Positions 1 through 64,000 of a stretch of DNA of 64,000 bases are shown in pieces. Within the stretch, counting starts at the first letter, position 1. Each line of letters opens with the position of its first letter. Made by a program: the position numbers and the translations under genes. The notes below the pieces were generated by a model. It was not told the origin of the DNA. It saw only the letters and a list, made by a program, of their open reading frames with translations, and did not search any database. Source of the stretch: Burkholderiales bacterium (GTDB lineage Bacteria; Pseudomonadota; Gammaproteobacteria; Burkholderiales; Burkholderiaceae_C); contig JAECRO010000010.1 in the NCBI GenBank assembly GCA_016000195.1, forward strand, positions 1-64,000, given 5' to 3'.

Positions 1-593
1 AGCAGCTGCTCCAGCGCCTGCGTGGCCATGGGGCCGCGCCAGATCATGGCCTCGTCCTTGTCAACCAGGAAGCCAATCGACATGACCTGCAGGCCGTAGT
101 TTTCCATCGGCTCCATGTTCTTGCCGTCGATGCTTTCGGGCCGGCCTTCGATGCCCATCATCATCGGCACGCTCGGGCCGTAGATGTCGGCGTCCAGCAG
201 GCCGACCGCCGCGCCTTCGGCGGCCAGGGCCAGCGCCAGGTTGACGGCGGTGGTGCTCTTGCCGACGCCGCCCTTGCCCGAGGCCACGGCGATGATGTTC
301 TTCACATTCGGCAGCAGCTGCACGCCGCGCTGCACGCTGTGGCTGGCGATTTTCACGGTCACGTTGACCGACACATTGCCCACGCCGGCGACGGTCTTGA
401 CGGCGGCAATCAGGCTTTTGCGCAGGCCGGCGATCTGGCTCTTGGCCGGGTAGCCGAGTTCGACATCGAAGGACACGTCGGCGCCGCTGATTTGCAGGTT
501 TTTCAGCGCACGGGCAGAAACAAAATCCTTGCCGGTGTTGGGGTCGGGCACGGTTTGCAGCGCGTTCAAAATTGCCTGTTGTTCTACAGCCAT
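1..593 (-). CDS. mrp: Mrp/ApbC family iron-sulfur carrier ATPase (3' end outside window)
   Basis: This is a P-loop NTPase of the Mrp/ApbC/NBP35 family, which binds and transfers Fe-S clusters to apoproteins in the cytoplasm. Read from 593, the protein begins MAVEQQAILNALQTV and runs off the window edge after about 197 residues. An N-terminal MIP18/DUF59 domain covers roughly residues 8-80. The deviant Walker A motif SGKGGVGKST lies at 105-114 and LLDADIYGPS follows, both typical of the family. The start at 593 is preceded by GGAG in the right place. The C-terminal CxxC motif expected in this family would lie beyond the edge and cannot be checked. The gene is divergent from metG, with a repeat Y copy between them. 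Confidence 0.93.
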   Translation of the reverse strand, partial: MAVEQQAILNALQTVPDPNTGKDFVSARALKNLQISGADVSFDVELGYPAKSQIAGLRKSLIAAVKTVAGVGNVSVNVTVKIASHSVQRGVQLLPNVKNIIAVASGKGGVGKSTTAVNLALALAAEGAAVGLLDADIYGPSVPMMMGIEGRPESIDGKNMEPMENYGLQVMSIGFLVDKDEAMIWRGPMATQALEQL

Positions 594-722
594 CGGGGAA
601 ATCTCCATGTAAGTCGGACAAGGCAGGCCGCTGCTTTTTCAGGAAAGTGCGCGGGCTGCCGGGGTTGACAGGGAGTCTAACGCCGCTGCCTTGGCCGTCG
701 TCCCGATGGGGGAATGCAAAGT

Positions 723-777
723 GCTATTTATTTAATAGCTGCTGAGGCACGCGCAGCATGCGCCAGCAGCCTATTTT
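723..777 (+). repeat. repeat Y copy 1, mrp-metG intergenic
   Basis: An AT-rich stem (CTATTTATTTAATAG) is followed by a second GC-rich inverted repeat (GCACGCGCAGCATGCGCC). This is the two-stem layout shared by all repeat Y copies in the window. It lies between the divergent genes mrp and metG. Confidence 0.7.
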
Positions 778-875
778 GCATATAAAACATCAGGACTCGG
801 GGTTGCGGGTGCATGTCAGGCCGGGGTGGCCCCTTAAAATCGAAAATCCGCCCTCCACCGCGAAAAGCCTTCTAT

Positions 876-3032
876 ATGACCCAGCGCCGCCTGTTTGTTA
901 CCACCGCCCTGCCCTACGCCAACGGCAATTTCCACATCGGCCACATCATGGAATACATCCAGGCCGACATCTGGGTGCGCTTTCAACGGATGCAGGGCAA
1001 CGCGGTGAACTTCGTCGGCGCCGACGACGCGCACGGCGCGCCCATCATGATTGCCGCTGAAAAAGCCGGCAAGACGCCGCAGCAGTTTGTGGCCGACATC
1101 GCCGCCGGCCGCAAGCCCTACCTGGACGGCTTTCACATCAGTTTTGACAACTGGAGTTCGACCGATTCGCCGGAAAACCATGAACTGGCGCGGCAAATTT
1201 ACCGCGACTTGCGCGACAACCCGCAAGGCTCGCTGATCGAAACCAAGACCGTCGAGCAGTTCTTCGACCCCGAGAAGAACATGTTCCTGCCCGACCGCTT
1301 CATCAAGGGCGAGTGCCCGAAATGCCACGCCAGGGACCAGTACGGCGACAACTGCGAAGTCTGCGGCGCGGTGTATGCGCCGACCGACCTGATCAACCCG
1401 TTCTCGGCCCTGTCGGGCGCGGTGCCGATGCTGAAAAGCTCGGAACACTTCTTTTTCAAGCTGTCGGACCCGCGCTGCGTGGCGTTTCTGGAAAGCTGGA
1501 CGCAGGACGGCAAACTGCAACCCGAAGTCGCCAACAAGGTCAAGGAATGGTTCAGCGTGCGCAACAACCCCGACGGCACGCAGAGCGAAGGTCTGGGCGA
1601 CTGGGACATTTCGCGCGACGCGCCGTACTTCGGCATCGAGATTCCCGACGCGCCGGGCAAATACTTTTACGTCTGGCTGGACGCGCCCATCGGCTACCTG
1701 GCATCGCTGAAAAACTGGTTTGACAAAGGCGGGCCGCAAGCGAGCTACGGCGAAACCCTGAGCTTTGACGAGTACATTGCCAAGGATTCACCCGTAGAGC
1801 AGTACCATTTCATCGGCAAGGACATCGTGACTTTTCACACGCTGTTCTGGCCCGCCACGCTGGAATTCAGCGGCCGCAAGACACCGAACAACGTCTTCGT
1901 CCACGGCTTTCTGACCGTCAACAACGGCGAAAAAATGAGCAAGAGCCGGGGCACCGGCCTGGACCCGCTCAGGTATTTGAGCCTGGGCATGAACCCCGAA
2001 TGGCTGCGCTACTACCTGGCCGCCAAGCTCAACGCCCGCAACGAGGACATCGACTTCAACGCCGACGACTTCATGGCGCGAGTCAACAGCGACTTGGTGG
2101 GCAAGTTCATCAACATTGCGAGCCGGGCGGCGGGCTTCATCAGCAAGCGCTTTGCGGGGCGGCTGGGCAAAGTGTCAAGTGACGGCGCGGCGCTGCTGGA
2201 CCGCCTGCGCGGCCAGTCGGGCGCGATCAGCCAGTTGTACGAAAGCCGCGAATACGCCAAAGCCCAGCGCGAAGTGATGCTGCTGGCCGATCAGGTCAAC
2301 GCCTACGTGGACCAGAACAAGCCGTGGGAGCTGGCCAGCCCCAAGAACCTGGAAAAGTTTGCCGCTCAGGGCATGGATGGCGCTGCCGTCGAACTGCGCC
2401 TGCACGACGTGTGCAGCGTCTGCATCGAGGCCTTCCGCCTGCTCACGCTGTACCTGAAACCCGTGCTGCCCGCGCTGGCCGCGCAGGTCGAAGCCTTTTT
2501 GAACACCGCGCCGCTGACCTTTGGCGACGCCGCCGCCAATCTGGGCAACGGCCATGTGATCGGCGACTACAAGCACCTCATGCAGCGCGTCGATGTCAAG
2601 CAGCTTGATGCCTTGTTTGAGCCGCCAGCGCAAGCGGAGCCTGCGCAGACAGCTATCGAAACAATAGCACCCGGCGGCGAGGACATCGCGCCCGTCATCA
2701 CCATTGACGACTTCGCCAAGGTCGATTTGCGCATCGCCAAAATCGTCAACTGCGAAGCCGTCGAAGGCTCGACCAAGCTGCTGCGCCTGACGCTGGACGC
2801 GGGCGAAGGCCGGATGCGCAATGTCTTCAGCGGCATTGCGTCCTGCTACCAGCCCGCCGACCTGATTGGCAAGCACACCGTGCTGGTCGCCAACCTCGCC
2901 CCGCGCAAGATGAAGTTCGGCATCAGCGAAGGCATGGTGCTGGCCGCCAGCCACGCCGACGAGAAAGCCCAGCCCGGCATCTACGTGCTGGAGCCGCTGC
3001 CGGGCGCGACGCCGGGCATGCGGATTCACTGA
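876..3032 (+). CDS. metG: methionyl-tRNA synthetase
   Basis: The enzyme charges tRNA-Met with methionine in the cytoplasm. The 718-residue protein has the class I signature HIGH at 20-23 and KMSKS at 353-357. A zinc knuckle is formed by C147, C150, C160 and C163. A C-terminal EMAP/Trbp111-like tRNA-binding domain starts near residue 608 ([16 protein letters not shown]). The ATG at 876 is chosen because [18 protein letters not shown] is the usual family N-terminus, although the frame stays open upstream to 813. The linker before the tRNA-binding domain (about residues 585-598) is encoded by a degenerate repeat Y copy. The length fits the long, dimeric form of MetRS. Confidence 0.97.
2630..2671 (-). 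repeat. repeat Y copy inside metG (linker)
   Basis: Read on the minus strand this begins GCTATTGTTTCGATAGCTG and continues with CTGCGCAGG...GCTTGCGC. It follows the repeat Y pattern with moderate divergence. It is in frame and encodes an Ala/Gln/Glu-rich linker between the anticodon-binding and tRNA-binding domains of MetRS. Confidence 0.55.
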
Positions 3033-3286
3033 CCCCAGCCCACAACCGGCCGACAGCCCGCCCGGACGGAGCCTGACCATGACGCCTTTGCCTGACTTTC
3101 GCACCCGCCTGGGCGCCCTGGCGCTCCTCGGCCTGGCGATGCGGTGCTGCCCGGCCCGGGCAACTAAAACGAAGCTGAAAAACCCGGCTTCGCCATGCCC
3201 GCCCGCGCGGGAATGACGCTGATTTTCCGGTTTCCGGGTCAATTTTCACGGCACGAAATACAGGCTCAAGCGCACAATTGGCGCTC

Positions 3287-4957
3287 ATGCACCTGCCTTT
3301 TCACTTCGCCCGGTTTCGCCCCCGCATGCTGTCGGCCATGGCCGGCTACAGCCGCGAACGCTTCTTCAAGGATGCGGGTTCGGGCCTGACGGTCGGCATC
3401 GTCGCCCTGCCGCTGGCCATGGCCTTTGCCATCGCCTCGGGGCTCAAGCCCGAAGCCGGCATCTGGACGGCCATCATTGCCGGCGCGCTGATCGCCTCGC
3501 TGGGCGGCTCGGCGGTGCAGATCGGCGGGCCGGCCGGCGCCTTCATCGTTATCGTGTACGGCATCATCGAACGCTACGGGCTGGCCAACCTCCTGATTTC
3601 AACCACCTGCGCCGGCGTGCTGCTGTTCCTGCTGGGGTTTTTCAGGCTCGGCACGCTGGTGCGCTATGTGCCGGTCAGCATCGTGGTGGGCTTTACCAAC
3701 GGCATTGCGGTGCTGATTGCGCTGTCGCAGATCAAGGACCTGCTGGGGCTGGACATCCCCAAGATGCCGGCCGATTTTTTCTCGCAGCTGCGGGCGATTG
3801 CCCGGCACATCGACACCCTGAACCTGTATGCGCTGGGCCTGGGGCTGGCCTGCGTGACCGGCCTGCTGGTCTGGCCGCTGCTGTTCGACACGCAAAGGCG
3901 CTATTCGAACGCGCTCACCAACCGGCTGATACGGCTGATCCAGGCCGGCGAAGGCCTGCAGCTCAAGCGCGCCACGCGCATTGTTACCCACATGCCGGGG
4001 CCGATTGTGGCGCTGCTCACGCTGACGGTGCTGGCCTATGCGCTGGACCTGCCGGTGGAAACCATAGGCACCCGCTTTGGCAGCATTCCGCGCAGCCTGC
4101 CCGGCTTTGAGTTTCCGGATTTCTCGTGGGACACGATGCGGCTGCTGGTGGCGCCGACCATCACGATTGCGCTGCTGGGCGCGGTCGAGTCGCTGCTCTG
4201 CGCGCGCGTGGCCGACCAGATTTCGGGCCTGCCGCGCCACGACCCGAACCAGGAGCTGATGGCCCAGGGCGTGGCCAATTTCGTCGTGCCGTTTTTCGGC
4301 GGCATGCCGGCCACCGGCACGATTGCGCGCACCGTAACCAATGTGCGGGCCGGCGCCACCTCGCCGGTGTCGGGGCTGGTGCATTGCGTCACGCTGGTCA
4401 CGGTGGTGCTGGTGGCCGCGCCGCTGGCGGTGCATGTGCCGCTGGCGGTGCTGGCCGGCATTTTGCTGTACGTCGCCTGGAACATGGGCGAATGGCGCGA
4501 ATTTGCCGAGCTGAAGCGCGCCAGCAGCCACTACCGGCTGATCATGCTGGGCACGTTCTTTTTGACGGTGGTGTTTGATTTGACGGTGGCGCTGCAGGTC
4601 GGCCTGCTGCTGGCCTGCGTGCTGTTCGTCAGGCGCATGAGTTCGCTGTTCCAGGTGGAGATGCTCTCGCACACGCAGGAGGAAGCCAGCTTTCGGCTGT
4701 ATGGCTCGCTCTTTTTTGGCGCCGTGGCCAAGATCGATCCGATTTTGAACGTGGTGGAAAGCGCCCCGCAGGGCCTGACGATACGCCTCGATGTGCAGTC
4801 GCTGCAGGTGCTGGACGCCTCGGGCCTGGATGTGCTGGAGCAGCTGCAAAAAGCGATTGTGTCGCGCGGCGGCCGGCTGGTGCTGGCCGGGCTCAATGCC
4901 CAGCCGCGCGAAGTCATGGAACGCACGGGCTTTTTGGCGCATGTTGAAACGCTATGA
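3287..4957 (+). CDS. SulP family anion transporter with STAS domain
   Basis: This is an inner-membrane transporter of the SulP (SLC26-like) family, which moves sulfate, bicarbonate or carboxylates. The 556-residue protein opens with the family segment LTVGIVALPLAMAFAIASG near residue 33. It carries the conserved GGMPATGTIARTVTNVRAG segment around residue 345 and about a dozen hydrophobic helices. The C-terminal STAS domain (about 440-556) has the VLDASGLDVL loop. The substrate cannot be told from sequence. ATG at 3287 is used; a TTG three codons upstream is possible. The stop codon falls at the edge of a repeat Y copy, which may serve as the transcript end. Confidence 0.92.
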   Translation: MHLPFHFARFRPRMLSAMAGYSRERFFKDAGSGLTVGIVALPLAMAFAIASGLKPEAGIWTAIIAGALIASLGGSAVQIGGPAGAFIVIVYGIIERYGLANLLISTTCAGVLLFLLGFFRLGTLVRYVPVSIVVGFTNGIAVLIALSQIKDLLGLDIPKMPADFFSQLRAIARHIDTLNLYALGLGLACVTGLLVWPLLFDTQRRYSNALTNRLIRLIQAGEGLQLKRATRIVTHMPGPIVALLTLTVLAYALDLPVETIGTRFGSIPRSLPGFEFPDFSWDTMRLLVAPTITIALLGAVESLLCARVADQISGLPRHDPNQELMAQGVANFVVPFFGGMPATGTIARTVTNVRAGATSPVSGLVHCVTLVTVVLVAAPLAVHVPLAVLAGILLYVAWNMGEWREFAELKRASSHYRLIMLGTFFLTVVFDLTVALQVGLLLACVLFVRRMSSLFQVEMLSHTQEEASFRLYGSLFFGAVAKIDPILNVVESAPQGLTIRLDVQSLQVLDASGLDVLEQLQKAIVSRGGRLVLAGLNAQPREVMERTGFLAHVETL

Positions 4958-5004
4958 AATAGATAGCTTACTGCGCCCGCCCGCCGTGCGCAAAAGCCTC
5001 ATTT
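4951..5004 (+). repeat. repeat Y copy, between SulP gene and lipoprotein gene
   Basis: It begins GCTATGAAATAGATAGCTTA and continues with CTGCGCCCGCC...GTGCGCAAAAGCC. The stop codon of the SulP gene is the TGA inside its first stem. It lies between convergent genes. Confidence 0.75.
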
Positions 5005-5023
5005 CATTCGCATATTGCAAGCA

Positions 5024-5536
5024 TCAGCGCCGGGGATTCACACTCTCCTCGTCCACCGACCCCGTGCGCAGCACACGCAAGTCGGCATCAAACACCACAG
5101 TAAAAATCATCGCCGTGGACGGCGGGTTCAGGTAGCGCCAATCGTAATGCGTTTCGCGCTTGAGGGCATAAGTCGTGACCTTCATCGGCTTGCCCAGCAT
5201 CTTGCGCACCTGCTCCATCGACATGCCCGGCAGCACTTTGGCAAAGTTCTGCGGCGCAAGCACCTGCCGCAGTGCGCTCATCTTGCCGTCCGGCGCGATG
5301 GTGATCATGTAGTTGACCTGGCCTGCGGGCTGGCGGTTGTACTCCAGCGTGCGGGCGCCGGGCTCGGCGGCTGCGCCCGGCATGGGCAGCGAAGCCATGT
5401 CCCGCGCGTCCCAGATTTTTTCGGGCTCGCCAAAGCGCGCGCGCACATCGGCCTCGGTGGCCACGCCCTCTTCCAGCTCGTTGATGCGCTGCTGGTCGCA
5501 GCCGGCCAGCCCCAGGATGAACGACAGCAGACCCAT
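5024..5536 (-). CDS. BamE/SmpA-like outer-membrane lipoprotein
   Basis: This is a predicted 170-residue lipoprotein. The start at 5536 gives MGLLSFILGLAGCDQQ, a short signal peptide with lipobox LAGC, and has a good AAGGAAGG ribosome site. The mature part contains two repeats of the SmpA/BamE type: ELEEGVATEADVRARFGEPE and, later, GMSMEQVRKMLGKPMK. The motif of a few residues followed by a G-x-P turn is typical of BamE-fold proteins. These usually aid outer-membrane assembly or bind envelope partners. A longer reading to 5686 lacks a sensible signal peptide. It is probably a paralogue rather than BamE itself, since BamE is normally shorter and near other genes. Confidence 0.75.
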   Translation of the reverse strand: MGLLSFILGLAGCDQQRINELEEGVATEADVRARFGEPEKIWDARDMASLPMPGAAAEPGARTLEYNRQPAGQVNYMITIAPDGKMSALRQVLAPQNFAKVLPGMSMEQVRKMLGKPMKVTTYALKRETHYDWRYLNPPSTAMIFTVVFDADLRVLRTGSVDEESVNPRR

Positions 5537-5678
5537 GCACAGCACCTTCCTTGTTGAAACGACTGGCCCGGCAGGCGAGGGAAAGCCCGCTGGAGCAGGC
5601 GAGGGAAAACGAAATAATGAAGGCAAGGCAGACCCCCGGTAAAATCCCGCAACTATACGTTTTAGGCCATCCAGCACC

Positions 5679-5897
5679 ATGTCCATTTTTCGCCGCCCCG
5701 ACTACACCTCTGAAATCACCTCGTTCATCGACGGCCTCAAGGCGAAGAAGCCCACACTCGAAGCCGAGCAGCGCGCCGGCCGCGCCATCTGGTGGGACAA
5801 GAACCTGAACCTGGCGGACCAGGCCGAGTATGGCGAAGCCCGCGTGGCGCAACAGCCCTACGTCTATGGCACGAGCACTCATCCGAACGGAAATTAA
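5679..5897 (+). CDS. DUF3460 family small protein
   Basis: This 72-residue protein begins MSIFRRPDYTSEITSFIDG and contains WWDKNLNLADQAEYGEARV. The pattern matches the DUF3460 family, a small betaproteobacterial protein of unknown function. It lies just upstream of scpA, where this family is often found. No membrane segment or signal peptide is visible. Role unknown. Confidence 0.85.
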   Translation: MSIFRRPDYTSEITSFIDGLKAKKPTLEAEQRAGRAIWWDKNLNLADQAEYGEARVAQQPYVYGTSTHPNGN

Positions 5898-5964
5898 GCA
5901 AGAAATGGGCTTGCAGCCGGCAGGGTGCCGGCGCAGGCAGCTCTGTTTTTTATAGCAGAAACCT

Positions 5965-6073
5965 GTTTCAACCCACGCCTCTTGCGGGGCGAATTTGGAA
6001 GAGATTACCCCTCTCCCAAATAAATTCTATCCTCCTGAAGGAGGAGGTTTCAAACCGGAGTCAGTCATTGATG
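5965..6073 (+). repeat. repeat X copy A, 5' end of scpA
   Basis: This 109-bp element starts GTTTCAACCCACGCC and ends GGTTTCAAACCGGAG plus TCAGTCATTGATG. It contains two hairpins: CGCCTCTTGCGGGGCG and CCTCCTGAAGGAGG. Three more copies occur at 14392-14500, 47015-47123 and 48864-48981. Its internal frame (NLEEITPLPNKFYPPEGG) is continuous with scpA. Confidence 0.9.
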
Positions 6074-6099
6074 AACTGATCAATCCCGCTGCTGCCTTG

Positions 6100-6975
6100 A
6101 TGCCACCGAACTCACTTCCCCTGCAGGAACTTCCCTCCCCCGGCGCGCAAGCCCTGCCCGCAGGCGCCAGCCTGGACCTGCCGGGGCTGATCGACCCGGT
6201 CGCACTGGCCCGGCTCTACGGCGAGCCGATGTTCGCCATGCCCAAGGACTTGTACATCCCGCCGGACGCGCTGAAGGTGTTCCTCGAAGCCTTCGAAGGC
6301 CCGCTGGACCTGCTGCTCTACCTGATCCGCAAGCAGAATTTCAACATTCTCGACATTCCGATGGCGGCGGTCACGCGGCAATACCTGGCTTACGTCGATG
6401 AAATCCGCGCCACCAACCTGGAGCTGGCGGCCGAATACCTCCTGATGGCCGCGATGCTGATCGAGATCAAGTCGCGCATGCTGCTGCCGCCCAAAAAACA
6501 GGATTCCAGCCAGGAGGCCGAAGACCCGCGCGCCGAGCTGGTGCGCCGCCTGCTCGAATACGAAAAAATCAAGCTGGCCGCCCACAAGCTCAATACCATG
6601 CCGCAGCTGGGCCGCGACTTTCTGGCCGCGCGGGTGCATGTGGAGCAATCCACGCAGCCGCGCCTGCCCGATGTCACGCTGATCGAGCTGCAGGAAGCCT
6701 GGCAAAGCATCGTCCGCCGCGCAAAACTGGTCCAGCACCACGTCATCAGCCGCGAGGAACTCTCGGTGCGCGAGCACATGGGCATCGTGCTGCGCCGGCT
6801 GCAGGGCCGCAAGTTCCTGGAGTTCGAGGAGCTGTTCGATGCGCCCGGCGGCGTGCCGGTGCTGGTCGTCACCTTCATCGCGCTGCTGGAGCTGGCCAAG
6901 GAATGCCTGTTAGAGATCACCCAGGCCGAATCATTCGCGCCGATTTATGTCCGGCTGGCCTACACGCCGGCCTGA
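6100..6975 (+). CDS. scpA: segregation and condensation protein A
   Basis: ScpA is the kleisin subunit that bridges SMC heads in the bacterial condensin complex and acts in chromosome segregation. The core signature FLEAFEGPLDLLLYLIRKQN lies about 80 residues after the ATG at 6100, followed by AAEYLLMAAMLIEIKSRMLLP. The C-terminal winged-helix region (FEELFD...VVTFIALLELAKE) is complete. The true start is uncertain. The frame stays open upstream through repeat X copy A to 5956, and a TTG at 5995 would give a 326-residue protein whose first 25 residues come from the repeat. The ATG at 6100 gives 291 residues but has no clear ribosome site. scpB is not in the window. Confidence 0.9.
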   Translation: MPPNSLPLQELPSPGAQALPAGASLDLPGLIDPVALARLYGEPMFAMPKDLYIPPDALKVFLEAFEGPLDLLLYLIRKQNFNILDIPMAAVTRQYLAYVDEIRATNLELAAEYLLMAAMLIEIKSRMLLPPKKQDSSQEAEDPRAELVRRLLEYEKIKLAAHKLNTMPQLGRDFLAARVHVEQSTQPRLPDVTLIELQEAWQSIVRRAKLVQHHVISREELSVREHMGIVLRRLQGRKFLEFEELFDAPGGVPVLVVTFIALLELAKECLLEITQAESFAPIYVRLAYTPA

Positions 6976-7002
6976 ATTCTTTTTTTTCATCCTTTTTTAC
7001 CC

Positions 7003-8586
7003 ATGACCATGCCCCACGATTTTGATGTCCTGATTGTCGGCAGCGGCCTGGCCGGCCTGTCCGCCGCGCTGCACCTGGCGCCCACGCACCGCGTGGCCGT
7101 AATCACCAAACGCAGCATCAGCGACGGCTCCAGCGGCTGGGCGCAGGGCGGCATTGCGGCCGTGCTGGCCGAGGGCGACAGCTTCGCCGCGCACATCGAG
7201 GACACCCTGGTGGCCGGCGCCGGCCTGTGCGACCTGGCCACCACGCGCTTCGTGGTCGAGAACGCGCCCGCCTCGATTGGCTGGCTGCGCGCGCTGGGCG
7301 TGCCGTTTTCGCTCGAAGGCGAGCAGCTGCACCTGACGCGCGAAGGCGGCCACGGCGCGCGCCGCATCGCCCACGTCACCGACGCCACCGGCGCAGCCGT
7401 GCAGCGCACGCTGATCGACGTGGTGCGGGCCACGCCCGGCATCACGGTGTTTGAAGACCATACGCTGGTCGATGTGATCACCTCGCGCAAGCTGGGCTTG
7501 CCCGGCCCGCAGCGCTGCCTGGGCCTGTACGCGCTGGACGAGACGACCGACGAGGTGCTGACCTTTCGCGCGCCGCAGACCATCCTGGCCACGGGCGGCG
7601 CGGGCAAGGTGTATCTCTACACCACGAATCCCGACACCGCCACCGGCGACGGCATCGCGGCGGCCTGGCGCGCCGGCTGCCGCGTCTCCAACCTCGAATT
7701 CATCCAGTTCCACCCCACCTGCCTGTACCACCCGCTGGCCAAGTCCTACCTGATCAGCGAAGCGGTGCGCGGCGAAGGCGGGCGGCTCTTGCTGCCCGAC
7801 GGCACGCGCTTCATGCTGGACCACGACGTGCGCGCCGAACTGGCGCCGCGCGACGTGGTGGCCCGGGCCATCGACTACGAGATGAAAAAGCGCGGCCTGG
7901 ACTGCGTGTACCTCGACATCTCGCACCAGAGCCCGGAGTTTTTGCACGAGCACTTTCCCAACATCCTGGCGCGCTGCGCCGAGCTGGGCATCGACATCAC
8001 GACCCAGCCGATTCCGGTGGTGCCGGCCGCGCACTACACCTGCGGCGGCGTGCTGACCGACCTGGCCGGCCGCACCGACGTGCCGGGGCTGTTCGCCGTG
8101 GGCGAGACCGCCTGCACCGGACTGCACGGCGCCAACCGGCTGGCGAGCAACTCGCTGCTCGAATGCATGGTGTTCGCGCGCGCCGCCGCCCAGGTCATCG
8201 CCGCCGCGCCGGCCGTAGCGCTGCCCGATCTGCCGCAATGGGACGACAGCCGCGTCACCGACGCCGACGAGGCGGTGGTGATCTCGCACAACTGGGACGA
8301 GCTGCGCCGCTTCATGTGGGACTACGTGGGCATCGTGCGCACCAACAAGCGGCTGGAGCGCGCCGCGCACCGCATCACGCTGCTGCAGGCCGAGATCAAC
8401 GAGTTCTACGCGCACTTCCACGTCACGCGCGACCTGCTGGAGCTGCGCAACCTGGTGCAGGTGGCCGAACTGATCGTGCGCTCGGCCCAGCTGCGCCGCG
8501 AAAGCCGGGGCCTGCATTTCAGCCGCGACTACCCGGAACTGGCGGCGCCGGCGGCGGCGACCATTTTGGTGCCGCCGGTGGCCTGA
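7003..8586 (+). CDS. nadB: L-aspartate oxidase
   Basis: NadB oxidises L-aspartate to iminoaspartate, the first step of NAD synthesis, using FAD in the cytoplasm. The 527-residue protein has an N-terminal dinucleotide motif [15 protein letters not shown] and the [13 protein letters not shown] segment. It also has the FAD-contact region [19 protein letters not shown] and a C-terminal helical domain of the succinate dehydrogenase/fumarate reductase flavoprotein family. nadA and nadC lie 4-6 kb away on the other strand, so the window holds the whole de novo quinolinate pathway, though not as one operon. Confidence 0.96.
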
Positions 8587-8620
8587 GTGCGGCGCCTGAC
8601 CCGATTTTATGGATGAAATC

Positions 8621-8670
8621 GGCCTTCTGCGCACGCCAGTCATGCGCAAGCAGCTCCTCTTTTAATAGCA
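8621..8670 (-). repeat. repeat Y copy, nadB-DTW gene intergenic
   Basis: On the minus strand it reads GCTATTAAAAGAGGAGCTG followed by CTTGCGCATGACTGGCGTGCGCAGAAGGCC as two stems. It lies between two genes transcribed in the same direction. Confidence 0.7.
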
Positions 8671-8688
8671 GTCAGACTACATTCCGCC

Positions 8689-9318
8689 ATGACGCAACCC
8701 TTTCCGGCCAAACGCCCGGCTTGCGCCACCTGCCTGCGCCCGCAAAGCGCCTGCATCTGCCAGTGGATCGCGCCCGTGGCGCATGAAGTCGAGGTGCTGA
8801 TCCTGCAGCATCCGCTGGAAGTCAGCAACGCCAAGGGCAGCGCGCGGCTGCTGCACCTGAGCCTGCCGCGCAGCCGGCTGGTGACGGGCGAAGTGTTCGA
8901 CCTGCCGGCCCTGCTGGGCGCGCCGCCCGGATCCGGCCCCGCCAGGCAGTCGATCCTGCTGTACCCGGACACGCCGCAGGACCAGGCGCCAGACCTGTCG
9001 CCGCCGCCCCGGCTGGCGCCCGCGCTGCTGCGCGAGCCGTCGCAACTGCGCCTGATCGTGCTGGACGGCACCTGGCGCAAGAGCCGCAAGATGCTCTACC
9101 GCAACCCGCTCCTGCAGCAACTGCCGCGCCTGTCGCTGCAGGACATGCCGGCGTCGCACTACCTGATCCGCAAGGCGCACCGGCCCGACCAGCTGTCCAC
9201 GCTGGAGGCGACTTGCGCCGCGCTGGCGCAACTGGAAGGCGGCGCGGAACGCTTCGAGCCTTTGCTGGCGGCGTTTGACGGCTTTGTGGCGCAGCAGCTG
9301 GGCTATCGGGCAGGGTAG
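8689..9318 (+). CDS. DTW-domain tRNA-uridine aminocarboxypropyltransferase
   Basis: This 209-residue protein has the family layout. An N-terminal zinc-type cysteine cluster reads CATCLRPQSACIC, followed by VEVLILQHPLE and the namesake motif LDGTWRKSRKML. The DTW family (E. coli TapT/YfiP) adds an aminocarboxypropyl group from SAM to uridine 47 of tRNA. Here the D-x-T-W core reads DGTW, as in that group. No operon partner is evident. Confidence 0.88.
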   Translation: MTQPFPAKRPACATCLRPQSACICQWIAPVAHEVEVLILQHPLEVSNAKGSARLLHLSLPRSRLVTGEVFDLPALLGAPPGSGPARQSILLYPDTPQDQAPDLSPPPRLAPALLREPSQLRLIVLDGTWRKSRKMLYRNPLLQQLPRLSLQDMPASHYLIRKAHRPDQLSTLEATCAALAQLEGGAERFEPLLAAFDGFVAQQLGYRAG

Positions 9319-9437
9319 TTTCGGATGCTCTATGGCATGGATGAGCGCCCGCTTCGCAGCGGGAGCAGTCATTCATCCTTGCTACTTGAACTACTGAGTT
9401 CGGCCAGGAGCGGACGTCTAGATGGCCGCACTGCGGC

Positions 9438-10169
9438 TCACACCGATGCAGGCGACTCGGTGATGACCTCTAATAGCCGTCGCCGAACCCTGGTGGCCAT
9501 TGAAGATTGCGCCGACGGATGATGTATCCGGTAGCAGCGATACCTGCCGTAGAGCTCGAACTCCCATAAATGCTTTTTTGGTATGCCTTCATCTTCCCAG
9601 TTGCGCCGACCTTCGCACACTTTGGCTTCCCCAGCAATCGGGAAGAAATCGCGCCTGACTCCGACCGAGTCCATGCCGTTCGCGAAGACGATCACGTCAG
9701 GCTGAAAGTGCTCAATTTGCGCGTCCAGCAGGAGCTTGGAAACAAGCTTGACCATCGGAAGGTGAGAGGAGCGACGCGGGTCTCCCCCCATTGAATCAAA
9801 GCAGAAGAGGTTTGAGTAGATCAGGCCGCCTTGCCCGCATTTCTTCGCCAAGCGCTTCATGAAGTGAAAGAATGTGTCAGGTCGCGCCGGCTTCGCCATT
9901 TTCTCGGTGAAGAACTTCCTGTGTTTCACAAGCGCAGCGGCCACATACGCCTCGGGGCTGCCGCCTTCGAACGGTACGCGCCAGCCGTGCCCACCAAACT
10001 CCCGACCGATGACCATGATCCGGGGAGACCCAGGGTCTGTGGGGCCACTCACTAAGAATGGGCTGGAGAGCCTTCCAGATTCGTCTGCTGTGCGATCCAG
10101 GTACCCGGGATCGATGTCAGCAAGAATTGCGACGTACCGTTTTTCGAGGGATTCGTTCGGAGATGCCAT
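9438..10169 (-). CDS. hypothetical protein with uracil-DNA-glycosylase-like features
   Basis: This 243-residue protein (start MASPNESLEKRY at 10169) is not firmly recognised. Three segments recall the uracil-DNA glycosylase fold. RIMVIGREFGGHGW would be a glycine-rich first motif. FQPDVIVFANGMDSVG resembles the central strand. The late YRIHHPSAQSS resembles the HPS motif that inserts into DNA. The usual GQDPYH-type catalytic residues are absent, so glycosylase activity is not established. The DNA looks less GC-rich than its neighbours, consistent with acquisition by transfer. It stands alone between convergent and tandem housekeeping genes. Confidence 0.7.
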   Translation of the reverse strand: MASPNESLEKRYVAILADIDPGYLDRTADESGRLSSPFLVSGPTDPGSPRIMVIGREFGGHGWRVPFEGGSPEAYVAAALVKHRKFFTEKMAKPARPDTFFHFMKRLAKKCGQGGLIYSNLFCFDSMGGDPRRSSHLPMVKLVSKLLLDAQIEHFQPDVIVFANGMDSVGVRRDFFPIAGEAKVCEGRRNWEDEGIPKKHLWEFELYGRYRCYRIHHPSAQSSMATRVRRRLLEVITESPASV

Positions 10170-10348
10170 GCAAGGAATTGTGCAGCATCGTTCCACTCAC
10201 TTAAACAGCGAGAAGCGCGGCGGGGGCGCTATGGGTCGAGACTTGCCTGTCAGGTCGAAAATTTGAATGGCCGCTGTCAGTCTGAGCCAGCCATCAGGCT
10301 GCGCGGCTGTGACGGGTCGCAAGCAGCCCTGCTTCAAGCCCAACGAAA

Positions 10349-10400
10349 CGCTATCAAAAAAAGAGCTTCCTGTGCTCTACCCGTAAGCGCCAGAGCCCAA
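10349..10400 (+). repeat. degenerate repeat Y copy, downstream of pabBC
   Basis: It reads CGCTATCAAAAAAAGAGCTT and then CTGTGCTCTACCCGTAAGCGC...AGAGCCC. The two-stem order is kept but many bases differ from other copies. It is just past the 3' end of the pabBC gene. Confidence 0.5.
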
Positions 10401-10408
10401 AAACGCCC

Positions 10409-12199
10409 CTACCCAACACCAACCATCTCCACCCCAATCCAGCCGCGCAGGCTGTTGACAAACGCCCAGCCCTGCACGCGCGGCAGGTCTTGCAGCCGCA
10501 CCACGGCCTCGGCCAGCCGGCCTTCGCGCAGCGCCAGCGCGCGCCCGACGCCGGGCAGCAGGCCGCAAGCCAGCGGCGGCGTGACCCAGCGGCCATTGAT
10601 CAGCAGCGCCACGTTGCCGCGCGTGCATTCGGTGATCTCGCCTTCGGCGTTGTACAGCACGGTGTCGAACACGCCGGGTTCGGTGGGCGTGAAGGCGTCG
10701 TAATGCGCGCGCTGCGTGGTCTTGAAGCGAACGAACTCGCCGTGGGTCTCTTCCAGCGGGCGCCCGGCCAGTTGCAGCCGCACCTGCGCGGGTGACGGCT
10801 CCATGGCAAAGGCCTCGGCGCGCGGCTTGCCTTGGGCGTCAAGCAGCAGGCGCACGCGCCACAGGCCTTGCGGGTGGGCCTGCGCCAGTTCGTGCAGGCA
10901 GTTTTGCACTTTGGCCGCATCCCACGCGTAGCCGAAATGCGCGGCGGCGCCGGCCAGCCGTTGCAGGTGCCCGGCGGCGTGGCGCAGCTGGCCGCCTTCG
11001 AGCGCCAGGGTTTCCAGAAGATCAAAAGGCATGCTGGCACGCTCCAGAAATTGTCGTTTTTGGCGCCACTCCTGCCATTCGGCATCAGGCGCGGCATCCG
11101 AGGTGATGCCGCTGCCAATGCCGCAGCGCAGGCCGCCCGCCTGCACGGTGACGGTGCGAATCGGCACGTTGAAGGTGGCGTTGATTCCATGGCCGCTCTT
11201 GTCCGGTCGCACCACGCCGATGGCGCCGCAGTACACGCCGCGCGGCGCGGCTTCGAGTTGGCGGATCATCTGCATGGCGCGCACCTTGGGCGCGCCGGTG
11301 ATGGAGCCGCAGGGAAACAGCGCGGCAAACACATCGGCCAGCGTGGTGCCGGCGCGGACGCTAGCCTGCACGTCGGAGGTCATCTGCCAGACGCTGGGCA
11401 GCGCCTCGGTGTGAAACAGGCGCGGCACCCGCACGCTGAAAGGCTCGGCGATGCGCGAAATGTCGTTGCGCAGCAGGTCCACGATCATGACGTTTTCGGC
11501 GCGCTCCTTGGGCGATGCGCGCAGGGCGGCGGACTGGGCGGCATCCATCCCGGGGGTGGCGCCGCGCGCGGCGGTGCCCTTCATGGGCCGCGCCAGAATC
11601 TGGCCGTCACGCCAGTCAAAAAACAGCTCGGGCGACACCGACAGCAGTTGCCCGTCGCCCGTGCCGCCAGTGTCGATGAAGGCTGCGTAGCCGCCCGGCT
11701 GGGCGCGCTGCAGGGCGGCGAACAGGGCTTGCGCCGCGCCCTCCTCGGGGGTTTCCTGCCAGGCCCCGAGCAAAGGCGCGGTGAAGTTGACCTGGTACAG
11801 CTCGCCGGCCGCGATGGCGCGCTGGATCTGCTGCAGGGCCGCATCAAACGCGGGGCGCGGGCAGGTCTCAAGCCACCGGACCCGGGCCGTTTCGGTGCTG
11901 GCGCTGGCGTCTTCAGGCCAGGGCAAGGCGTCGTCATGCACGGCAAACCAGGCCAGCGGGCCAGCGGGCGCCTGCACGGCGAGCGCGGCGTCGAAAGCCG
12001 GGGCGGCTTCGTAGCGCAGGTAGCCGACGCACCAGCTTCCCTGCCGGGCGGCGGCCTGCACGGCATCAAGCAGCGGGCGCACCTCGGCCACCTCATGCGC
12101 GACCAGCACGGCGCGCGGCGCGCCAAAGGCGTGGCGCAGGCGCGGCGCGGCGCTGTCCTGCGGGTCAGAGAAGTCTATGCGTGCAGAAATATGAGTCAA
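10409..12199 (-). CDS. pabB: fused aminodeoxychorismate synthase component I / 4-amino-4-deoxychorismate lyase
   Basis: This is a bifunctional enzyme for p-aminobenzoate, a folate precursor. Residues about 1-380 form the chorismate-binding PabB part, with KGTAARG, ERAENVMIVDLLRND and FPCGSITGAPKVRAM. Residues about 385-596 form a PLP-dependent class IV aminotransferase-fold lyase (PabC-like). Its likely PLP lysine is in RFKTTQRAHYD, and ITECTRGNVALLING is the family signature. The start is a TTG at 12199 (MTHISARIDF); no ATG fits better. AAAAGG, which serves as ribosome site, is the outer end of a repeat Y copy. The glutaminase partner PabA is not in the window. Confidence 0.94.
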   Translation of the reverse strand: MTHISARIDFSDPQDSAAPRLRHAFGAPRAVLVAHEVAEVRPLLDAVQAAARQGSWCVGYLRYEAAPAFDAALAVQAPAGPLAWFAVHDDALPWPEDASASTETARVRWLETCPRPAFDAALQQIQRAIAAGELYQVNFTAPLLGAWQETPEEGAAQALFAALQRAQPGGYAAFIDTGGTGDGQLLSVSPELFFDWRDGQILARPMKGTAARGATPGMDAAQSAALRASPKERAENVMIVDLLRNDISRIAEPFSVRVPRLFHTEALPSVWQMTSDVQASVRAGTTLADVFAALFPCGSITGAPKVRAMQMIRQLEAAPRGVYCGAIGVVRPDKSGHGINATFNVPIRTVTVQAGGLRCGIGSGITSDAAPDAEWQEWRQKRQFLERASMPFDLLETLALEGGQLRHAAGHLQRLAGAAAHFGYAWDAAKVQNCLHELAQAHPQGLWRVRLLLDAQGKPRAEAFAMEPSPAQVRLQLAGRPLEETHGEFVRFKTTQRAHYDAFTPTEPGVFDTVLYNAEGEITECTRGNVALLINGRWVTPPLACGLLPGVGRALALREGRLAEAVVRLQDLPRVQGWAFVNSLRGWIGVEMVGVG

Positions 12200-12202
12200 A
12201 TC

Positions 12203-12248
12203 GGCCTTTTGCGCTTGCCACGCTTGCGCAAGCAGCTATCAAAAAAGG
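12203..12248 (-). repeat. repeat Y copy, upstream of pabBC
   Basis: On the minus strand it reads TTTTTTGATAGCTGCTTGCG, CAAGCGTGGCAAGCGC and AAAAGGCC. Its end abuts the TTG start of pabBC and provides the AAAAGG preceding it. Confidence 0.75.
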
Positions 12249-12385
12249 AGTGTTTTTGATGCATGCGGCGGGTCCTCACCCCAAGCCTCTTCAAAAGGGG
12301 AGCCAGCGCATGCACACATCTGCTCATGCCCGGTTTTGCGCCCTCCCCCGCTGGGGGAAGGAGCAAGTCAGCAAGCCCTCGGAAT

Positions 12386-13519
12386 TCACGCCGCGCCGAT
12401 ATTCGGCACCAGCCCGGCCACGGGCTGGCCGTTCCTGAGCGCTGCCGTAAAGGCCAGCATGCGGTCAATCGGCAGGCGCGCGCGCAGGCCCAGCGCCGGG
12501 TCGATGTGGACTTCGTTGGCGCCGGTTTCCAGCACCTGCGCCAGCCCGGCCAGCCCGTTCATCGCCATCCACGGGCAATGCGCGCAGCTCTTGCAGGTGG
12601 CGCTGCTGCCGGCGGTCGGCGCTTCAATGAAGGTTTTTCCGGGGTTGAGCGTGCGCAGCTTGTGCATCATGCCGTTGTCGGTGGCGACGATGAATTCGGG
12701 TGCATCCATCTCGCGCGCCGCCTTCAGGATGGCCGAGGTCGAGCCGACGGCATCGGCCAGCGCCACCACATCCGCCGGAGATTCGGGATGCACCAGCACC
12801 TTGGCCAGCGGATGCTCCTGCATCAGCGCCTGCAATTCAAACGCCTTGAACTCGTCATGCACGATGCAGGCGCCGTTCCACATCACCATGTCGGCGCCGG
12901 TCTCGCGCTGGATGTAGCCGCCCAGGTGGCGGTCGGGCGCCCAGAGGATTTTCTGGCCTTGTTCCTTGAGCGCGCGCACGATGTCCAGCGCGCAGCTCGA
13001 CGTGACCACCCAGTCGGCGCGCGCCTTGACGGCCGCGCTGGTGTTGGCATACACGACCACCGCGCGGTCGGGGTGGGCGTCGCAAAAGGCGCTGAATTCG
13101 TCCACCGGGCAGCCCAGGTCGAGCGAGCAGGTGGCGTCCAGGTCGGGCATCAGCACGCGCTTTTCGGGCGACAGTATCTTGGCCGTCTCGCCCATGAAGC
13201 GCACGCCCGACACCACCAGCGTCTGCGCCGCGTGGTCGCGGCCAAAGCGCGCCATCTCCAGCGAATCCGAGACGATTCCGCCGGTTTCCTCGGCCAGGTC
13301 CTGCAGGTCGGGATGCACGTAGTAGTGCGACACCATCACCGCGTTTTTGGCTTTCAGCAGGCTGCGGATGCGCTCTTTCAGCGCTGCCCGCTCGGGCGGC
13401 GTCGGCTCGACCGGCACGCGCGCCCAGGCGTGGCGGGTGGAGCAACTGGCTGCCGCGCCGGCGTCCGTCATCAGCGGCTGCTCGTAATCGACATCAATGC
13501 GGGACAGGATAGAGTTCAT
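12386..13519 (-). CDS. nadA: quinolinate synthase
   Basis: NadA condenses iminoaspartate with dihydroxyacetone phosphate to quinolinate and holds a [4Fe-4S] cluster. The 377-residue protein shows [20 protein letters not shown] and [16 protein letters not shown]. Cysteines for the cluster occur in [20 protein letters not shown] and CKSCAHCPW. It directly follows nadC: its start codon overlaps the last base of the nadC stop region at 13519, so the two are a translationally linked pair. Confidence 0.97.
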
Positions 13520-14394
13520 CAGTTTCCTCCTTGCGGCGCCTCAAAGCGCATCGAAAAATCAATCGCCTGCACATCCTTGGTCAGGGTGCCGATGGAAATG
13601 CGGTCCACGCCGGTTTCGGCCAGCTCGCGCAGGCCGGCCAGCGTCACGCCGCCTGATATCTCCAGAATCGCCCGGCCCGCGTTGATGCGCACAGCCTCAT
13701 GCAGCATCGCCAGGCCCATGTTGTCCAGCAGCACCATGCGGGCGCCGGCGTCCAGCGCCTCGTGCAGCTGCGCCAGCGTTTCGACCTCGATTTCGACGAA
13801 ATCGGCCTCGGCGGCAATTTTTGCGGCCTGCGCCAGCACCTGCCTGATGCCGCCGGCAGCGGCAATGTGGTTTTCCTTGATCAGGATCGCGTCATACAGG
13901 CCGACCCGGTGGTTGGTGCCGCCGCCGCTCAGCACGGCGTATTTCTGCGCCAGGCGCAGGCCCGGCAGCGTCTTGCGGGTATCGACGATGCGCGCTTTCG
14001 TGCCCTCGACCTGCGCGACATAAACAGCCGTCTTGGTGGCCACGGCGCTTAAAAGCTGCAAAAAATTCAGCGCCGTGCGTTCGCCCGACAGCAGGGCGCG
14101 CGCCTGGCCGCGCATTTCAACCACGACCTGGTTGGGCGCACAACGCTCGCCGTCCCGGACATGCCAGACCAGCGTGACCTGCGGGTCAAGCTGCCTGAGC
14201 GCCGCCTCGAACCAGACGCTGCCGCACAGCACCGCGCTTTCGCGGGCCAGCACATGGGCGCGCGCCTGGGCTGCCGGGTCAATCAGGGCGGCGGTCAAAT
14301 CGCCAGCGCCCAGATCCTCGGCCAGTGCCCGCGTCACATCGGCCCGGGCCAGCGCGGCCACCGACTCCGCATTGAAAACAAAAGACTTTTTCAT
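13519..14394 (-). CDS. nadC: nicotinate-nucleotide pyrophosphorylase (carboxylating)
   Basis: NadC (quinolinate phosphoribosyltransferase) makes nicotinate mononucleotide from quinolinate and PRPP. The 291-residue protein contains [37 protein letters not shown] and the C-terminal [20 protein letters not shown], all typical. The start chosen is ATG at 14394 ([11 protein letters not shown]). This ATG is the conserved ATG at the end of repeat X copy B, and the GGAG ten bases before it lies inside the repeat. The repeat therefore appears to supply the initiation region. The frame stays open upstream through the repeat to 14658, but that extension does not look like NadC. nadA follows immediately. 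Confidence 0.96.
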
Positions 14395-14500
14395 CAAGAA
14401 CTGACTCCGGTTTGAAACCTCCCTCTTCAGGAAGATAGAATTTATTTGGGAGAGGAGTAACCTCTTCCAAATTCGCTCCGAAAGGGGCGTGGATTGAAAC
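14392..14500 (-). repeat. repeat X copy B, nadC initiation region
   Basis: A 109-bp element on the minus strand, from GTTTCAATCCACGCCC at 14500 to TTGATG at 14392. The hairpins are GCCCCTTTCGGAGC and TTCCTGAAGAGGG (imperfect). The terminal ATG is the nadC start codon. Confidence 0.9.
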
Positions 14501-14677
14501 AAACAAACATACAAAACCCGAATAAGAGGTCGCACTGTACCGTGCGCCAGGCCACCGGGCGAATGCTCCGGACAGCCGTAAATGTTACAACGCCCGGCCC
14601 AAGTCCAAAATCTGCCGGGCCGGCGCAAGCGCAACCCTGCCGGACGCCGCGCCTGCACCTGAGCGGCTTTTCATGCT

Positions 14678-14932
14678 TCAAATGCCAAGTTCGCGCTTGC
14701 GCTCCTCGAACTCGGCCTTGTCAATCTCGCCGCGCGCATAACGCTCGCGCAAAATATCGATGGCGCGGTCTTCCTCCAGGGTGCGCGCGCGCAGCACGGC
14801 CCGGCCAGATGTCCAGCGCAAGAGTGCGATGACGGCGAGCAGGACAACGATCCACCAGAGCAGGTGCATCAGCCCGAACAGGCCCCAGCCCGAACCCCAG
14901 CTGCCGCCCCACGCCATCATGCGAGCCCACAT
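14678..14932 (-). CDS. SHOCT-domain small membrane protein
   Basis: This 84-residue protein has one membrane helix (LLWWIVVLLAVIALL, about residues 24-38). It is followed by the C-terminal SHOCT motif DILRERYARGEIDKAEFEER. SHOCT is a short domain often fused to membrane segments; its function is unclear. The gene lies 30 bp after a Spy/CpxP-like lipoprotein gene on the same strand, and the pair may form an envelope operon. Confidence 0.85.
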   Translation of the reverse strand: MWARMMAWGGSWGSGWGLFGLMHLLWWIVVLLAVIALLRWTSGRAVLRARTLEEDRAIDILRERYARGEIDKAEFEERKRELGI

Positions 14933-14962
14933 GGCAGTGCCTCGCGTGACCGGCCGCGCGCC

Positions 14963-15439
14963 TCAGCCACGGCACATCTGCTGCAGTTGCTGCAGTTGCC
15001 GCATCTGCATCTGTATTTGCTCGCGCTGCTGCGGCGTCAGCAGGCGGTCGATCTGCTTGCGCTCCTCCAGCGAGTTCTCGAACAGCTGCCTTTGCAGCTC
15101 GGCCATCGCGTCATACGCCTTGCGCGCGGCCGGCTCGTCGAACAGTCCCTCTGGCGCGGTGGAATGCCCATCGTCTTGATGCATTTTTTCCATCAGCGCC
15201 GACTGCCTGCGCCTGAACTCGGCCTGTACCCCGGCAATCCCGGCACGCTGCTCCTGCGTCAGGCCGAGGGCCGGGTCGTCCCACATCATTCCCCACCCCA
15301 TGCCCATGCCATGAACGCCGTGCCAGCCAGCCGGTCCGCCCGCGCCCATCATTTCCGGGTTTCTGCCGTAAGGCTGGGCGCATCCCGCCGCCGCCACCAA
15401 CACAAGGCCTGCGGCAAGCGCCATCAGTGTGCGTTTCAT
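14963..15439 (-). CDS. Spy/CpxP-like periplasmic lipoprotein
   Basis: A predicted 158-residue lipoprotein with signal peptide MKRTLMALAAGLVLVAAAGC. The mature part is rich in Gly/Met near the N-terminus (WHGVHGMGMGWGMMWDD). It then carries two LTxxQ-type motifs, LTQEQRAGIAGVQAEF and LLTPQQREQIQMQM, as in Spy, CpxP and ZraP chaperones. The Met/His-rich stretch may bind metal, but that is inference. ATG at 15439 is preceded by AAAGGAAT. It lies upstream of the SHOCT gene. Confidence 0.8.
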   Translation of the reverse strand: MKRTLMALAAGLVLVAAAGCAQPYGRNPEMMGAGGPAGWHGVHGMGMGWGMMWDDPALGLTQEQRAGIAGVQAEFRRRQSALMEKMHQDDGHSTAPEGLFDEPAARKAYDAMAELQRQLFENSLEERKQIDRLLTPQQREQIQMQMRQLQQLQQMCRG

Positions 15440-15665
15440 ATCCAATTCCTTTGTTCAAACAGGTAGCGCCCAAGATAGGCCCACTGCCGAAAACGCCGTT
15501 GACCTGAATCAAGCGGACCCGGTTTACCCGCCCGGCCGGCCGCGCCGGCACGCCAGTCGGCTGGCTACACTTCTCCGGGCAGCTTTTGCGCTGTTTGCCT
15601 GACAGGGCAAGACCCGGATCAAAGTAGCCCCCGGCTGCTAGTAGACTCCTGCATCGGACCCAACC

Positions 15666-17494
<1,829 letters not shown>

Positions 17495-17533
17495 GGCCGC
17501 GCGGCAGGCGCTGGCCTGGCGCTGCCGTGATTG

Positions 17534-17581
17534 CTTCTATTTTGATAGCTGCCTGCGCATATCCTGCGTGCGTAAAAGGCC
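17534..17581 (+). repeat. repeat Y copy, left flank of type III RM locus
   Basis: It reads CTTCTATTTTGATAGCTGCC, CTGCGCATATCCTGCGTGCG, AAAAGGCC. Same orientation as the copy at 22644-22692; together they bracket the mod-res genes. It lies between the convergent ends of panC and mod. Confidence 0.85.
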
Positions 17582-17589
17582 ATTTCCTC

Positions 17590-19659
17590 TTAAAACGCGA
17601 TGAATTTCGACCCCAGCGCGTGGCGCAGGTTCCACTTCATCGTGGTGTCGAGCGCAGCTTCGAGCACGATGACCCGGATGCTTTGGATTTTCAGCCACGC
17701 CACCGTTTCAGCGGCCAGCTGCGTGTCAAAGCACAGCACAGCTTCACGCGGAACGGCTTGACCGTCACGCGCCCGCCAGACCTCATTGGCAGTGACTTCA
17801 GCGATGCGCTCCAGTTGGTAGTCCAGCTGAAAGCCGCATTTGAGCAGCACCTCGTCCTGAATCTGCTCACGCGGCAGGACATTGAACAGACTGGCTTCCT
17901 TCGCCTGAATGTAGGCCTTGAGCGCGGCCAAGTTGTCGGCCTCGGTCTTGTCCGGGTCGGGCGCGAATTCAATGCGCGGAAAATTGGATTTGACCAGCTT
18001 GAACACCTTGAAGCCCGCGTCCAGTGGCTGCGGGGCATCGCCCGCGCCTGCCAGCACACGCTTGACGCGGTCGATGGTGATGTCGCTGATCTTGCGGTAG
18101 CCTGCCTTGTAAGCGGCTTCTTTAGGTTTGATTTCTTCAGGAAGTTGAACCGCCACAAACTGCCGGTGGCCGCCATCGTCCTGATTGAGCTTGAGCACGG
18201 CATGGGCCGTGCTGCCACTGCCGCCAAAGAAATCCAGCACCAGCGCATTCGTGTCTGCGCCAGTCACATACTGAATGAGCTTGGCCAGCTCTTCGTAGTC
18301 CTTGGGGTTGGGGAAGACCTTCGCGCCCATCAGCTTGCGCAGGGCCTTCACGGCCACCTGGGATTGCTTGTAGATGCACGAGCCCCGCACCTGCATCGCC
18401 AGCCCCGCGTCATCAGGGTCCGCCGCCGCGCTGTCGTCTTCTTCGTCCAGGCCATTTTCCGGGTCCAGTTCGTCGGCCACCGGGCGCAAATGCGCCTTGC
18501 GAAACGGCGGCTCTGTTTCGTCTTCCCGGAAAACCACCAGGTCGAGGTCGATTTGACGCTGCATTTCGACAGGCGATGAAATGCCCCAGCCACGTTCCGG
18601 CACTTTGCACGGCAGTTTGGTTCTTTCATGCAGCACGTCATAGCGCGGTCCGCCGCCACCGGGCCAGGAGATGTCACGGTCACGCCAGGGGCCGTTCTTG
18701 TCCACGCGGCGGTAGCGCGCCAGCTTTTTTGACGGACTGCCTGCCGGCAAGTCGCGAAACCATTCGGTCAGCGCCGCCTCGACCGCCTTGTCGTCATCCC
18801 CGTGGGTTTTGCGCAGCACCAGGTAGGCATCCCAGATTTCCCTGGCCCCTGGCTTGGCTTCGCGCCAGACGGTTTTGACATCTTTGAGGGTTTGTAAATC
18901 CTTGGCATAAACCGCCATGTATTCATGCCCGACCGAAAACAGCTTGGCGTCGTTCTTGCGCCCTTTTTCCCAGACCAGTGTCGCGATGTGGTTTTCCTCG
19001 CCGAACACCTCGTCCATGGCGCGGCGCAGGTTGTCGATTTCATAGTCATCAATCGACACCATGATGACCCCGTCCTCCAGCAGCAACTGCCGCGCCACCG
19101 CCAGGCGCGGGTAAATCATGTTGAGCCAGTTGGAGTGGTAGCGGCCGTCGGTTTCGGTGTTGGTATCGACCTTCACGCCGTCCTCGGTCACGCCGGTTGC
19201 TTCCCAGTAGGGGCGCTTGTCCTGCGTGTACTTGTCGCTATAGACAAAGTCCTTGCCCGTGTTGTAGGGCGGGTCGATGTAGATGCACTTGACCTGGCCC
19301 CGGTAGCTGGACAGCAGCAGCTTGAGCACTTCGAGGTTTTCGCCTTCGATGATGAGGTTGCCGCGCGCCTGGCCGGGGTTGACGCTGCGGGCCGCGTCGT
19401 AATTCAGGGCCGCCGTGGTCGGCGTGAAGGCGCGCCGTTTGGCATCGGCCTTGCCGTGCCAGCGGAATTCATAGCGTTCGGTCTCAATGTCGCCCACCAG
19501 GCGCTGCAGCTCGGCAGGATTCAGCCGGCCCTCGTCGGTGAACAGGTCCGGAAAATCGTGTTTCAAACGCGCCAGCCGCTCGGCCAGCACGTCAGGGCTC
19601 AGCGGCAGGCGCGGGGCGTCAAGGGGGTCGTTCAAAAGTGCGTCAGGCGTGGTGCTCAT
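17590..19659 (-). CDS. type III restriction-modification DNA methyltransferase (Mod)
   Basis: This is the modification and recognition subunit of a type III restriction system. It methylates adenine within an asymmetric site and gives the complex its specificity. The 689-residue protein has DPPYNTG (motif IV) at 129-135 and the SAM-binding LDFFGGSGST at about 475-484. This IV-before-I order is the beta class seen in EcoP1I/EcoP15I Mod. The target-recognition region should lie between, about residues 200-450, and has an acidic insert near 395. No homopolymer or tandem-repeat tract that could cause phase variation was seen. The res gene lies 26 bp upstream on the same strand. The recognition site cannot be predicted. 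Confidence 0.94.
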   Translation of the reverse strand: MSTTPDALLNDPLDAPRLPLSPDVLAERLARLKHDFPDLFTDEGRLNPAELQRLVGDIETERYEFRWHGKADAKRRAFTPTTAALNYDAARSVNPGQARGNLIIEGENLEVLKLLLSSYRGQVKCIYIDPPYNTGKDFVYSDKYTQDKRPYWEATGVTEDGVKVDTNTETDGRYHSNWLNMIYPRLAVARQLLLEDGVIMVSIDDYEIDNLRRAMDEVFGEENHIATLVWEKGRKNDAKLFSVGHEYMAVYAKDLQTLKDVKTVWREAKPGAREIWDAYLVLRKTHGDDDKAVEAALTEWFRDLPAGSPSKKLARYRRVDKNGPWRDRDISWPGGGGPRYDVLHERTKLPCKVPERGWGISSPVEMQRQIDLDLVVFREDETEPPFRKAHLRPVADELDPENGLDEEDDSAAADPDDAGLAMQVRGSCIYKQSQVAVKALRKLMGAKVFPNPKDYEELAKLIQYVTGADTNALVLDFFGGSGSTAHAVLKLNQDDGGHRQFVAVQLPEEIKPKEAAYKAGYRKISDITIDRVKRVLAGAGDAPQPLDAGFKVFKLVKSNFPRIEFAPDPDKTEADNLAALKAYIQAKEASLFNVLPREQIQDEVLLKCGFQLDYQLERIAEVTANEVWRARDGQAVPREAVLCFDTQLAAETVAWLKIQSIRVIVLEAALDTTMKWNLRHALGSKFIAF

Positions 19660-19685
19660 GGGAATAGGGGTATGAAATCAGCGCG

Positions 19686-22550
19686 TCAGGTGCTGGGGTT
19701 GCCCAGCGTCAAGCCGGTTTTAAAGTGGTCGTAACTGGCATGCGGGGCGCTGAAAGCGCCCTGGCCAGGAAGCAGCGTCAGAGCGCGGCCATTGCGCCGG
19801 GTCTCGAAACCCAGGGCTTTGAAATGCTTTTCGGCGCACAGGATTTTCAGGCGCTCGTCTTCGGTCAGCGCCGCGCGGTCGTCCAGGTCGTTGGTGCCTT
19901 TGACTTCCACCACGAACACAAAACTGTTGTCGTCGGCCTCTGCCGCGTCCTCGGCAGCACCGTTCACGTCATACCGGCTGCCGGGCATGGCGCTGCGGTT
20001 TCGTGCCTTGAAGACCAGGCCAAAGTCGGGCGTGTAGGTGGTGCCGATGGGCGTGGCAATCTTGTAGCCATCAGGCAATTTGAGCAGGCACAGCAATTGC
20101 GGGTCGCGGTCGGCCTGCACGGCAAACCCGATTTCCTTGTCGCTGTCGCACATCGCATAGTCATACAAGCCTGTGTTGGGGGTTCGCACCACCGATTTGT
20201 AGGTGTTGATGCTGGCCTGCAAGATGTCCAGCGGGAGGGTTCCGCCATCGGGTTCGTAACGCAGGCCGCGCAGCATGGCTTGGGTTTCAGCGTTTTTCAC
20301 GATGGTGGTGGCTTGCTGCAAAAAGCGTTGCGGGTTGCGCAGCAGGTGGGCGGCTCGCACCGGATCTTGCAGCACCTCAAAAAGCAGCCGGTGCGTGGCG
20401 CGCAGCGACAGGCAGGTGTCTTCAGAGAGTTCCTCCGCCAGATCCAGCGGTGCAAAGCGCGCTTGAAGGGTTTGGGTTTCGCTGCCCTGCCAGACGCCTT
20501 GCAGCTCGTACTCTTGTCCGGCAGCGTCGTTCGGGTTGTCTCCCAGGCTTTTGATGCGGGTAAGCGTGGCCTCTGCCTGGTAGGCCGCGATGGCGATTTC
20601 GGCCATTTTTGGCAGCGCTTCATTCACGATGTCGTCTTCGCTGAAGCTGACGGTGTAGCGCGTGGTGCGGGCCATGCGCCGCCAGAAGCTCTTGAACGCG
20701 GCACTGTTGAACAGCTCGTCGCGCCGCTGCAGGGTGTTGTGCTTGCGCTGGCCTTTGTGGTTTTCGCGCAGTTTGGCGCCTGCGCTGCGCTCACCCAGGT
20801 CGTCCTCCACCTGTTGCTGGTACTGGCGGGCAAAGGTGGCATAAGTTTCGTTGGGGATGACCGTGAGCAGGTTGGTTTCTTCGCCCTCCTGCACGCCGGC
20901 GGCGTCATACACCCGCTGGCCGCTCTGGTTGACGCAGATGCGCAGGCCGCGCCCGATTTCCTGGCGTTTTTTGCTTTCGCTGTAGCTCTGGTTCAGAGTG
21001 GCGATGTTGAAGATGTTGGGGTTGTCCCAGCCCACGCCCAGCGCCGAGTGAGAAAAGATGAATTCAACCGGATCATCGAGCTTGAGCAAGCCTTCCTTGT
21101 CATGCAGGATGCGCCGGTAAATTTCAGCATTGGCCGCCATCGAATCGGCCCGGTCGGTGTAGTCGCCCGATTTGGTGCGGGAAAAATAGGAACCCTGGCA
21201 GGCATGGATTTCCTGCGGCGTCGGCTCACGTCCGCTCTGCGTGCTGACGATGCGGCGGTATTCCTCTTCAAACAAGGTTTTGATGAGCGGCGGGGTGGCG
21301 GCGTCCGTTGCCAGGTAGTTGTCCACCTTGTCGATGAAGACCAGCGACAGGCATTTGATGCCTTGGCCCGCCAGCTTGGCTTTTTTCTCCAGGTGGGTCT
21401 GGATCAGCCAGCCCAGTTGCGCCCGAAACAAGCCCGCCATGTCGCCTGCGCGCTGGTTGAGCTGCAACTCAATTCCGTTGGCAAAAAGAACCGTCCAGAT
21501 GCCGCTACGCAAGCCTTTTTTGTAGATTCGTTCGATGGTGTAGTCGGCATAGCTGATGTTGTTGCTGGCCTTGGCCAGAGGATCGCCTTTTTTAAGCCAG
21601 CGGCTGTCTTTCCAGGCAAATTCACCCTTGGTGTTGCGTATCCAGAGGCGGAGTTTGGCTTTGGGGGCGCTGGCGTCGGTGGCCTGGACCTCGGCCAACT
21701 CAATCTTGAGCGTGGCTTCGTCGTTTTTCTCGGTCACCGACAGCACTTCAATTTTTTTGACCAGGCCTTGCGCATAAGCCTCTGCGGGCGCAAGCCGAAA
21801 GACACGGTTTTTGATAACGGCATGCGTGGCGGAATAGCGCAGCTTGGCCAAAGGATTGAGACTGACCAGCCGCTGGAGAGCATTTTCCGTGTCCATGCCT
21901 TCTTGCGGCTCGTCCATCACCACCACGGGATGGCAGTCAGCCAGCGCCTGAAACCAGGTTTTTCCGTCGATGGCGTCATCACGGCCGGGGCGGTTGATCA
22001 CCCGGTCATCGGCGCTGAATGACTGCAGCGTCATCACCATGATTTGTGGCTCGGTGCTGGTGATGAATTGCTTGAGCCGGTTGAGTTTGGCGCTGTCGTA
22101 CTCAAAATGGCTGATGGGCGCATTGAGCTGATGTTCGTCGGCCAACTGTCGGCCAAAGCTTTGCAGTGAACTCAAAACACCTGCCCGAATCGCCACGGAC
22201 GGCACGACGATGATGAATTTGCTCCAGCCGTAGTGCTTTTGCAAGGCGTAGATGGTCTTGAGATACACCAGCGTCTTGCCGGTTCCAGTTTCCATTTCAA
22301 TGCACAGTTCAAGGGGAAATGGCTGGTTTGGCACGATGCTTTTTTCAAGCGCCGTCGGGTCTTTGAGAAATTTTCGCGCCACTGCTTCCAAGTTGACTGA
22401 CAAGGCTTCGCTGCGCAAAGGACACTGGTTTGCAAATACGGAAGCGCCTTGCCAAAAATCCGGTCTTTGGGGTGGCGTGCCCGCAAAGACCTCAAGCACT
22501 GCCGCTACAGCCTGATTTTGATAATGGAGTGATTCGAGTTGAAAGGACAT
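19686..22550 (-). CDS. type III restriction endonuclease subunit (Res)
   Basis: Res is the SF2 helicase-like ATPase and nuclease of the type III system and acts in complex with Mod. The 954-residue protein has Walker A METGTGKT at 86-93 and a DEAD-type box as DEPQ at 213-216. It also has RYSATH (motif III) and an IGRGLR motif VI. The C-terminal nuclease is of the PD-(D/E)xK type, with D842, E882 and K884 in TPDFG and VEVKGTND. All key motifs are intact, so the enzyme is probably active. Unusually for this family the gene order is res before mod. The whole locus lies between two direct repeat Y copies. Confidence 0.93.
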   Translation of the reverse strand: MSFQLESLHYQNQAVAAVLEVFAGTPPQRPDFWQGASVFANQCPLRSEALSVNLEAVARKFLKDPTALEKSIVPNQPFPLELCIEMETGTGKTLVYLKTIYALQKHYGWSKFIIVVPSVAIRAGVLSSLQSFGRQLADEHQLNAPISHFEYDSAKLNRLKQFITSTEPQIMVMTLQSFSADDRVINRPGRDDAIDGKTWFQALADCHPVVVMDEPQEGMDTENALQRLVSLNPLAKLRYSATHAVIKNRVFRLAPAEAYAQGLVKKIEVLSVTEKNDEATLKIELAEVQATDASAPKAKLRLWIRNTKGEFAWKDSRWLKKGDPLAKASNNISYADYTIERIYKKGLRSGIWTVLFANGIELQLNQRAGDMAGLFRAQLGWLIQTHLEKKAKLAGQGIKCLSLVFIDKVDNYLATDAATPPLIKTLFEEEYRRIVSTQSGREPTPQEIHACQGSYFSRTKSGDYTDRADSMAANAEIYRRILHDKEGLLKLDDPVEFIFSHSALGVGWDNPNIFNIATLNQSYSESKKRQEIGRGLRICVNQSGQRVYDAAGVQEGEETNLLTVIPNETYATFARQYQQQVEDDLGERSAGAKLRENHKGQRKHNTLQRRDELFNSAAFKSFWRRMARTTRYTVSFSEDDIVNEALPKMAEIAIAAYQAEATLTRIKSLGDNPNDAAGQEYELQGVWQGSETQTLQARFAPLDLAEELSEDTCLSLRATHRLLFEVLQDPVRAAHLLRNPQRFLQQATTIVKNAETQAMLRGLRYEPDGGTLPLDILQASINTYKSVVRTPNTGLYDYAMCDSDKEIGFAVQADRDPQLLCLLKLPDGYKIATPIGTTYTPDFGLVFKARNRSAMPGSRYDVNGAAEDAAEADDNSFVFVVEVKGTNDLDDRAALTEDERLKILCAEKHFKALGFETRRNGRALTLLPGQGAFSAPHASYDHFKTGLTLGNPST

Positions 22551-22643
22551 GGCAAGAGGTGGAGCGACAGCATCAGGTTCGGGGCGGTGGGAGAGGTGAG
22601 AGTTTAAAGCGCTACCAGCGACCGGCTTGAGATTACTGTCCTA

Positions 22644-22692
22644 GCTTCTATTTTAATAGCTGCTTGCGCACGCCCTGCGTGCGCTAAAGGCC
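22644..22692 (+). repeat. repeat Y copy, right flank of type III RM locus
   Basis: A near-consensus copy: GCTTCTATTTTAATAGCTGC, TTGCGCACGCCCTGCGTGCG, CTAAAGGCC. It lies in the 301-bp gap between res and vapB, which otherwise shows no gene. Confidence 0.88.
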
Positions 22693-22813
22693 ACTTTCAT
22701 CAATATCTGACCGCTTGAAACGGTTGCTTTTCCCACACCAATCGGACCGAGGTGAACTTGCTGCGGGCCTTGAGAATGCAGGAAAAATGCTATGTGGCTT
22801 CGTCTTACCAGAT

Positions 22814-22821
22814 GTATATAC
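22814..22821. promoter_or_regulatory. possible vapBC operator
   Basis: GTATATAC is a perfect 8-bp palindrome in an AT-rich stretch about 30 bp before the vapB start. VapBC pairs are usually autoregulated at such palindromes. No binding motif is known for this protein, so the role is inferred. Confidence 0.3.
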
Positions 22822-22851
22822 TTGAAGTTATGACACTTTAAGGATTTCCCC

Positions 22852-23082
22852 ATGACCTATGCCCGTGTTTTTCAATCCGGCAACAGCCAGGCCGTGCGCC
22901 TGCCCAAGGAATTCAGGCTCGACGTTGATCAGGTTGAGATATTTCGCCAGGGCAATGACATCGTGTTGCGCCAGACGCCCGTCAGCGCGGCGGCGGTGTT
23001 TGATCTGCTGGCCAGCTTGCCGTCCGATTTCATGAGCGATGGTCGGGACGACACGCCACCGCAAGAGCGCGAGTCATTTTGA
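22852..23082 (+). CDS. vapB: VapB-type antitoxin (AbrB/SpoVT fold)
   Basis: This 76-residue antitoxin begins MTYARVFQSGNSQAVRLPKE, the swapped-hairpin DNA-binding fold of the AbrB/MazE/VapB type. The C-terminal tail (LLASLPSDFMSDGRDD) should wrap the toxin. It probably represses its own operon. The stop codon overlaps the vapC start as TGATG, so translation is coupled. AAGGATT is a good ribosome site. Confidence 0.93.
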   Translation: MTYARVFQSGNSQAVRLPKEFRLDVDQVEIFRQGNDIVLRQTPVSAAAVFDLLASLPSDFMSDGRDDTPPQERESF

Positions 23083-23501
23083 TGGCCAGCGCGCCCTCCA
23101 TTCGCTATTTGCTTGACACCAATATTTGCATCTACATCGCCAAAGGCCAGCCTTTGGCAGTCAGGGAGCGGTTTGACCGCCACACCCTGAGCGAGATGTC
23201 CATGTCCACCATCACGGTCGGCGAACTGCGGTTTGGTGCGGAAAAAAGCCAGTCCCGTGAGCGGGCCATGGCGACCATTGAACAACTGGAGCAAGTCATC
23301 CAGCCGAGCCAGTTGCCCAAGGCGGCAGCCATTCACTATGGCCACATTCGCGCCACGCTGCAAAAACAGGGGCTGCCGATTGGCAACAACGATCTGTGGC
23401 TGGCGGCCCATGCGCTGGCCGAAGACTGGGTTCTGGTGACCAACAACACGCGTGAATTTGAGCGGGTTCCCGGCCTGCGCCTGGAAAACTGGGTTGAGTG
23501 A
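23082..23501 (+). CDS. vapC: VapC-type PIN-domain ribonuclease toxin
   Basis: This 139-residue PIN-domain RNase toxin begins YLLDTNICIYIAKG, with the first acidic metal ligand. TITVGELRFGAEKS provides the conserved glutamate. NNDLWLAAHALAEDWVLVTNN supplies the last acidic residues. All expected acidic positions are present, so it is probably active. The target, usually tRNA or rRNA, is unknown. The start ATG at 23082 overlaps the vapB stop. Confidence 0.94.
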   Translation: MASAPSIRYLLDTNICIYIAKGQPLAVRERFDRHTLSEMSMSTITVGELRFGAEKSQSRERAMATIEQLEQVIQPSQLPKAAAIHYGHIRATLQKQGLPIGNNDLWLAAHALAEDWVLVTNNTREFERVPGLRLENWVE

Positions 23502-23614
23502 CGTGTCTGGCAAGCGCATTGGCTGCGCCAATCAACGCATCCCCAGGCACCGATCACTCGCGCTGATGTATAAAACACTCCAGGGCATTCCATCCGTTTT
23601 CAAGGAGCTTCACC

Positions 23615-23944
23615 ATGGCCATTGCACACGCCGCACCGGGGCAAATCGTTGATGTTCAGCCTTTGGACAAACAGCTTTGCGAATCACGCAATGTTGCCCT
23701 GTTCAAGACCGATGCGCTGGAGGTGATGCGCCTGGTCATGCCGGCCGGCAAAACCATGCCGTCGCACTGGGTCAAGGGCGAAGTGACGATTCACTGCCTG
23801 GAAGGCGAGCTTGATCTGATGGCGGGCGGACACATCCGGCGCATGAAAGCCGGCCAGCTGGTCTGGCTCGAAGGCGGCATGGACCACGCGCTGGCGGCGG
23901 TGCAGGACTCGTCGCTGCTGCTGACCATCGTGCTGCGGAAATAA
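23615..23944 (+). CDS. cupin-domain protein
   Basis: A 109-residue single-domain cupin. The barrel is seen in LVMPAGKTMPSHWVKGEVTI and GQLVWLEGGMDHALAAV. The usual metal-binding HxH of motif 1 is replaced by a single His (SHW), so metal binding may be altered. It has a strong AGGAGCTTCACC ribosome site. The function is unknown. It lies between vapC and the convergent gpsA. Confidence 0.85.
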   Translation: MAIAHAAPGQIVDVQPLDKQLCESRNVALFKTDALEVMRLVMPAGKTMPSHWVKGEVTIHCLEGELDLMAGGHIRRMKAGQLVWLEGGMDHALAAVQDSSLLLTIVLRK

Positions 23945-23953
23945 TGGTGAAAT

Positions 23954-24003
23954 AAGCCTTTTGCGCAAGCAGGACGGGCGCAAGCAGCTATTGATTCAAT
24001 AGC
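23954..24003 (-). repeat. repeat Y copy, between cupin gene and gpsA
   Basis: On the minus strand: GCTATTGAATCAATAGCTGC, TTGCGCCCGTCCTGCTTGCG, CAAAAGGCTT. The gpsA stop codon TGA lies within its first stem. Convergent intergenic position. Confidence 0.85.
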
Positions 24004-25054
24004 AATCGAGTTCCGTCTTCGGCTCGCGCTCCATCAACAGCGCCACCGCCTCGGACGCCTTGAGCTTGCCGTCGAGCAAGGCCACCACGCTTTGCGCAAT
24101 CGGCATGTCCACGCCCAGGCTGGCGGCGCGCTGCACCACGGTGCGCGCGCAGTAAACACCTTCGGCCACATGCCCGAGCGACTCCAGCACTTCAGGCAGC
24201 GTTTTGCCCTGCGCCAGCAGCAGGCCGACCTTGCGGTTGCGGCTCAGGTCGCCGGTCGCCGTCAGCACCAGGTCGCCCAGGCCCGACAGGCCGGTAAAGG
24301 TCTCGGCGCGCGCGCCCAGCGCCACGCCCAGCCGCGTCATTTCGGCCAGCCCCCGGGTGATGAGGGCGGCCCTGGCATTCAGGCCCAGTTGCAGGCCGTC
24401 GCACAGTCCGGCAGCAATCGCCATCACGTTCTTCACGGCCCCGCCGACCTCGACGCCGACCACGTCGTCGCTGGCATAGACCCGCAGGCTGGCGCTGTGA
24501 AAGGCGGCCACCAGCGCCTCGCGCACCTCGGCATGCGCGCTGGCGGCAACCAGCGCGGTCGGCTGGCCGCGCGCCACTTCCAGCGCAAAACTTGGGCCGC
24601 TGAACACGCCGGCTCTTAAATCAGGAGCAACCTGTGCCCGTACTTCATGCACCATCAGGCCAAAAGGCGTTGAAAGCGAGGCCGAAGCCGGTTCAGCGGA
24701 AACAGCCGCCTCAAAGCCCTTGCTCAGCCAGGCCACGGGCGCCTCCACATGCTGGAGCTGCATCAGCATGCTGCGCGCGGCCGAGACCGGCGTGGCCAGA
24801 ATGATCAGGTCTTGCCCCTTGACCGCCTCGCCCAGCGAAGCCTCGCCGCCGCCCTGCAACAGCAGGCCGGCGGGCAAGGCAATGCCCGGCAGGTAGCGGG
24901 TATTGGCGCGCTCGGCCTGCAGAGCCTGGACCTGCGCCGCATTGCGCGCCCACAAGGTGACTTGGTGGCGGGTCACGCCGGCGTCGGCGGCGCGCGCGGC
25001 ATTCACAGCCAGCGCGGTGCCCCAGGCGCCTGCGCCCAAAACCGCGATTTTCAT
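23996..25054 (-). CDS. gpsA: NAD(P)-dependent glycerol-3-phosphate dehydrogenase
   Basis: GpsA makes sn-glycerol-3-phosphate for phospholipid synthesis. The 352-residue protein has an N-terminal Rossmann motif [17 protein letters not shown], the conserved WLSKGFE and the catalytic lysine region [13 protein letters not shown]. Its last residues (LDCY) and stop codon are encoded by the outer part of a repeat Y copy. The block rhodanese-grx-secB-gpsA is a common betaproteobacterial order. Confidence 0.97.
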
Positions 25055-25091
25055 GCCAGCCTGGCCGTTCCGCAGCCTGCCCCGTGGACCA

Positions 25092-25559
25092 TCAAACGAG
25101 GATTTGTGGCGCTTCAGGCATGGCCATCATGGCTTCGGCCTGCTGCTGCTCGTACATCGCCTGGAAGTTGATTTCGGCCATGTGTACGGGCGGAAAGCCG
25201 CCGCGCTGGATGATGTCGGCGACGTTGCTGCGCAGGTAGGGATAGACGATTTGCGGGCAGGCAATGCCCAGCAGGGCACCCATCTGGTCGTTGCCGATAT
25301 TGCGGATTTCAAAGATACCGGCCTGCTTGGCTTCCACCATGAACACGGTTTTTTCTTCAATCTTGGTGTGCACGGTGGCGGTGACGGTGATTTCAAACAG
25401 GCCGTCGGCCACCGGCCTGGCATCCACGCCGAGCTGGATCTCGACGCCGGGCTGCTCCTGGTTCAGCAGGATTTCTGGCGAATTGGGCTGCTCCAGCGAC
25501 ATGTCCTTCAGGTAGACGCGCTGGATCTGGAATACGGGGTCAAGATTGGCTTCGGCCAT
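25092..25559 (-). CDS. secB: protein-export chaperone SecB
   Basis: SecB holds preproteins unfolded for delivery to SecA at the inner membrane. The 155-residue protein contains [18 protein letters not shown], the typical YLKDxSFExP motif, and [15 protein letters not shown]. The ATG at 25559 gives the usual N-terminus [16 protein letters not shown]. It lies 37 bp from gpsA. Confidence 0.97.
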
Positions 25560-25728
25560 GGTGGTCTTTCGTGAAGGTGTTGAAAATCGGGTGACAGGGG
25601 GAAAAACACTGCGCATTCGCCCCGGGAAGAGCCTGGACACGGGCAGTTCGAGGCGCATTATCTCAGGCTCTCCGCTGGGGAAAGCGCCTGCCCGGCCAGT
25701 CGGGCCAAGCCGGCTGCAACCGGCTTGT

Positions 25729-25992
25729 TCAGGCTGCGGCCGACAGCAGCGGCATCAGGCCGCCCCGACCGTCGAGCGCCATCAGGTCGTCGCAGCCGCC
25801 GACATGGGTGGCGCCGATGAAGATTTGCGGCACGGTACGCCGGCCGGTGATCTGCATCATTTTCTGACGCTCGCCTGGTAGCACATCGACACGGATTTCA
25901 TCGAGTTCGGTGACGCCGCGGTCCTTGAGCAGTTGCTTGGCCTGAATGCAGTAAGGGCAGGAGCCGGTGGTGTAAATCTTGACGGTTTGCAT
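25729..25992 (-). CDS. grxC: glutaredoxin 3
   Basis: This 87-residue glutaredoxin is a cytosolic thiol-disulfide reductant that uses glutathione. The active site is SCPYC near residue 12, followed by the TVPQIF cis-Pro loop and HVGGCDDL, which binds glutathione. Two starts three codons apart (25992 and 26001) are possible because of a short MQTMQT duplication; neither has a clear ribosome site. Confidence 0.95.
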
Positions 25993-26114
25993 GGTTTGCA
26001 TGGTTTTCACAAGGTTTGTGCTGGCGCGGCCGGCGCGCGGCAGCAAAAAGAAGGAGCAGGTCCATGCCGGAGCGGCGCATCAACAGCGGTCCGGCATGCG
26101 GGCTTGACGCCTTT

Positions 26115-26525
26115 TCAGGCTTTTTCGACCGGCAGGTTAGCGTCTTTCCACGCCTTGAGTCCGCCGCCCAGGGATTGGGCCTGTTCGTAACCGAGTTTTT
26201 TGGCGATGGCCACGGCACGGCCGGAACGCGCGCCGCTGGCGCAGACCAGGATCAGGGGCAAGCCCTTGTTCTTGACGATACCGGGCAACTTGGCTTCAAG
26301 TTCGGCCAATGGCACGTTTTTTGCGCCACTCACATGGCCGGCGGCGAATTCAGCCGGTTCGCACACGTCCACCACCGCGGCTTTTTCGCGGTTGATGAGC
26401 TGCACGGCCCCGGCAGGGTTCAGCGCGCCGGCATTCATGCCACCGGCAATCAGGGGCCAGACCAGCATGCCGCCGGAAGCGATGGTTATCGAAATCAGCA
26501 TCCAGTTATCAATAAGAAATTTCAC
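26115..26525 (-). CDS. membrane-anchored rhodanese-like protein
   Basis: This is a sulfurtransferase-fold protein of about 136 residues. A GTG start at 26525 with AAAGG nearby gives VKFLIDNWMLISITIASGG, an N-terminal membrane helix. The rhodanese domain follows with the active-site loop LVCASGARSGRA and catalytic Cys. YibN-like proteins of this kind precede grxC and secB in many proteobacteria. Longer readings up to 26642 are not supported by the family. Confidence 0.88.
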   Translation of the reverse strand: MKFLIDNWMLISITIASGGMLVWPLIAGGMNAGALNPAGAVQLINREKAAVVDVCEPAEFAAGHVSGAKNVPLAELEAKLPGIVKNKGLPLILVCASGARSGRAVAIAKKLGYEQAQSLGGGLKAWKDANLPVEKA

Positions 26526-26647
26526 TTCAATACCTTTGTATGTTTTCACGCAAACGGTGATTTTAGAATGGGGGCAGAAGTTCGCCCGAAGGCCAGCTTT
26601 TTCAATCCATTCCTTCCTGTTTTCATTTCCCTCCAAACTCAACCACC

Positions 26648-27400
26648 ATGTACAAACTCGTGCTCATACGCCACGGCGAATCAACCTGGAACCTGGACAA
26701 CCGCTTTACCGGCTGGACCGATGTCGATCTGACCGAAACCGGCATTGCGCAGGCCAAGAATGCCGGCCAGCTGCTCAAGGCTGAAGGCTATGACTTTGAC
26801 CTGGCCTATACCAGCGTGCTCAAGCGCGCCACCCGCACACTCTGGCATGTGCTTGACGAGATGGACCAGACCTGGCTGCCGGTGGTGCACAGCTGGCGGC
26901 TCAACGAACGCCATTACGGCGACCTGCAGGGGCTGAACAAGGCCGAGACGGCCAAGAAATTCGGCGACGAGCAGGTGCTGGTCTGGCGCCGCAGCTACGA
27001 CACGCCGCCGCCGCCGCTGGCGGCAGATGATGCGCGCAGCGAACGCGGCGACCGGCGCTACGCCAAGCTGCTGCCGGAACAAGTGCCGCTGACCGAGTGC
27101 CTCAAGGACACGGTGGCGCGCGTCCTGCCCTTCTGGGAAGAAGCCATGGCGCCCGCCATCAAGGCCGGCAAACGCATCGTGGTGGCCGCGCACGGCAACT
27201 CGATTCGCGCGCTGGTGAAATACCTGGACAATATCTCCGATAGCGACATCGTCGGCCTGAACATTCCCAACGGCATTCCGCTGGTGTACGAGCTTGACGA
27301 AAACCTCAAGCCGCTGCGCAGCTACTACCTGGGCGACCGCGAAGCGGCCGCCCAGGCAGCTGCAGCGGTAGGCGCACAGGGCAAGGCTGTGGCGGCATAA
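26648..27400 (+). CDS. gpmA: 2,3-bisphosphoglycerate-dependent phosphoglycerate mutase
   Basis: This glycolytic enzyme interconverts 3- and 2-phosphoglycerate. The 250-residue protein starts [15 protein letters not shown], with the phosphorylated His in RHGES. It also has [24 protein letters not shown] and [15 protein letters not shown]. The start follows a 120-bp divergent gap shared with the rhodanese gene. Confidence 0.97.
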
Positions 27401-27450
27401 ACCGCTGCCCAGCGCCTTGAAAAGGCCGGCGGACTGGTCATGAAGCGGTC

Positions 27451-27478
27451 ATCCAATGCCCTTGCCCGGGTCATTGGA
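27451..27478 (+). terminator. possible gpmA terminator hairpin
   Basis: TCCAATGCCC and GGGTCATTGGA can pair, with one bulge, about 50 bp after gpmA. There is no clear T-run, so termination here is uncertain. Confidence 0.35.
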
Positions 27479-27651
27479 ACCGCTTATTTGTCCCCATGAC
27501 GTCAGCATCTTGCAAAAACGGCGTTCACCCACACATTTAACTTCCCACAATGCCCAGCTTGCGGAACTGCAGGGGCGTGCATGTGTCCAAGGTGTATATT
27601 GCTCCTGATACGAAGGGGCACGGGTTCCTCAACAGGCTTAGGAAAATTTTT

Positions 27652-29091
27652 ATGGGTCAGAAGCTCAAGATAGCAGGCTGGATTTCAATCGGTGCGATGG
27701 CCGGAGCGTTGACAACCGTGCAGTTGCAGGCCGTTGCGCGTGCCGGCATGGCGCCTTTGCCACTCGAAGAACTGCAGCAGCTTGCGGCCGTCTTCGGCAT
27801 GGTCAAGACCGATTACGTCGAGCCCGTGGACGAAAAGAAACTGATCACCGACGCGATTTCAGGCATGGTCGCCAGCCTGGATCCGCACTCGGTCTATTTC
27901 GACAAAAAGGCGTACAAGGAATTCCGCGAAGGCACGTCGGGCCGCTTCGTGGGCGTGGGCATCGAGATCAGCCAGGAAGACGGTCTGGTCAAGGTGGTGT
28001 CGCCAATTGAAGGCTCCCCTGCCGACCGCGCCGGACTCAAGCCCAACGACCTGATCACCCGCATCGACGACACCGCCGTCAAGGGCCTGAGCCTGAACGA
28101 CGCCGTCAAGAAAATGCGCGGCGAACCCCAGACCAAGGTGATGCTGACGATTTTCCGCAAGGACGAAAACCGCACCTTCCCGGTCTCCATCACGCGCGAA
28201 GAAATCCGCACCCAGTCGGTTCGCAGCAAGGTGGTCGAGCCGGGTTACGCCTGGATTCGCCTGAGCCAGTTCCAGGAACGCACGGTTGATGACTTCATCG
28301 TCAAGATGGAGCAGATTTACAAGCAGGAACCCAAGCTCAAAGGCCTGGTGCTGGACCTGCGCAATGACCCGGGCGGTCTGCTGGATGCGGCTGTGGCGGT
28401 ATCAGCTGCCTTTTTGCCCGAAAACGTGACCGTGGTTTCGACCAACGGCCAGCTGGCCGAAAGCAAGTCTGTCTACAAGGCTTCGCCCGAGTTTTACCAG
28501 CGCCGCAATGGCGATGACCCGCTCAAGCGCCTGCCCGCAGCGCTCAAGACAGTGCCCCTGGTGGTGCTGGTCAATGAAGGCTCAGCCTCGGCCAGCGAAA
28601 TCGTGGCCGGCGCCCTGCAGGACTACAAGCGCGCGACCATTATGGGCAACCAGACCTTTGGCAAGGGCTCGGTTCAGACGGTGCGTCCGCTCGGACCAGA
28701 CACGGGTATCAAGCTGACGACGGCGCGCTATTACACGCCCAGCGGCAAGTCAATCCAGGCGCGCGGCATTGTGCCGGACGTGATGATTGATGAAACCGCC
28801 GAAGGCAGTCCGTTTGCGGTATTGCGCACCCGCGAAGCCGACCTGGAAAAGCACCTGAACAGCGGCCAGGGCGCCGAAGTGAAAGACCCGGGCCGCGAAA
28901 AAGCCCGCGAGGAAGCGCTGAAGCGGTTTGAAGAAGAAACCAAAAAGACGCCTGAGCAGCGCCGCCCGCCCGAGTTGGGCAGCGACAAGGACTTCCAGCT
29001 GGCCCAGGCCATCAACCAGCTCAAGGGCCGTCCGGTGCTGGTCAGCAAGACGGCTGTGGTCGAACCCAAGAACGAGAAAAAAGAGAACTAG
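27652..29091 (+). CDS. ctpA: S41 family C-terminal processing peptidase
   Basis: A periplasmic serine protease of the CtpA/Prc group with about 479 residues from ATG 27652. This start has TAGGAAAA in front and gives an N-terminal signal anchor (KIAGWISIGAMAGALTTV). The PDZ domain covers about residues 85-170. The protease core contains VLDLRNDPGGLLDAAV. The catalytic Ser is in VNEGSASASEIVAG and the Lys in FGKGSVQT. The C-terminal tail is charged. An upstream in-frame extension to 27550 lacks support. A strong terminator follows. Confidence 0.94.
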   Translation: MGQKLKIAGWISIGAMAGALTTVQLQAVARAGMAPLPLEELQQLAAVFGMVKTDYVEPVDEKKLITDAISGMVASLDPHSVYFDKKAYKEFREGTSGRFVGVGIEISQEDGLVKVVSPIEGSPADRAGLKPNDLITRIDDTAVKGLSLNDAVKKMRGEPQTKVMLTIFRKDENRTFPVSITREEIRTQSVRSKVVEPGYAWIRLSQFQERTVDDFIVKMEQIYKQEPKLKGLVLDLRNDPGGLLDAAVAVSAAFLPENVTVVSTNGQLAESKSVYKASPEFYQRRNGDDPLKRLPAALKTVPLVVLVNEGSASASEIVAGALQDYKRATIMGNQTFGKGSVQTVRPLGPDTGIKLTTARYYTPSGKSIQARGIVPDVMIDETAEGSPFAVLRTREADLEKHLNSGQGAEVKDPGREKAREEALKRFEEETKKTPEQRRPPELGSDKDFQLAQAINQLKGRPVLVSKTAVVEPKNEKKEN

Positions 29092-29112
29092 GCGCGCATA
29101 CCGCCCAGGCCA

Positions 29113-29152
29113 GGCAAAGCCCGTCCGGTTTCGAACGGGCTTTGCCTTATTT
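29113..29152 (+). terminator. rho-independent terminator after ctpA
   Basis: A perfect stem GGCAAAGCCCGT / ACGGGCTTTGCC with a short loop is followed by TTATTT, 20 bp after the ctpA stop codon. Confidence 0.88.
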
Positions 29153-29190
29153 GCGATGCACATTTCGCACTTTGCAGCCTTCAACTTCCC

Positions 29191-29222
29191 GCCGCCGCAC
29201 ATGCCGGCGGCTTTTTTATTTT
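29191..29222 (+). terminator. second terminator-like hairpin before moeB
   Basis: GCCGCCG and CGGCGGC pair around a CACATGC loop and are followed by CTTTTTTATTTTT. It lies just 10 bp before the moeB start, so moeB may be expressed by readthrough, from a promoter within this gap, or be attenuated here. Confidence 0.75.
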
Positions 29223-29231
29223 TCCACGACC

Positions 29232-30002
29232 ATGAACGACGAACAGCTGCTTCGCTACTCCCGGCATATCCTGCTTGATGAAATCGGCATTGAAGGCCAG
29301 GAAAAGCTTCTCGCCGCTCATGTGCTGGTCGTTGGTGCAGGCGGGCTGGGCTCGCCGGTGGCCCTGTACCTTGGAAGTGCCGGCGTTGGCCGCATCACCC
29401 TGGTCGATCATGACCGCGTGGATGCAACCAACCTGCAGCGCCAGATTGCCCACACGGTCGCCCGCATCGGTGAATTCAAGACCGAATCGGTGGTTCAGGC
29501 CGTCGCCGCCCTCAATCCTGATGTGAAAGTGATCCCGGTGACAGAGCGGGCCGATGACGCCCTGCTTGACCGGCTGGTCGGGCAGGCAGACCTGGTGCTG
29601 GACTGCACCGACAACTTTTCGACCCGCCACGCCATCAACCGGGCCTGCGTCAAGCACTGCAAGCCGCTGGTTTCGGGTGCAGCCATCCGGTTTGATGGCC
29701 AGGTGGCGGTCTATGACGCCCGCAGCCTGGAGTCGCCCTGCTACGCCTGCATTTTTCCGGAGTCAGACCTGCCAGAAGAAACCCGTTGCGCCACCATGGG
29801 CGTGTTTGCACCGCTGGCCGGCATCGTGGGCACGGTGCAGGCCGCCGAGGCGCTGAAGCTGCTGTGCGGCATCGGAACGGCACTGACCGGACGGCTGCTG
29901 ATGCTCGATGGCCGGGGCATGGAATGGCACGAGATGAAACTCTCGCGCAACAAGGCTTGCGCAGTTTGCGGCGACAAAGCGGCCGGATTGACAAGCGCCT
30001 GA
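29232..30002 (+). CDS. moeB: MoeB/ThiF/HesA family adenylyltransferase
   Basis: An E1-like enzyme that adenylates the C-terminal Gly-Gly of a sulfur carrier (MoaD or ThiS). The 256-residue protein has the nucleotide motif VLVVGAGGLGSPVALYLGSA and the ATP-contact NLQRQ. Zinc CxxC pairs are CYAC and CAVC. The active-site region EETRCATMGVF is present. MoeB and ThiF cannot be separated by sequence reading; the ctpA neighbour is common for the gene called moeB in Burkholderiales. The start at 29232 follows a terminator-like hairpin. Confidence 0.88.
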   Translation: MNDEQLLRYSRHILLDEIGIEGQEKLLAAHVLVVGAGGLGSPVALYLGSAGVGRITLVDHDRVDATNLQRQIAHTVARIGEFKTESVVQAVAALNPDVKVIPVTERADDALLDRLVGQADLVLDCTDNFSTRHAINRACVKHCKPLVSGAAIRFDGQVAVYDARSLESPCYACIFPESDLPEETRCATMGVFAPLAGIVGTVQAAEALKLLCGIGTALTGRLLMLDGRGMEWHEMKLSRNKACAVCGDKAAGLTSA

Positions 30003-30003
30003 A

Positions 30004-32010
30004 TCACTTTTTGCCAGCGGCGGCCTTGGGATTTGCGGCCTGCGACAGAATTTCGGCGCAATCGGCATTCTCACCCGGCCCGGTTTCAATAGTGGCAGCC
30101 AGGGCCAGCAAAGGATTGATGGCGGCCAGCACCAAGGCAATGCCTGCGCGCCCGGCCAGTGCCGACTTTTCCGGTCCTGCCGACATGTTTGCGAAGGTGC
30201 CGCCAATTCGCAGCGGCGACCTGAGACTCAAAATACTCATGTCCTTGGGCTGTGGCTTGAGCAGGATATCCAGCGTTTCATTGGTCAGGCTGATCTGCCC
30301 CTGTCCCGCAATGACAGTGTCGGTGGTGTCGAGCACAATTGCCCGACTGGTCATCAAGCCCTGCTTCACATCAAAAGCGGCTGCGGCGCAACGCAGCGGC
30401 ACGGTACGGTCGCCACGCAACAGGAACTTGATCACCTCTCCTCCATCCAGACCCATGAATTCAAGCAGGATGTTGCTGATTTCACCTTTGCCCATCAGGA
30501 CAGCCACATCACCAGAGGCGGAACCCAGCATCTGCGCCACCGAATTGCCGCGGCCCTTCAGGTCGAACCGGCCGCTGATTTTTCCAAGACCGGTTTTGGT
30601 GCTTTCCACCGTAGGAAAAAGCTGGTTCAGCTGCAAGGCACGGACATCGAGCCGGGTGTTGATGGCCGCCGGGGAGAGCGTCGAATCAATATGAATGGTG
30701 CCAGCCACCGATCCACCGGCGATTCCCAGCGAAATCGGCTCCAGCTGCAGCACGCCCGCATTGAGCTTGACATGAACAGAACCTTTGTCCAGCGGCAACT
30801 CCTTCACATGCCGGATGTCAGCGGCTGAATAGGTAACGTCGGCATTCATGGCATGGAGCCTGTTTACGTCAAGTGGCGTCCGCGGCAACACCTTGCCGGG
30901 CGCAGCTCCGACGGGTGAAGCTTTGGTGCCTGAACTGGCTTGCGCGGTTCTGGAGCCGTTTGCAGCAGCAACTGCTTTCGCTTTGGGCGCCGAAGTCCCG
31001 GACGGCGCCATGCCGATGACAGCCCCCAGATCCGCAAAATCCAGAACCCGGGATTGGACCTTGCCACTCAACAGCGGCATCGTTGCAGACTGATCAAAAG
31101 TCAGCGCACCGCTGATGTCTGACTTGCCAAGCAGCCCCTGAATCTGGCTGACAGCCCAGAGCTTGTCCTTCTTGTCCAGCTTGCCGCGAAGCTTGTAGGG
31201 CAGCGTCGAGGGCAGCACCACACCCAGCAAGTTATAGAGATCGTCAAGATTCTGGCCCTGAAGATCAAAAGTTGCATCAATACCCGCCAGATCGGCAAGA
31301 TTCGAGATCGAACCCTTGGCCTTCAGGCTGGTTCTTCCAGCAACTGCATCGACTTCAAGTGGAAAGGGGGCCTGTGTGTTCTTGCTGAATTCCAGCACCC
31401 CGCCCGCGCGTCCAGTGGCGGTGAAGGCTTCCTTCTTCCACTGACCCGTCACCTTGTAGCCCAAGGGCAAGTCATTGCCGGCTTCGGGGGCCAATGAAAA
31501 CCGTACATCCAGATCAGCGCCATGCGCCCTGGCCAGGTAGCTGAGCTCTCCCTGATCAACCACGACAGAACCCATCTCGGGTATGGCTCCCTGGTCCGAC
31601 GTATCGCGCGAAAGCGCCCAGGTCCTGCGGCCATCGGGTTCGATCTGCAGGCCAATCCTGGGTTCGGTCAGCTTGATTCTGGGCAGCACTACTTTTCCGA
31701 TAATGAGCGGCAAAAGACTGATGTCAAATTCGGCAGCGGTGGCCTTGAGCAGATAGGGATCATGCGCCCATTCAGGGTTGGCAATTTCGACCCCTTGCGC
31801 CGTGACGGTGGTAGTACGGCCCAGCTGCACAGACAAATGTTGCGTGATCTCAAAACGCCGCCCCAGCTGCTCCGACACATACCGGTTGATTGGCCCGCGA
31901 AGCAAATCCCAGGGGAAAAATGAAACCACCAGCACCAAGGCCACCAGCAACAGGGCAAGACCGGCTAGCCAATGGCGAAGGGTTTGGGATTTGAGCAGGG
32001 AATTTTTCAT
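30004..32010 (-). CDS. AsmA family envelope protein
   Basis: A 668-residue AsmA-type protein. It has one N-terminal membrane helix (LAGLALLLVALVLVVSFF, about 15-32) and a long periplasmic beta-rich region. AsmA-like proteins act in outer-membrane lipid or protein homeostasis. The C-terminal part has the AsmA signature FDLKGRGNSVAQMLGSASGD and FLLRGDRTVPLRCAAAAFDV. A low-complexity Ala/Ser/Lys linker near residues 335-370 separates the halves. The stop lies 1 bp from the convergent moeB stop. Confidence 0.88.
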   Translation of the reverse strand: MKNSLLKSQTLRHWLAGLALLLVALVLVVSFFPWDLLRGPINRYVSEQLGRRFEITQHLSVQLGRTTTVTAQGVEIANPEWAHDPYLLKATAAEFDISLLPLIIGKVVLPRIKLTEPRIGLQIEPDGRRTWALSRDTSDQGAIPEMGSVVVDQGELSYLARAHGADLDVRFSLAPEAGNDLPLGYKVTGQWKKEAFTATGRAGGVLEFSKNTQAPFPLEVDAVAGRTSLKAKGSISNLADLAGIDATFDLQGQNLDDLYNLLGVVLPSTLPYKLRGKLDKKDKLWAVSQIQGLLGKSDISGALTFDQSATMPLLSGKVQSRVLDFADLGAVIGMAPSGTSAPKAKAVAAANGSRTAQASSGTKASPVGAAPGKVLPRTPLDVNRLHAMNADVTYSAADIRHVKELPLDKGSVHVKLNAGVLQLEPISLGIAGGSVAGTIHIDSTLSPAAINTRLDVRALQLNQLFPTVESTKTGLGKISGRFDLKGRGNSVAQMLGSASGDVAVLMGKGEISNILLEFMGLDGGEVIKFLLRGDRTVPLRCAAAAFDVKQGLMTSRAIVLDTTDTVIAGQGQISLTNETLDILLKPQPKDMSILSLRSPLRIGGTFANMSAGPEKSALAGRAGIALVLAAINPLLALAATIETGPGENADCAEILSQAANPKAAAGKK

Positions 32011-32374
32011 GCCTTGGTATGGGTTGATAGCCGTTCAGCCAGCGCGCCCCGCAAGAGCTGGCCGTGCGCTAAAAATGGCCACGGCAACTGGCGTGCAAAC
32101 ACTCGATTGCAGGGGGTTGACTATCAACCCGATACCGGTTTTGGACAGTCGGGAAACACGATGACCCCCTGTCGGCAGGTGCCTACATCTGATTGACATG
32201 AAATCATCGGAAAACCCCTACAAATACAAACAAACGCCACTGGCACAATGATTCATCCATCTGAAGATACATTAGGAAACAAGACAAGCTGGCACTTCCG
32301 GCTCTTGCTGGCCGCATTGGCGGGCTTTTCGCAACTCACACCGAATTCCTGCCGCCGTTAACTGGATATGAGCC
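32011..32374. other. intergenic region between asmA and an orphan receiver gene
   Basis: This 364-bp gap separates divergent genes and must hold both promoters. It is less GC-rich toward its middle and right side. I see no RNA gene, no convincing sigma-70 box and no repeat copy. Confidence 0.5.
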
Positions 32375-32776
32375 GTGAGATTGAAAACATACATCGTTGA
32401 AGACAACCCAACCATTCGTGAAAATCTGATTGGCACGCTGGAAGAGCTGGCCTGCGTCGTTGCCGTTGGAACGGCCGAAACCGAAAATGACGGCAAGGCA
32501 TGGCTGAACGCCAACCGGCAGGAATGGGATCTGGCAATTGTTGATCTGTTTTTGAAACAGGGAAGCGGCCTGGGAGTGCTTGCAGCCTGCCGGGATCGCC
32601 CTTCCAGGCAAAAAGTGGTGGTGCTCAGCAATTACGCTACCGCAGACATTCGCCAGCGTTGCGCGCAGCTCGGGGTGGATGCAGTGTTTGACAAATCCAA
32701 CGAGATTGATGCCCTGGTGGAGTATTGCCTTCAACAAAACGGCAACGCCATTGAAGCTGAAAAACCATCTTCCTGA
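32375..32776 (+). CDS. single-domain response regulator (receiver only)
   Basis: A 133-residue CheY-like receiver. The acidic pocket is E9-D10, the phospho-acceptor is D57 in LAIVDLFLKQGSG, and the conserved Lys lies in VFDKSNEID. There is no output domain, so it probably acts through protein contacts, for example in a phosphorelay. The start is a GTG at 32375. It faces the NarL-type regulator gene convergently and lies about 0.9 kb from the sensor kinase gene at 33675. Confidence 0.88.
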   Translation: MRLKTYIVEDNPTIRENLIGTLEELACVVAVGTAETENDGKAWLNANRQEWDLAIVDLFLKQGSGLGVLAACRDRPSRQKVVVLSNYATADIRQRCAQLGVDAVFDKSNEIDALVEYCLQQNGNAIEAEKPSS

Positions 32777-32906
32777 CTCGGTGGCATGTCAGGCTTCGCA
32801 GCTCTTTAAATTATTGAGGGCGCAACACAGCAAAAAAATAGGCCTTCGGACGCCAAACCTGGCGCCAGGACCGCACGGAAACCACCATGGTCTGTGCGGC
32901 GCGGCT

Positions 32907-33539
32907 TCAGTCAATCAGTTTGTTTTTAAGGGCGTAATAAGTCAGGTCGCTGTTGGAGGAAAGACTCATCTTTTCCATCACGCGAGTGCGGTAGGTACTG
33001 ACAGTCTTGACGCTCAGCGAAAGCGCCTTGGCGATATCGCCTGCCGTTTCACCCTTGGCCAGCTTCAGGAACACCTGAAATTCCCGCTCGGACAACTGCT
33101 CGTGGGCGGCCACGTCCTTGGGACGGTTCAGCTGCTGCGCAAGCAATTCGGCCACGGCGGCCGTGATGTAGCGCTTGCCCAGGGAAATCACGCGAATGGC
33201 ATCGACTATTTCAGACGGGTCGCACTCCTTGTTGAGATAGCCACTGGCGCCCTGGCGAATCAGGTTGACCGCGTAATGCTCTTCAGGATAGCCGCTCAAA
33301 ATCAGGATGCCTACATCGGGCGCCTTGGCGCGGATCATGGCCAGGGCATCGATTCCGCTTTGACCCGGCATGGACAGGTCCATGACCAGAATGTCCAGCT
33401 CGACATTGCGAACCAGGTCAATCGCTTCACGTCCGCTTGCAGCTTCACCAACAACGCGCAGATCCACCTGATCCGAGAAAAACTGCTTCAGTCCGGAACG
33501 CACAATGGCATGGTCATCCACAATTCCAATTTTTATCAT
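32907..33539 (-). CDS. NarL/FixJ family response regulator
   Basis: A 210-residue transcription regulator. The receiver domain (1-120) has D8-D9 and phospho-acceptor D54 in DILVMDLSMPG. The LuxR-type helix-turn-helix (about 143-205) contains LSEREFQVFLKLAKGE and SLSVKTVSTYRTRVMEKM. It is divergent from a CHASE3 sensor kinase gene 135 bp away; the two are a likely cognate pair. Confidence 0.95.
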   Translation of the reverse strand: MIKIGIVDDHAIVRSGLKQFFSDQVDLRVVGEAASGREAIDLVRNVELDILVMDLSMPGQSGIDALAMIRAKAPDVGILILSGYPEEHYAVNLIRQGASGYLNKECDPSEIVDAIRVISLGKRYITAAVAELLAQQLNRPKDVAAHEQLSEREFQVFLKLAKGETAGDIAKALSLSVKTVSTYRTRVMEKMSLSSNSDLTYYALKNKLID

Positions 33540-33674
33540 GTCGCTATCTTTCTATAAAAACCTGCACCGCCCGGCAGGGCTGCCAAAAATCAGCGCCAGG
33601 GCAAAACAGCTGCATTGATTATCACTGCTCATTATTGACGAGTTGTTCACACAAGTACCGAACCGGAGTTAGCC

Positions 33675-35015
33675 TTGAAAAAATTTGCCGCCCTGAAAAC
33701 GGCCATCAGCCTGCCACTGGCCGCGCTGGCTGCCGCCTTCATGATTTTCATCAATGAGGCAAGTTTTCAACAATCTACCAGGGCAGTCGCCAACATGGAG
33801 CAAGCCCAGCAAACACGTGGTGCCATCAATCGGTTGTTGCGCCAGGTGCTGGATGCAGAAACCGGCCAGCGCGGCTACCTGCTGACAGGCGATGCGCGCT
33901 ATCTGGAGCCCTACCAGGCGGCGGTAGGCGATATCACCGAAAACCTCAATACTCTGCGGCAGATTTTTGTCTCCCAATCTGAGTTGATTGGCGACTTTGA
34001 CACCCTGTCCCGCCATGTGGCGCGCAAGATGGCCGAGATGGACCTGAGCGTGCGCATGCGCAAGGAAGGCAATGACGATGGCTGGAAGTTTGTGCTCACC
34101 ACCGACGTCGGCAAGGAAGAGATGGAAGCCATCCGGAATCAATCCGCCAAGCTGTCGGCCAGCAGCATCCAGCAGGTGGAGCAGGGCCAGGCGCAGATCA
34201 GGACGGCATTGCAGCTCTCGCGCATTGGCATTGCGACCACGGCGCTCGTCGGACTGCTGGCTTTTTACATGTACCTGATGCAAAACAAGGCCCTGCTTGC
34301 CTCGGGTCAGCGCGAGCAGGAGTCGCTGCAGCGCGAACGGGACCTGCTCGAAAAGCAGGTCCGGGAACGTACTGCCAGCCTGGCCGAGCTGGCGACCCAT
34401 CTGCAAAATGTGCGCGAGGAAGAGCGCGGCCACCTGGCGCGTGAACTGCATGATGAACTGGGCGCATTGCTGACGGCTGCCAAGCTCGATGTGGCCAGGA
34501 TCAAATCGCGTCTGGCCGGCAACCTGCCGGAAGCCTCGGAACGGCTTGAGCATCTGACCAGCATACTCAATACCGGCATTGCCCTGAAGCGGCGCATTGT
34601 TGAAGACCTGCGTCCTTCTTCCCTTTCGCATCTGGGTCTGGTGGCATCCCTGGAAATCCTGGCGCGCGAGTTTGAGGAGCGATCCGGCCTTTCAATTACC
34701 ACCGACCTGGAAAACGTCGAACTCGGCGGCTCGGCGCAACTGACCGTTTACCGGCTGGTGCAGGAGTCGCTGACCAATATCGCCAAATACGCCAATGCAA
34801 GCCAGGTGGAAATCAGCGTGCATAACTTCGACAGCTTCATCACGGTGGATGTCAAGGACAACGGCAAGGGCTTCAGGCTCGAAAGCATTGGTCCGGGAAG
34901 CCACGGACTGGCCGGCATGCGCCACAGAGTGGAAGCTGCCGGTGGCAAGCTGACGGTTGCCAGCGCTGAAGGCAAAGGCACCCAGGTGGGTGCCGTGCTG
35001 CCCAAATCACGGTAA
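33675..35015 (+). CDS. CHASE3-domain sensor histidine kinase (HisKA_3 type)
   Basis: A 446-residue inner-membrane kinase. Two helices (about 8-26 and 183-203) flank a periplasmic CHASE3 domain with RQVLDAETGQRGYLLTGD. A coiled coil follows, then the HisKA_3 domain with phosphorylated H259 in ARELHDELGALLTAAK. The ATPase motifs are DNGKGF and GSHGLAGMRHRVEAAGG. Such NarX/DegS-type kinases pair with LuxR-type regulators, matching the divergent gene at 32907. The start is a TTG at 33675 after GGAG. The signal sensed is unknown. Confidence 0.93.
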   Translation: MKKFAALKTAISLPLAALAAAFMIFINEASFQQSTRAVANMEQAQQTRGAINRLLRQVLDAETGQRGYLLTGDARYLEPYQAAVGDITENLNTLRQIFVSQSELIGDFDTLSRHVARKMAEMDLSVRMRKEGNDDGWKFVLTTDVGKEEMEAIRNQSAKLSASSIQQVEQGQAQIRTALQLSRIGIATTALVGLLAFYMYLMQNKALLASGQREQESLQRERDLLEKQVRERTASLAELATHLQNVREEERGHLARELHDELGALLTAAKLDVARIKSRLAGNLPEASERLEHLTSILNTGIALKRRIVEDLRPSSLSHLGLVASLEILAREFEERSGLSITTDLENVELGGSAQLTVYRLVQESLTNIAKYANASQVEISVHNFDSFITVDVKDNGKGFRLESIGPGSHGLAGMRHRVEAAGGKLTVASAEGKGTQVGAVLPKSR

Positions 35016-35183
35016 ATAATCACCTTGATAGCAGGCTCAAAATTCAGTCTGGAAAATCAAAGCCCACGTAACAAAATGTCATCCTTTTCCTACAGCGCAT
35101 TACCCCAGGCACTGACAGGGCTTTAGGTCTAAAGACGATGAAGAAAACAGGCTCCAAAAGTTAAGCTTGCTCAAGGCTTTTTA

Positions 35184-35197
35184 AAGAAGCGCTTCTT
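35184..35197. promoter_or_regulatory. 14-bp perfect palindrome upstream of stress cluster
   Basis: AAGAAGCGCTTCTT is a perfect palindrome 30 bp before the DUF1328 gene. It may be an operator; nothing proves it. Confidence 0.3.
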
Positions 35198-35227
35198 ATG
35201 TGCCAAGCCATCGCAAGGAAAATAAAA

Positions 35228-35392
35228 ATGTTGCATTATTCAGTCGTTTTTCTGGTGATCGCCCTGATTGCTGCCGTCTTCGGCTTCGGTGGAATTGCAG
35301 CAGGTGCCGTTGAAATTGCCAAAATTCTCTTCTTCCTCTTCGCTATCATGGCAATTGTCAGTTTTGTTCTCAGCCTGATCAAAAAAAATTAG
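35228..35392 (+). CDS. DUF1328 small membrane protein (YtjA-like)
   Basis: This 54-residue protein consists almost entirely of two hydrophobic helices ([20 protein letters not shown] and [19 protein letters not shown]). It matches the DUF1328/YtjA family of stress-linked small membrane proteins. ATG at 35228 follows AAGGAAAA. It is the first gene of a cluster of small envelope and stress genes reaching to 37.7 kb. Confidence 0.9.
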
Positions 35393-35464
35393 TCTCGGGC
35401 TGGCATGCTCCCGGAGCGCATACTTTTTTATCCACCGCTTCATTCACTCAACAAGGAAATACAC

Positions 35465-35869
35465 ATGAATACAAATAGCCCTTCAAACATGGCCCGTGAT
35501 GCGATTCCTGCAATGCAAAAGGCTTCTGGCGACATGATGGATTCGGCCAGCAAGGCGCTGGAATCAACGCGCGAGCATGCCAACAACGCACTCGACAAGG
35601 CCGAAAGCAAAGTTCGTGAACTGCGCGGCAGTGTTGACCCAGTGGTTGAGATGCTGGCCTCAAAGGCCCAAAAGATGGCCCGTCAAAGCCTGGACATGGC
35701 ATCTGAAGCCAAGGAACGCGCCGAAAAATCGTTCAAGCACGCTGCGGATGCGACCACCCGTTATGTCTCCGAGCAGCCCATGCGTTCCGTATTGATTGCA
35801 GCGGCGGTTGGTGCTGCGGTTGCCCTGCTGGTTTCCACTTCCCGCCATCGCAACCGTAACCGTTACTGA
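35465..35869 (+). CDS. DUF883 family protein (ElaB/YqjD-like)
   Basis: This 134-residue protein is amphipathic and charged for 90 residues, as a long coiled helix. It ends in a membrane helix (SVLIAAAVGAAVALLVSTS) and a basic tail. ElaB and YqjD of E. coli share this layout, sit in the inner membrane by the tail and bind ribosomes in stationary phase. The neighbours match the E. coli yqjDEK set. Confidence 0.9.
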   Translation: MNTNSPSNMARDAIPAMQKASGDMMDSASKALESTREHANNALDKAESKVRELRGSVDPVVEMLASKAQKMARQSLDMASEAKERAEKSFKHAADATTRYVSEQPMRSVLIAAAVGAAVALLVSTSRHRNRNRY

Positions 35870-35932
35870 AACCAGTTCACTGACTGCCCCTGACAAGCGC
35901 TGAAGCTGAAGCACAACCTACTTTCTCAACCT

Positions 35933-36298
35933 ATGCTGCATCCCCTTTTTTTAACGATTGTGCAAAGGCCCGACCTGGTCATGGACCACCTGTCAGCCTA
36001 TGGATCGCTGTTTCAAAAGGAAGCGACCAGCGCAGGTTCGGAGTTGCTGGCACGCGCAGTGGCATGGGTTGTCGCCATCCTGGCTTTGGTTGTTTTTCTT
36101 GGTTTGACAGGCACGGCCCTGATGCTGGGTTTTTTTAATAACCAGTTCCACTGGATACTGGTTGCCGTGCCGGGCTTTGCGCTTGTACTGCTGATTGCTG
36201 CTGTGATGATTGCCATGAAGCCCATGAAAAGCGAGCGTTTTCCCGAGCTGAAAGCGCAGATTGACAGCGATGCACAAGCATTGCGCGCGGTTTCCTGA
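35933..36298 (+). CDS. phage-holin-like family membrane protein (YqjE-like)
   Basis: A 121-residue protein with two membrane helices (AVAWVVAILALVVFLGLTG and WILVAVPGFALVLLIAAVM) between charged ends. This is the YqjE/DUF1469 arrangement, often called a putative Actinobacteriophage holin superfamily member. It is not thought to be a phage gene here. It is second in the yqjD-E-K-like order. Confidence 0.87.
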   Translation: MLHPLFLTIVQRPDLVMDHLSAYGSLFQKEATSAGSELLARAVAWVVAILALVVFLGLTGTALMLGFFNNQFHWILVAVPGFALVLLIAAVMIAMKPMKSERFPELKAQIDSDAQALRAVS

Positions 36299-36322
36299 AG
36301 ACATCCACGCAAAGACCCTGGC

Positions 36323-36772
36323 ATGGCCTCCTCTACTGAACTCACTCCTCAAGAACGCCTGGCCATCAGCCGCAAGGCCATCGTCAGGCACATGAACCGG
36401 CACCACCGGGATATCGAGGACAGGCTCGATGATGACATTGACGAGGTGGGCGAATCAGATTCAACGACTCAGGGCGGGGCCTTGAGCACGATCAAGTATG
36501 CGGCCCGCATGTGGTGGCATCGCCATCCGGCAAGCGCCGCGATTGAATTGGCAAGCCCTTTATTGAGCGACTACGCAAGGGCTCATCCCTTCAAGCTATT
36601 AGGAATTTCTGCCGCTACCGGCGCTGCAATCGTCGTGATACGTCCGTGGCGCATGCTTTCGGCAAGTTCGTTGCTGGTGGCTGCGGTGAAGTCCTCGGGA
36701 CTGTCCAACACCTTGATCACGATGCTCTCTTCATTTACCCGCCACGTTTCAAAACCCGATACAAGGCCATGA
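36323..36772 (+). CDS. hypothetical protein in yqjK position
   Basis: A 149-residue basic protein with an amphipathic N-terminal helix and one or two weak hydrophobic segments (KLLGISAATGAAIVVI). It resembles the YqjK position in the stress cluster, but I cannot assign a family with confidence. Its stop codon overlaps the next gene's ATG as ATGA, so the two are translationally coupled. Confidence 0.8.
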   Translation: MASSTELTPQERLAISRKAIVRHMNRHHRDIEDRLDDDIDEVGESDSTTQGGALSTIKYAARMWWHRHPASAAIELASPLLSDYARAHPFKLLGISAATGAAIVVIRPWRMLSASSLLVAAVKSSGLSNTLITMLSSFTRHVSKPDTRP

Positions 36773-37314
36773 ACATGAACACCTCGACGTCCACCAGCGA
36801 ATTGACTCTTGACGAAACGGCACTCCAGTCGGTGAGAACCAGCCTGGACCAGGGCGCCATCACGCCGGCCTACGGCCCACACCGCGATGCCATCGTCAAG
36901 CTGCTGAATGACGCCCTGGCTACCGAACTGGTCTGCGTGTTGCGCTACAAGCGGCATCACTTCATGGCCAGCGGCCTGTCGTCTCCCCGGATTGCCGATG
37001 AATTCATGGTGCATGCCAATGAAGAATCCGGGCATGCCGACCGGATTGCCCAGCGCATCGTGCAGCTCGGCGGCGAACCCGACTTCTCGCCCTCGACCCT
37101 GCTGCAGCGCAGCCATGCCGACTATGACGAATCCAATGACCTGAAAACCATGGTCCGGGTCAACCTGATTGCCGAGCGGATCGCGGTCGAGGCCTACCGC
37201 CAGATGATCACCCTGCTTGCCGGCAAGGATCCCACCACAAGGCGAATGCTCGAAGATATTCTGGCCGACGAAGAAGAGCATGCCGACGAACTCAAGGACT
37301 GGCTGGATCTGTAA
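36769..37314 (+). CDS. ferritin-like di-iron protein
   Basis: A 181-residue four-helix ferritin-like protein of the bacterioferritin/Dps-like kind. Metal-ligand style residues occur in ATELVCVLRYKRHHF, HANEESGHADRIA, IAERIAVEAYRQM and DEEEHADELKDWLDL. It probably stores iron or detoxifies peroxide; a ligand-by-ligand fit was not possible. ATG at 36769 overlaps the stop of the preceding gene. Confidence 0.85.
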   Translation: MNMNTSTSTSELTLDETALQSVRTSLDQGAITPAYGPHRDAIVKLLNDALATELVCVLRYKRHHFMASGLSSPRIADEFMVHANEESGHADRIAQRIVQLGGEPDFSPSTLLQRSHADYDESNDLKTMVRVNLIAERIAVEAYRQMITLLAGKDPTTRRMLEDILADEEEHADELKDWLDL

Positions 37315-37410
37315 AAACCAGGTGCTGGTCGATGGGCGTGGTGCCGTTAATCGACAGGCTTTTTAAACTTTGCACCAACTCAAACCAAATCAACTCAAAG
37401 AGGAAACCCT

Positions 37411-37725
37411 ATGAAATACGTTCGCGCAATCGCTTTCGCAGCCCTGGCAGGCATCACCATCATTGGCACCGGCTGCGCCGTGGGGCGTGGTCAGGAAACA
37501 GCGGGTTCGTATGTTGATGATGCAGCCATCACAACCGCCGTCAAGGCAAAGTTCGTTGAAGACAAGACCGTTTCAGCCATGTCGATCAGCGTTGAAACAC
37601 TCAATGGCACGGTGCAATTGTCCGGCTTCGCAAAATCAGGCGCTGAAAAAATGCAGGCTGAAAACATTGCCCGTGGCGTGAAGAACGTCAAGAACGTTCG
37701 CAACGACATCGTCGTTCGTCCTTAA
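37411..37725 (+). CDS. BON-domain lipoprotein (OsmY-like)
   Basis: A 104-residue lipoprotein with signal peptide and lipobox IIGTGC, then one BON domain (VDDAAITTAVKAKFVED...SGFAKSGAEKM). BON domains bind phospholipid, and OsmY-type proteins help under osmotic stress. An AGAGGAAA site precedes the ATG at 37411. Confidence 0.9.
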   Translation: MKYVRAIAFAALAGITIIGTGCAVGRGQETAGSYVDDAAITTAVKAKFVEDKTVSAMSISVETLNGTVQLSGFAKSGAEKMQAENIARGVKNVKNVRNDIVVRP

Positions 37726-37769
37726 GCGACTCTTGTAGTCAACCGCGCTGCCTGACTTGGGCAGCGCTG

Positions 37770-37812
37770 AAAAGGCAGGCAATGGGGAAAACCCGTCGCC
37801 TGCCTTTTTCAT
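37770..37812. terminator. bidirectional terminator between two BON genes
   Basis: AAAAGGCAGGC and GCCTGCCTTTTT pair around a loop. With A-rich left and T-rich right flanks it can serve both the plus-strand gene ending at 37725 and the minus-strand gene ending at 37820. Confidence 0.75.
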
Positions 37813-37819
37813 GGGCCTG

Positions 37820-38362
37820 TCAGTTGGCCTTGACGACCAGCTTGTTGTCCACCGACTGAACGCCGCTGAAAGTCCTGGCAATCGCGCCAGCCCTCTCGCG
37901 CGCGGCTTCGGTAGGCGCCGAACCATTGAGCGTGACCGCACCGTCCTTGGTGTCCACATTGATTTTGAAGACCTTGATCTCCGGGTCTTTCACCAGCGCG
38001 GCCGATATGGCCGTCGTGATCGCCATGTCGTCCATTTTTTCAATGGCTTTGCTGGCGGCGACCTTGGCCGAAGACTCGGCATTGTCCGTGGCACTTTTCA
38101 GCGCTGCGCCTGCCTTGGCAAAAGTCTCCTCCGTTTTAGCCTTCATTTCAGCGCCTGACTGCTCGGTCTTGCGTTTTGCCTCTGCTGCGGCCTCCTCTGT
38201 TTTTCCGATGGCCGAATCAAGCTTCTGGCCTGCGGTTTGATGGTCATCGGGTTTGTTGCAAGCGCTCAAGGCCAGCGTCAGGGCCAGCGAGGCGAGAACA
38301 AGCACGGGGCCTTTCAGGCGGGAAACGCTACCCGGCAATGCGGGTGAATGCGTGTGTTTCAT
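37820..38362 (-). CDS. BON-domain lipoprotein with coiled-coil region
   Basis: A 180-residue lipoprotein with signal peptide and lipobox LALSAC. A charged Ala/Lys/Glu coiled region (about 40-110) is followed by a BON domain (DDMAITTAISAALVKDPEI...GSAPTEAARERAG). It is convergent with the first BON gene and shares a terminator with it. Likely role in envelope integrity. Confidence 0.88.
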   Translation of the reverse strand: MKHTHSPALPGSVSRLKGPVLVLASLALTLALSACNKPDDHQTAGQKLDSAIGKTEEAAAEAKRKTEQSGAEMKAKTEETFAKAGAALKSATDNAESSAKVAASKAIEKMDDMAITTAISAALVKDPEIKVFKINVDTKDGAVTLNGSAPTEAARERAGAIARTFSGVQSVDNKLVVKAN

Positions 38363-38459
38363 GAAAAATCCTTTTTGATCGGTCCGACTTGCAAAAACTG
38401 CATCCGTCTGCCTGATTTTGCGCCCTTGACTCCACAGGCAGCGCCAGCCCCGGAAAACG

Positions 38460-39293
38460 CTAGGCCGTCACGATCCATCCTTCGAGCGTATCCATGCTCG
38501 CCGGCAAACCGTATCCGGGCGCGCCCTGCTGCGCAGCCCAGGCCGCCTGCATCAGGCACAGCACCGCATCCAGGCTGTCGCCGCTGGCATCATCGACCAG
38601 GGCGTCACGCTGGGCATGGCTCATTTTCAGGCGCAGGCCGAGCCGGGTCTGGCCATGCTCCAGCGCGGTGATCAGGTCCTTGCGCGCAATCAGCCGCTCA
38701 GGCGTCTGCCTGGCCTTGTCATCGCTTTTGTAAGAACGGTTGCCAAGAATTTCGCGCGCCAGCATTCCAGGATAGCCTTCCAGCGCGACACGTCGGCTGT
38801 CGCCCGAGTACAGGCCGGGCAGATCAACACCGGCTGCCAAAAGCCGTGGGATGCCGGCGTGCAGCATGAAGGCTACTGGCGGGTTCACCCATTTCATGGA
38901 AGCGCTGGAGCCGGCCGGCTTGTCTGTCGCGCGATGGGCAAACTTCTGCCCCACGGGACGCGCATCGCAAAAGGCCGCAAAGGTGTTGCGAATCTCAAGC
39001 CGGCTCAGGCTGGCATAGTGCGCCATCAATTCATGCCATGGCGTGGGCCAGCCCAGATGCATCACCAGTTCACGTGGCAGGCCAAAGGGAAAGTCAAAAG
39101 CGCCGATCCAGCCACGCTCCTGGCGCAGCCAGGCATCGAAGCGGTCAAGCGACTCCAGCCGTTCCAGGCTTGACAGCAGCACACGCCCCTTGAAGGCAGA
39201 GCCTGCGGCCATGACGATGGGTTTGCGCCGGCTCGGGCTGCATGAAAAATCACAGCCGACCAGCAGGCCGGAAACAGCAGCCAGCATGCTCAT
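38460..39293 (-). CDS. DUF429 family protein
   Basis: A 277-residue protein (start MSMLAAVSGLLVGCDFSCSP). The motif GCDFS near the start and GAFDFPFGLPRELV resemble DUF429, a family with an RNase H-like fold and predicted nuclease role. SGDSLDAVLCLMQAAWAA near the end fits the expected C-terminal acidic motif. Function unproven. Confidence 0.78.
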   Translation of the reverse strand: MSMLAAVSGLLVGCDFSCSPSRRKPIVMAAGSAFKGRVLLSSLERLESLDRFDAWLRQERGWIGAFDFPFGLPRELVMHLGWPTPWHELMAHYASLSRLEIRNTFAAFCDARPVGQKFAHRATDKPAGSSASMKWVNPPVAFMLHAGIPRLLAAGVDLPGLYSGDSRRVALEGYPGMLAREILGNRSYKSDDKARQTPERLIARKDLITALEHGQTRLGLRLKMSHAQRDALVDDASGDSLDAVLCLMQAAWAAQQGAPGYGLPASMDTLEGWIVTA

Positions 39294-39333
39294 CTCGTCC
39301 TGGCGCCCGCGCTGCGGGCCGCTTCCGGCTTTT

Positions 39334-39756
39334 TCAGGCGCGACCAATGATGGAAGCGGTGGCCATCAACTCTTCAAGCAGCGCCAGGGACACCTTGCCC
39401 GAGGCCGCATAGGGATCGAGTTCGGCTTTTTCGGAGTATTTCAGCAGGATGGAATGGTTCAGCTTGAGCAGGTTGACCGTTCCCATGGTCCAGCCGCCAA
39501 AGCGGCGCTCGGAAATTTCCTCGTAGTCCAGCAACACCACGTCCTTGTGGCGCGGGTCTCTCTGGATGTGCCCATACAGCTCGCTGACCGCCATGCGGCC
39601 GCCTTCGATGGCTTGCAGGAACACATCCCCGCCATAGCAAAGAATGCCGGTGATGCCCAGGGCCGGGTTGTACTGGCGCGAGTGGGCCAGGATGCTGGCG
39701 ATGGCCTCGGTGCTGCTGTCCACGGCACGACTCGCATAGAGCAAACGAACCAGCAT
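39334..39756 (-). CDS. BLUF-domain blue-light photoreceptor
   Basis: A 140-residue short BLUF protein, which binds FAD and senses blue light. Key residues are Y7 in LLYAS, N30 in QYNPALG, Q48 in GDVFLQAIEG, and W89 with M91 in RFGGWTMG. Their spacing matches AppA-type BLUF domains. No output domain is attached, so it probably signals through a partner. It starts 3 bp after the folE stop on the same strand and is very likely co-transcribed with folE. Confidence 0.93.
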   Translation of the reverse strand: MLVRLLYASRAVDSSTEAIASILAHSRQYNPALGITGILCYGGDVFLQAIEGGRMAVSELYGHIQRDPRHKDVVLLDYEEISERRFGGWTMGTVNLLKLNHSILLKYSEKAELDPYAASGKVSLALLEELMATASIIGRA

Positions 39757-39759
39757 GGG

Positions 39760-40479
39760 TTAACCTTTTCTTGGAATAAGCGCGAGGAACTCGCGGCGCA
39801 AGGTCGAATCCTTTAAAAACACGCCGCGCATGACCGAGTTGATCATCTTGCTGTCCATGTCCTTGACGCCGCGCCAGGCCATGCAGTAGTGGCTGGCTTC
39901 CATCACGATGGCCAGACCGTCGGGCTGGGTTTTTTCCATGATCAGGTCGGCCAGTTGCACCACCGCCTCTTCCTGGATTTGCGGGCGGCCCATGACCCAT
40001 TCGGCCAGCCGCGCGTATTTGGACAGGCCGATCACGTTGGTATGTTCATTGGGCATGACACCAATCCAGATCTTGCCGATGACCGGGCAGAAATGGTGCG
40101 AGCAGGCGCTGCGAACGGTGATGGGCCCGACGATCATCAACTCGTTGAGGTGCTCGGCGTTGGGAAATTCAGTGATGGTCGGCGACGTCACATACCGGCC
40201 ATTGAAGACCTCTTTCAGGTACATCTTGGCAACCCGGCGGGCCGTGTTGCCCGTGTTGTGGTCGCCTGCGGTGTCGATCACCAGACTGTCCAGAACGCCT
40301 TGCATCTTGACTTCGACCTCGTCAAGCAATTTTTCCAGTTCGCCCGGCTCAATGAATTCGGCGATGTTGTCATTGGCATGGAAACGCTTGCGTGCCTGAA
40401 CCAGGCGTTCGCGGATCTTGACGGAAACAGGGGTTCCTTCGTCTGTCAGGTCCGGTGAGGGAGTAATTTTCATAAGCAT
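39760..40479 (-). CDS. folE: GTP cyclohydrolase I
   Basis: FolE converts GTP to dihydroneopterin triphosphate, the first step of folate synthesis. The 239-residue protein has the zinc-binding SACSHHFCPVIG and SHYCMAWRG segments and the VIGLSKYARLAEW motif. The start may be 40479 or 40473. The BLUF gene follows at 3 bp. nudB, which acts on the product of FolE, lies 1.5 kb away on the same strand. Confidence 0.96.
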   Translation of the reverse strand: MLMKITPSPDLTDEGTPVSVKIRERLVQARKRFHANDNIAEFIEPGELEKLLDEVEVKMQGVLDSLVIDTAGDHNTGNTARRVAKMYLKEVFNGRYVTSPTITEFPNAEHLNELMIVGPITVRSACSHHFCPVIGKIWIGVMPNEHTNVIGLSKYARLAEWVMGRPQIQEEAVVQLADLIMEKTQPDGLAIVMEASHYCMAWRGVKDMDSKMINSVMRGVFLKDSTLRREFLALIPRKG

Positions 40480-40531
40480 GGCAGATATTACCAGCCCGAC
40501 TGAAACCCGTCCAACTTCAGTTTAATAAGCT

Positions 40532-40584
40532 TTTTAGCGCCTTGCGCTTTACCCACCTGCACAGTTAGCTATTAATTAAATAGC
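40532..40584 (-). repeat. repeat Y copy, between folE and clsB
   Basis: On the minus strand: GCTATTTAATTAATAGCTAA, then CTGTGCAGGTGGGTAAAGCG and CAAGGCGCTAAAA. The AT stem is well kept and the second stem is degenerate. Confidence 0.65.
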
Positions 40585-40628
40585 AAATAGGTCTTTCCCC
40601 CAGGCCGCAGCGCGCCGGCGCGTGGATT

Positions 40629-41864
40629 TCAATAACGCTGGCCCGCCAGCAGCAGGGCCAGCCGCATCAGGGCGTAAGCCATCCAGCCCTGGATACGCCG
40701 GCCCAAGGGGCGCTGGCTGTACACAGCAGGGTCGATGCGCACGCCATGATGCGCCACGGCTTGTTGCAAACGGGCGCTCAGCTCGCCGGCGAAGGCCCGG
40801 TCCTCGACCACCACATTGGCTTCACGGGCCAGCAGCAGGCTCAGCGGGTCCAGGTTGGACGAGCCCACGGTGGCCCAGTGCCCGTCCACCACCGCCACTT
40901 TGGCATGCAGGAAGCTGGTTGAATACTCATGGATTTCCACGCCTGCGGCCAATAAGGCGCCATACACCGGCCGGGCAGCGTGGTACTGCATGAAGTATTC
41001 GTACTTGCCCTGCAGCAGCAGGGTCACGCGCACGCCGCGCCGGGCCGCCTTCATGAGGGCGCTGCGCAGCTTGCCGCCAGGCAGGAAATAGGCGTTGGCA
41101 ATGATGATCTCGTGGCGCGCCCCGCCAATCGCCTTGCGGTAGGCCCGCTCGATGCTGTGGCGGTTGCGCAGGTTGTCGCGCAGGACCAGCGCCGCCTTGG
41201 GGCGCGGCAGGACTGGCACGGCGGCCAGGCCGGAATCGGCTGGCGGGGCAAGCCGGTTCGCGTCGGTACGCCCGCCATAGCCTGCCGCCTTGAATTTTTC
41301 CCAGGCTTCGTTCAGATGCCGTTGACGTGCGCTGTAGCCGGCCTGCACGCGCCACCAGAGCAGGGCCATGGCATCGGTGGCCTCGGCCGCCAGCGGCCCG
41401 GTCACGGCGACGGCAAAATCAAAGCGCGGCGCTTCAAGCTGGCCATAGTTGGGATCATAGAAATCGTCCAGGACATTGATGCCGCCGCAAAAAACGATCT
41501 GCTCATCGACCACGCACAGCTTGCGGTGCAGCCTGCGCCAGCGTTCGGGCACCAGAAAGCCGAAGCCCGAACCGACCGGCGAGTACGCACACCACCGAAC
41601 GCCTGTGGCGGCAAACTTTTCCTGCCATTCGGCGGGCAGCGGGCCGCTGCCAACGGCATCGACCAGCACCTGAACCGCCACGCCCCGCCGGGCCGCGCGG
41701 GCCAGCGCATCGGCCACATCGGCCCCGGCGCCATGCACATCAAAGATATAGGTTTCGAGCTGTATCCATCTGGAGGCGGCATCAAAAGCCCGCACGAGCG
41801 CAGGAAACAAGGCCTCGCCCCCTTGAAGCAGCTGGAGTGTTTCGGGCTTGTCAAGGGATGGCAT
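40629..41864 (-). CDS. clsB: cardiolipin synthase B
   Basis: A phospholipase D superfamily enzyme that forms cardiolipin at the membrane. The 411-residue protein holds two HKD motifs: HRKLCVVDEQIVFCGG and HAKVAVVDGHWATVGSSN. The lack of N-terminal membrane helices fits ClsB (YbhO) rather than ClsA. ATG at 41864 is preferred to a TTG at 41870. Confidence 0.9.
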   Translation of the reverse strand: MPSLDKPETLQLLQGGEALFPALVRAFDAASRWIQLETYIFDVHGAGADVADALARAARRGVAVQVLVDAVGSGPLPAEWQEKFAATGVRWCAYSPVGSGFGFLVPERWRRLHRKLCVVDEQIVFCGGINVLDDFYDPNYGQLEAPRFDFAVAVTGPLAAEATDAMALLWWRVQAGYSARQRHLNEAWEKFKAAGYGGRTDANRLAPPADSGLAAVPVLPRPKAALVLRDNLRNRHSIERAYRKAIGGARHEIIIANAYFLPGGKLRSALMKAARRGVRVTLLLQGKYEYFMQYHAARPVYGALLAAGVEIHEYSTSFLHAKVAVVDGHWATVGSSNLDPLSLLLAREANVVVEDRAFAGELSARLQQAVAHHGVRIDPAVYSQRPLGRRIQGWMAYALMRLALLLAGQRY

Positions 41865-41966
41865 CAGCAACCTAATGGCGTGATGGACAAGGCGCGAAGC
41901 AGGGCGAAAGGCATCGGGCCACTGAAACCGGCCACCGGTTTTTGATCCGCAAGGCGGTGGCCACGC

Positions 41967-42434
41967 TCACGCATCCACCGACCGCAAGAACCTCGGCAGC
42001 AGCAAAATCGCCTCGGCATTGGAAGGAGAAAAGCATTTTTCCGCAGCGTCCCGGTGCGCCAGCCAGCCTGAGTCCGTGTGCTCGCGCGGACTCAGCGTGA
42101 CGGCACATCTGTCAGGCAGGCACAGGCCGAACACATGCTCGGTATTGCGCGTCACGCCCGGCGCATAGCGATGCCGCCAGGCCGGATAAATCTCATACCC
42201 ATTCGAAAGACGCCAATCCTGCATCCGGGCCGGCGTGGCAACGATGCCGGTTTCTTCCTCGACCTCGCGCAGCGCCGTTTCCAGCAAAGGCTCGTCCAGC
42301 GCATCTTGCGAGCCGGTAACGCTCTGCCAGAAACCCGGATGGTCAGCCCGCTCGATCAGCAGCACATCGAGCCGCGGGGTGTAAATGACCACCAGAACGG
42401 ATACTGGAATTTTGTAGGAAAGGGTTGGGGCCAT
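41967..42434 (-). CDS. nudB: dihydroneopterin triphosphate diphosphatase (Nudix)
   Basis: A 155-residue Nudix hydrolase with the box GSQDALDEPLLETALREVEE, then ETGI. The N-terminal PVSVLVVIYTPRLDVLLIER and length fit NudB, which removes pyrophosphate from the FolE product in folate synthesis. Closeness to folE supports this, though Nudix specificity is hard to call. Confidence 0.9.
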   Translation of the reverse strand: MAPTLSYKIPVSVLVVIYTPRLDVLLIERADHPGFWQSVTGSQDALDEPLLETALREVEEETGIVATPARMQDWRLSNGYEIYPAWRHRYAPGVTRNTEHVFGLCLPDRCAVTLSPREHTDSGWLAHRDAAEKCFSPSNAEAILLLPRFLRSVDA

Positions 42435-42510
42435 GGGGCATTATTGCGGCATGCTGTGTCAAAACGCAGCGCAAGGCGAAACTGATCGCGTCCCCAGCAA
42501 GCGTTCACTC

Positions 42511-42560
42511 GCTATCAAATAAATAGCTGCTTGCGCACGCCCGGCCTGCGCCAGAGGCCT
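42511..42560 (+). repeat. repeat Y copy, between nudB and EEP gene
   Basis: GCTATCAAATAAATAGCTGC, TTGCGCACGCCCGGCCTGCG, CCAGAGGCC. Near-consensus; lies upstream of nudB and just past the EEP nuclease gene end. Confidence 0.85.
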
Positions 42561-42578
42561 GAAATGCTCGCTCAACCG

Positions 42579-43706
42579 CTAAATATCCAGCGTCACCCAC
42601 ACCGCCGCATGGTCCGATGCCGCTTCTTCGGCGCGGGTCAGCTCCTTGAAATGCGGCCACAAGCTGCCTTTCGTGCCGCCCCACATGCCGCGCCGCTCGA
42701 CGCCGGCGGCCGTCACCTTGCCGAACAGCGCGGGCGACAGCAAGATGTAGTCGAACTTGCCCGCGGCGGTGCAGTTGCCGTGGGTGCCGGGCCGCCCGCC
42801 GTCGTGGTACAGGGCATGGCTGGCCACGTCGCGCAGGGTGGAGCCTTCGCGCAGCAGCGGGCTCAGCGGGTCGTTGCCGGGCACCTCGTTCAGGTCGCCC
42901 ATCATGACCAGCCAGTCATCGCCTTCGGCAAAGTGCGCATCGCAGATTTCGCGCACCCGCGTGGCCTGCCGCTTGCGCTTGGCGTCGTTCGCGGCCTGCT
43001 CGCCGTAGCCCTTGCTCTTGAAATGGTTGAGCAGCACCCACAGCCGCCTTCCGCTGGGCAGGCCGATCTGGTATTCGGCGCAGTCGCGGCTGAAGATCAG
43101 GCCTTGCGCGTCGGCATCATGCACATGCGAGCGGATCGACAGCACCGGGTAGTCGCGGCGCGTCAGCAGGCCCACGTCAATGCCCCGGTCATCGTTGCCG
43201 TCCACCAGCATGACGTGGTGGTAGGCGTTGAACAGGAGGTGCTCGATGCTGGTTTCGCCCAGCACCTGCTCGTTGAACAGCCGCAGCGTGGTACGGTCTT
43301 CGGCTTCCATCACGCCCACGATGTCGGCGTTAACGCTTGCAATCACCCGCGCCGTGTTTTGCGTGGCGACTTCATTGACCGGCCCGGTCTTCAGCTCGAC
43401 CCAGCCAATCCAGCTGGTGCGCCCGCTGGCGACGATTTCGGGCGCGCCGGCGCGCGGCCTCTTGAGCAGCTGCCCGCGAATCTTGCGCAGCCGCATCAGC
43501 GGCCCTTCGTCCGACTTCAGCAGCCCGCTGGCCTTGAGCAAGTCAAGCATGCCGGCCTTGTCGGCGCTGCTGTAAACGGCCTTTTCAAACAGGGCATTGA
43601 GCGCCTTGTGCGCCTCCAGCGCGGGCTTGCCCTCGGCCCACGTCGCCGCGTTCAGCGCCTTGGCCCGGTCAAACATGTTCTCAACGTTAAAGCTGGCAAT
43701 CAGCAT
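42579..43706 (-). CDS. endonuclease/exonuclease/phosphatase family protein
   Basis: A 375-residue member of the EEP superfamily. Motifs are SFNVENMF at the start, VGVMEAED, WVLLNHFKSKG, MMGDLNEVPGND and SDHAAVWVT at the end, covering the metal and catalytic sites. It has no signal peptide. The substrate (DNA, RNA or phospholipid) is not known. Confidence 0.88.
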   Translation of the reverse strand: MLIASFNVENMFDRAKALNAATWAEGKPALEAHKALNALFEKAVYSSADKAGMLDLLKASGLLKSDEGPLMRLRKIRGQLLKRPRAGAPEIVASGRTSWIGWVELKTGPVNEVATQNTARVIASVNADIVGVMEAEDRTTLRLFNEQVLGETSIEHLLFNAYHHVMLVDGNDDRGIDVGLLTRRDYPVLSIRSHVHDADAQGLIFSRDCAEYQIGLPSGRRLWVLLNHFKSKGYGEQAANDAKRKRQATRVREICDAHFAEGDDWLVMMGDLNEVPGNDPLSPLLREGSTLRDVASHALYHDGGRPGTHGNCTAAGKFDYILLSPALFGKVTAAGVERRGMWGGTKGSLWPHFKELTRAEEAASDHAAVWVTLDI

Positions 43707-43781
43707 GATGTCTTCCTGATGGCGGCGTGGCGCCGGCCCCCTGCAATGCCGGGCCAGCCCGCTTCGCGCGCCCGGTTTCCT

Positions 43782-44303
43782 TCAGTGGCTCAGGCCCGGC
43801 ATTGCGCAAGCACTGCCGGGCAGCGCCATCACCAGCCACCATGAGCAGGTCAGCCCCTCCAGGTCAGCCGCCGCCGGGTCGAGCGGCCGCAGGCAGCCGC
43901 TGGACTCCAGATAGTGCCGTTCGCCAAAGAGCTGCGTGAAGTCCGGCAGCTCGCTGTCGCCAAGCCGGTGTTTTTTGGACGACCAGGAAAACCGGACGAT
44001 TTCCAGGCCGTACAGCGACTGCAATCGGTCGCAGCGCTCAAAACACGCGACAGGCGTGCTGTTGTAGCCGTGCAGGTAGACAAAAAGCGGCCCCGACTTC
44101 TGAAACATGGGTAACAGCGCCCGCATCGAATCGGCATCATCCACATCGCTGTCGATCTGCGAGACCCGCCAGTGCCCCGCCGTGGCCTGCGCCGTGCGCT
44201 CCAGCGTGGCCAGCGACAGCCGGGCCGGGCCGGCGGCGAGTTTTGACCTGAAAGCTGGCGCGCCGGCCCGGTCTTCAAGTTCACGATTGCTGAAAACAAG
44301 CAT
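43782..44303 (-). pseudogene. truncated DUF900-like alpha/beta hydrolase
   Basis: A 173-residue reading with an excellent ribosome site (AGGAGG, 6 bases before ATG 44303). It shows the first half of an alpha/beta hydrolase: PLFVYLHGYNST then CDRLQSLYGLEIVRFSWSS, as in DUF900 proteins. The nucleophile motif GHSMG and the catalytic His region are missing and the tail is unlike the family. It is probably a decayed or truncated gene, though expression of a short protein cannot be excluded. Confidence 0.6.
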
Positions 44304-44460
44304 CTCCATCCTCCTGTTTACTTTTTCTTGAACAGTGCAGCAATGCACTGCCCAAGGATCGTGACCAAAGAGCCCGCCGGTGGCTATCCCCCAAACGAGT
44401 GATTCGTATCCAGCGGCTCGCTGAAAATCCCCGGGCCACCGGGGCATGCATCCGTCATAC

Positions 44461-44510
44461 GCTACAAAATCAATAGCTGCTTAAGCATACTGCGCCTGCG
44501 CAAACAGCCA
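44461..44510 (+). repeat. repeat Y copy, left of alcohol dehydrogenase relic
   Basis: GCTACAAAATCAATAGCTGC, then TTAAGCATACTGCGCCTGCG, CAAACAGCC. It sits about 20 bp before the point where the adh relic begins. Confidence 0.75.
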
Positions 44511-44527
44511 AAACTGCCACTAAAACC

Positions 44528-44973
44528 CTGCGTGCCTGGAGCAGTACTGCGAAAACGGCATGACGGGCACCTACAACGGCCCCGGGCAAGGCACCGGCGC
44601 CAACACCTACGGCGGCTATTCCAGCCGCATCGTGGTGCGCGAATCGTTTGTGCTGCGCATCTCGCATCCCGAAGCCGACCTGGCCGCCTTCCTGGTGCTG
44701 CTCAAGCTCGACGGCACCATGACGCGGGTCGGCGCGCCGGCCAGCCCGCATCCCTCGCCCACGGTCTTCAACCTGATCATGAAACGCCGGCGCCTGGCGG
44801 GCTCGCTGATCGGCGGCATCCGGGAAACGCAGGAAATGCTGGATTTTTGCGCCCTGCACGGCATCGTCTCGGACATCGAGCCGATTCGCATGGACGAGAT
44901 CGAAACCGCCTACCAGCGCATGCTCAAAAGCGACGTGAAATACCGCTTCGTGATTGACATGGCGACGCTGTAG
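44528..44973 (+). pseudogene. zinc alcohol dehydrogenase relic (YahK-like), 5' and internal deletions
   Basis: The frame starts inside the catalytic domain with CLEQYCENGMTGTYNGPG, runs to YGGYSSRIVVRESFVLRISH, then jumps to the C-terminal part. That part is LLKLDGTMTRVGAPASPHPS to SDVKYRFVIDMATL. In full YahK-type NADP alcohol dehydrogenases about 150 residues with the Rossmann domain lie between. The N-terminal zinc-binding residues are also lost. The remnant is flanked by two direct repeat Y copies. Confidence 0.88.
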
Positions 44974-45007
44974 GCCGGCATCCACGCACCAGCCGGCCTG
45001 CAAAACC

Positions 45008-45057
45008 ACTATCTAATTAATAGCTGCCTGCGCCCGTGGATATTGCGCCAAAGGCCT
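45008..45057 (+). repeat. repeat Y copy, right of alcohol dehydrogenase relic
   Basis: ACTATCTAATTAATAGCTGC, CTGCGCCCGTGGATATTGCG, CCAAAGGCC. Same orientation as the copy at 44461-44510. Confidence 0.8.
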
Positions 45058-45080
45058 GTTTGACATGTAAAACGGTCAAT

Positions 45081-46172
45081 TCAGGCCGGTGGCGGCTCCA
45101 CCGTCTCATCCTGCCGGGCCTTCAAGAAAATGTCCCATGCCGCCATGAACATGGCCGCAATCACCGGGCCAATCACAAAACCATTCAGCCCGAACAGGGA
45201 CATGCCGCCAATCGTCGAAACCAGCACCACGTAGTCGGGCATCTTGGTGTCCTTGCCGACCAGCACCGGGCGCAAGACGTTGTCAACCAGGCCAATCACC
45301 AGCACGCCATAGACAATCAGCAGGACGCCCTGCCAGATGGAGCCGGTGGCCAGAAAATATATTGCCACCGGAATCCAGACCACCGCCGCGCCCACCGCTG
45401 GCAAAAGCGACAAAAAGGCCATCATCGTGCCCCACAGCACCGGGGCATGGATGCCGAGAAACCAGAACATGAGGCCGCCCAGCGCACCCTGCAGCATGGC
45501 CACCACGATGTTGCCCTTGACGGTGGCGCGAATGACGGTGGTGAACTTGCTGAACAGGTTGCGCTTGATCTCGGCTTCCAGCGGAATCGCCTCCTTGATG
45601 CGCAGGGACAAGGCTCCGCCATCGCGCAAAAAGAAAAACAGCAGGTACAGCATGATGAAAAAGCTGACGAAAAAATCAAAGGCGTTCTGCCCGATGCTCA
45701 GCGCCTGCGTGGCAATGAACTGGCTTCCCTTGGTCAGGCTTTCCGATACCCGCTCCTGGATCAGCCCCAGGTTGTTCAGTCCCGAGCGGTCGAGCATTCC
45801 GGTGATCCACGACGGAAGGGCGTTGTAGATTTGCTGAAAATACCGGCTGAAGCTCATGTCGCCCGACTGCACGCGCTGGTACATGCTGGCCGCTTCCTGG
45901 GTCAGCAAGGCACTGAGCAGGCCGACCGGCAGTATCACCAGCACCAGAATGCCTGAAACCGTGATGAAGGCGGCGAGCGTGCGCTTTTGCGGCATCTTTT
46001 TGAGCAGGCGCAAAAAAAGCACATTGAACAGGATCGCCAGGACGGCGCCCCAGAACACGGCGCCGTAGAAAGGCCACAGCACCCAGAAAAAAGCCAGTGA
46101 CACCAAGACCAGCAAGAGCACAAAGGATTTGTCTTCAAGCGTGGAAGACTGGGCCATTTTTGAGAGTTTCAT
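45081..46172 (-). CDS. AI-2E family membrane transporter (PerM/YdiK-like)
   Basis: A 363-residue inner-membrane protein with about eight hydrophobic helices. The early segment FWVLWPFYGAVFWGAVLAIL and the late IGGMSLFGLNGFVIGPVIAA match the AI-2E/TqsA/PerM family. Substrates range from autoinducer-2 to ions and are not predictable here. Start 46172 is used; 46157 is possible. Confidence 0.9.
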   Translation of the reverse strand: MKLSKMAQSSTLEDKSFVLLLVLVSLAFFWVLWPFYGAVFWGAVLAILFNVLFLRLLKKMPQKRTLAAFITVSGILVLVILPVGLLSALLTQEAASMYQRVQSGDMSFSRYFQQIYNALPSWITGMLDRSGLNNLGLIQERVSESLTKGSQFIATQALSIGQNAFDFFVSFFIMLYLLFFFLRDGGALSLRIKEAIPLEAEIKRNLFSKFTTVIRATVKGNIVVAMLQGALGGLMFWFLGIHAPVLWGTMMAFLSLLPAVGAAVVWIPVAIYFLATGSIWQGVLLIVYGVLVIGLVDNVLRPVLVGKDTKMPDYVVLVSTIGGMSLFGLNGFVIGPVIAAMFMAAWDIFLKARQDETVEPPPA

Positions 46173-46353
46173 GGACGTGCAAGCGATGTTGAAAGGGCTA
46201 AATCAGCCATGGTAACGGTATCGATCCCGGCAACGGGACGCAAATACCCCCCGGACGGCGCCGTGAAGCGGCAAATGCAGCGGCGCCATGGCAGGGCGCA
46301 TGCGGGCCAGCCAAGGGCATGAGGGGAAACAGGGAGGTTTGAGACGAACCGCA

Positions 46354-46399
46354 GCCCGCGCAGCCCGCAACTGCTCAACGCATTGCGGGCTGCGCGGGC
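46354..46399. repeat. perfect 17-bp inverted repeat
   Basis: GCCCGCGCAGCCCGCAA at 46354-46370 and its exact reverse complement at 46383-46399 are separated by 12 bases. It begins 18 bp after the stop of the acidic-protein gene (minus strand). There is no T-run on either side, so it is not a standard terminator. Confidence 0.85.
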
Positions 46400-46416
46400 G
46401 CCTTGAGAAAGACGGT

Positions 46417-46788
46417 TCAGGCCTTGCCGGAGGCGTCCGCGGCCTCGTCGTCCTCATCGGCGTCGAGGTTCTCGCTGTCGTCGGCAAGGTCTTCAACATC
46501 GCTCAGGTCGTCAAGGTCGTCATCGAGGTCCGTCTCGGCATCCACACCGGGCGCCTGCTCGATGCGGTCGGGCAGGATATCGGCATCCGGATGCTCCCGT
46601 CCCATGCCCACCTCGGCGCGCTCGCCGGTTCCGGCGGAATCGCTGTCGCTGGACAGCTCCTCGTCACCGTAGGCGCCCATGGCATCGCTGCCGCTGTCGG
46701 AGTTGTCGCTCGGACCCAGCGCATGCATGTCCTTGCCGCTGATTTCTTCGGGCAGTTTCGAGCCGCCCAGGATGCTGCTGGTTGCCAT
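46417..46788 (-). CDS. acidic hypothetical protein
   Basis: A 123-residue protein very rich in Asp, Glu, Ser and Gly with no hydrophobic segment, probably disordered. It begins MATSSILGGSKLPEEISGKD and has the segment LGPSDNSDSGSDAMGAYG, which I recall from uncharacterised Burkholderiales proteins. CACAAGGAAACAAC precedes the ATG. Function unknown. Confidence 0.8.
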   Translation of the reverse strand: MATSSILGGSKLPEEISGKDMHALGPSDNSDSGSDAMGAYGDEELSSDSDSAGTGERAEVGMGREHPDADILPDRIEQAPGVDAETDLDDDLDDLSDVEDLADDSENLDADEDDEAADASGKA

Positions 46789-47014
46789 GTTGTTTCCTTG
46801 TGCTTTTAAAATGACTTCAGGTCAGCCTATTGTGAAAAGGTGCACCGGCCAGCCGTGTGGGACAGACCATGGCCATGCTGTCAGCCGCAAGCGCATGCGC
46901 CGGGCGATGTGCCTGCGGCGTAAAGCTGCGCAACAGGCTGCAAGAGTGCTGGAAGTGGCAGGCAAACTGGCGTCCAATGGCACGCATGTTTGACGCTTTC
47001 CCTTATCAATCCAT

Positions 47015-47123
47015 GTTTCAATCCACGCCCCTTTCGGGGCGAATTTGGAAGAGGTTACCCCTCTCCCAAATGAATTTTATCCCCCTGAAGGGGGAGGTTT
47101 CAAACCGGAGTTTGTTTTTGATG
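47015..47123 (+). repeat. repeat X copy C, initiation region of EF-hand gene
   Basis: A 109-bp element with clean hairpins GCCCCTTTCGGGGC and CCCCCTGAAGGGGG. It begins GTTTCAATCCACGCCC at 47015 and ends with TTGATG, the ATG of the EF-hand gene at 47121. Confidence 0.92.
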
Positions 47124-47522
47124 AATTTTTCCACGGCCAGGCCACTTCAGCCCCTGACGGCGCTTCCCGCTTCGCGGGCCGGCGCGTTTTCCGTCCGGGC
47201 ATGGGCATTGACGCTCAGCGTGAGCGCGGCGGCGGCCCTGTTTGCCATGGGCGCCCATGCCCAGGGCGCCGAAACGCCCGCCACGGCGCCGCCTTCTGGC
47301 GCTCTTGCGGCTGAACTGCCCACTGCACCCCGGTATGCCGCCGCCGATCTGGAGCGGGCCTTCGGCTTCATGGACGGCGACCACGACGGCAAGATCAGCC
47401 GCCAGGAGGCCTCCGGCTTTCGCGGCGTGGCGAAAAACTTCGACCGGGCCGACACCAACCAGGACGGATTCCTGTCCCGGAAGGAGTTCGACACGGCCAT
47501 GAACTACGTCAAGCCCAAATGA
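47121..47522 (+). CDS. secreted EF-hand calcium-binding protein
   Basis: A 133-residue protein (MNFSTARPLQPLTALP) with a predicted signal peptide (about 23-48, ending AAAALFAMGAHA). Two EF-hand loops follow, DGDHDGKISRQE and DTNQDGFLSRKE. It should bind Ca2+ in the periplasm or outside the cell. The start ATG at 47121 is the terminal ATG of repeat X copy C, with GGAG ten bases before it inside the repeat. Confidence 0.85.
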   Translation: MNFSTARPLQPLTALPASRAGAFSVRAWALTLSVSAAAALFAMGAHAQGAETPATAPPSGALAAELPTAPRYAAADLERAFGFMDGDHDGKISRQEASGFRGVAKNFDRADTNQDGFLSRKEFDTAMNYVKPK

Positions 47523-47543
47523 TGCAAACCGGCCTGCGCCGGC

Positions 47544-48752
47544 ATGAAGCGATGCGCCTGAAGCCCAAAGCGAGCGCCGGTTGAGCTATGCCGTGGCCGT
47601 CCGGGCCTTGTGCGAGTTCACCGCCAAACAGGGCGACCTGGACCTGCGCTTCACGCCCTCGCCGTCCGCCCAGGAAGGCCTGGCCGGCCATGCGCTGGTG
47701 GCGTCGCGCCGCGGCAAAAGCTGGCAGCCCGAACTGAGCCTGGCGGGCGACTACAAGGAGTTGCGGGTGCGCGGCCGCGCCGATGGCTACGACCCGGACA
47801 AGAAGCAGCTCGAAGAAATCAAGACCTTCCGGGGCGACCTGGCCGCCATGCCCGACAACCACCGCCAGCTGCACTGGGCGCAGGTGAAGATTTACGGCTG
47901 GCTGCTGTGCCAGAAGCTGGCGCTGCCCGAGGTGCGGCTGGCGCTGGTCTATCTGGATATCGGCAGCCATGAGGAAACGCTGCTGAACGAGGTTTTCACG
48001 GCCGATGCGCTCAAGGATTTTTTTGAAATGCAATGTGAAAAGTTCCTGGGCTGGGCCAGGCAGGAACTGGCGCACCGCGCGGCACGCGATGCGGCGCTTG
48101 AGGCGCTGGCTTTTCCGCACGCGGCCTTCCGGCCCGGCCAGCGCGACCTGGCGCAGGCGGTGTACCGCTGCGCCGCCAGTGGCCGCTGCCTGATGGCGCA
48201 GGCGCCCACCGGTATCGGCAAAACCATCGGCACGGTCTTTCCACTGCTCAAAGCCGCGCCCCGGCAGGAACTCGACAGGATGCGGCGCTCCAGCGCTTTT
48301 ACTTTGATGCGCTGCATTTCTCGCGCATGGCCGAGAGCTTTGGCGGGCATTCGCTGTTTGACATCACGCACGGTGCCGCGCCAGGCGCGCCGGCCCGGTC
48401 AGGCGGCAGGCGCAGTTTTTCCCGGCTATGCATCCGCAATGTGGTGCCCGCCCCTTTCCTGGCGCCGCGCTTTGCCGCTGCCCGCTCGGTGGCGCTGTTT
48501 TCGGCCACGCTGAGCCCGCAAAACTATTACGCCGACACGCTGGGGCTGCCGGCCGATACGGCATGGGTGGACGTGCAGTCGCCCTTCATGGCCGATCAGC
48601 TGGCGGTGCAGGTGGTCAGCGACATCTCCACCCGCTACCAGCACCGGACGCTGTCGCTGTCACCCATCGCGGACCTGATGGCGCGCCAGTACGAGGAAAA
48701 ACCGGGCAATTACCTGGTGTTCCTGAGCAGCTACGACTACCTGGCTAAATAG
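47544..48752 (+). pseudogene. DinG/Rad3-type helicase relic with frameshifts, internal and 3' deletion
   Basis: The frame around 47581 reads LSYAVAVRALCEFTAKQGDL and later CLMAQAPTGIGKTIGTVFPL, the Walker A of a Rad3/DinG-type helicase with a Cas4-like nuclease front. The expected start near 47544 looks broken by a one-base insertion after ATG. Between about 48260 and 48290 there is a frame change and a large deletion: the sequence jumps to FYFDALHFSRMAESFGGHSL. It continues to LSSYDYLAK, where the stop is supplied by a repeat Y copy and the rest of motor domain 2 is missing. Confidence 0.85.
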
Positions 48753-48800
48753 GCCTCTAGCCCAATAGGCACGGGCGTAAGCTGCTATTAAAAAAATAGC
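48751..48800 (-). repeat. repeat Y copy at the 3' break of the helicase relic
   Basis: On the minus strand: GCTATTTTTTTAATAGCAGC, TTACGCCCGTGCCTATTGGG, CTAGAGGCC. The helicase relic's stop codon (TAG at 48750-48752) overlaps its edge. Confidence 0.8.
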
Positions 48801-48863
48801 AAATAACACACCAGCGGCGTTCTGCCCGAAGGGAGTGCGCCGGGCGATGCGTCAGCCCTTATT

Positions 48864-48981
48864 CATCAAAAACAAACTCCGGTTTGAAACCTCCCCCTTC
48901 AGAGGGGGATAGAGTTCATTTGAGAGAGGGGGTGACTTCTTCCAAATTTCGCTCAAGCTGTGCCTGGGCGTGGATTGAAAC
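48864..48981 (-). repeat. repeat X copy D, 3' end of small protein gene
   Basis: A 118-bp, slightly longer copy because the first hairpin region reads CGCCCAGGCACAGCTTGAGC. It keeps the second hairpin and the GGTTTCAAACCGGAG end. It encodes the last residues of the 95-residue protein at 48916-49203. The terminal ATG (48866) opens only MNKG and stop. Confidence 0.88.
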
Positions 48982-49203
48982 ATTCGGGTTGTTGCCCTTG
49001 ATGCCGTGCTGCTCCTTGAAGGCCAGCTGGACCCGTTCCAGCCGGTCAACAAGATCGTCGATCCTCGGAAAATCCTTGATTGGCTCGGTCAACAGGCGCT
49101 CCAGCTCCTCCCGCAGCTGGTCGTATTCGGCCCGAAGGTCGGGGTTGACATCTTCTGGACGGAGGTAGCCGCGCCGCACGGCGGGCGTTGGGTCTGAAGG
49201 CAT
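48916..49203 (-). CDS. small helical hypothetical protein with repeat-encoded C-terminus
   Basis: A 95-residue protein. Residues 1-74 are charged and helical (RRGYLRPEDVNPDLRAEYDQ, LREELERLL). The last about 20 residues, VSIHAQAQLERNLEEVTPSLK, are read entirely from repeat X copy D, so the original C-terminus was replaced or extended. No family is recognised. The region before it (49204-49410) shows no gene. Confidence 0.72.
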   Translation of the reverse strand: MPSDPTPAVRRGYLRPEDVNPDLRAEYDQLREELERLLTEPIKDFPRIDDLVDRLERVQLAFKEQHGIKGNNPNVSIHAQAQLERNLEEVTPSLK

Positions 49204-49410
49204 GGTTTATCTCCCGGTTTGATGCGACAGGCGAGTTGCAAACCTGCTGATTTTAGGCATCGCGCGCAGCATGCGGCTGACGACCAACCCTGTCATGGCC
49301 TGTAGGCCAAGGCCGAATTTTTGCAGGTGCCGCATGGGCCGCTTCATGCCGCAGGCGCGCGCCGGCCAGTGCTGAATTTACGGCTTCAGGATGCCGTTGC
49401 AACCGGCTGC

Positions 49411-49668
49411 TTAGCGCGACTGGCGCGGTGCAGGGCCGGGTCCGCGGCCGGCAATATGACGGAAGGTGATGCGGCCCTTGCTCAGGTCGTAAGGTGACAA
49501 CTCCAGCGACACCTGGTCGCCGGCCAGGATACGGATATGGTTCTTGCGCATCTTGCCGGAGGTGTAGGCCACCAGCTTGTGGCCGTTGTCCAGCGTCACG
49601 CGAAAGCGCGAGTCGGGCAGAACCTCGTCAACCAGTCCATGCATTTCAATCAATTCTTCTTTGGCCAT
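49411..49668 (-). CDS. infA: translation initiation factor IF-1
   Basis: An 85-residue IF-1, an OB-fold factor that binds the 30S A site. It has [40 protein letters not shown] and [18 protein letters not shown]. It is not near the ribosomal-protein operon where the main infA usually lies. The longer basic tail ([11 protein letters not shown]) fits the second IF-1 type of beta- and gammaproteobacteria. Whether another copy exists is outside this window. Confidence 0.95.
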
Positions 49669-49712
49669 CTATAACTCCTGATATTTCAAAAATTTCAAAA
49701 TTATTTTGTGTC

Positions 49713-49732
49713 GCCAGCCCACACGGGCTGGC
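49713..49732 (-). terminator. hairpin between the 79-residue gene and infA
   Basis: GCCAGCCC and GGGCTGGC form a perfect stem with a short loop 6 bp after the stop of the 79-residue gene. The T-run is weak, so partial termination or attenuation ahead of infA is possible. Confidence 0.4.
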
Positions 49733-49738
49733 TTTGCA

Positions 49739-49978
49739 TCATGCGCAAACCGGCAATGAGCGCTCGTGAATCCAGCCCAGGGCGTGTTCGGTAGCGTAAT
49801 GTACGGCAGCGGCGGCGCTGTCAAAAATTCCGGTGAAACGCAGCACCCGGTCATGGGTGCCGCTGCCGCGACCGGAGCGGATGGAAACTGAAGCCGCGAA
49901 GCAGCCTTCGCCCTGCGCTTTGGCAGTTGGCGAGACAAGGTATTTACCTACCTTTATTTGGGTATCGTTCATAGTCAT
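49739..49978 (-). CDS. conserved small hypothetical protein
   Basis: A 79-residue protein: MTMNDTQIKVGKYLVSPTAK, then VSIRSGRGSGTHDRVLRF and AAVHYATEHALGWIHERS. I recall similar uncharacterised betaproteobacterial proteins. It is a soluble alpha/beta protein with no signal peptide. It precedes infA on the same strand. Confidence 0.8.
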   Translation of the reverse strand: MTMNDTQIKVGKYLVSPTAKAQGEGCFAASVSIRSGRGSGTHDRVLRFTGIFDSAAAAVHYATEHALGWIHERSLPVCA

Positions 49979-50325
49979 AAAAGTCTTTGCCGGATATTTT
50001 TTCCGGCTTCATGGGAGAGAGAAACCAGCCTGGAAGCCAAGCCAATGTGTATTCGGTTTCTACCCGCCAAGGCTAGTGAAAGGCCGGGCAGGTTGAGCCG
50101 TGAGTGGGCACCGTTGGTGGAAGTGCTCGCCAGGAAATGGAAAGGTGCTGTGGGCATCAAGGCTGATAAACCTTGAAAAGCAGTGCCAGATCGCCGGGAA
50201 TTCGGGCTCCAGGAAGCGCCGCATTTGAGAAAGAAGCCGGATATAAAAAGACTTCGATGAAAAACGCTGATGCGTTACCGAACCCGCCATTATAACCGGG
50301 CAGCCGCACAAGCGCTGTTCTTCAT
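49979..50325. other. intergenic region upstream of the 79-residue gene
   Basis: This 347-bp region separates the end of the LuxR-type regulator gene from the 79-residue gene. It contains a GCCGGA/TCCGGC hairpin at 49989-50007, close to the start of the 79-residue gene, that may affect its translation. I see no other gene or repeat. Confidence 0.45.
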
Positions 50326-51363
50326 TCAGCATTCGAACTGCGGATGCAACTGGCGGATGCGGTTCATGGCCCGTCCGGCGGCGGCGGTGCGGGTTTCCAC
50401 GCCCAGCTTGGCATAGACGCGCTCCAGGTGTTTCTTCACGGTTGCCGGGCTGGCGCCCAGGATGTCGCCAATGTCGCGGTTGACCTTTCCCTTGACCACC
50501 CAGTACAGCACCTCGGCCTCCCGGGCGGTGAGATTGAAGCTCAGGCTGATGGCCTCGACCACCGCATCGTCCGAAATTTCACGCATCACGATCAGCCAGT
50601 CGCCGCCGCTGTCGCTGTCATCGGTTTGCTGGTGCAGCCGGAACGTCAGGCGGCGCGGCCCCTGCTCGATGGTCAGGCGCGGCGGCTCGATCTGGCGCTC
50701 GGCGTCGGCCAGGTGGCGGCGCAGCCAGTCCAGCACCGGCGCGGGCGTTTGCGGCGCCGTGGTGCCGTAGTAGCGCATCAGCAGTTCACGCGCCAGCGGC
50801 GTCTGCCAGATCAGCCGGCCATCGCCTTTTCCATCGGCGTTCATGCGCACGGTCATGCTGGCGTAGCCAAACGCATCGAGCGCATTGCGCGCCTGGCCCG
50901 CCTGCCGCGCCTCCTGCCGGGCGCGGCGCGCGCCCTGCAGGTGCACGCCCATGCGCGCCATGACTTCCTTGGGCTTGATCGGCTTGGTCACATAGTCCAC
51001 ACCGCCGGCCTGCAGGGCGGCCACCAGGTGCTCGGTTTCGGTCAGCCCGGTCATGAAGATGATGGGAATGTGCGCGGTTTCCGGCATCGCCTTGAGTCGC
51101 CTTGCCACTTCAAAGCCATCCATGCCCGGCATCATGGCGTCGAGCAGCACGATGTCGGGCACCGCCTGGCGGGCGCGCTGCAGCGCGGCTTCACCGCTGG
51201 TGGCCACCAGCACGGTGTAGCCCGACTCATCAAGCGCGTCATGCAGCACCGCCAGGTTGTCGGGCACGTCGTCAACGATCAGCACCACGTCGCTGTTGGC
51301 GCGGTCCAGCGTGCGGTCCAGGCGGCTGTCCGGCATCGGGCTGGGTTCAGGCATCTTGTTCAT
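50326..51363 (-). CDS. two-component response regulator, receiver plus LuxR HTH
   Basis: A 345-residue regulator. The receiver domain (about 25-145) contains VLIVDDVPDNLAVLHDAL, phospho-acceptor Asp in IVLLDAMMPGMDG and VDYVTKPIKP. A middle region of about 130 residues has no clear family. The C-terminal LuxR helix-turn-helix is FNLTAREAEVLYWVVKGKVN to SPATVKKHLERVYAKLGVET. Start 51363 overlaps the kinase gene end by 17 bp, so the two are coupled and almost surely partners. It probably controls genes near the urease operon. Confidence 0.93.
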   Translation of the reverse strand: MNKMPEPSPMPDSRLDRTLDRANSDVVLIVDDVPDNLAVLHDALDESGYTVLVATSGEAALQRARQAVPDIVLLDAMMPGMDGFEVARRLKAMPETAHIPIIFMTGLTETEHLVAALQAGGVDYVTKPIKPKEVMARMGVHLQGARRARQEARQAGQARNALDAFGYASMTVRMNADGKGDGRLIWQTPLARELLMRYYGTTAPQTPAPVLDWLRRHLADAERQIEPPRLTIEQGPRRLTFRLHQQTDDSDSGGDWLIVMREISDDAVVEAISLSFNLTAREAEVLYWVVKGKVNRDIGDILGASPATVKKHLERVYAKLGVETRTAAAGRAMNRIRQLHPQFEC

Positions 51364-54300
51364 GGCCGGTTTCTTTCTGTGTGAGCTGGCTGGCCATGGC
51401 TTCAAAGCGGAATTGACGCGCCATCAGGCGCATCTCCTCGACAAAGGAAGCGGTGGCCGGTTGCTGCTTTTCAATGTCCGCCAGCTTGTTGAGGATGCCA
51501 CGGTAAAAGCCCAGATGGACGACTTCCAGCAGGCTGGCGAGCTGCAGCGCATTCGGCAGGACGCGCAGCGCCGGCAGGGCAACCACCGGGGCGGGGTTCG
51601 CTGCCGGGGCGTCATAGCGCCAGACCAGCCCCAGGCTGCGCTCCAGCCAGTCGATCAGCTCGGTATGGCGCAGCGGTTTCAGGATGAAATCCTCGGGGCG
51701 TATGCCCACGTCGTTGTCGAGCCCCTTGTCAAAGGCGTTGGCCGACACAATCGCCAGATGAATGCCGGCATGCCCCGCGCTGCGTATGCGGCGCAGCGTT
51801 TCCCAGCCGTCAATGCCGGCCATGGCCAGGTCCATGAAGATCACGTCGGGCCGATAGCCTGCCGCCAGCAAATCCAGGCAGTCGTGGCCGCTGGCGGCGG
51901 TGCGCAATTCAAACCCCATGGGCGCCAGCAATTGCACCAGCAGTTCGCGGTCGGGCTCTTCGTTGTCCACCACCAGCAGCTTGCGGCGCGGGCCTTCGCA
52001 CCCCTGCGGCCGGCGCCGGGCAGCCCGGACCTTGGTGTCAGGAAAGCCACCCGCCGCCAGATGCACTTCGGGCAGGAACAGCCGGATGCGAAACACCGAG
52101 CCCTTGCCCGGCGTGCTGGCTACCTTCATCTCGCCGCCCATCAGGTCGGTCAGCATCTTGGCAATCGTCAGCCCCAGGCCGGCGCCGGACGAGCAGCCCA
52201 CGCTCTGGCCGGCCGTGCTGCCGCGCGCAAAGGGCTCGAAAATCTTCTCCAGCTCGGTCGCGCTCATTCCGGGGCCGGTGTCCTCGATGTCGATATGCGC
52301 CATTTCGCGCGCATGGCGCACCCTGAAAGTAACCTGGCCCTCGGCGGTGAACTTGATGGCGTTGCCCAGCAGGTTGATGAGCACCTGGCGCACCCGCTGC
52401 TCATCGGCGCGCACCAGTTCGGGCAGATGGCCTGCAGCTTCAAAAACAAATCGCAGGCCCTTGGCGGCCGCCTGCAACTCGAACATGCCGGCCACCTCGT
52501 GCACGCAGTCGGCAAACTGCATCGGCCTGACATTGAGCGTCAGCTTGCCGGCCTCGATGCGGGCAATGTCCAGCGTGCCCTCGATCAGCGACAGCAAATG
52601 CTCGCCGCCGCGCTTGATGACGCTGACGGCCTGCTTGCGGTGCGGCGGAATGCTGGCGTCTTCGCCCATGAGCTGCGCGTAGCCCAGGATGCTGTTGAGC
52701 GGCGTTCGCAACTCGTGGCTGATGGCGCTGATGTAGCGGCTCTTGGCCTGGTTGGCCTGGTCGGCCACGCGCTTGGCCTGCTGCAGGGCTTCGTCGGTTT
52801 GCCGGTGCGACTCGATTTCCTGCATCAGCAGGTGCGTCTGGCGGTTCGATTCTTCCTGCGCCACCTGCCGGCTCTTGTGCGCCAGCACCAGCCACCAGGC
52901 GACCAGCCCGGCAATCACCAGCAGCGCCATGTAGGCCTTCAGAAAGCCCGAACGCAAGGCGGACCCGGACGCCGCCAGTTCCGCCAGCGAACTGCTCTCC
53001 TGACGGTACAGCAGGCCGAACAGCGTGGCCAGCAGCGGCACGATGACTAGCATCAGCAGCAGAAAATGGCTCAGCCCGTTGTCCAGAAAGGGCCAGGCCG
53101 GGCGCGGCAGCAGCCAGCGCAGCGCGGCCGACCACTGCGCCGACAGGCTGGCGTGGGGCTTGCACAAGTCGCCGCAACGCGCATCCAGCGTGCAGCACAG
53201 CGAGCAGATCGGCCCCTGGTAAGCCGGGCAATGCGCCATGTCCGGGCCTTCGTAGTCGCGCTCGCAAATCACGCAGCGCCGGGTGGCATGGCGCTTGTAG
53301 AGTCCCTCTGCGGCCGATGGAGCAGAACGGCGCGCAATGTAATAGCGCCCCTTCGTGGCCCAGGCAATCAGCGGCGCCGCCACGAACGCGGTCGTCATGG
53401 CAATCACGGCTGAAAAGGCCTGCGCCATCTCGCCGTACAGCCCCAGATGCGCCGTGATCGACAGCAGCGAAGCCAGCGCCATGGCGCCCACGCCGACCGG
53501 GTTGATGTCGTACAGATGGGCGCGCTTGAACTCGATGCCCGGCGGCGACAGGCCCAGCGGCTTGTTGACCACCAGATCGGCCACCACCGCCATGACCCAG
53601 GCAATCGCGATGTTGGAATACAGCCCCAGCACCTCGCCCAGCGCCTGGAACACGTTCATTTCCATCAGCATGAAGGCAATCGCGGTGTTGAACACCAGCC
53701 AGACCACCCGGCCCGGGTGGCTGTGCGTCAGGCGCGAGAAAAAATTCGACCAGGCCAGCGAGCCGGCATAGGCATTGGTCACATTGATCTTGAGCTGCGA
53801 AAGCACGACGAACAGCGCCGTCGCCCCGATGGCCCAGTCATAGTTGGGAAACACATATTCGTAGGCGGCCAGGTACATCTGGTTCGGGTCCACCGCCCGG
53901 TCCGGCGGCAGCATGTTGGAAATCGCCAGATAGGCCAGCAGCGCGCCGCCCAGCATCTTGACCACGCCCAAAACCACCCAGCCCGGCCCGCCGATCAGCA
54001 CCCCGGCCCACCAGCGCCAGCGATTGGCCTGGGTCTGCACCGGCATGAAGCGCAGATAGTCAGCCTGTTCGCCCATTTGGGTGATCAATGCAATGCCGAC
54101 CGTCAAAGCAGCACCAAAAAGGTGCAAATTGAATTCGCCGCTGCTCCCTTTTTCTCCTGCGTAGTTCACAACCCCTGAAAAAGCACCAGGAGCGTGCATA
54201 AAAACATACACAAAAGGCACCACCAGCATGATCAGCCACAAGGCTTGCGTCCAGCCCTGCAGCCGGCTGATGGTTGAAACCCCGTGCGTGACCAGCGGAA

Positions 54301-54874
54301 TCACGACCAGCGCGCAGGCCAGGTAGCCCCACCTGGGCGGAATGCCAAAAGCAAGCTCCAGCGCATAAGCCATGACGGCCGCCTCAAGCGCAAAGAAAAT
54401 GAAGGTGAAGGAGGCATAGATCAGCGAGGTCAGCGTCGAGCCGATGTAGCCGAAGCCCGCGCCACGCGTCAGCAAATCCATGTCCACACCGTAGCGCGCC
54501 GCGTAAATGCTGATGGGCAGGCCGGCCAGGAAAATGATCAGCCCCGTCGCCATGATGGCCCAGAAGGCATTGGTGAAGCCGTATTTCACCAGCAGCGTGG
54601 CGCCCACGGCTTCCAGAATCAGGAACGAGGCCGCGCCAAACGCGGTGTTGGCGACCCGGAACTCCGACCATTTGCGAAAGCGCTGCGGCGTGAAGCGCAG
54701 CGCGTAGTCTTCCATGGTTTCGCTGGCGACCCAGCTGTTGTAGTCGCGCCTGACCTTGATGATGCGCTGCACGGCCACCTCGGGCTCGGCGCTGGCGGTC
54801 CTGCCTGCATCCGGCGAGCCCGTGGGCATGCCCGGTCGGGGCGGTGGCGGCGAAGGCGTGGCGGTGGCGTCCAT
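51347..54874 (-). CDS. NCS1 permease-hybrid sensor histidine kinase fusion with cysteine-rich module
   Basis: A 1175-residue protein. Residues about 40-510 form a complete NCS1-type (cytosine/purine/uracil/allantoin) permease with about 12 membrane helices, including TRGAGFGYIGS and ITQMGEQADYLRF. A cysteine cluster follows with C534, C537, C549, C557, C560, C561, C567 and C571. Two more helices (about 604-623 and 645-662) lead to a coiled coil. The kinase HisKA has H720 in SHELRTPLNSILGY, followed by HATPase motifs and a receiver with D1015. The C-terminal 80 residues may be an Hpt-like helical region. The start ATG at 54874 is chosen because sequence upstream is only the shadow of ureA. It likely senses a nucleobase, allantoin or urea-related solute while or instead of transporting it; this is inference. 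Confidence 0.9.
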   Translation of the reverse strand: MDATATPSPPPPRPGMPTGSPDAGRTASAEPEVAVQRIIKVRRDYNSWVASETMEDYALRFTPQRFRKWSEFRVANTAFGAASFLILEAVGATLLVKYGFTNAFWAIMATGLIIFLAGLPISIYAARYGVDMDLLTRGAGFGYIGSTLTSLIYASFTFIFFALEAAVMAYALELAFGIPPRWGYLACALVVIPLVTHGVSTISRLQGWTQALWLIMLVVPFVYVFMHAPGAFSGVVNYAGEKGSSGEFNLHLFGAALTVGIALITQMGEQADYLRFMPVQTQANRWRWWAGVLIGGPGWVVLGVVKMLGGALLAYLAISNMLPPDRAVDPNQMYLAAYEYVFPNYDWAIGATALFVVLSQLKINVTNAYAGSLAWSNFFSRLTHSHPGRVVWLVFNTAIAFMLMEMNVFQALGEVLGLYSNIAIAWVMAVVADLVVNKPLGLSPPGIEFKRAHLYDINPVGVGAMALASLLSITAHLGLYGEMAQAFSAVIAMTTAFVAAPLIAWATKGRYYIARRSAPSAAEGLYKRHATRRCVICERDYEGPDMAHCPAYQGPICSLCCTLDARCGDLCKPHASLSAQWSAALRWLLPRPAWPFLDNGLSHFLLLMLVIVPLLATLFGLLYRQESSSLAELAASGSALRSGFLKAYMALLVIAGLVAWWLVLAHKSRQVAQEESNRQTHLLMQEIESHRQTDEALQQAKRVADQANQAKSRYISAISHELRTPLNSILGYAQLMGEDASIPPHRKQAVSVIKRGGEHLLSLIEGTLDIARIEAGKLTLNVRPMQFADCVHEVAGMFELQAAAKGLRFVFEAAGHLPELVRADEQRVRQVLINLLGNAIKFTAEGQVTFRVRHAREMAHIDIEDTGPGMSATELEKIFEPFARGSTAGQSVGCSSGAGLGLTIAKMLTDLMGGEMKVASTPGKGSVFRIRLFLPEVHLAAGGFPDTKVRAARRRPQGCEGPRRKLLVVDNEEPDRELLVQLLAPMGFELRTAASGHDCLDLLAAGYRPDVIFMDLAMAGIDGWETLRRIRSAGHAGIHLAIVSANAFDKGLDNDVGIRPEDFILKPLRHTELIDWLERSLGLVWRYDAPAANPAPVVALPALRVLPNALQLASLLEVVHLGFYRGILNKLADIEKQQPATASFVEEMRLMARQFRFEAMASQLTQKETGHEQDA

Positions 54875-55021
54875 GGAGGGATGGATGATAGGCAGACAGA
54901 AGTGAAAGGCCCACAATTGCTGCACCTTCTGTGCCACACAGGCGCGACGCCCGGTGGCCTTGCCCGAAAGCCGGTGGCACCAATCTTGCAATTTTAGATA
55001 TGCCGAACCCGAAAGAGCCCC
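54875..55021. promoter_or_regulatory. divergent promoter region, NCS1-kinase / ureA
   Basis: This 147-bp gap between the divergent kinase and ureA genes should carry both promoters and any operator for the LuxR-type regulator. No recognised box or palindrome stands out. Confidence 0.45.
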
Positions 55022-55324
55022 ATGGAATTGACTCCCCGCGAAAAAGACAAGCTGCTGATTTTTACAGCGTCCCTGCTGGCCGAGCGGCGCCGGGCGCGCG
55101 GCCTCAAGCTCAACTACCCCGAAGCCGTGGCTCTCATCAGCGCCGCCGTGATGGAAGGCGCGCGCGACGGCAAGACCGTGGCCCAGCTCATGAGCGAGGG
55201 CCGAACCATCCTGACCCGCGCCGACGTGATGGACGGCATCGCCGAGCTGATCCCCGACATCCAGGTCGAAGCCACCTTTCCCGACGGCACCAAGCTGGTC
55301 ACGGTGCATCAGCCGATTGTGTGA
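55022..55324 (+). CDS. ureA: urease subunit gamma
   Basis: A 100-residue urease gamma subunit. It has [40 protein letters not shown] and [20 protein letters not shown], complete and typical. The enzyme hydrolyses urea to ammonia and carbamate in the cytoplasm. It is the first gene of the ureAJBCEFG series in this window; ureD, usually just upstream, is absent here. Confidence 0.97.
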
Positions 55325-55360
55325 AACGCCTGCGCGCCATGGCATGCCGCCTGTCAATTT

Positions 55361-55408
55361 GCTATTTTTTTGATAGCTACTTACGCAATGCCAGCCTGCA
55401 CTACAGCC
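55361..55408 (+). repeat. repeat Y copy, ureA-ureJ intergenic
   Basis: GCTATTTTTTTGATAGCTAC, TTACGCAATGCCAGCCTGCA, CTACAGCC. It lies between two operon genes, so it would be transcribed as a hairpin within the ure mRNA. Confidence 0.8.
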
Positions 55409-55443
55409 TTTTTAACCCTTATCACAGAGGAAATCACCCCCCT

Positions 55444-56037
55444 ATGCCACGCAAACCACCGCGCGCTCTTTTATTGATAGCTGCCTGCGCAGTAACGACG
55501 GGCGCATCAGCCCATATGGGCACTGATTTTGGGACGCACGCTGAGATTGACGGCCTTGACGGACTGCTGCATCCCTTCACCGGCCTGGACCACCTGGCCG
55601 CCATGCTGGCGGTCGGCTTCTGGAGCGCCTTGAGCGCACGCCGCCTGTGGACCGCGCCGCTGGCCTTCGCGGCCATGCTGCTGGCGGGCGCCGTGCTGGG
55701 CCTGGCCGGGATTGAACTGCCGGCGGTCGAGCCGATGATCGCCGCCTCGCTGCTGGTGCTGGGCCTGCTGGTGGCCTTGCGCACACGCCTGCCCGCCGCG
55801 CTGGCAGCGGTGCTGGTCGGCCTGTTCGCGATTTTTCACGGTGCCGCGCATGGCACGGAACTGGCGGGCGCCGCACACATCTGGGCACCGCTGGCCGGCA
55901 TGCTGGTCACGACGCTGGCGCTGCATGCCACCGGCCTGGGGCTGGGCTGGGCCTTGCGCCACAGCGCCTGGGTGGCGCGCCTGGCTGGCGCAGGCGTGGC
56001 GGCTTTCGGCGTGACGCTGCTGGCCCAGCTGGCCTGA
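55444..56037 (+). CDS. ureJ: HupE/UreJ family membrane protein
   Basis: A 197-residue inner-membrane protein with a signal-like N-terminus ([17 protein letters not shown]) and six or so helices. The family motif [20 protein letters not shown] is followed by [15 protein letters not shown], with histidines thought to bind nickel. UreJ/HupE imports nickel for the urease metallocentre. Part of the N-terminus is coded by a sequence like half of repeat Y. It is located between ureA and ureB, a frequent Burkholderiales order. Confidence 0.93.
55468..55503 (+). repeat. partial repeat Y-like segment within ureJ
   Basis: CTTTTATTGATAGCTGCCTG, CGCAGTAACGACGGGCGC. It resembles the right half of the AT stem and the start of the second stem, and lies in the signal-peptide coding part of ureJ. 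Only a partial match; chance is possible. Confidence 0.4.
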
Positions 56038-56051
56038 AGGAAGCCCTCATC

Positions 56052-56357
56052 ATGATTCCAGGCGAACTGTTCACCGACGGCCCCGACCACGTTCTCAACG
56101 CAGGCCGGCGCACCTTGACATTGGTTGTGCAAAACACAGCCGACCGGCCCATCCAGGTCGGCTCGCATTACCACTTTGCAGAAACCAACGCGGCGCTGGG
56201 TTTCGACCGCGATGCGGCGCGCGGCATGCGGCTCAATATCGCGTCCGGCACCGCCGTGCGCTTCGAGCCCGGCCAGCAGCGCACGGTCGAGCTGGTGGAC
56301 TTTGCCGGCGAGCGGAAAATCTACGGCTTTCGTGGCCTCATTCAGGGAGCGCTTTGA
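56052..56357 (+). CDS. ureB: urease subunit beta
   Basis: A 101-residue urease beta subunit: [20 protein letters not shown], then [20 protein letters not shown] and [19 protein letters not shown]. Complete. Its stop overlaps the ureC start as TGATG, giving coupled translation. Confidence 0.97.
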
Positions 56358-58108
56358 TGGCAAGCATTGGCAGACGCGCCTACGCGGAAATGTTCGGCCC
56401 CACCGTCGGCGACCGGCTGCGGCTGGCCGACACCGATTTGATGATTGAAGTTGAGGCTGACTACACGCTGCGCGCCGGCATGGGCTTGACCAGCGCCGAT
56501 GGACGCCCCATCGGCTACGGCGAAGAAGTCAAGTTCGGCGGCGGCAAGACGATTCGCGACGGCATGGCGCAGTCGCAAAGAACCAATGCCGAAGGCGCGA
56601 TGGACACGGTGATGACGAATGCGCTCATCCTCGACCACTGGGGCATCGTCAAGGCCGACATCGGCCTGAAGGGCGGGCGCATTGCCGCCATCGGCAAGGC
56701 CGGCAACCCGGACACGCAGCCGGGCGTGGACATCATCATCGGCCCGGGCACCGAGATCATCAGCTGCGAAGGCCTGCTGGTGACGGCCGGCGGCATCGAC
56801 TCGCACATCCATTTCATCTGCCCGCAGCAGATCGAGGAAGCGCTGACCTCGGGCGTGACCACCATGATGGGCGGCGGCACGGGACCGGCCACCGGCACCT
56901 TCGCCACCACCTGCACGCCGGGGCCGTGGAACATCGAGCGCATGCTGCAGGCCGCCGACGCCTTTCCGATGAACCTCGGCTTTCTGGGCAAGGGCAACGC
57001 CAGCCGGCCCGCCGCGCTGCACGAGCAGGTCAACGCGGGCGTGATCGGCCTCAAGCTGCACGAAGACTGGGGAACGACGCCAGCGGCCATCAGCAACTGC
57101 CTGGACGTGGCGGAAGAAACCGACGTGCAGGTGGCGATTCACAGCGACACGCTCAACGAATCAGGCTTTGTCGAAAACACCATTGCCGCGACCAAGGGGC
57201 GCAGTCTGTGCGCGTTTCACACCGAAGGCGCGGGCGGCGGCCATGCGCCCGACATTTTGCGCGTGGTCGGCGAGGCGAACTTTTTGCCGTCTTCGACCAA
57301 CCCGACCATGCCCTACACCGTCAACACGCTCGACGAGCATGTGGACATGCTGATGGTCTGCCACCACCTGGACCCGGCGATTGCCGAAGACCTGGCCTTT
57401 GCCGAAAGCCGCATCCGCAAGGAAACCATTGCCGCCGAGGACATCCTGCACGACCTGGGCGCGATCAGCATGATGTCCAGCGACAGCCAGGCCATGGGCC
57501 GCGTCGGCGAAGTCATCATCCGCACCTGGCAGAACGCGCACAAGATGAAGCAGCAGCGCGGCAAGCTGCCCGGCGACTCCGAGCGCCACGACAATTTCCG
57601 CGTCAAGCGCTATCTGGCCAAATACACCATCAACCCGGCAATTGCCCACGGCATCTCGCACGAGGTCGGCTCCATCGAAGTCGGCAAGTTCGCCGACCTG
57701 GTGGTCTGGAAACCGGCGTTTTTCGGCATCAAACCGTCCATCATCCTGAAAGGCGGGTTCATTGCCATGGCAGCCATGGGCGACCCGAACGCCTCGATCC
57801 CGACGCCGCAGCCGGTGCATTACCGGCCCATGTTCGGCGCGTTCGGCGGCGCGATTGCCAAGGGCTCGCTGACCTTTGTGTCGCAGGCCGGGCTGTCCGC
57901 CGGCATCAAGGAACGCTTCGGCCTGGCCAAGACGCTGAGCGCGGTAAAGAACATTCGCGGCGTGCGCAAGCAGCACATGATCCATAACGGCTACCTGCCG
58001 AAAATGGAAATCGACGCCCAGACCTACCTGGTGCGTGCCGACGGGCAACTGCTGACCTGCGAGCCGGCGACCAGCCTGCCGATGACGCAGCGCTACTTTT
58101 TGTTTTAA
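56357..58108 (+). CDS. ureC: urease subunit alpha
   Basis: The 583-residue catalytic subunit. The nickel-bridging carbamylated lysine is K233 in GLKLHEDWG. Nickel and active-site His are in [10 protein letters not shown] and the flap is near [21 protein letters not shown]-terminal [11 protein letters not shown] is typical. Compared with the Klebsiella enzyme there are about 16 extra residues near position 37-55 ([17 protein letters not shown]), a surface insertion. ATG at 56357 overlaps the ureB stop. Confidence 0.98.
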
Positions 58109-58115
58109 TCAAGCG

Positions 58116-58760
58116 ATGCTTCAAATCTCAAAACTCATCTCAAAAGGCGCCGGCCTGGCGCCCGTCCTGCTCAAACGCGCCTCCACCGTCGAGCTTGACT
58201 GGGACGTGCGCCAGAAAAGCCGCTTTGACGCGCTAGATTCGCTGGGCCGCCCGCTTGGCGTGTTCCTGCCGCGCGGCACGCTGGTGCGCGGCGGCGACGT
58301 GCTGCTGGCCGAAGACGGCTCGATGGTGCGGGTGATTGCCGCGCCGCAATCGGTGCTGCGCATCACGGCCTGCACGGCGCACGGCTCGGCGTTCGATTTG
58401 ACGCGCGCCGCCTACCACCTGGGCAACCGCCATGTGCCGATTGAACTCAAGCCCGACCACCTGAAAATCGAGCCCGACCATGTGCTGGCCGACCTGCTGC
58501 GCGCCATGCACCTGACCGTGCAGGAAGCCGAAGAAGCCTTTGAGCCCGAAGGCGGCGCCTACAACTCGGGCGGCCATGGTCACAGCCATGCCGACGGCCA
58601 CGCGCATGCGCCTGCCGCAACGCCCATTCCCGCCTCCGTGCCGTCAGCCCCAGCCGCCCATGTCCACGGACCGGATTGCAACCATGACCACGCCCATGCG
58701 CCGCAGGCCATCCAGCCGGTGGCCATCCAGATTCATCCGCGCAAGCCGCACAGCCATTGA
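58116..58760 (+). CDS. ureE: urease accessory protein UreE (nickel chaperone)
   Basis: A 214-residue nickel-binding chaperone that delivers Ni2+ to the UreDFG-urease complex. The core has [20 protein letters not shown] and the [12 protein letters not shown] motif. The C-terminal tail is very rich in His ([15 protein letters not shown] and [15 protein letters not shown]), giving strong metal capacity. It lies 7 bp after ureC. The stop overlaps the ureF start. Confidence 0.97.
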
Positions 58761-59455
58761 CGCAAGCGGCCGAAACCCTGCCAGCGGCCAGCCTGCTCCA
58801 GCTGATCTGGCTCGCCTCCCCGGCCTTGCCCGTGGGCGGGTTTTCTTACTCGGAAGTGCTTGAAGCTGCCGTGGACAGGGCGGGAGTAGCTACGGAAAGC
58901 ATAGCATCCGACTGGCTGACGGACCAGCTCCACCTGACACTGGCGCGCGGCGACCTGGCGGTGATTGCCCAGGGGATTCCAGCCTGGCGCGCCAGCGACC
59001 TGCCACGCATCCAACAGCTCAACGACTGGGTGCTGCAGACCCGTGAATCCAGCGAGCTGCGGCTGCAGGCCGAGCAGATGGGCCGCTCGCTGCTCGACTG
59101 GCTGCGCAACCATGACGACGCCAACGCCGATCACATCGCCGCCTGCGCCCGCATGCAGCCGACCTACCCTGTCGCCTTTGCGCTGGCCGCGTCGCAAACG
59201 GCGGCCGGCGTGCGCGACTGCCTGCTGGCCTACGCCTTCGGCTGGGCCGAGAACATGGTGCAGGCCGCGCTCAAGTCGGTGCCGCTGGGCCAAAGCGCCG
59301 GCCAGCGCATCCTGGCGCGACTGAGCCGCGACATTCCCGCCGCCGTCGAATTGGCCCTGCAGCTTCAAGACAGCGAGCGCCAGGCCTTTTCGCCCATGCT
59401 GGCGATTCTTTCGGCCCAGCATGAAACCCAGTATTCACGGCTGTTTCGCTCCTGA
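58757..59455 (+). CDS. ureF: urease accessory protein UreF
   Basis: A 232-residue accessory protein that works with UreD and UreG as a GTPase-activating partner in urease assembly. It has [20 protein letters not shown] at the start and [20 protein letters not shown] later, both family motifs. The start is a TTG at 58757 that overlaps the ureE stop (TTGA); no ATG fits. A short internal segment near 58888 resembles repeat Y weakly. Confidence 0.96.
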
Positions 59456-59494
59456 TCGAAGCACCGCTCTTTTCAACCGTTCAAGAGAAAATCC

Positions 59495-60151
59495 ATGCGC
59501 CTGCACCACATCGCCAACCGCACCAAAAAACTGCCGCCCCTGCGCGTGGGCATCGGCGGCCCCGTCGGCTCGGGCAAGACCACCCTGCTGGAGATGCTCT
59601 GCAAGGCCATGAAGGACAAATACGACCTCGTGGCCATCACCAACGATATCTACACCAAGGAAGACCAGCGCCTGCTGACCGTCAGCGGCGCGCTGGACGC
59701 CGAGCGCATCATGGGCGTGGAGACCGGCGGCTGCCCGCACACGGCGATCCGCGAAGACGCCTCGATCAATTTAGAAGCCATCGACCGCATGCTGGAGGAG
59801 TTTCCCGATGCCGACGTGGTGTTCATCGAATCGGGCGGCGACAACCTCGCCGCCACCTTCAGCCCCGAACTGAGCGACCTCACCATCTACGTGATCGACG
59901 TGGCCGCCGGCGAAAAAATCCCGCGCAAGGGCGGCCCCGGCATCACCAAGAGCGATCTGTTCGTCATCAACAAGACCGACCTGGCGCCCTACGTCGGTGC
60001 GAGTCTCGACGTAATGGAAGCAGACACCATCCGCATGCGCACCACGGCCAAGGGCCTGAAGCCCTTCGTGATGACCAACCTGAAAACCAAAGCGGGACTG
60101 GCCGAAGTGGTGGCCTTCATCGAAACCAAAGGCATGCTGCGCGCCGCCTGA
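59495..60151 (+). CDS. ureG: urease accessory GTPase UreG
   Basis: A 218-residue GTPase needed for nickel insertion. It has the P-loop [20 protein letters not shown], the metal-invariant CPH motif in [31 protein letters not shown] and the [10 protein letters not shown] guanine motif. Complete; last gene of the urease set here. Confidence 0.98.
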
Positions 60152-60211
60152 GCCTTATTTTTCGGACTGCAGCCTGACCCCATCCCGCCCTGCGGTTAAA
60201 CTAGCGGGCTT

Positions 60212-60301
60212 GGAAGCGTGGCAGAGCGGTTGAATGCAGCAGTCTTGAAAACTGCCGAGGATGCGAGTCCTCCGTGAGTTCGAATCTCACCGCTTCCGCC
60301 A
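60212..60301 (+). tRNA. tRNA-Ser (anticodon TGA)
   Basis: A 90-base tRNA with acceptor stem GGAAGCG/CGCTTCC, GTGGCAGAGCGGTTGAATG as the D arm, anticodon loop TCTTGAAAA giving TGA, a long variable arm, GTTCGAATC T arm, and an encoded CCA end. The long variable arm and TGA anticodon assign it to serine. Confidence 0.97.
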
Positions 60302-60403
60302 ATTATTGGCACCGGCTGACAATCGCGTTAGCAACTCACTTTCCGGCTCCGCCTCAAGAGCTGCGACTGCAATCCGGTGTTCTGGATTTTCTCCTAATTT
60401 CAT
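60287..60403 (-). other. small reading frame running into the tRNA-Ser 3' half
   Basis: A minus-strand frame of 38 residues begins MKLGENPEHRIAVAALEAEP and ends WRKR inside the tRNA T arm. The protein-like sequence suggests a remnant gene tail placed next to the tRNA, but it may be chance. Confidence 0.35.
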
Positions 60404-60480
60404 AGCAAAGTTTCCAGCAAGCGTAGGGCTTAGTCGTCTACGCTGCTTTGCGTGTTCTGCGTGGACTGCCTGGACTCTGA

Positions 60481-60831
60481 CGCAGCGTCAAGCACGAAGA
60501 CCTGTACTTGAAAGGCTATGCCACGATGGGCGAGTTACTGATCGGCTTGAGGCAATACTTCACGTTTTACAACGGCGAACGCCCGCACCAGGCGCTGCAG
60601 AATCTGACACCCGATGTGCTGCACCAGCGTGCCCAAGGCGGTGGCGCCATGATCGTGGACAAATATGGCGCCGCACAAGGATTCCCCATTGCGCTGTGGA
60701 GCGCAGCGACTGCGTTCGATGAAGTCCGGTTAGAGAAGCCAGCAATACCGAATGCAAAAAACCGGGGCAGCGCCGTCCAGCTGTGTGTGTGCAATCAAGT
60801 GCAGCTTAAACTGAGTTCAAAATTGTCTTGA
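60481..60831 (+). pseudogene. IS3-family transposase C-terminal relic
   Basis: Reading from about 60481: RSVKHEDLYLKGYATMGELL, then YFTFYNGERPHQALQNLTPD. This is the last third of an IS3-type integrase-core transposase. The upstream part, including most DDE residues and orfA, is absent. The right end of the element is suggested by TTGACTCAGGGGTCCACTTT near 60830-60849, a familiar terminal sequence for this group. Confidence 0.85.
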
Positions 60832-60863
60832 CTCAGGGGTCCACTTTAGTTTGGCGCTACCGT

Positions 60864-62054
60864 TCAGTCTGCCAGGAACAAGGCCTGCAGGTCGTTCAGA
60901 AAATCAAAGCCGCGCTCGGTCGGCCTGGCATGCACAAAATCGCGCTCGATCAGCCCCTTGCGCTCGGCCTCTTCCAGCCCTTTTTGAATCGCGGTGAACG
61001 GCAGGCCGGTCTTGTCGGCGAAATCCTGCAGCTTGAAACCCTCTCTTAGCCGCAAGGCATTGAGCATGAATTCAAACGGCAAATCGGCACGGCTGACTTC
61101 TGTTTCCTGCGCCACCGGATTGCCCGCCAGCGCTTTGTCCATATAGAGCTTCGGCTCCCGATAGCGCACCTGGCGCACCACCCGGTGGGCAAAGCTGAGC
61201 TTGCTGTGGGCGCCCGCGCCTATGCCCAGGTAATCGCCAAACTGCCAGTAGTTGAGGTTGTGAAAACAGCGATGGCCCGGCCTGGCGTAGGCCGACACTT
61301 CGTAGCGCTGCAGCCCCGCACCTTCGGTGATCTCGGTGATCTGGTCGAGCATGGCGTAGGCGGTGTCTTCCTCCGGGACCACCGGCGGGAACTTGGCGAA
61401 CCAGGTATTGGGCTCAATCGTCAGGTGATAAATCGAAATGTGCGGCGGCTCAAGCGCCAGCGCCTGACGCATGTCCTGCGCCTGGTTTTCCAGCGTCTGG
61501 CCGGGCAGCGCGTACATGATGTCGAGGTTGAAGGTGTCGAAGGCCTGCGCCGCCTCTTCAACGGCCGCAATCGCCTGGGCGCGGTCATGCACGCGGCCCA
61601 GCACCTTCAGGTGGCGGTCGTCAAAGCTCTGCACGCCGATGGACAGCCGGTTTACGCCAGCGCTGCGAAAGGCCTTGAAGCGGTCTTTTTCAAAGGTGCC
61701 GGGATTGGCTTCGAGCGTGATTTCGCAGTCGGCCTCCAGCCGCAGCCGCGCCCGGAGAGCGCCCAGCAGGCGGTCAATCGCCTGCGGCGAAAACAGGCTG
61801 GGCGTGCCGCCGCCAATGAAAATGCTGTGGACCGTGCGGCCCCAGATCAGCGGCAGCGACGCCTCCAGGTCCGCGACCAGCGCATCAATGTAGCGCTGCT
61901 CGGGCATTTCGTCGGCCACCTCATGCGAATTGAAATCGCAATACGGGCATTTCTTGAGGCACCAGGGCAGGTGTACATACAGCGACAGCGGCGGCAAGGC
62001 GGCGAGTTGCAGCGTGCCGCCGCGCATGTAGTGCTGAACGTCTTGTTGGATCAT
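60864..62054 (-). CDS. hemW: radical SAM heme chaperone HemW
   Basis: A 396-residue radical-SAM protein of the HemN/HemW group. Cysteines C32, C36 and C39 of CLKKCPYC bind the Fe-S cluster. IFIGGGTPSLFSPQ and CEITLEANPGTFEKDRF follow. HemW hands heme to target enzymes and lacks full coproporphyrinogen oxidase activity. The next gene upstream is rdgB, 18 bp away, a typical pair. Confidence 0.95.
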   Translation of the reverse strand: MIQQDVQHYMRGGTLQLAALPPLSLYVHLPWCLKKCPYCDFNSHEVADEMPEQRYIDALVADLEASLPLIWGRTVHSIFIGGGTPSLFSPQAIDRLLGALRARLRLEADCEITLEANPGTFEKDRFKAFRSAGVNRLSIGVQSFDDRHLKVLGRVHDRAQAIAAVEEAAQAFDTFNLDIMYALPGQTLENQAQDMRQALALEPPHISIYHLTIEPNTWFAKFPPVVPEEDTAYAMLDQITEITEGAGLQRYEVSAYARPGHRCFHNLNYWQFGDYLGIGAGAHSKLSFAHRVVRQVRYREPKLYMDKALAGNPVAQETEVSRADLPFEFMLNALRLREGFKLQDFADKTGLPFTAIQKGLEEAERKGLIERDFVHARPTERGFDFLNDLQALFLAD

Positions 62055-62072
62055 GAGGGGTTCGAGTCCGTT

Positions 62073-62681
62073 TTACAGCCAGCGTTCACGCAGCAGCGCC
62101 ATCATCTGGCGCATGGCCTTGCCACGGTGGCTGTTGGCGTTTTTGACCTCCACCGGCAGCTGCGCAAAGGTCCGGCCGAACTCGGGAATGAACATCACCG
62201 GGTCAAAGCCAAAACCGTTGCTGCCCACGGGCGTCAGGGCAATTTCGCCGGAAACCCGTCCGCTGGCAATCAGGGGCTCCGGGTCATCGGCCGAGCGCAC
62301 CGCCACCAGCGTGCTGACCAGGGCGGCGCGGCGCTGTTCGGGCTGCGTCAGGTGCGCCATCTGCTCCAGCAAGGCTTTCACGTTGTTGTCGTCGCCCTTG
62401 GCATAGCCAAACCGGGTGGCATAAAACGCCGTATCCACGCCCGGCAGGCCGCCAAAGGCGTCCACGCACAGGCCGGCATCATCGGCCAGCGCCGGCAGGC
62501 CGCTGAGAGCCGAGGCATGGCGGGCCTTGGCGAGCGCATTCTCGACAAAGGTGCGAAAGGGCTCCTCGGCTTCGGGAATGCCCAGGGCAGCCTGGCTCAG
62601 CAGCTCCAGACCCAGCGGCGCCAGCATGGCCTGGAGTTCGGCAAGTTTGCCCTGATTATTCGATGCCAGTACGATTTTCAT
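62073..62681 (-). CDS. rdgB: XTP/dITP diphosphatase
   Basis: RdgB (HAM1 family) hydrolyses non-canonical purine nucleotides to protect DNA. The 202-residue protein has MKIVLASNNQGKLAEL, the central LPALADDAGLCVDAFGGLPG and TPVGSNGFGFDPVMFIPEFG. Start ATG 62681. In many betaproteobacteria rph lies just upstream; here it is not present. Confidence 0.97.
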   Translation of the reverse strand: MKIVLASNNQGKLAELQAMLAPLGLELLSQAALGIPEAEEPFRTFVENALAKARHASALSGLPALADDAGLCVDAFGGLPGVDTAFYATRFGYAKGDDNNVKALLEQMAHLTQPEQRRAALVSTLVAVRSADDPEPLIASGRVSGEIALTPVGSNGFGFDPVMFIPEFGRTFAQLPVEVKNANSHRGKAMRQMMALLRERWL

Positions 62682-62690
62682 GATGAAATA

Positions 62691-62740
62691 GGGCTTTAGC
62701 GCTTATTGCACGTGCCCAAGCAGCTATTAATTTGATAGTA
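62691..62740 (-). repeat. repeat Y copy, between PP2C gene and rdgB
   Basis: On the minus strand: TACTATCAAATTAATAGCTGC in outline, then CTTGGGCACGTGCAATAAGC, GCTAAAGCCC. It lies 10 bp upstream of the rdgB start, within the possible former rph site. Confidence 0.8.
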
Positions 62741-62802
62741 AATTATTTTGCGGCGCCACCCGTTTCCAGATGCCGCTTTTCGGCCCGGCCCGGCAGCCTC
62801 AA

Positions 62803-63705
62803 TCAGGCTTTTTTGCCAGCCGAACGGCGTATCGCCGCATTGATTTCGGCAATGGAGCGCTCGATCATGGCTTCATCAAGATCATCGGCCAGGCTGTCGG
62901 AAAAGCCGGCCTGCAGGGTGGAGGCAAAAACACTGTCCATGGCACTGTCCGCAGAGTTGCTGCGGGTAGGCGCAAACACCTCCGGCGTTTCCCATTCCAT
63001 CGCCAGAACCGTGACGTTGTCGCTGCGCTCGCCTCCGGCGCGCAGGGCATTTTCAACCAGCTGGGGCACGGCCTCCGAAACACTTTTGTCAGTCAGCTGC
63101 TCGACGATTTCAGCATCGCTCAGGCTGCCCCACAAGCCATCGGAGCACAGCATCAGCTTGTCGCCCTGCAGCAATGGAAAAGGCCCCGCGACATCAAGAA
63201 TAGGCTTGGTAGGCGAGCCCAGGCAGGTAAACAGGATATTGCGGTTGACCGGTTCAAACTCGCTCAATCCGGGCCGCTCCTGCTCAAGAAAGGAGTGATC
63301 CCGGGTGCGCAGCAATAACTTGCCATCGCGCACCACATAAAGCCTCGAATCTCCACAATGCACCCAGGTTGCGCTGGTGCCTTGCACCACAGCGGCAACC
63401 AGCGTGGTGCGCGGGGTGTCCAGCATGCCTTTTTGGGAAGCATGGCGAATGATCCGGTGATGCGCAGCCAGCAGCGCATTTGAAAGAAACTCTGCCGGCT
63501 CCTGAACAACGGGTTTGGCCTCTTTCTGGTAGAGGGCGGTAATCGTATCCAGTGCCAGCTGGGCCGCAACTTCCCCTTCAGGATGGCCCCCCATGCCGTC
63601 GGCCAGCACGAACAGGCCCGATTCCCGCGTGTAGCAGTAGCCCATGCGGTCCTCGTTCATGGCCCTGCCGCCAATGCGGCTGAGCTGAAAAACCGAAAAT
63701 TTCAT
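62803..63705 (-). CDS. PP2C-type serine/threonine phosphatase
   Basis: A 300-residue PPM family phosphatase. Metal-binding motifs are NEDRMGYC, LFVLADGMGGHPEGEVAAQL, WVHCGDSRLYVV, LMLCSDGLWG and GGERSDNVTVLAM. The extra C-terminal 70 residues are variable. It starts by overlapping (ATGA) the stop of a Ser/Thr kinase gene, so the two form a coupled reversible phosphorylation pair. Confidence 0.95.
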   Translation of the reverse strand: MKFSVFQLSRIGGRAMNEDRMGYCYTRESGLFVLADGMGGHPEGEVAAQLALDTITALYQKEAKPVVQEPAEFLSNALLAAHHRIIRHASQKGMLDTPRTTLVAAVVQGTSATWVHCGDSRLYVVRDGKLLLRTRDHSFLEQERPGLSEFEPVNRNILFTCLGSPTKPILDVAGPFPLLQGDKLMLCSDGLWGSLSDAEIVEQLTDKSVSEAVPQLVENALRAGGERSDNVTVLAMEWETPEVFAPTRSNSADSAMDSVFASTLQAGFSDSLADDLDEAMIERSIAEINAAIRRSAGKKA

Positions 63706-64000
63706 TTGGCGCGCGATCCAGCCGCATTGACTTTGCGTGCAGTCTTTTTGCTGTCCGACACCACGCTGTCAAACTGCAGCCGCACTCGTTCGCTGACACT
63801 GAGCTTGGTGTAATGGCGCTCGCTTTCGCGGCTCAGTTCTTTTTGCAGGGCAAACACGGACTGCGGCCGCGACAGGGGATCGAGCGACATGCACCACTCA
63901 ACGACTTCAATCAGGTTGTCGGAGTAAACCCCGCGCAGCCTGGACAAGGCCAGCGACAGCCGGTCTTTTTCGAGGCGCTGCGGCGCATCGTTGGGCGGGT
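63702..64000 (-). CDS. serine/threonine protein kinase, C-terminal part (5' end outside window)
   Basis: Only the last about 99 residues are seen, open to the window edge: APQRLEKDRLSLALSRLRGV and LIEVVEWCMSLDPLSRPQSV. This is the kinase subdomain XI (a CL-x-xxP-xxRP region) followed by a basic tail without membrane helix. The catalytic motifs lie outside. Its stop overlaps the PP2C start. Confidence 0.87.
   Translation of the reverse strand, partial: PPNDAPQRLEKDRLSLALSRLRGVYSDNLIEVVEWCMSLDPLSRPQSVFALQKELSRESERHYTKLSVSERVRLQFDSVVSDSKKTARKVNAAGSRAK

Follow-up and report, generated by a model that had tools for sequence, protein, structure and literature searches.

A hybrid sensor histidine kinase whose sensor half is an NCS1-like permease, together with a LuxR-type partner regulator, is likely to form a transceptor-type two-component system that senses urea or short-chain amides and switches on uptake. 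This proposal, which is drawn from sequences, concerns genes in a 64,000-nucleotide stretch of Burkholderiales DNA (contig JAECRO010000010.1), the whole of which is called the window here. The features read directly from the sequence are the domain architecture, the match of fold, the linkage to urea and amide genes, a palindrome, matching recognition helices and the swapping of paralogues.

The coordinates of the features are given in Table 1. The kinase frame (51347-54874) is translated without an internal stop, the regulator gene overlaps it by 17 bp (51347-51363), and 147 bp separate the end of the kinase gene (54874) from the start of the divergent ureA (55022); the overlap and the gap thus agree with the sequence-only reading of this region. 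In the regulator, Pfam places a REC domain at residues 27-137 and a GerE domain at residues 277-329, and the recognition-helix stretch is SPATVKKHLE. By Pfam the two-component set is complete, with HisKA, HATPase and REC domains in the kinase and a REC-HTH partner, and no HPt domain was recognised. In 66 of the 69 loci of an even sample of the phylum, a regulator gene follows the kinase gene on the same strand. A tblastn search of the window detected no urt gene.

Table 1. Features of the kinase-regulator locus and of the ureA gap (positions in the window).
Feature	Coordinates	Strand	Basis or remark
Hybrid sensor histidine kinase, NCS1-like permease sensor half	51347..54874	-	1175 aa; range includes stop codon
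NCS1-like (LeuT-fold) permease domain, about residues 36-515	53330..54769	-	AlphaFold2 model, Foldseek, hhalign
Eight-cysteine module C534-C571	53162..53275	-	Conservation and spacing in homologues
Two long helices, about residues 591-704	52763..53104	-	AlphaFold2 secondary structure
HisKA, residues 710-776	52547..52747	-	PF00512, E 1.3e-16
HATPase_c, residues 824-934	52073..52405	-	PF02518, E 8e-27
Kinase receiver domain (REC), residues 967-1076	51647..51976	-	PF00072, E 8.8e-15
Partner response regulator, REC + GerE/LuxR HTH, 345 aa	50326..51363	-	Pfam; overlaps kinase by 17 bp
Sigma-54-like -24/-12 element TGGCAC-N5-GTGCA facing kinase	54921..54936	-	1 mismatch
Sigma-54-like -24/-12 element TGGCAC-N5-TTGCA facing ureA	54975..54990	+	0 mismatches
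ureA, first gene of divergent cluster ureA-ureJ/hupE-ureB-ureC-ureE-ureF-ureG	55022..55324	+	tblastn against annotated Mitsuaria genes

Because the permease half is invisible to Pfam (no match at E<=10), its assignment to NCS1 rests on the fold and on bridging homologues. NCBIfam gave no match at E<=1, PDB sequence profiles returned nothing for this half, and PF02133 had 0 matches at E<=0.001 across the genome of the window. In Foldseek, ranks 1 to 5 were all NCS1 proteins (Mhp1/CodB), with an E of 9.5e-9 for Mhp1 and a TM-score by target length of 0.74-0.78 for CodB; non-NCS1 LeuT folds followed closely (BasC has an E of 4.9e-6, rank 5 one of 1.5e-6), and the SLC5-type structures stood below NCS1, the best being SGLT2 at rank 9. 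When the domain family of the window was aligned by hhalign with a set of stand-alone permeases, the probability was 99.9, a value for this set alone, which consists of five permeases each itself matched by the same profile. Three of the five pass the PF02133 cut-off, one (L201) matches below it, and one (L203) has no PF02133 match and an NCS1 match below the cut-off in NCBIfam; a sixth weak match (L205), a sodium:alanine symporter, was excluded. The fold is further bridged by a kinase-less relative from a urease operon (L152), which is 46% identical to the domain of the window and passes PF02133 (31.8 against 23.5 bits), with no NCS1 match in NCBIfam at E<=1. Pfam gave no match for L150, an amide-type protein that lacks the kinase. 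The sequence-only reading had described a nucleobase/allantoin-type NCS1 permease fused to a kinase. The idea of a transporter-kinase fusion is supported and the NCS1-like fold stands by Foldseek, L152 and hhalign, but the nucleobase/allantoin type is not supported, the CodB contacts being lost (see below).

The family was present in 65 of the 397 genomes sampled from the phylum, and named records that carry it include Rhizobium, Ensifer, Paraburkholderia and Comamonadaceae. The suspected link to nitrogen metabolism was borne out, and the homologues are mostly near nitrogen genes: 65 of the 69 phylum-sample loci have ure, urt, fmd or amiE genes within 10 kb, as assigned under set thresholds from tblastn matches to 15 reference genes of three plasmid records, a procedure by which divergent relatives may be missed. 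Divergent urtA was found in 43 of these loci and divergent ureA in 7, and the common layout is a kinase-regulator pair divergent from urtABCDE-fmdA-fmdB-amiE. The same linkage was seen in 66 of the best 80 loci of a contig search and in all eight plasmid loci examined from 40 listed. The remaining 14 of the 80, all close homologues, have no such gene within 10 kb; in eight of them the sequence extends for 3 kb or more in both directions. The phylum-sample loci L216 and L249 are of this latter kind. Pfam searches of ORFs beside the urt-less homologues revealed nothing explanatory, the choice of ORFs being crude and several probably antisense. In a small control of six loci of other permeases, a urtA-like match was found in one (L200) and none in five. 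At one locus (L148), the NCS1-like sensor unit is seemingly joined to a GGDEF-EAL output.

Judged from gene order, kinase-less paralogues of the permease half either take the place of UrtABCDE or belong to urease operons. In four loci, where no urt gene was found, the kinase is divergent from permease-fmdA-fmdB-amiE; in seven loci a kinase-less paralogue lies 3' of ureABCEFG. Eleven kinase-less rows form one clade of the tree (SH-aLRT 99), the root of which rests on very long outgroups. Since the sensor kinase adjoins urea and amide genes in many species, bacteria may sense these compounds via a reused transporter.

A palindrome in the region upstream of urtA (TACGCCACCCGGCGTA) is the predicted operator of the partner regulator. 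TACGTN6ACGTA occurred exactly in 48 of 222 upstream regions and in 1 of 495 random stretches, a count that is partly circular because the motif was first found in 13 gaps included in the 222. The form TACGYCN4GRCGTA was also fixed after the motif had been seen; the independent test is the match in the genome of the window. Across 192 loci, near-copies included, this form had 47 exact copies and the reversed control pattern had one; 46 of the 47 fall within the 450 bp that precede urtA, the permease/kinase gene, fmdA or ureJ, and an exact copy is present at 36 of 104 urtA and at 0 of 88 ureA genes. The genome of the window (3.09 Mb) contains a single exact palindrome. It is on another contig, where it precedes the likely start of the only urtA found by 112 bp; one copy of the reversed control pattern is likewise present in this genome. 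In the gaps where a paralogue stands in for the urt genes, the palindrome was present in 4 of 4; three copies are exact, and that of L314 has one mismatch. Among the regulators whose match reached the C-terminus at more than 30% identity, those near TACGTC sites carry RT[VI]NKHLE (8 printed) and those near TACGCC sites carry [AM]TVKKHLE (15 distinct of 16). The ATVKKHLE of the window's regulator is the type predicted by the palindrome site of its genome, although this match of helix and site may reflect one evolutionary change because the two helix types follow lineage.

In the window, the ureA gap contains no palindrome within 2 mismatches, and a copy with 2 mismatches is present in two other ureA gaps (L049 and L075). 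A dyad search of 79 ureA-type regions, some of about 100 bp, gave nothing clearly above the shuffles (best 5 against 4), and the gapped words common to these regions are sigma-54-like. With a pattern set after these words had been seen, and with near-copies included, sigma-54-like elements facing the kinase were counted in 50 of 72 ure-type gaps (shuffle mean 1.9) and elements facing ureA in 29 of the 72 (shuffle mean 2.1). That the partner regulator acts directly on ureA was set aside, given the gap without operator in the window and the lack of an exact copy at any of the ureA genes. Of the two roles suggested earlier for the permease-sensor, control of urease or of nitrogen salvage, direct urease control is unsupported, the predicted operator being at urtA and the ureA promoter being sigma-54-like. 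Promoters of the sigma-54 type would not be expected to respond to a LuxR-type regulator, and the adjacency of kinase and ureA is therefore explained only indirectly.

Between the permease and the kinase, residues 520-705 have no Pfam family above the cut-off. The cluster of eight cysteines pointed out in the sequence-only reading is confirmed: none of the eight varies among 13 diverse homologues, and all of the 198 distinct untruncated long members that were gathered keep exactly the spacing C-x2-C-x11-C-x7-C-x2-C-C-x5-C-x3-C. The two extra helices ahead of the kinase are also present in the AlphaFold2 model and are probably a transmembrane pair running into a signalling helix. The cysteine block is modelled with a pLDDT of 57-69 and gave weak C2H2-finger matches only in PDB sequence profiles (best E 0.016); it is probably a two-metal module, with the candidate sites {534,537,557,560} and {549,561,567,571} as grouped from the paralogues that keep four of the cysteines. 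It could be argued that the true input is this module, which would sense redox state or a metal (zinc, iron, or nickel for urease), with the permease half serving to anchor or modulate. Such an input would suit the exact spacing, the finding that 49 module matches in 299 genomes (at most 22 candidates scored per genome) each adjoin an NCS1-like permease match, and the NicO-type nickel transporter gene adjoining the kinase-less paralogue in 6 of 7 urease operons. However, the module is equally conserved beside urt-fmd-amiE without urease, the urease-operon paralogues have lost 4 of the 8 cysteines, which is the opposite of a nickel role there, and the permease core is strongly conserved among homologues too. 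A cysteine input is thus considered unlikely.

Were the sensor half a permease for nucleobases, hydantoins or allantoin, it would report on the salvage of purines or pyrimidines, which lies upstream of urea, and would control urease. Such a role would fit the NCS1-like fold, the adjoining urease genes and the ligands of the known structures, cytosine for CodB and hydantoins for Mhp1 (available part of PMC9379551). The comparison of substrate contacts proposed earlier speaks against it: CodB Q105/W108 are replaced by T157/F160 (the F160 position is Leu in L047), the TM6 aromatic (CodB F204) is non-aromatic under either gap placement of a gap-ambiguous alignment, and the Na2 side-chain ligands T278/T279 are replaced by K362/I363, the lysine being found in 198 of 198 distinct long members. 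Moreover, across the 192 loci, near-copies included, no homologue of codA, codB, allW or ybbY was found at E<=1e-10 and the two allB-like matches are distant, and urease control would also have to do without an exact operator at ureA. Because these contacts and ligands are lost and these genes were not found in the loci, the nucleobase/allantoin type is unsupported; nucleobase salvage sensing was set aside on pocket residues and neighbour genes and is judged quite improbable. The sensor might instead read nitrogen status or ammonium, the product, and adjust Urt uptake, as the nitrogen control suggested by the sigma-54-like promoters and the ammonia yielded by all the neighbour genes would allow; yet the paralogous permease that stands in for a urea/amide transporter in four loci points to the substrate, which makes this very unlikely.

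In the preferred transceptor mechanism, the NCS1-derived LeuT-fold domain would bind urea or an amide (formamide, acetamide) and may still transport it. Movement of the transporter core would be passed through the eight-cysteine module and the helix pair to the HisKA/HATPase kinase, which would control phosphorylation of the LuxR-type partner. The partner would then bind TACGYC-N4-GRCGTA before urtABCDE and activate uptake; in other lineages its target would be a urt-formamidase-amidase operon or a kinase-less paralogous permease. In the lineage of the window, the kinase gene and the urease operon appear to diverge from sigma-54-like promoters, so that nitrogen limitation would supply sensor and urease and urea itself would trigger uptake. 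Here we infer the ligand, the direction of signalling, the metal content, activation by the regulator and transport by the sensor. A wider proposal is put forward tentatively: the NCS1-derived family, for which no name was found in the domain libraries and literature searched, might as a whole bind urea and short-chain amides. Its kinase-less members, in urease operons or replacing the UrtABCDE ABC transporter, would be secondary permeases, and its kinase-fused members true transceptors using alternating access, a sodium-site lysine and a private two-metal eight-cysteine module as input, the unit also being joined to a PAS-GGDEF-EAL output.

According to the available parts of PMC5715377, PMC9100948 and PMC13022988, the SLC5/STAC kinases CbrA, CrbS and RpuS have a transporter fused via a linker to a histidine kinase, CrbS and RpuS act with LuxR-type partners needing repeats near transporter/catabolic genes, and CbrA, with a lysine in its Na2 site, is driven by protons. 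The protein of the window shares the transporter-linker-kinase fusion and, with CrbS and RpuS, the LuxR-type partner; its K362, which replaces a Na2 ligand, is like the lysine of CbrA. In contrast, its transporter is NCS1-like, not SLC5, its predicted ligands are urea and amides, its linker appears to be an eight-cysteine module with two long helices instead of the four-helix STAC, and the palindrome of its family differs from the ACTU motif of CrbR as given in those parts. CodB and Mhp1 are its closest solved folds, and the profile match is to stand-alone NCS1 proteins; unlike them, its domain has lost the aromatic sandwich and the Na2 hydroxyls, is kinase-fused and lies below Pfam detection. 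The AmtE-type protein of Azoarcus olearius, an ammonium transporter with GGDEF/EAL called a likely transceptor in the available part of PMC8467165, likewise joins a nitrogen transporter to a signalling output, but it belongs to the ammonium transporter family and has a c-di-GMP output instead of a kinase, the output type also seemingly present at L148. A Bradyrhizobium fmdA/amiE-linked urt-like cluster was proposed to carry amides (PMC3098086), and a urtABCDE operon with LuxR-family two-component genes is listed for Ectopseudomonas (PMC13296017). Window-type pairs commonly diverge from such clusters, although the available parts of these two papers name no transporter-like sensor, operator or ligand.

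In the literature searched, of which parts were available, the experimentally backed transporter-kinase fusions are of the SLC5/STAC type. If the present proposal is true, a second kind of such fusion exists, with another transporter family and another linker. The proposal also predicts a dedicated regulator and an operator for the uptake genes of urea and amides, and it points to candidates for secondary permeases of these compounds. The pairs of kinase and kinase-less paralogue offer a natural comparison for the passage from transporter to receptor.

The kinase, its partner regulator, their 17-bp overlap and the 147-bp spacing to ureA were all present as the sequence-only reading had described them. 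Pfam identified HisKA, HATPase and REC domains in the kinase and REC and GerE domains in the regulator. An Rfam match within the urease genes, RF02514 (5' ureB sRNA), is probably conserved urease coding sequence and not a demonstrated antisense RNA.

Coordinates of the features discussed (window positions unless a locus is named)
Feature	Position	Strand	Remarks
Hybrid sensor kinase	51347-54874	-	1175 aa
Regulator	50326-51363	-	345 aa
ureA (start)	55022	+	divergent from kinase
RF02514 match	56552-56840	-	116.6 bits; antisense to ureC
Permease, locus L200	7783-9438	+	A3 profile E 1.6e-47

Of 397 genomes in the phylum sample, 68 gave a match to the permease profile (E<=1e-3). A count from the table assigns 71 family members to 65 of them; the remaining three have nothing but remote permeases. 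The profile also matched 18 of 370 class-sample genomes (E<=1e-20) and 29 of 61 relatives (E<=1e-10), and a search of genome contigs confirmed at least 594 of 598 stretches. Excluding the window and genome G151, 69 phylum-sample loci were fetched, and in 65 a urease (ure), urea/amide ABC transporter (urt), formamidase (fmd) or amidase (amiE) gene lay within 10 kb of the family member. Among the four others, L254 and L265 are on short stretches, while L216 and L249 are real exceptions. In the best 80 of the at least 594 contig-search loci, to which neighbour analysis was applied, 66 had at least one of these genes nearby, and ureA was divergent in 51; six of the remaining 14 had less than 3 kb on one flank. 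A small control gave a match of this kind at one of six loci of other permeases. Seven of eight plasmid loci picked from 40 listed carried urtABCDE divergent from the kinase, four with a formamidase annotated nearby; in the eighth the kinase is divergent from ureA-hupE-ureBCEFG. A search of 192 loci at E<=1e-10 found no homologue of codA, codB, allW or ybbY; two of the loci had allB-like matches. Six loci of Zoogloea-, Cognatazoarcus- and Denitromonas-like origin (L095, L097, L100, L102, L103 and L118) have the kinase, and no ure, urt, fmd or amiE gene was found within 10 kb; the targets of these kinases may be in another part of the genome, as is the case for the window.

Kinase-less paralogues, which form one clade in the tree, were found in the order of genome G307 (85 genomes, 40 with a profile match). 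The arrangement ureABCEFG-permease occurs in seven loci of this order, and in six (L152, L307, L308, L309, L313 and L315) the permease, which closes the urease operon, has a NicO-type nickel transporter gene as its neighbour. In four loci, L151 of the class sample and three of the G307 order, permease-fmdA-fmdB-amiE is divergent from the kinase, and other genomes bear urtABCDE-fmdA-fmdB-amiE at this position. This replacement of urtABCDE by a permease is the best evidence on the ligand class of the family.

The urtA-kinase gaps contained the dyad TACGT-N6-ACGTA in 9 of 13 cases (shuffle maximum 2). Of 222 unique stretches of 450 bp preceding the permease/kinase gene, 48 held an exact copy and 86 a copy with up to two mismatches; the corresponding rates in 495 random stretches from the same loci were 0.2% and 3.4%. 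Comamonadaceae-like loci carry the form TACGCC-N4-GGCGTA 60-235 bp upstream of urtA. The joint form TACGYCN4GRCGTA, the predicted operator of the regulator, had 47 exact copies in the 3.68 Mb that make up the 192 loci; 46 of them were in promoter position, and the reversed control had one. Exact copies preceded urtA in 36 of 104 cases and fmdA in 2 of 50, and were absent upstream of ureA (0/88), ureC (0/81), ureG (0/63) and the regulators (0/125). In the window's genome the predicted operator and its reversed control each have one exact copy; the operator copy lies 112 bp upstream of the likely start of urtA, the only one found in this genome (E<=1e-20), which is followed by urtBCDE. By our estimate, about 1 in 10,000 chance copies would fall in this position. 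Eight regulators near TACGTC sites have the recognition stretch RT[VI]NKHLE, and the 15 distinct regulators from 16 loci with a TACGCC site nearby have [AM]TVKKHLE; the window regulator reads ATVKKHLE. Since the two regulator types follow lineage, this pairing does not represent many independent events.

The window's ureA-kinase gap has no operator within two mismatches; the ureA gaps of L049 and L075 have one two-mismatch copy each. The window gap does contain TGGCAC-N5-TTGCA oriented toward ureA and a one-mismatch copy oriented toward the kinase. Because the one-mismatch count across the window (3) equals chance, support for these putative promoters is comparative: among 72 unique ure-type gaps, the element points toward the kinase in 50 (shuffle mean 1.9), toward ureA in 29 (2.1) and both ways in 22 (0.06).

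Pfam returned no match to the permease half at E<=10. The AlphaFold2 model (64-row alignment, pTM 0.76, mean pLDDT 76.3) retrieved Mhp1 and CodB at Foldseek ranks 1-5 against the PDB, other LeuT folds following from rank 6 on (E 4.9e-6 vs 1.5e-6 at rank 5). A profile of 16 permease halves aligned by hhalign, at probability 99.9, with the five stand-alone permeases compared, all themselves matches of this profile; three of them exceed the PF02133 cut-off and a fourth has a match that falls short of it. The cut-off is also passed by a kinase-less relative that sits in a urease operon and shares 46% identity with the window's domain; a second kinase-less relative, L150, has no Pfam match. We read the permease half as an outlying NCS1 branch.

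With the CodB contact residues given in PMC9379551 as reference, Q105 and W108 are replaced by T157 and F160 (1175-aa numbering), F204 of TM6 by a non-aromatic residue whichever gap placement is used, and T278/T279 of the Na2 site by K362/I363. All 198 distinct long members have this lysine (a pattern match showed it in 187 and inspection in the other 11), as do all but one of the 11 distinct kinase-less proteins. That one, the more distant stand-alone NCS1 permease of L200, has arginine; its locus holds a urtA-like match. Because proton-driven CbrA likewise has a lysine at Na2, as reported in PMC13022988, sodium-independent coupling is plausible by analogy.

All eight cysteines of the module are invariant across 13 diverse members, and their spacing is exact in every one of the 198 distinct long members that are not truncated. 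Since kinase-less proteins keep either all eight (the four adjoining amidase genes) or only the two CxxC pairs (those of urease operons), the pattern suggests two four-cysteine sites. The module profile gave 49 matches in 45 of 299 genomes, each adjoining a family permease match when the two match lists were compared; solved structures gave no good match.

Output partners other than the hybrid kinase are PAS-GGDEF-EAL (L148), a PAS kinase without REC (L149) and none (L150, L146), those of L148 and L149 being assigned by eye. L206 and L207 encode shorter kinases (894- and 899-aa frames), seemingly without a receiver domain; they form a separate deep branch of the tree. Both genes are located upstream of fmdA-fmdB, and no urt gene was found at these loci.

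Our full-text literature search (titles and abstract openings) found no description of an NCS1-kinase fusion or its regulator; most subscription papers were outside its scope, so prior work may exist. The permease-kinase system is of a known transporter-kinase type, new in this form. It is real and widespread, and its link to urea/amide uptake genes is consistent; its ligand class and mechanism are putative. In L148, from genome G406, the permease-Cys-helix input seems to be joined to sequence of PAS, GGDEF and EAL-like type, which suggests urea/amide input into cyclic-di-GMP signalling.
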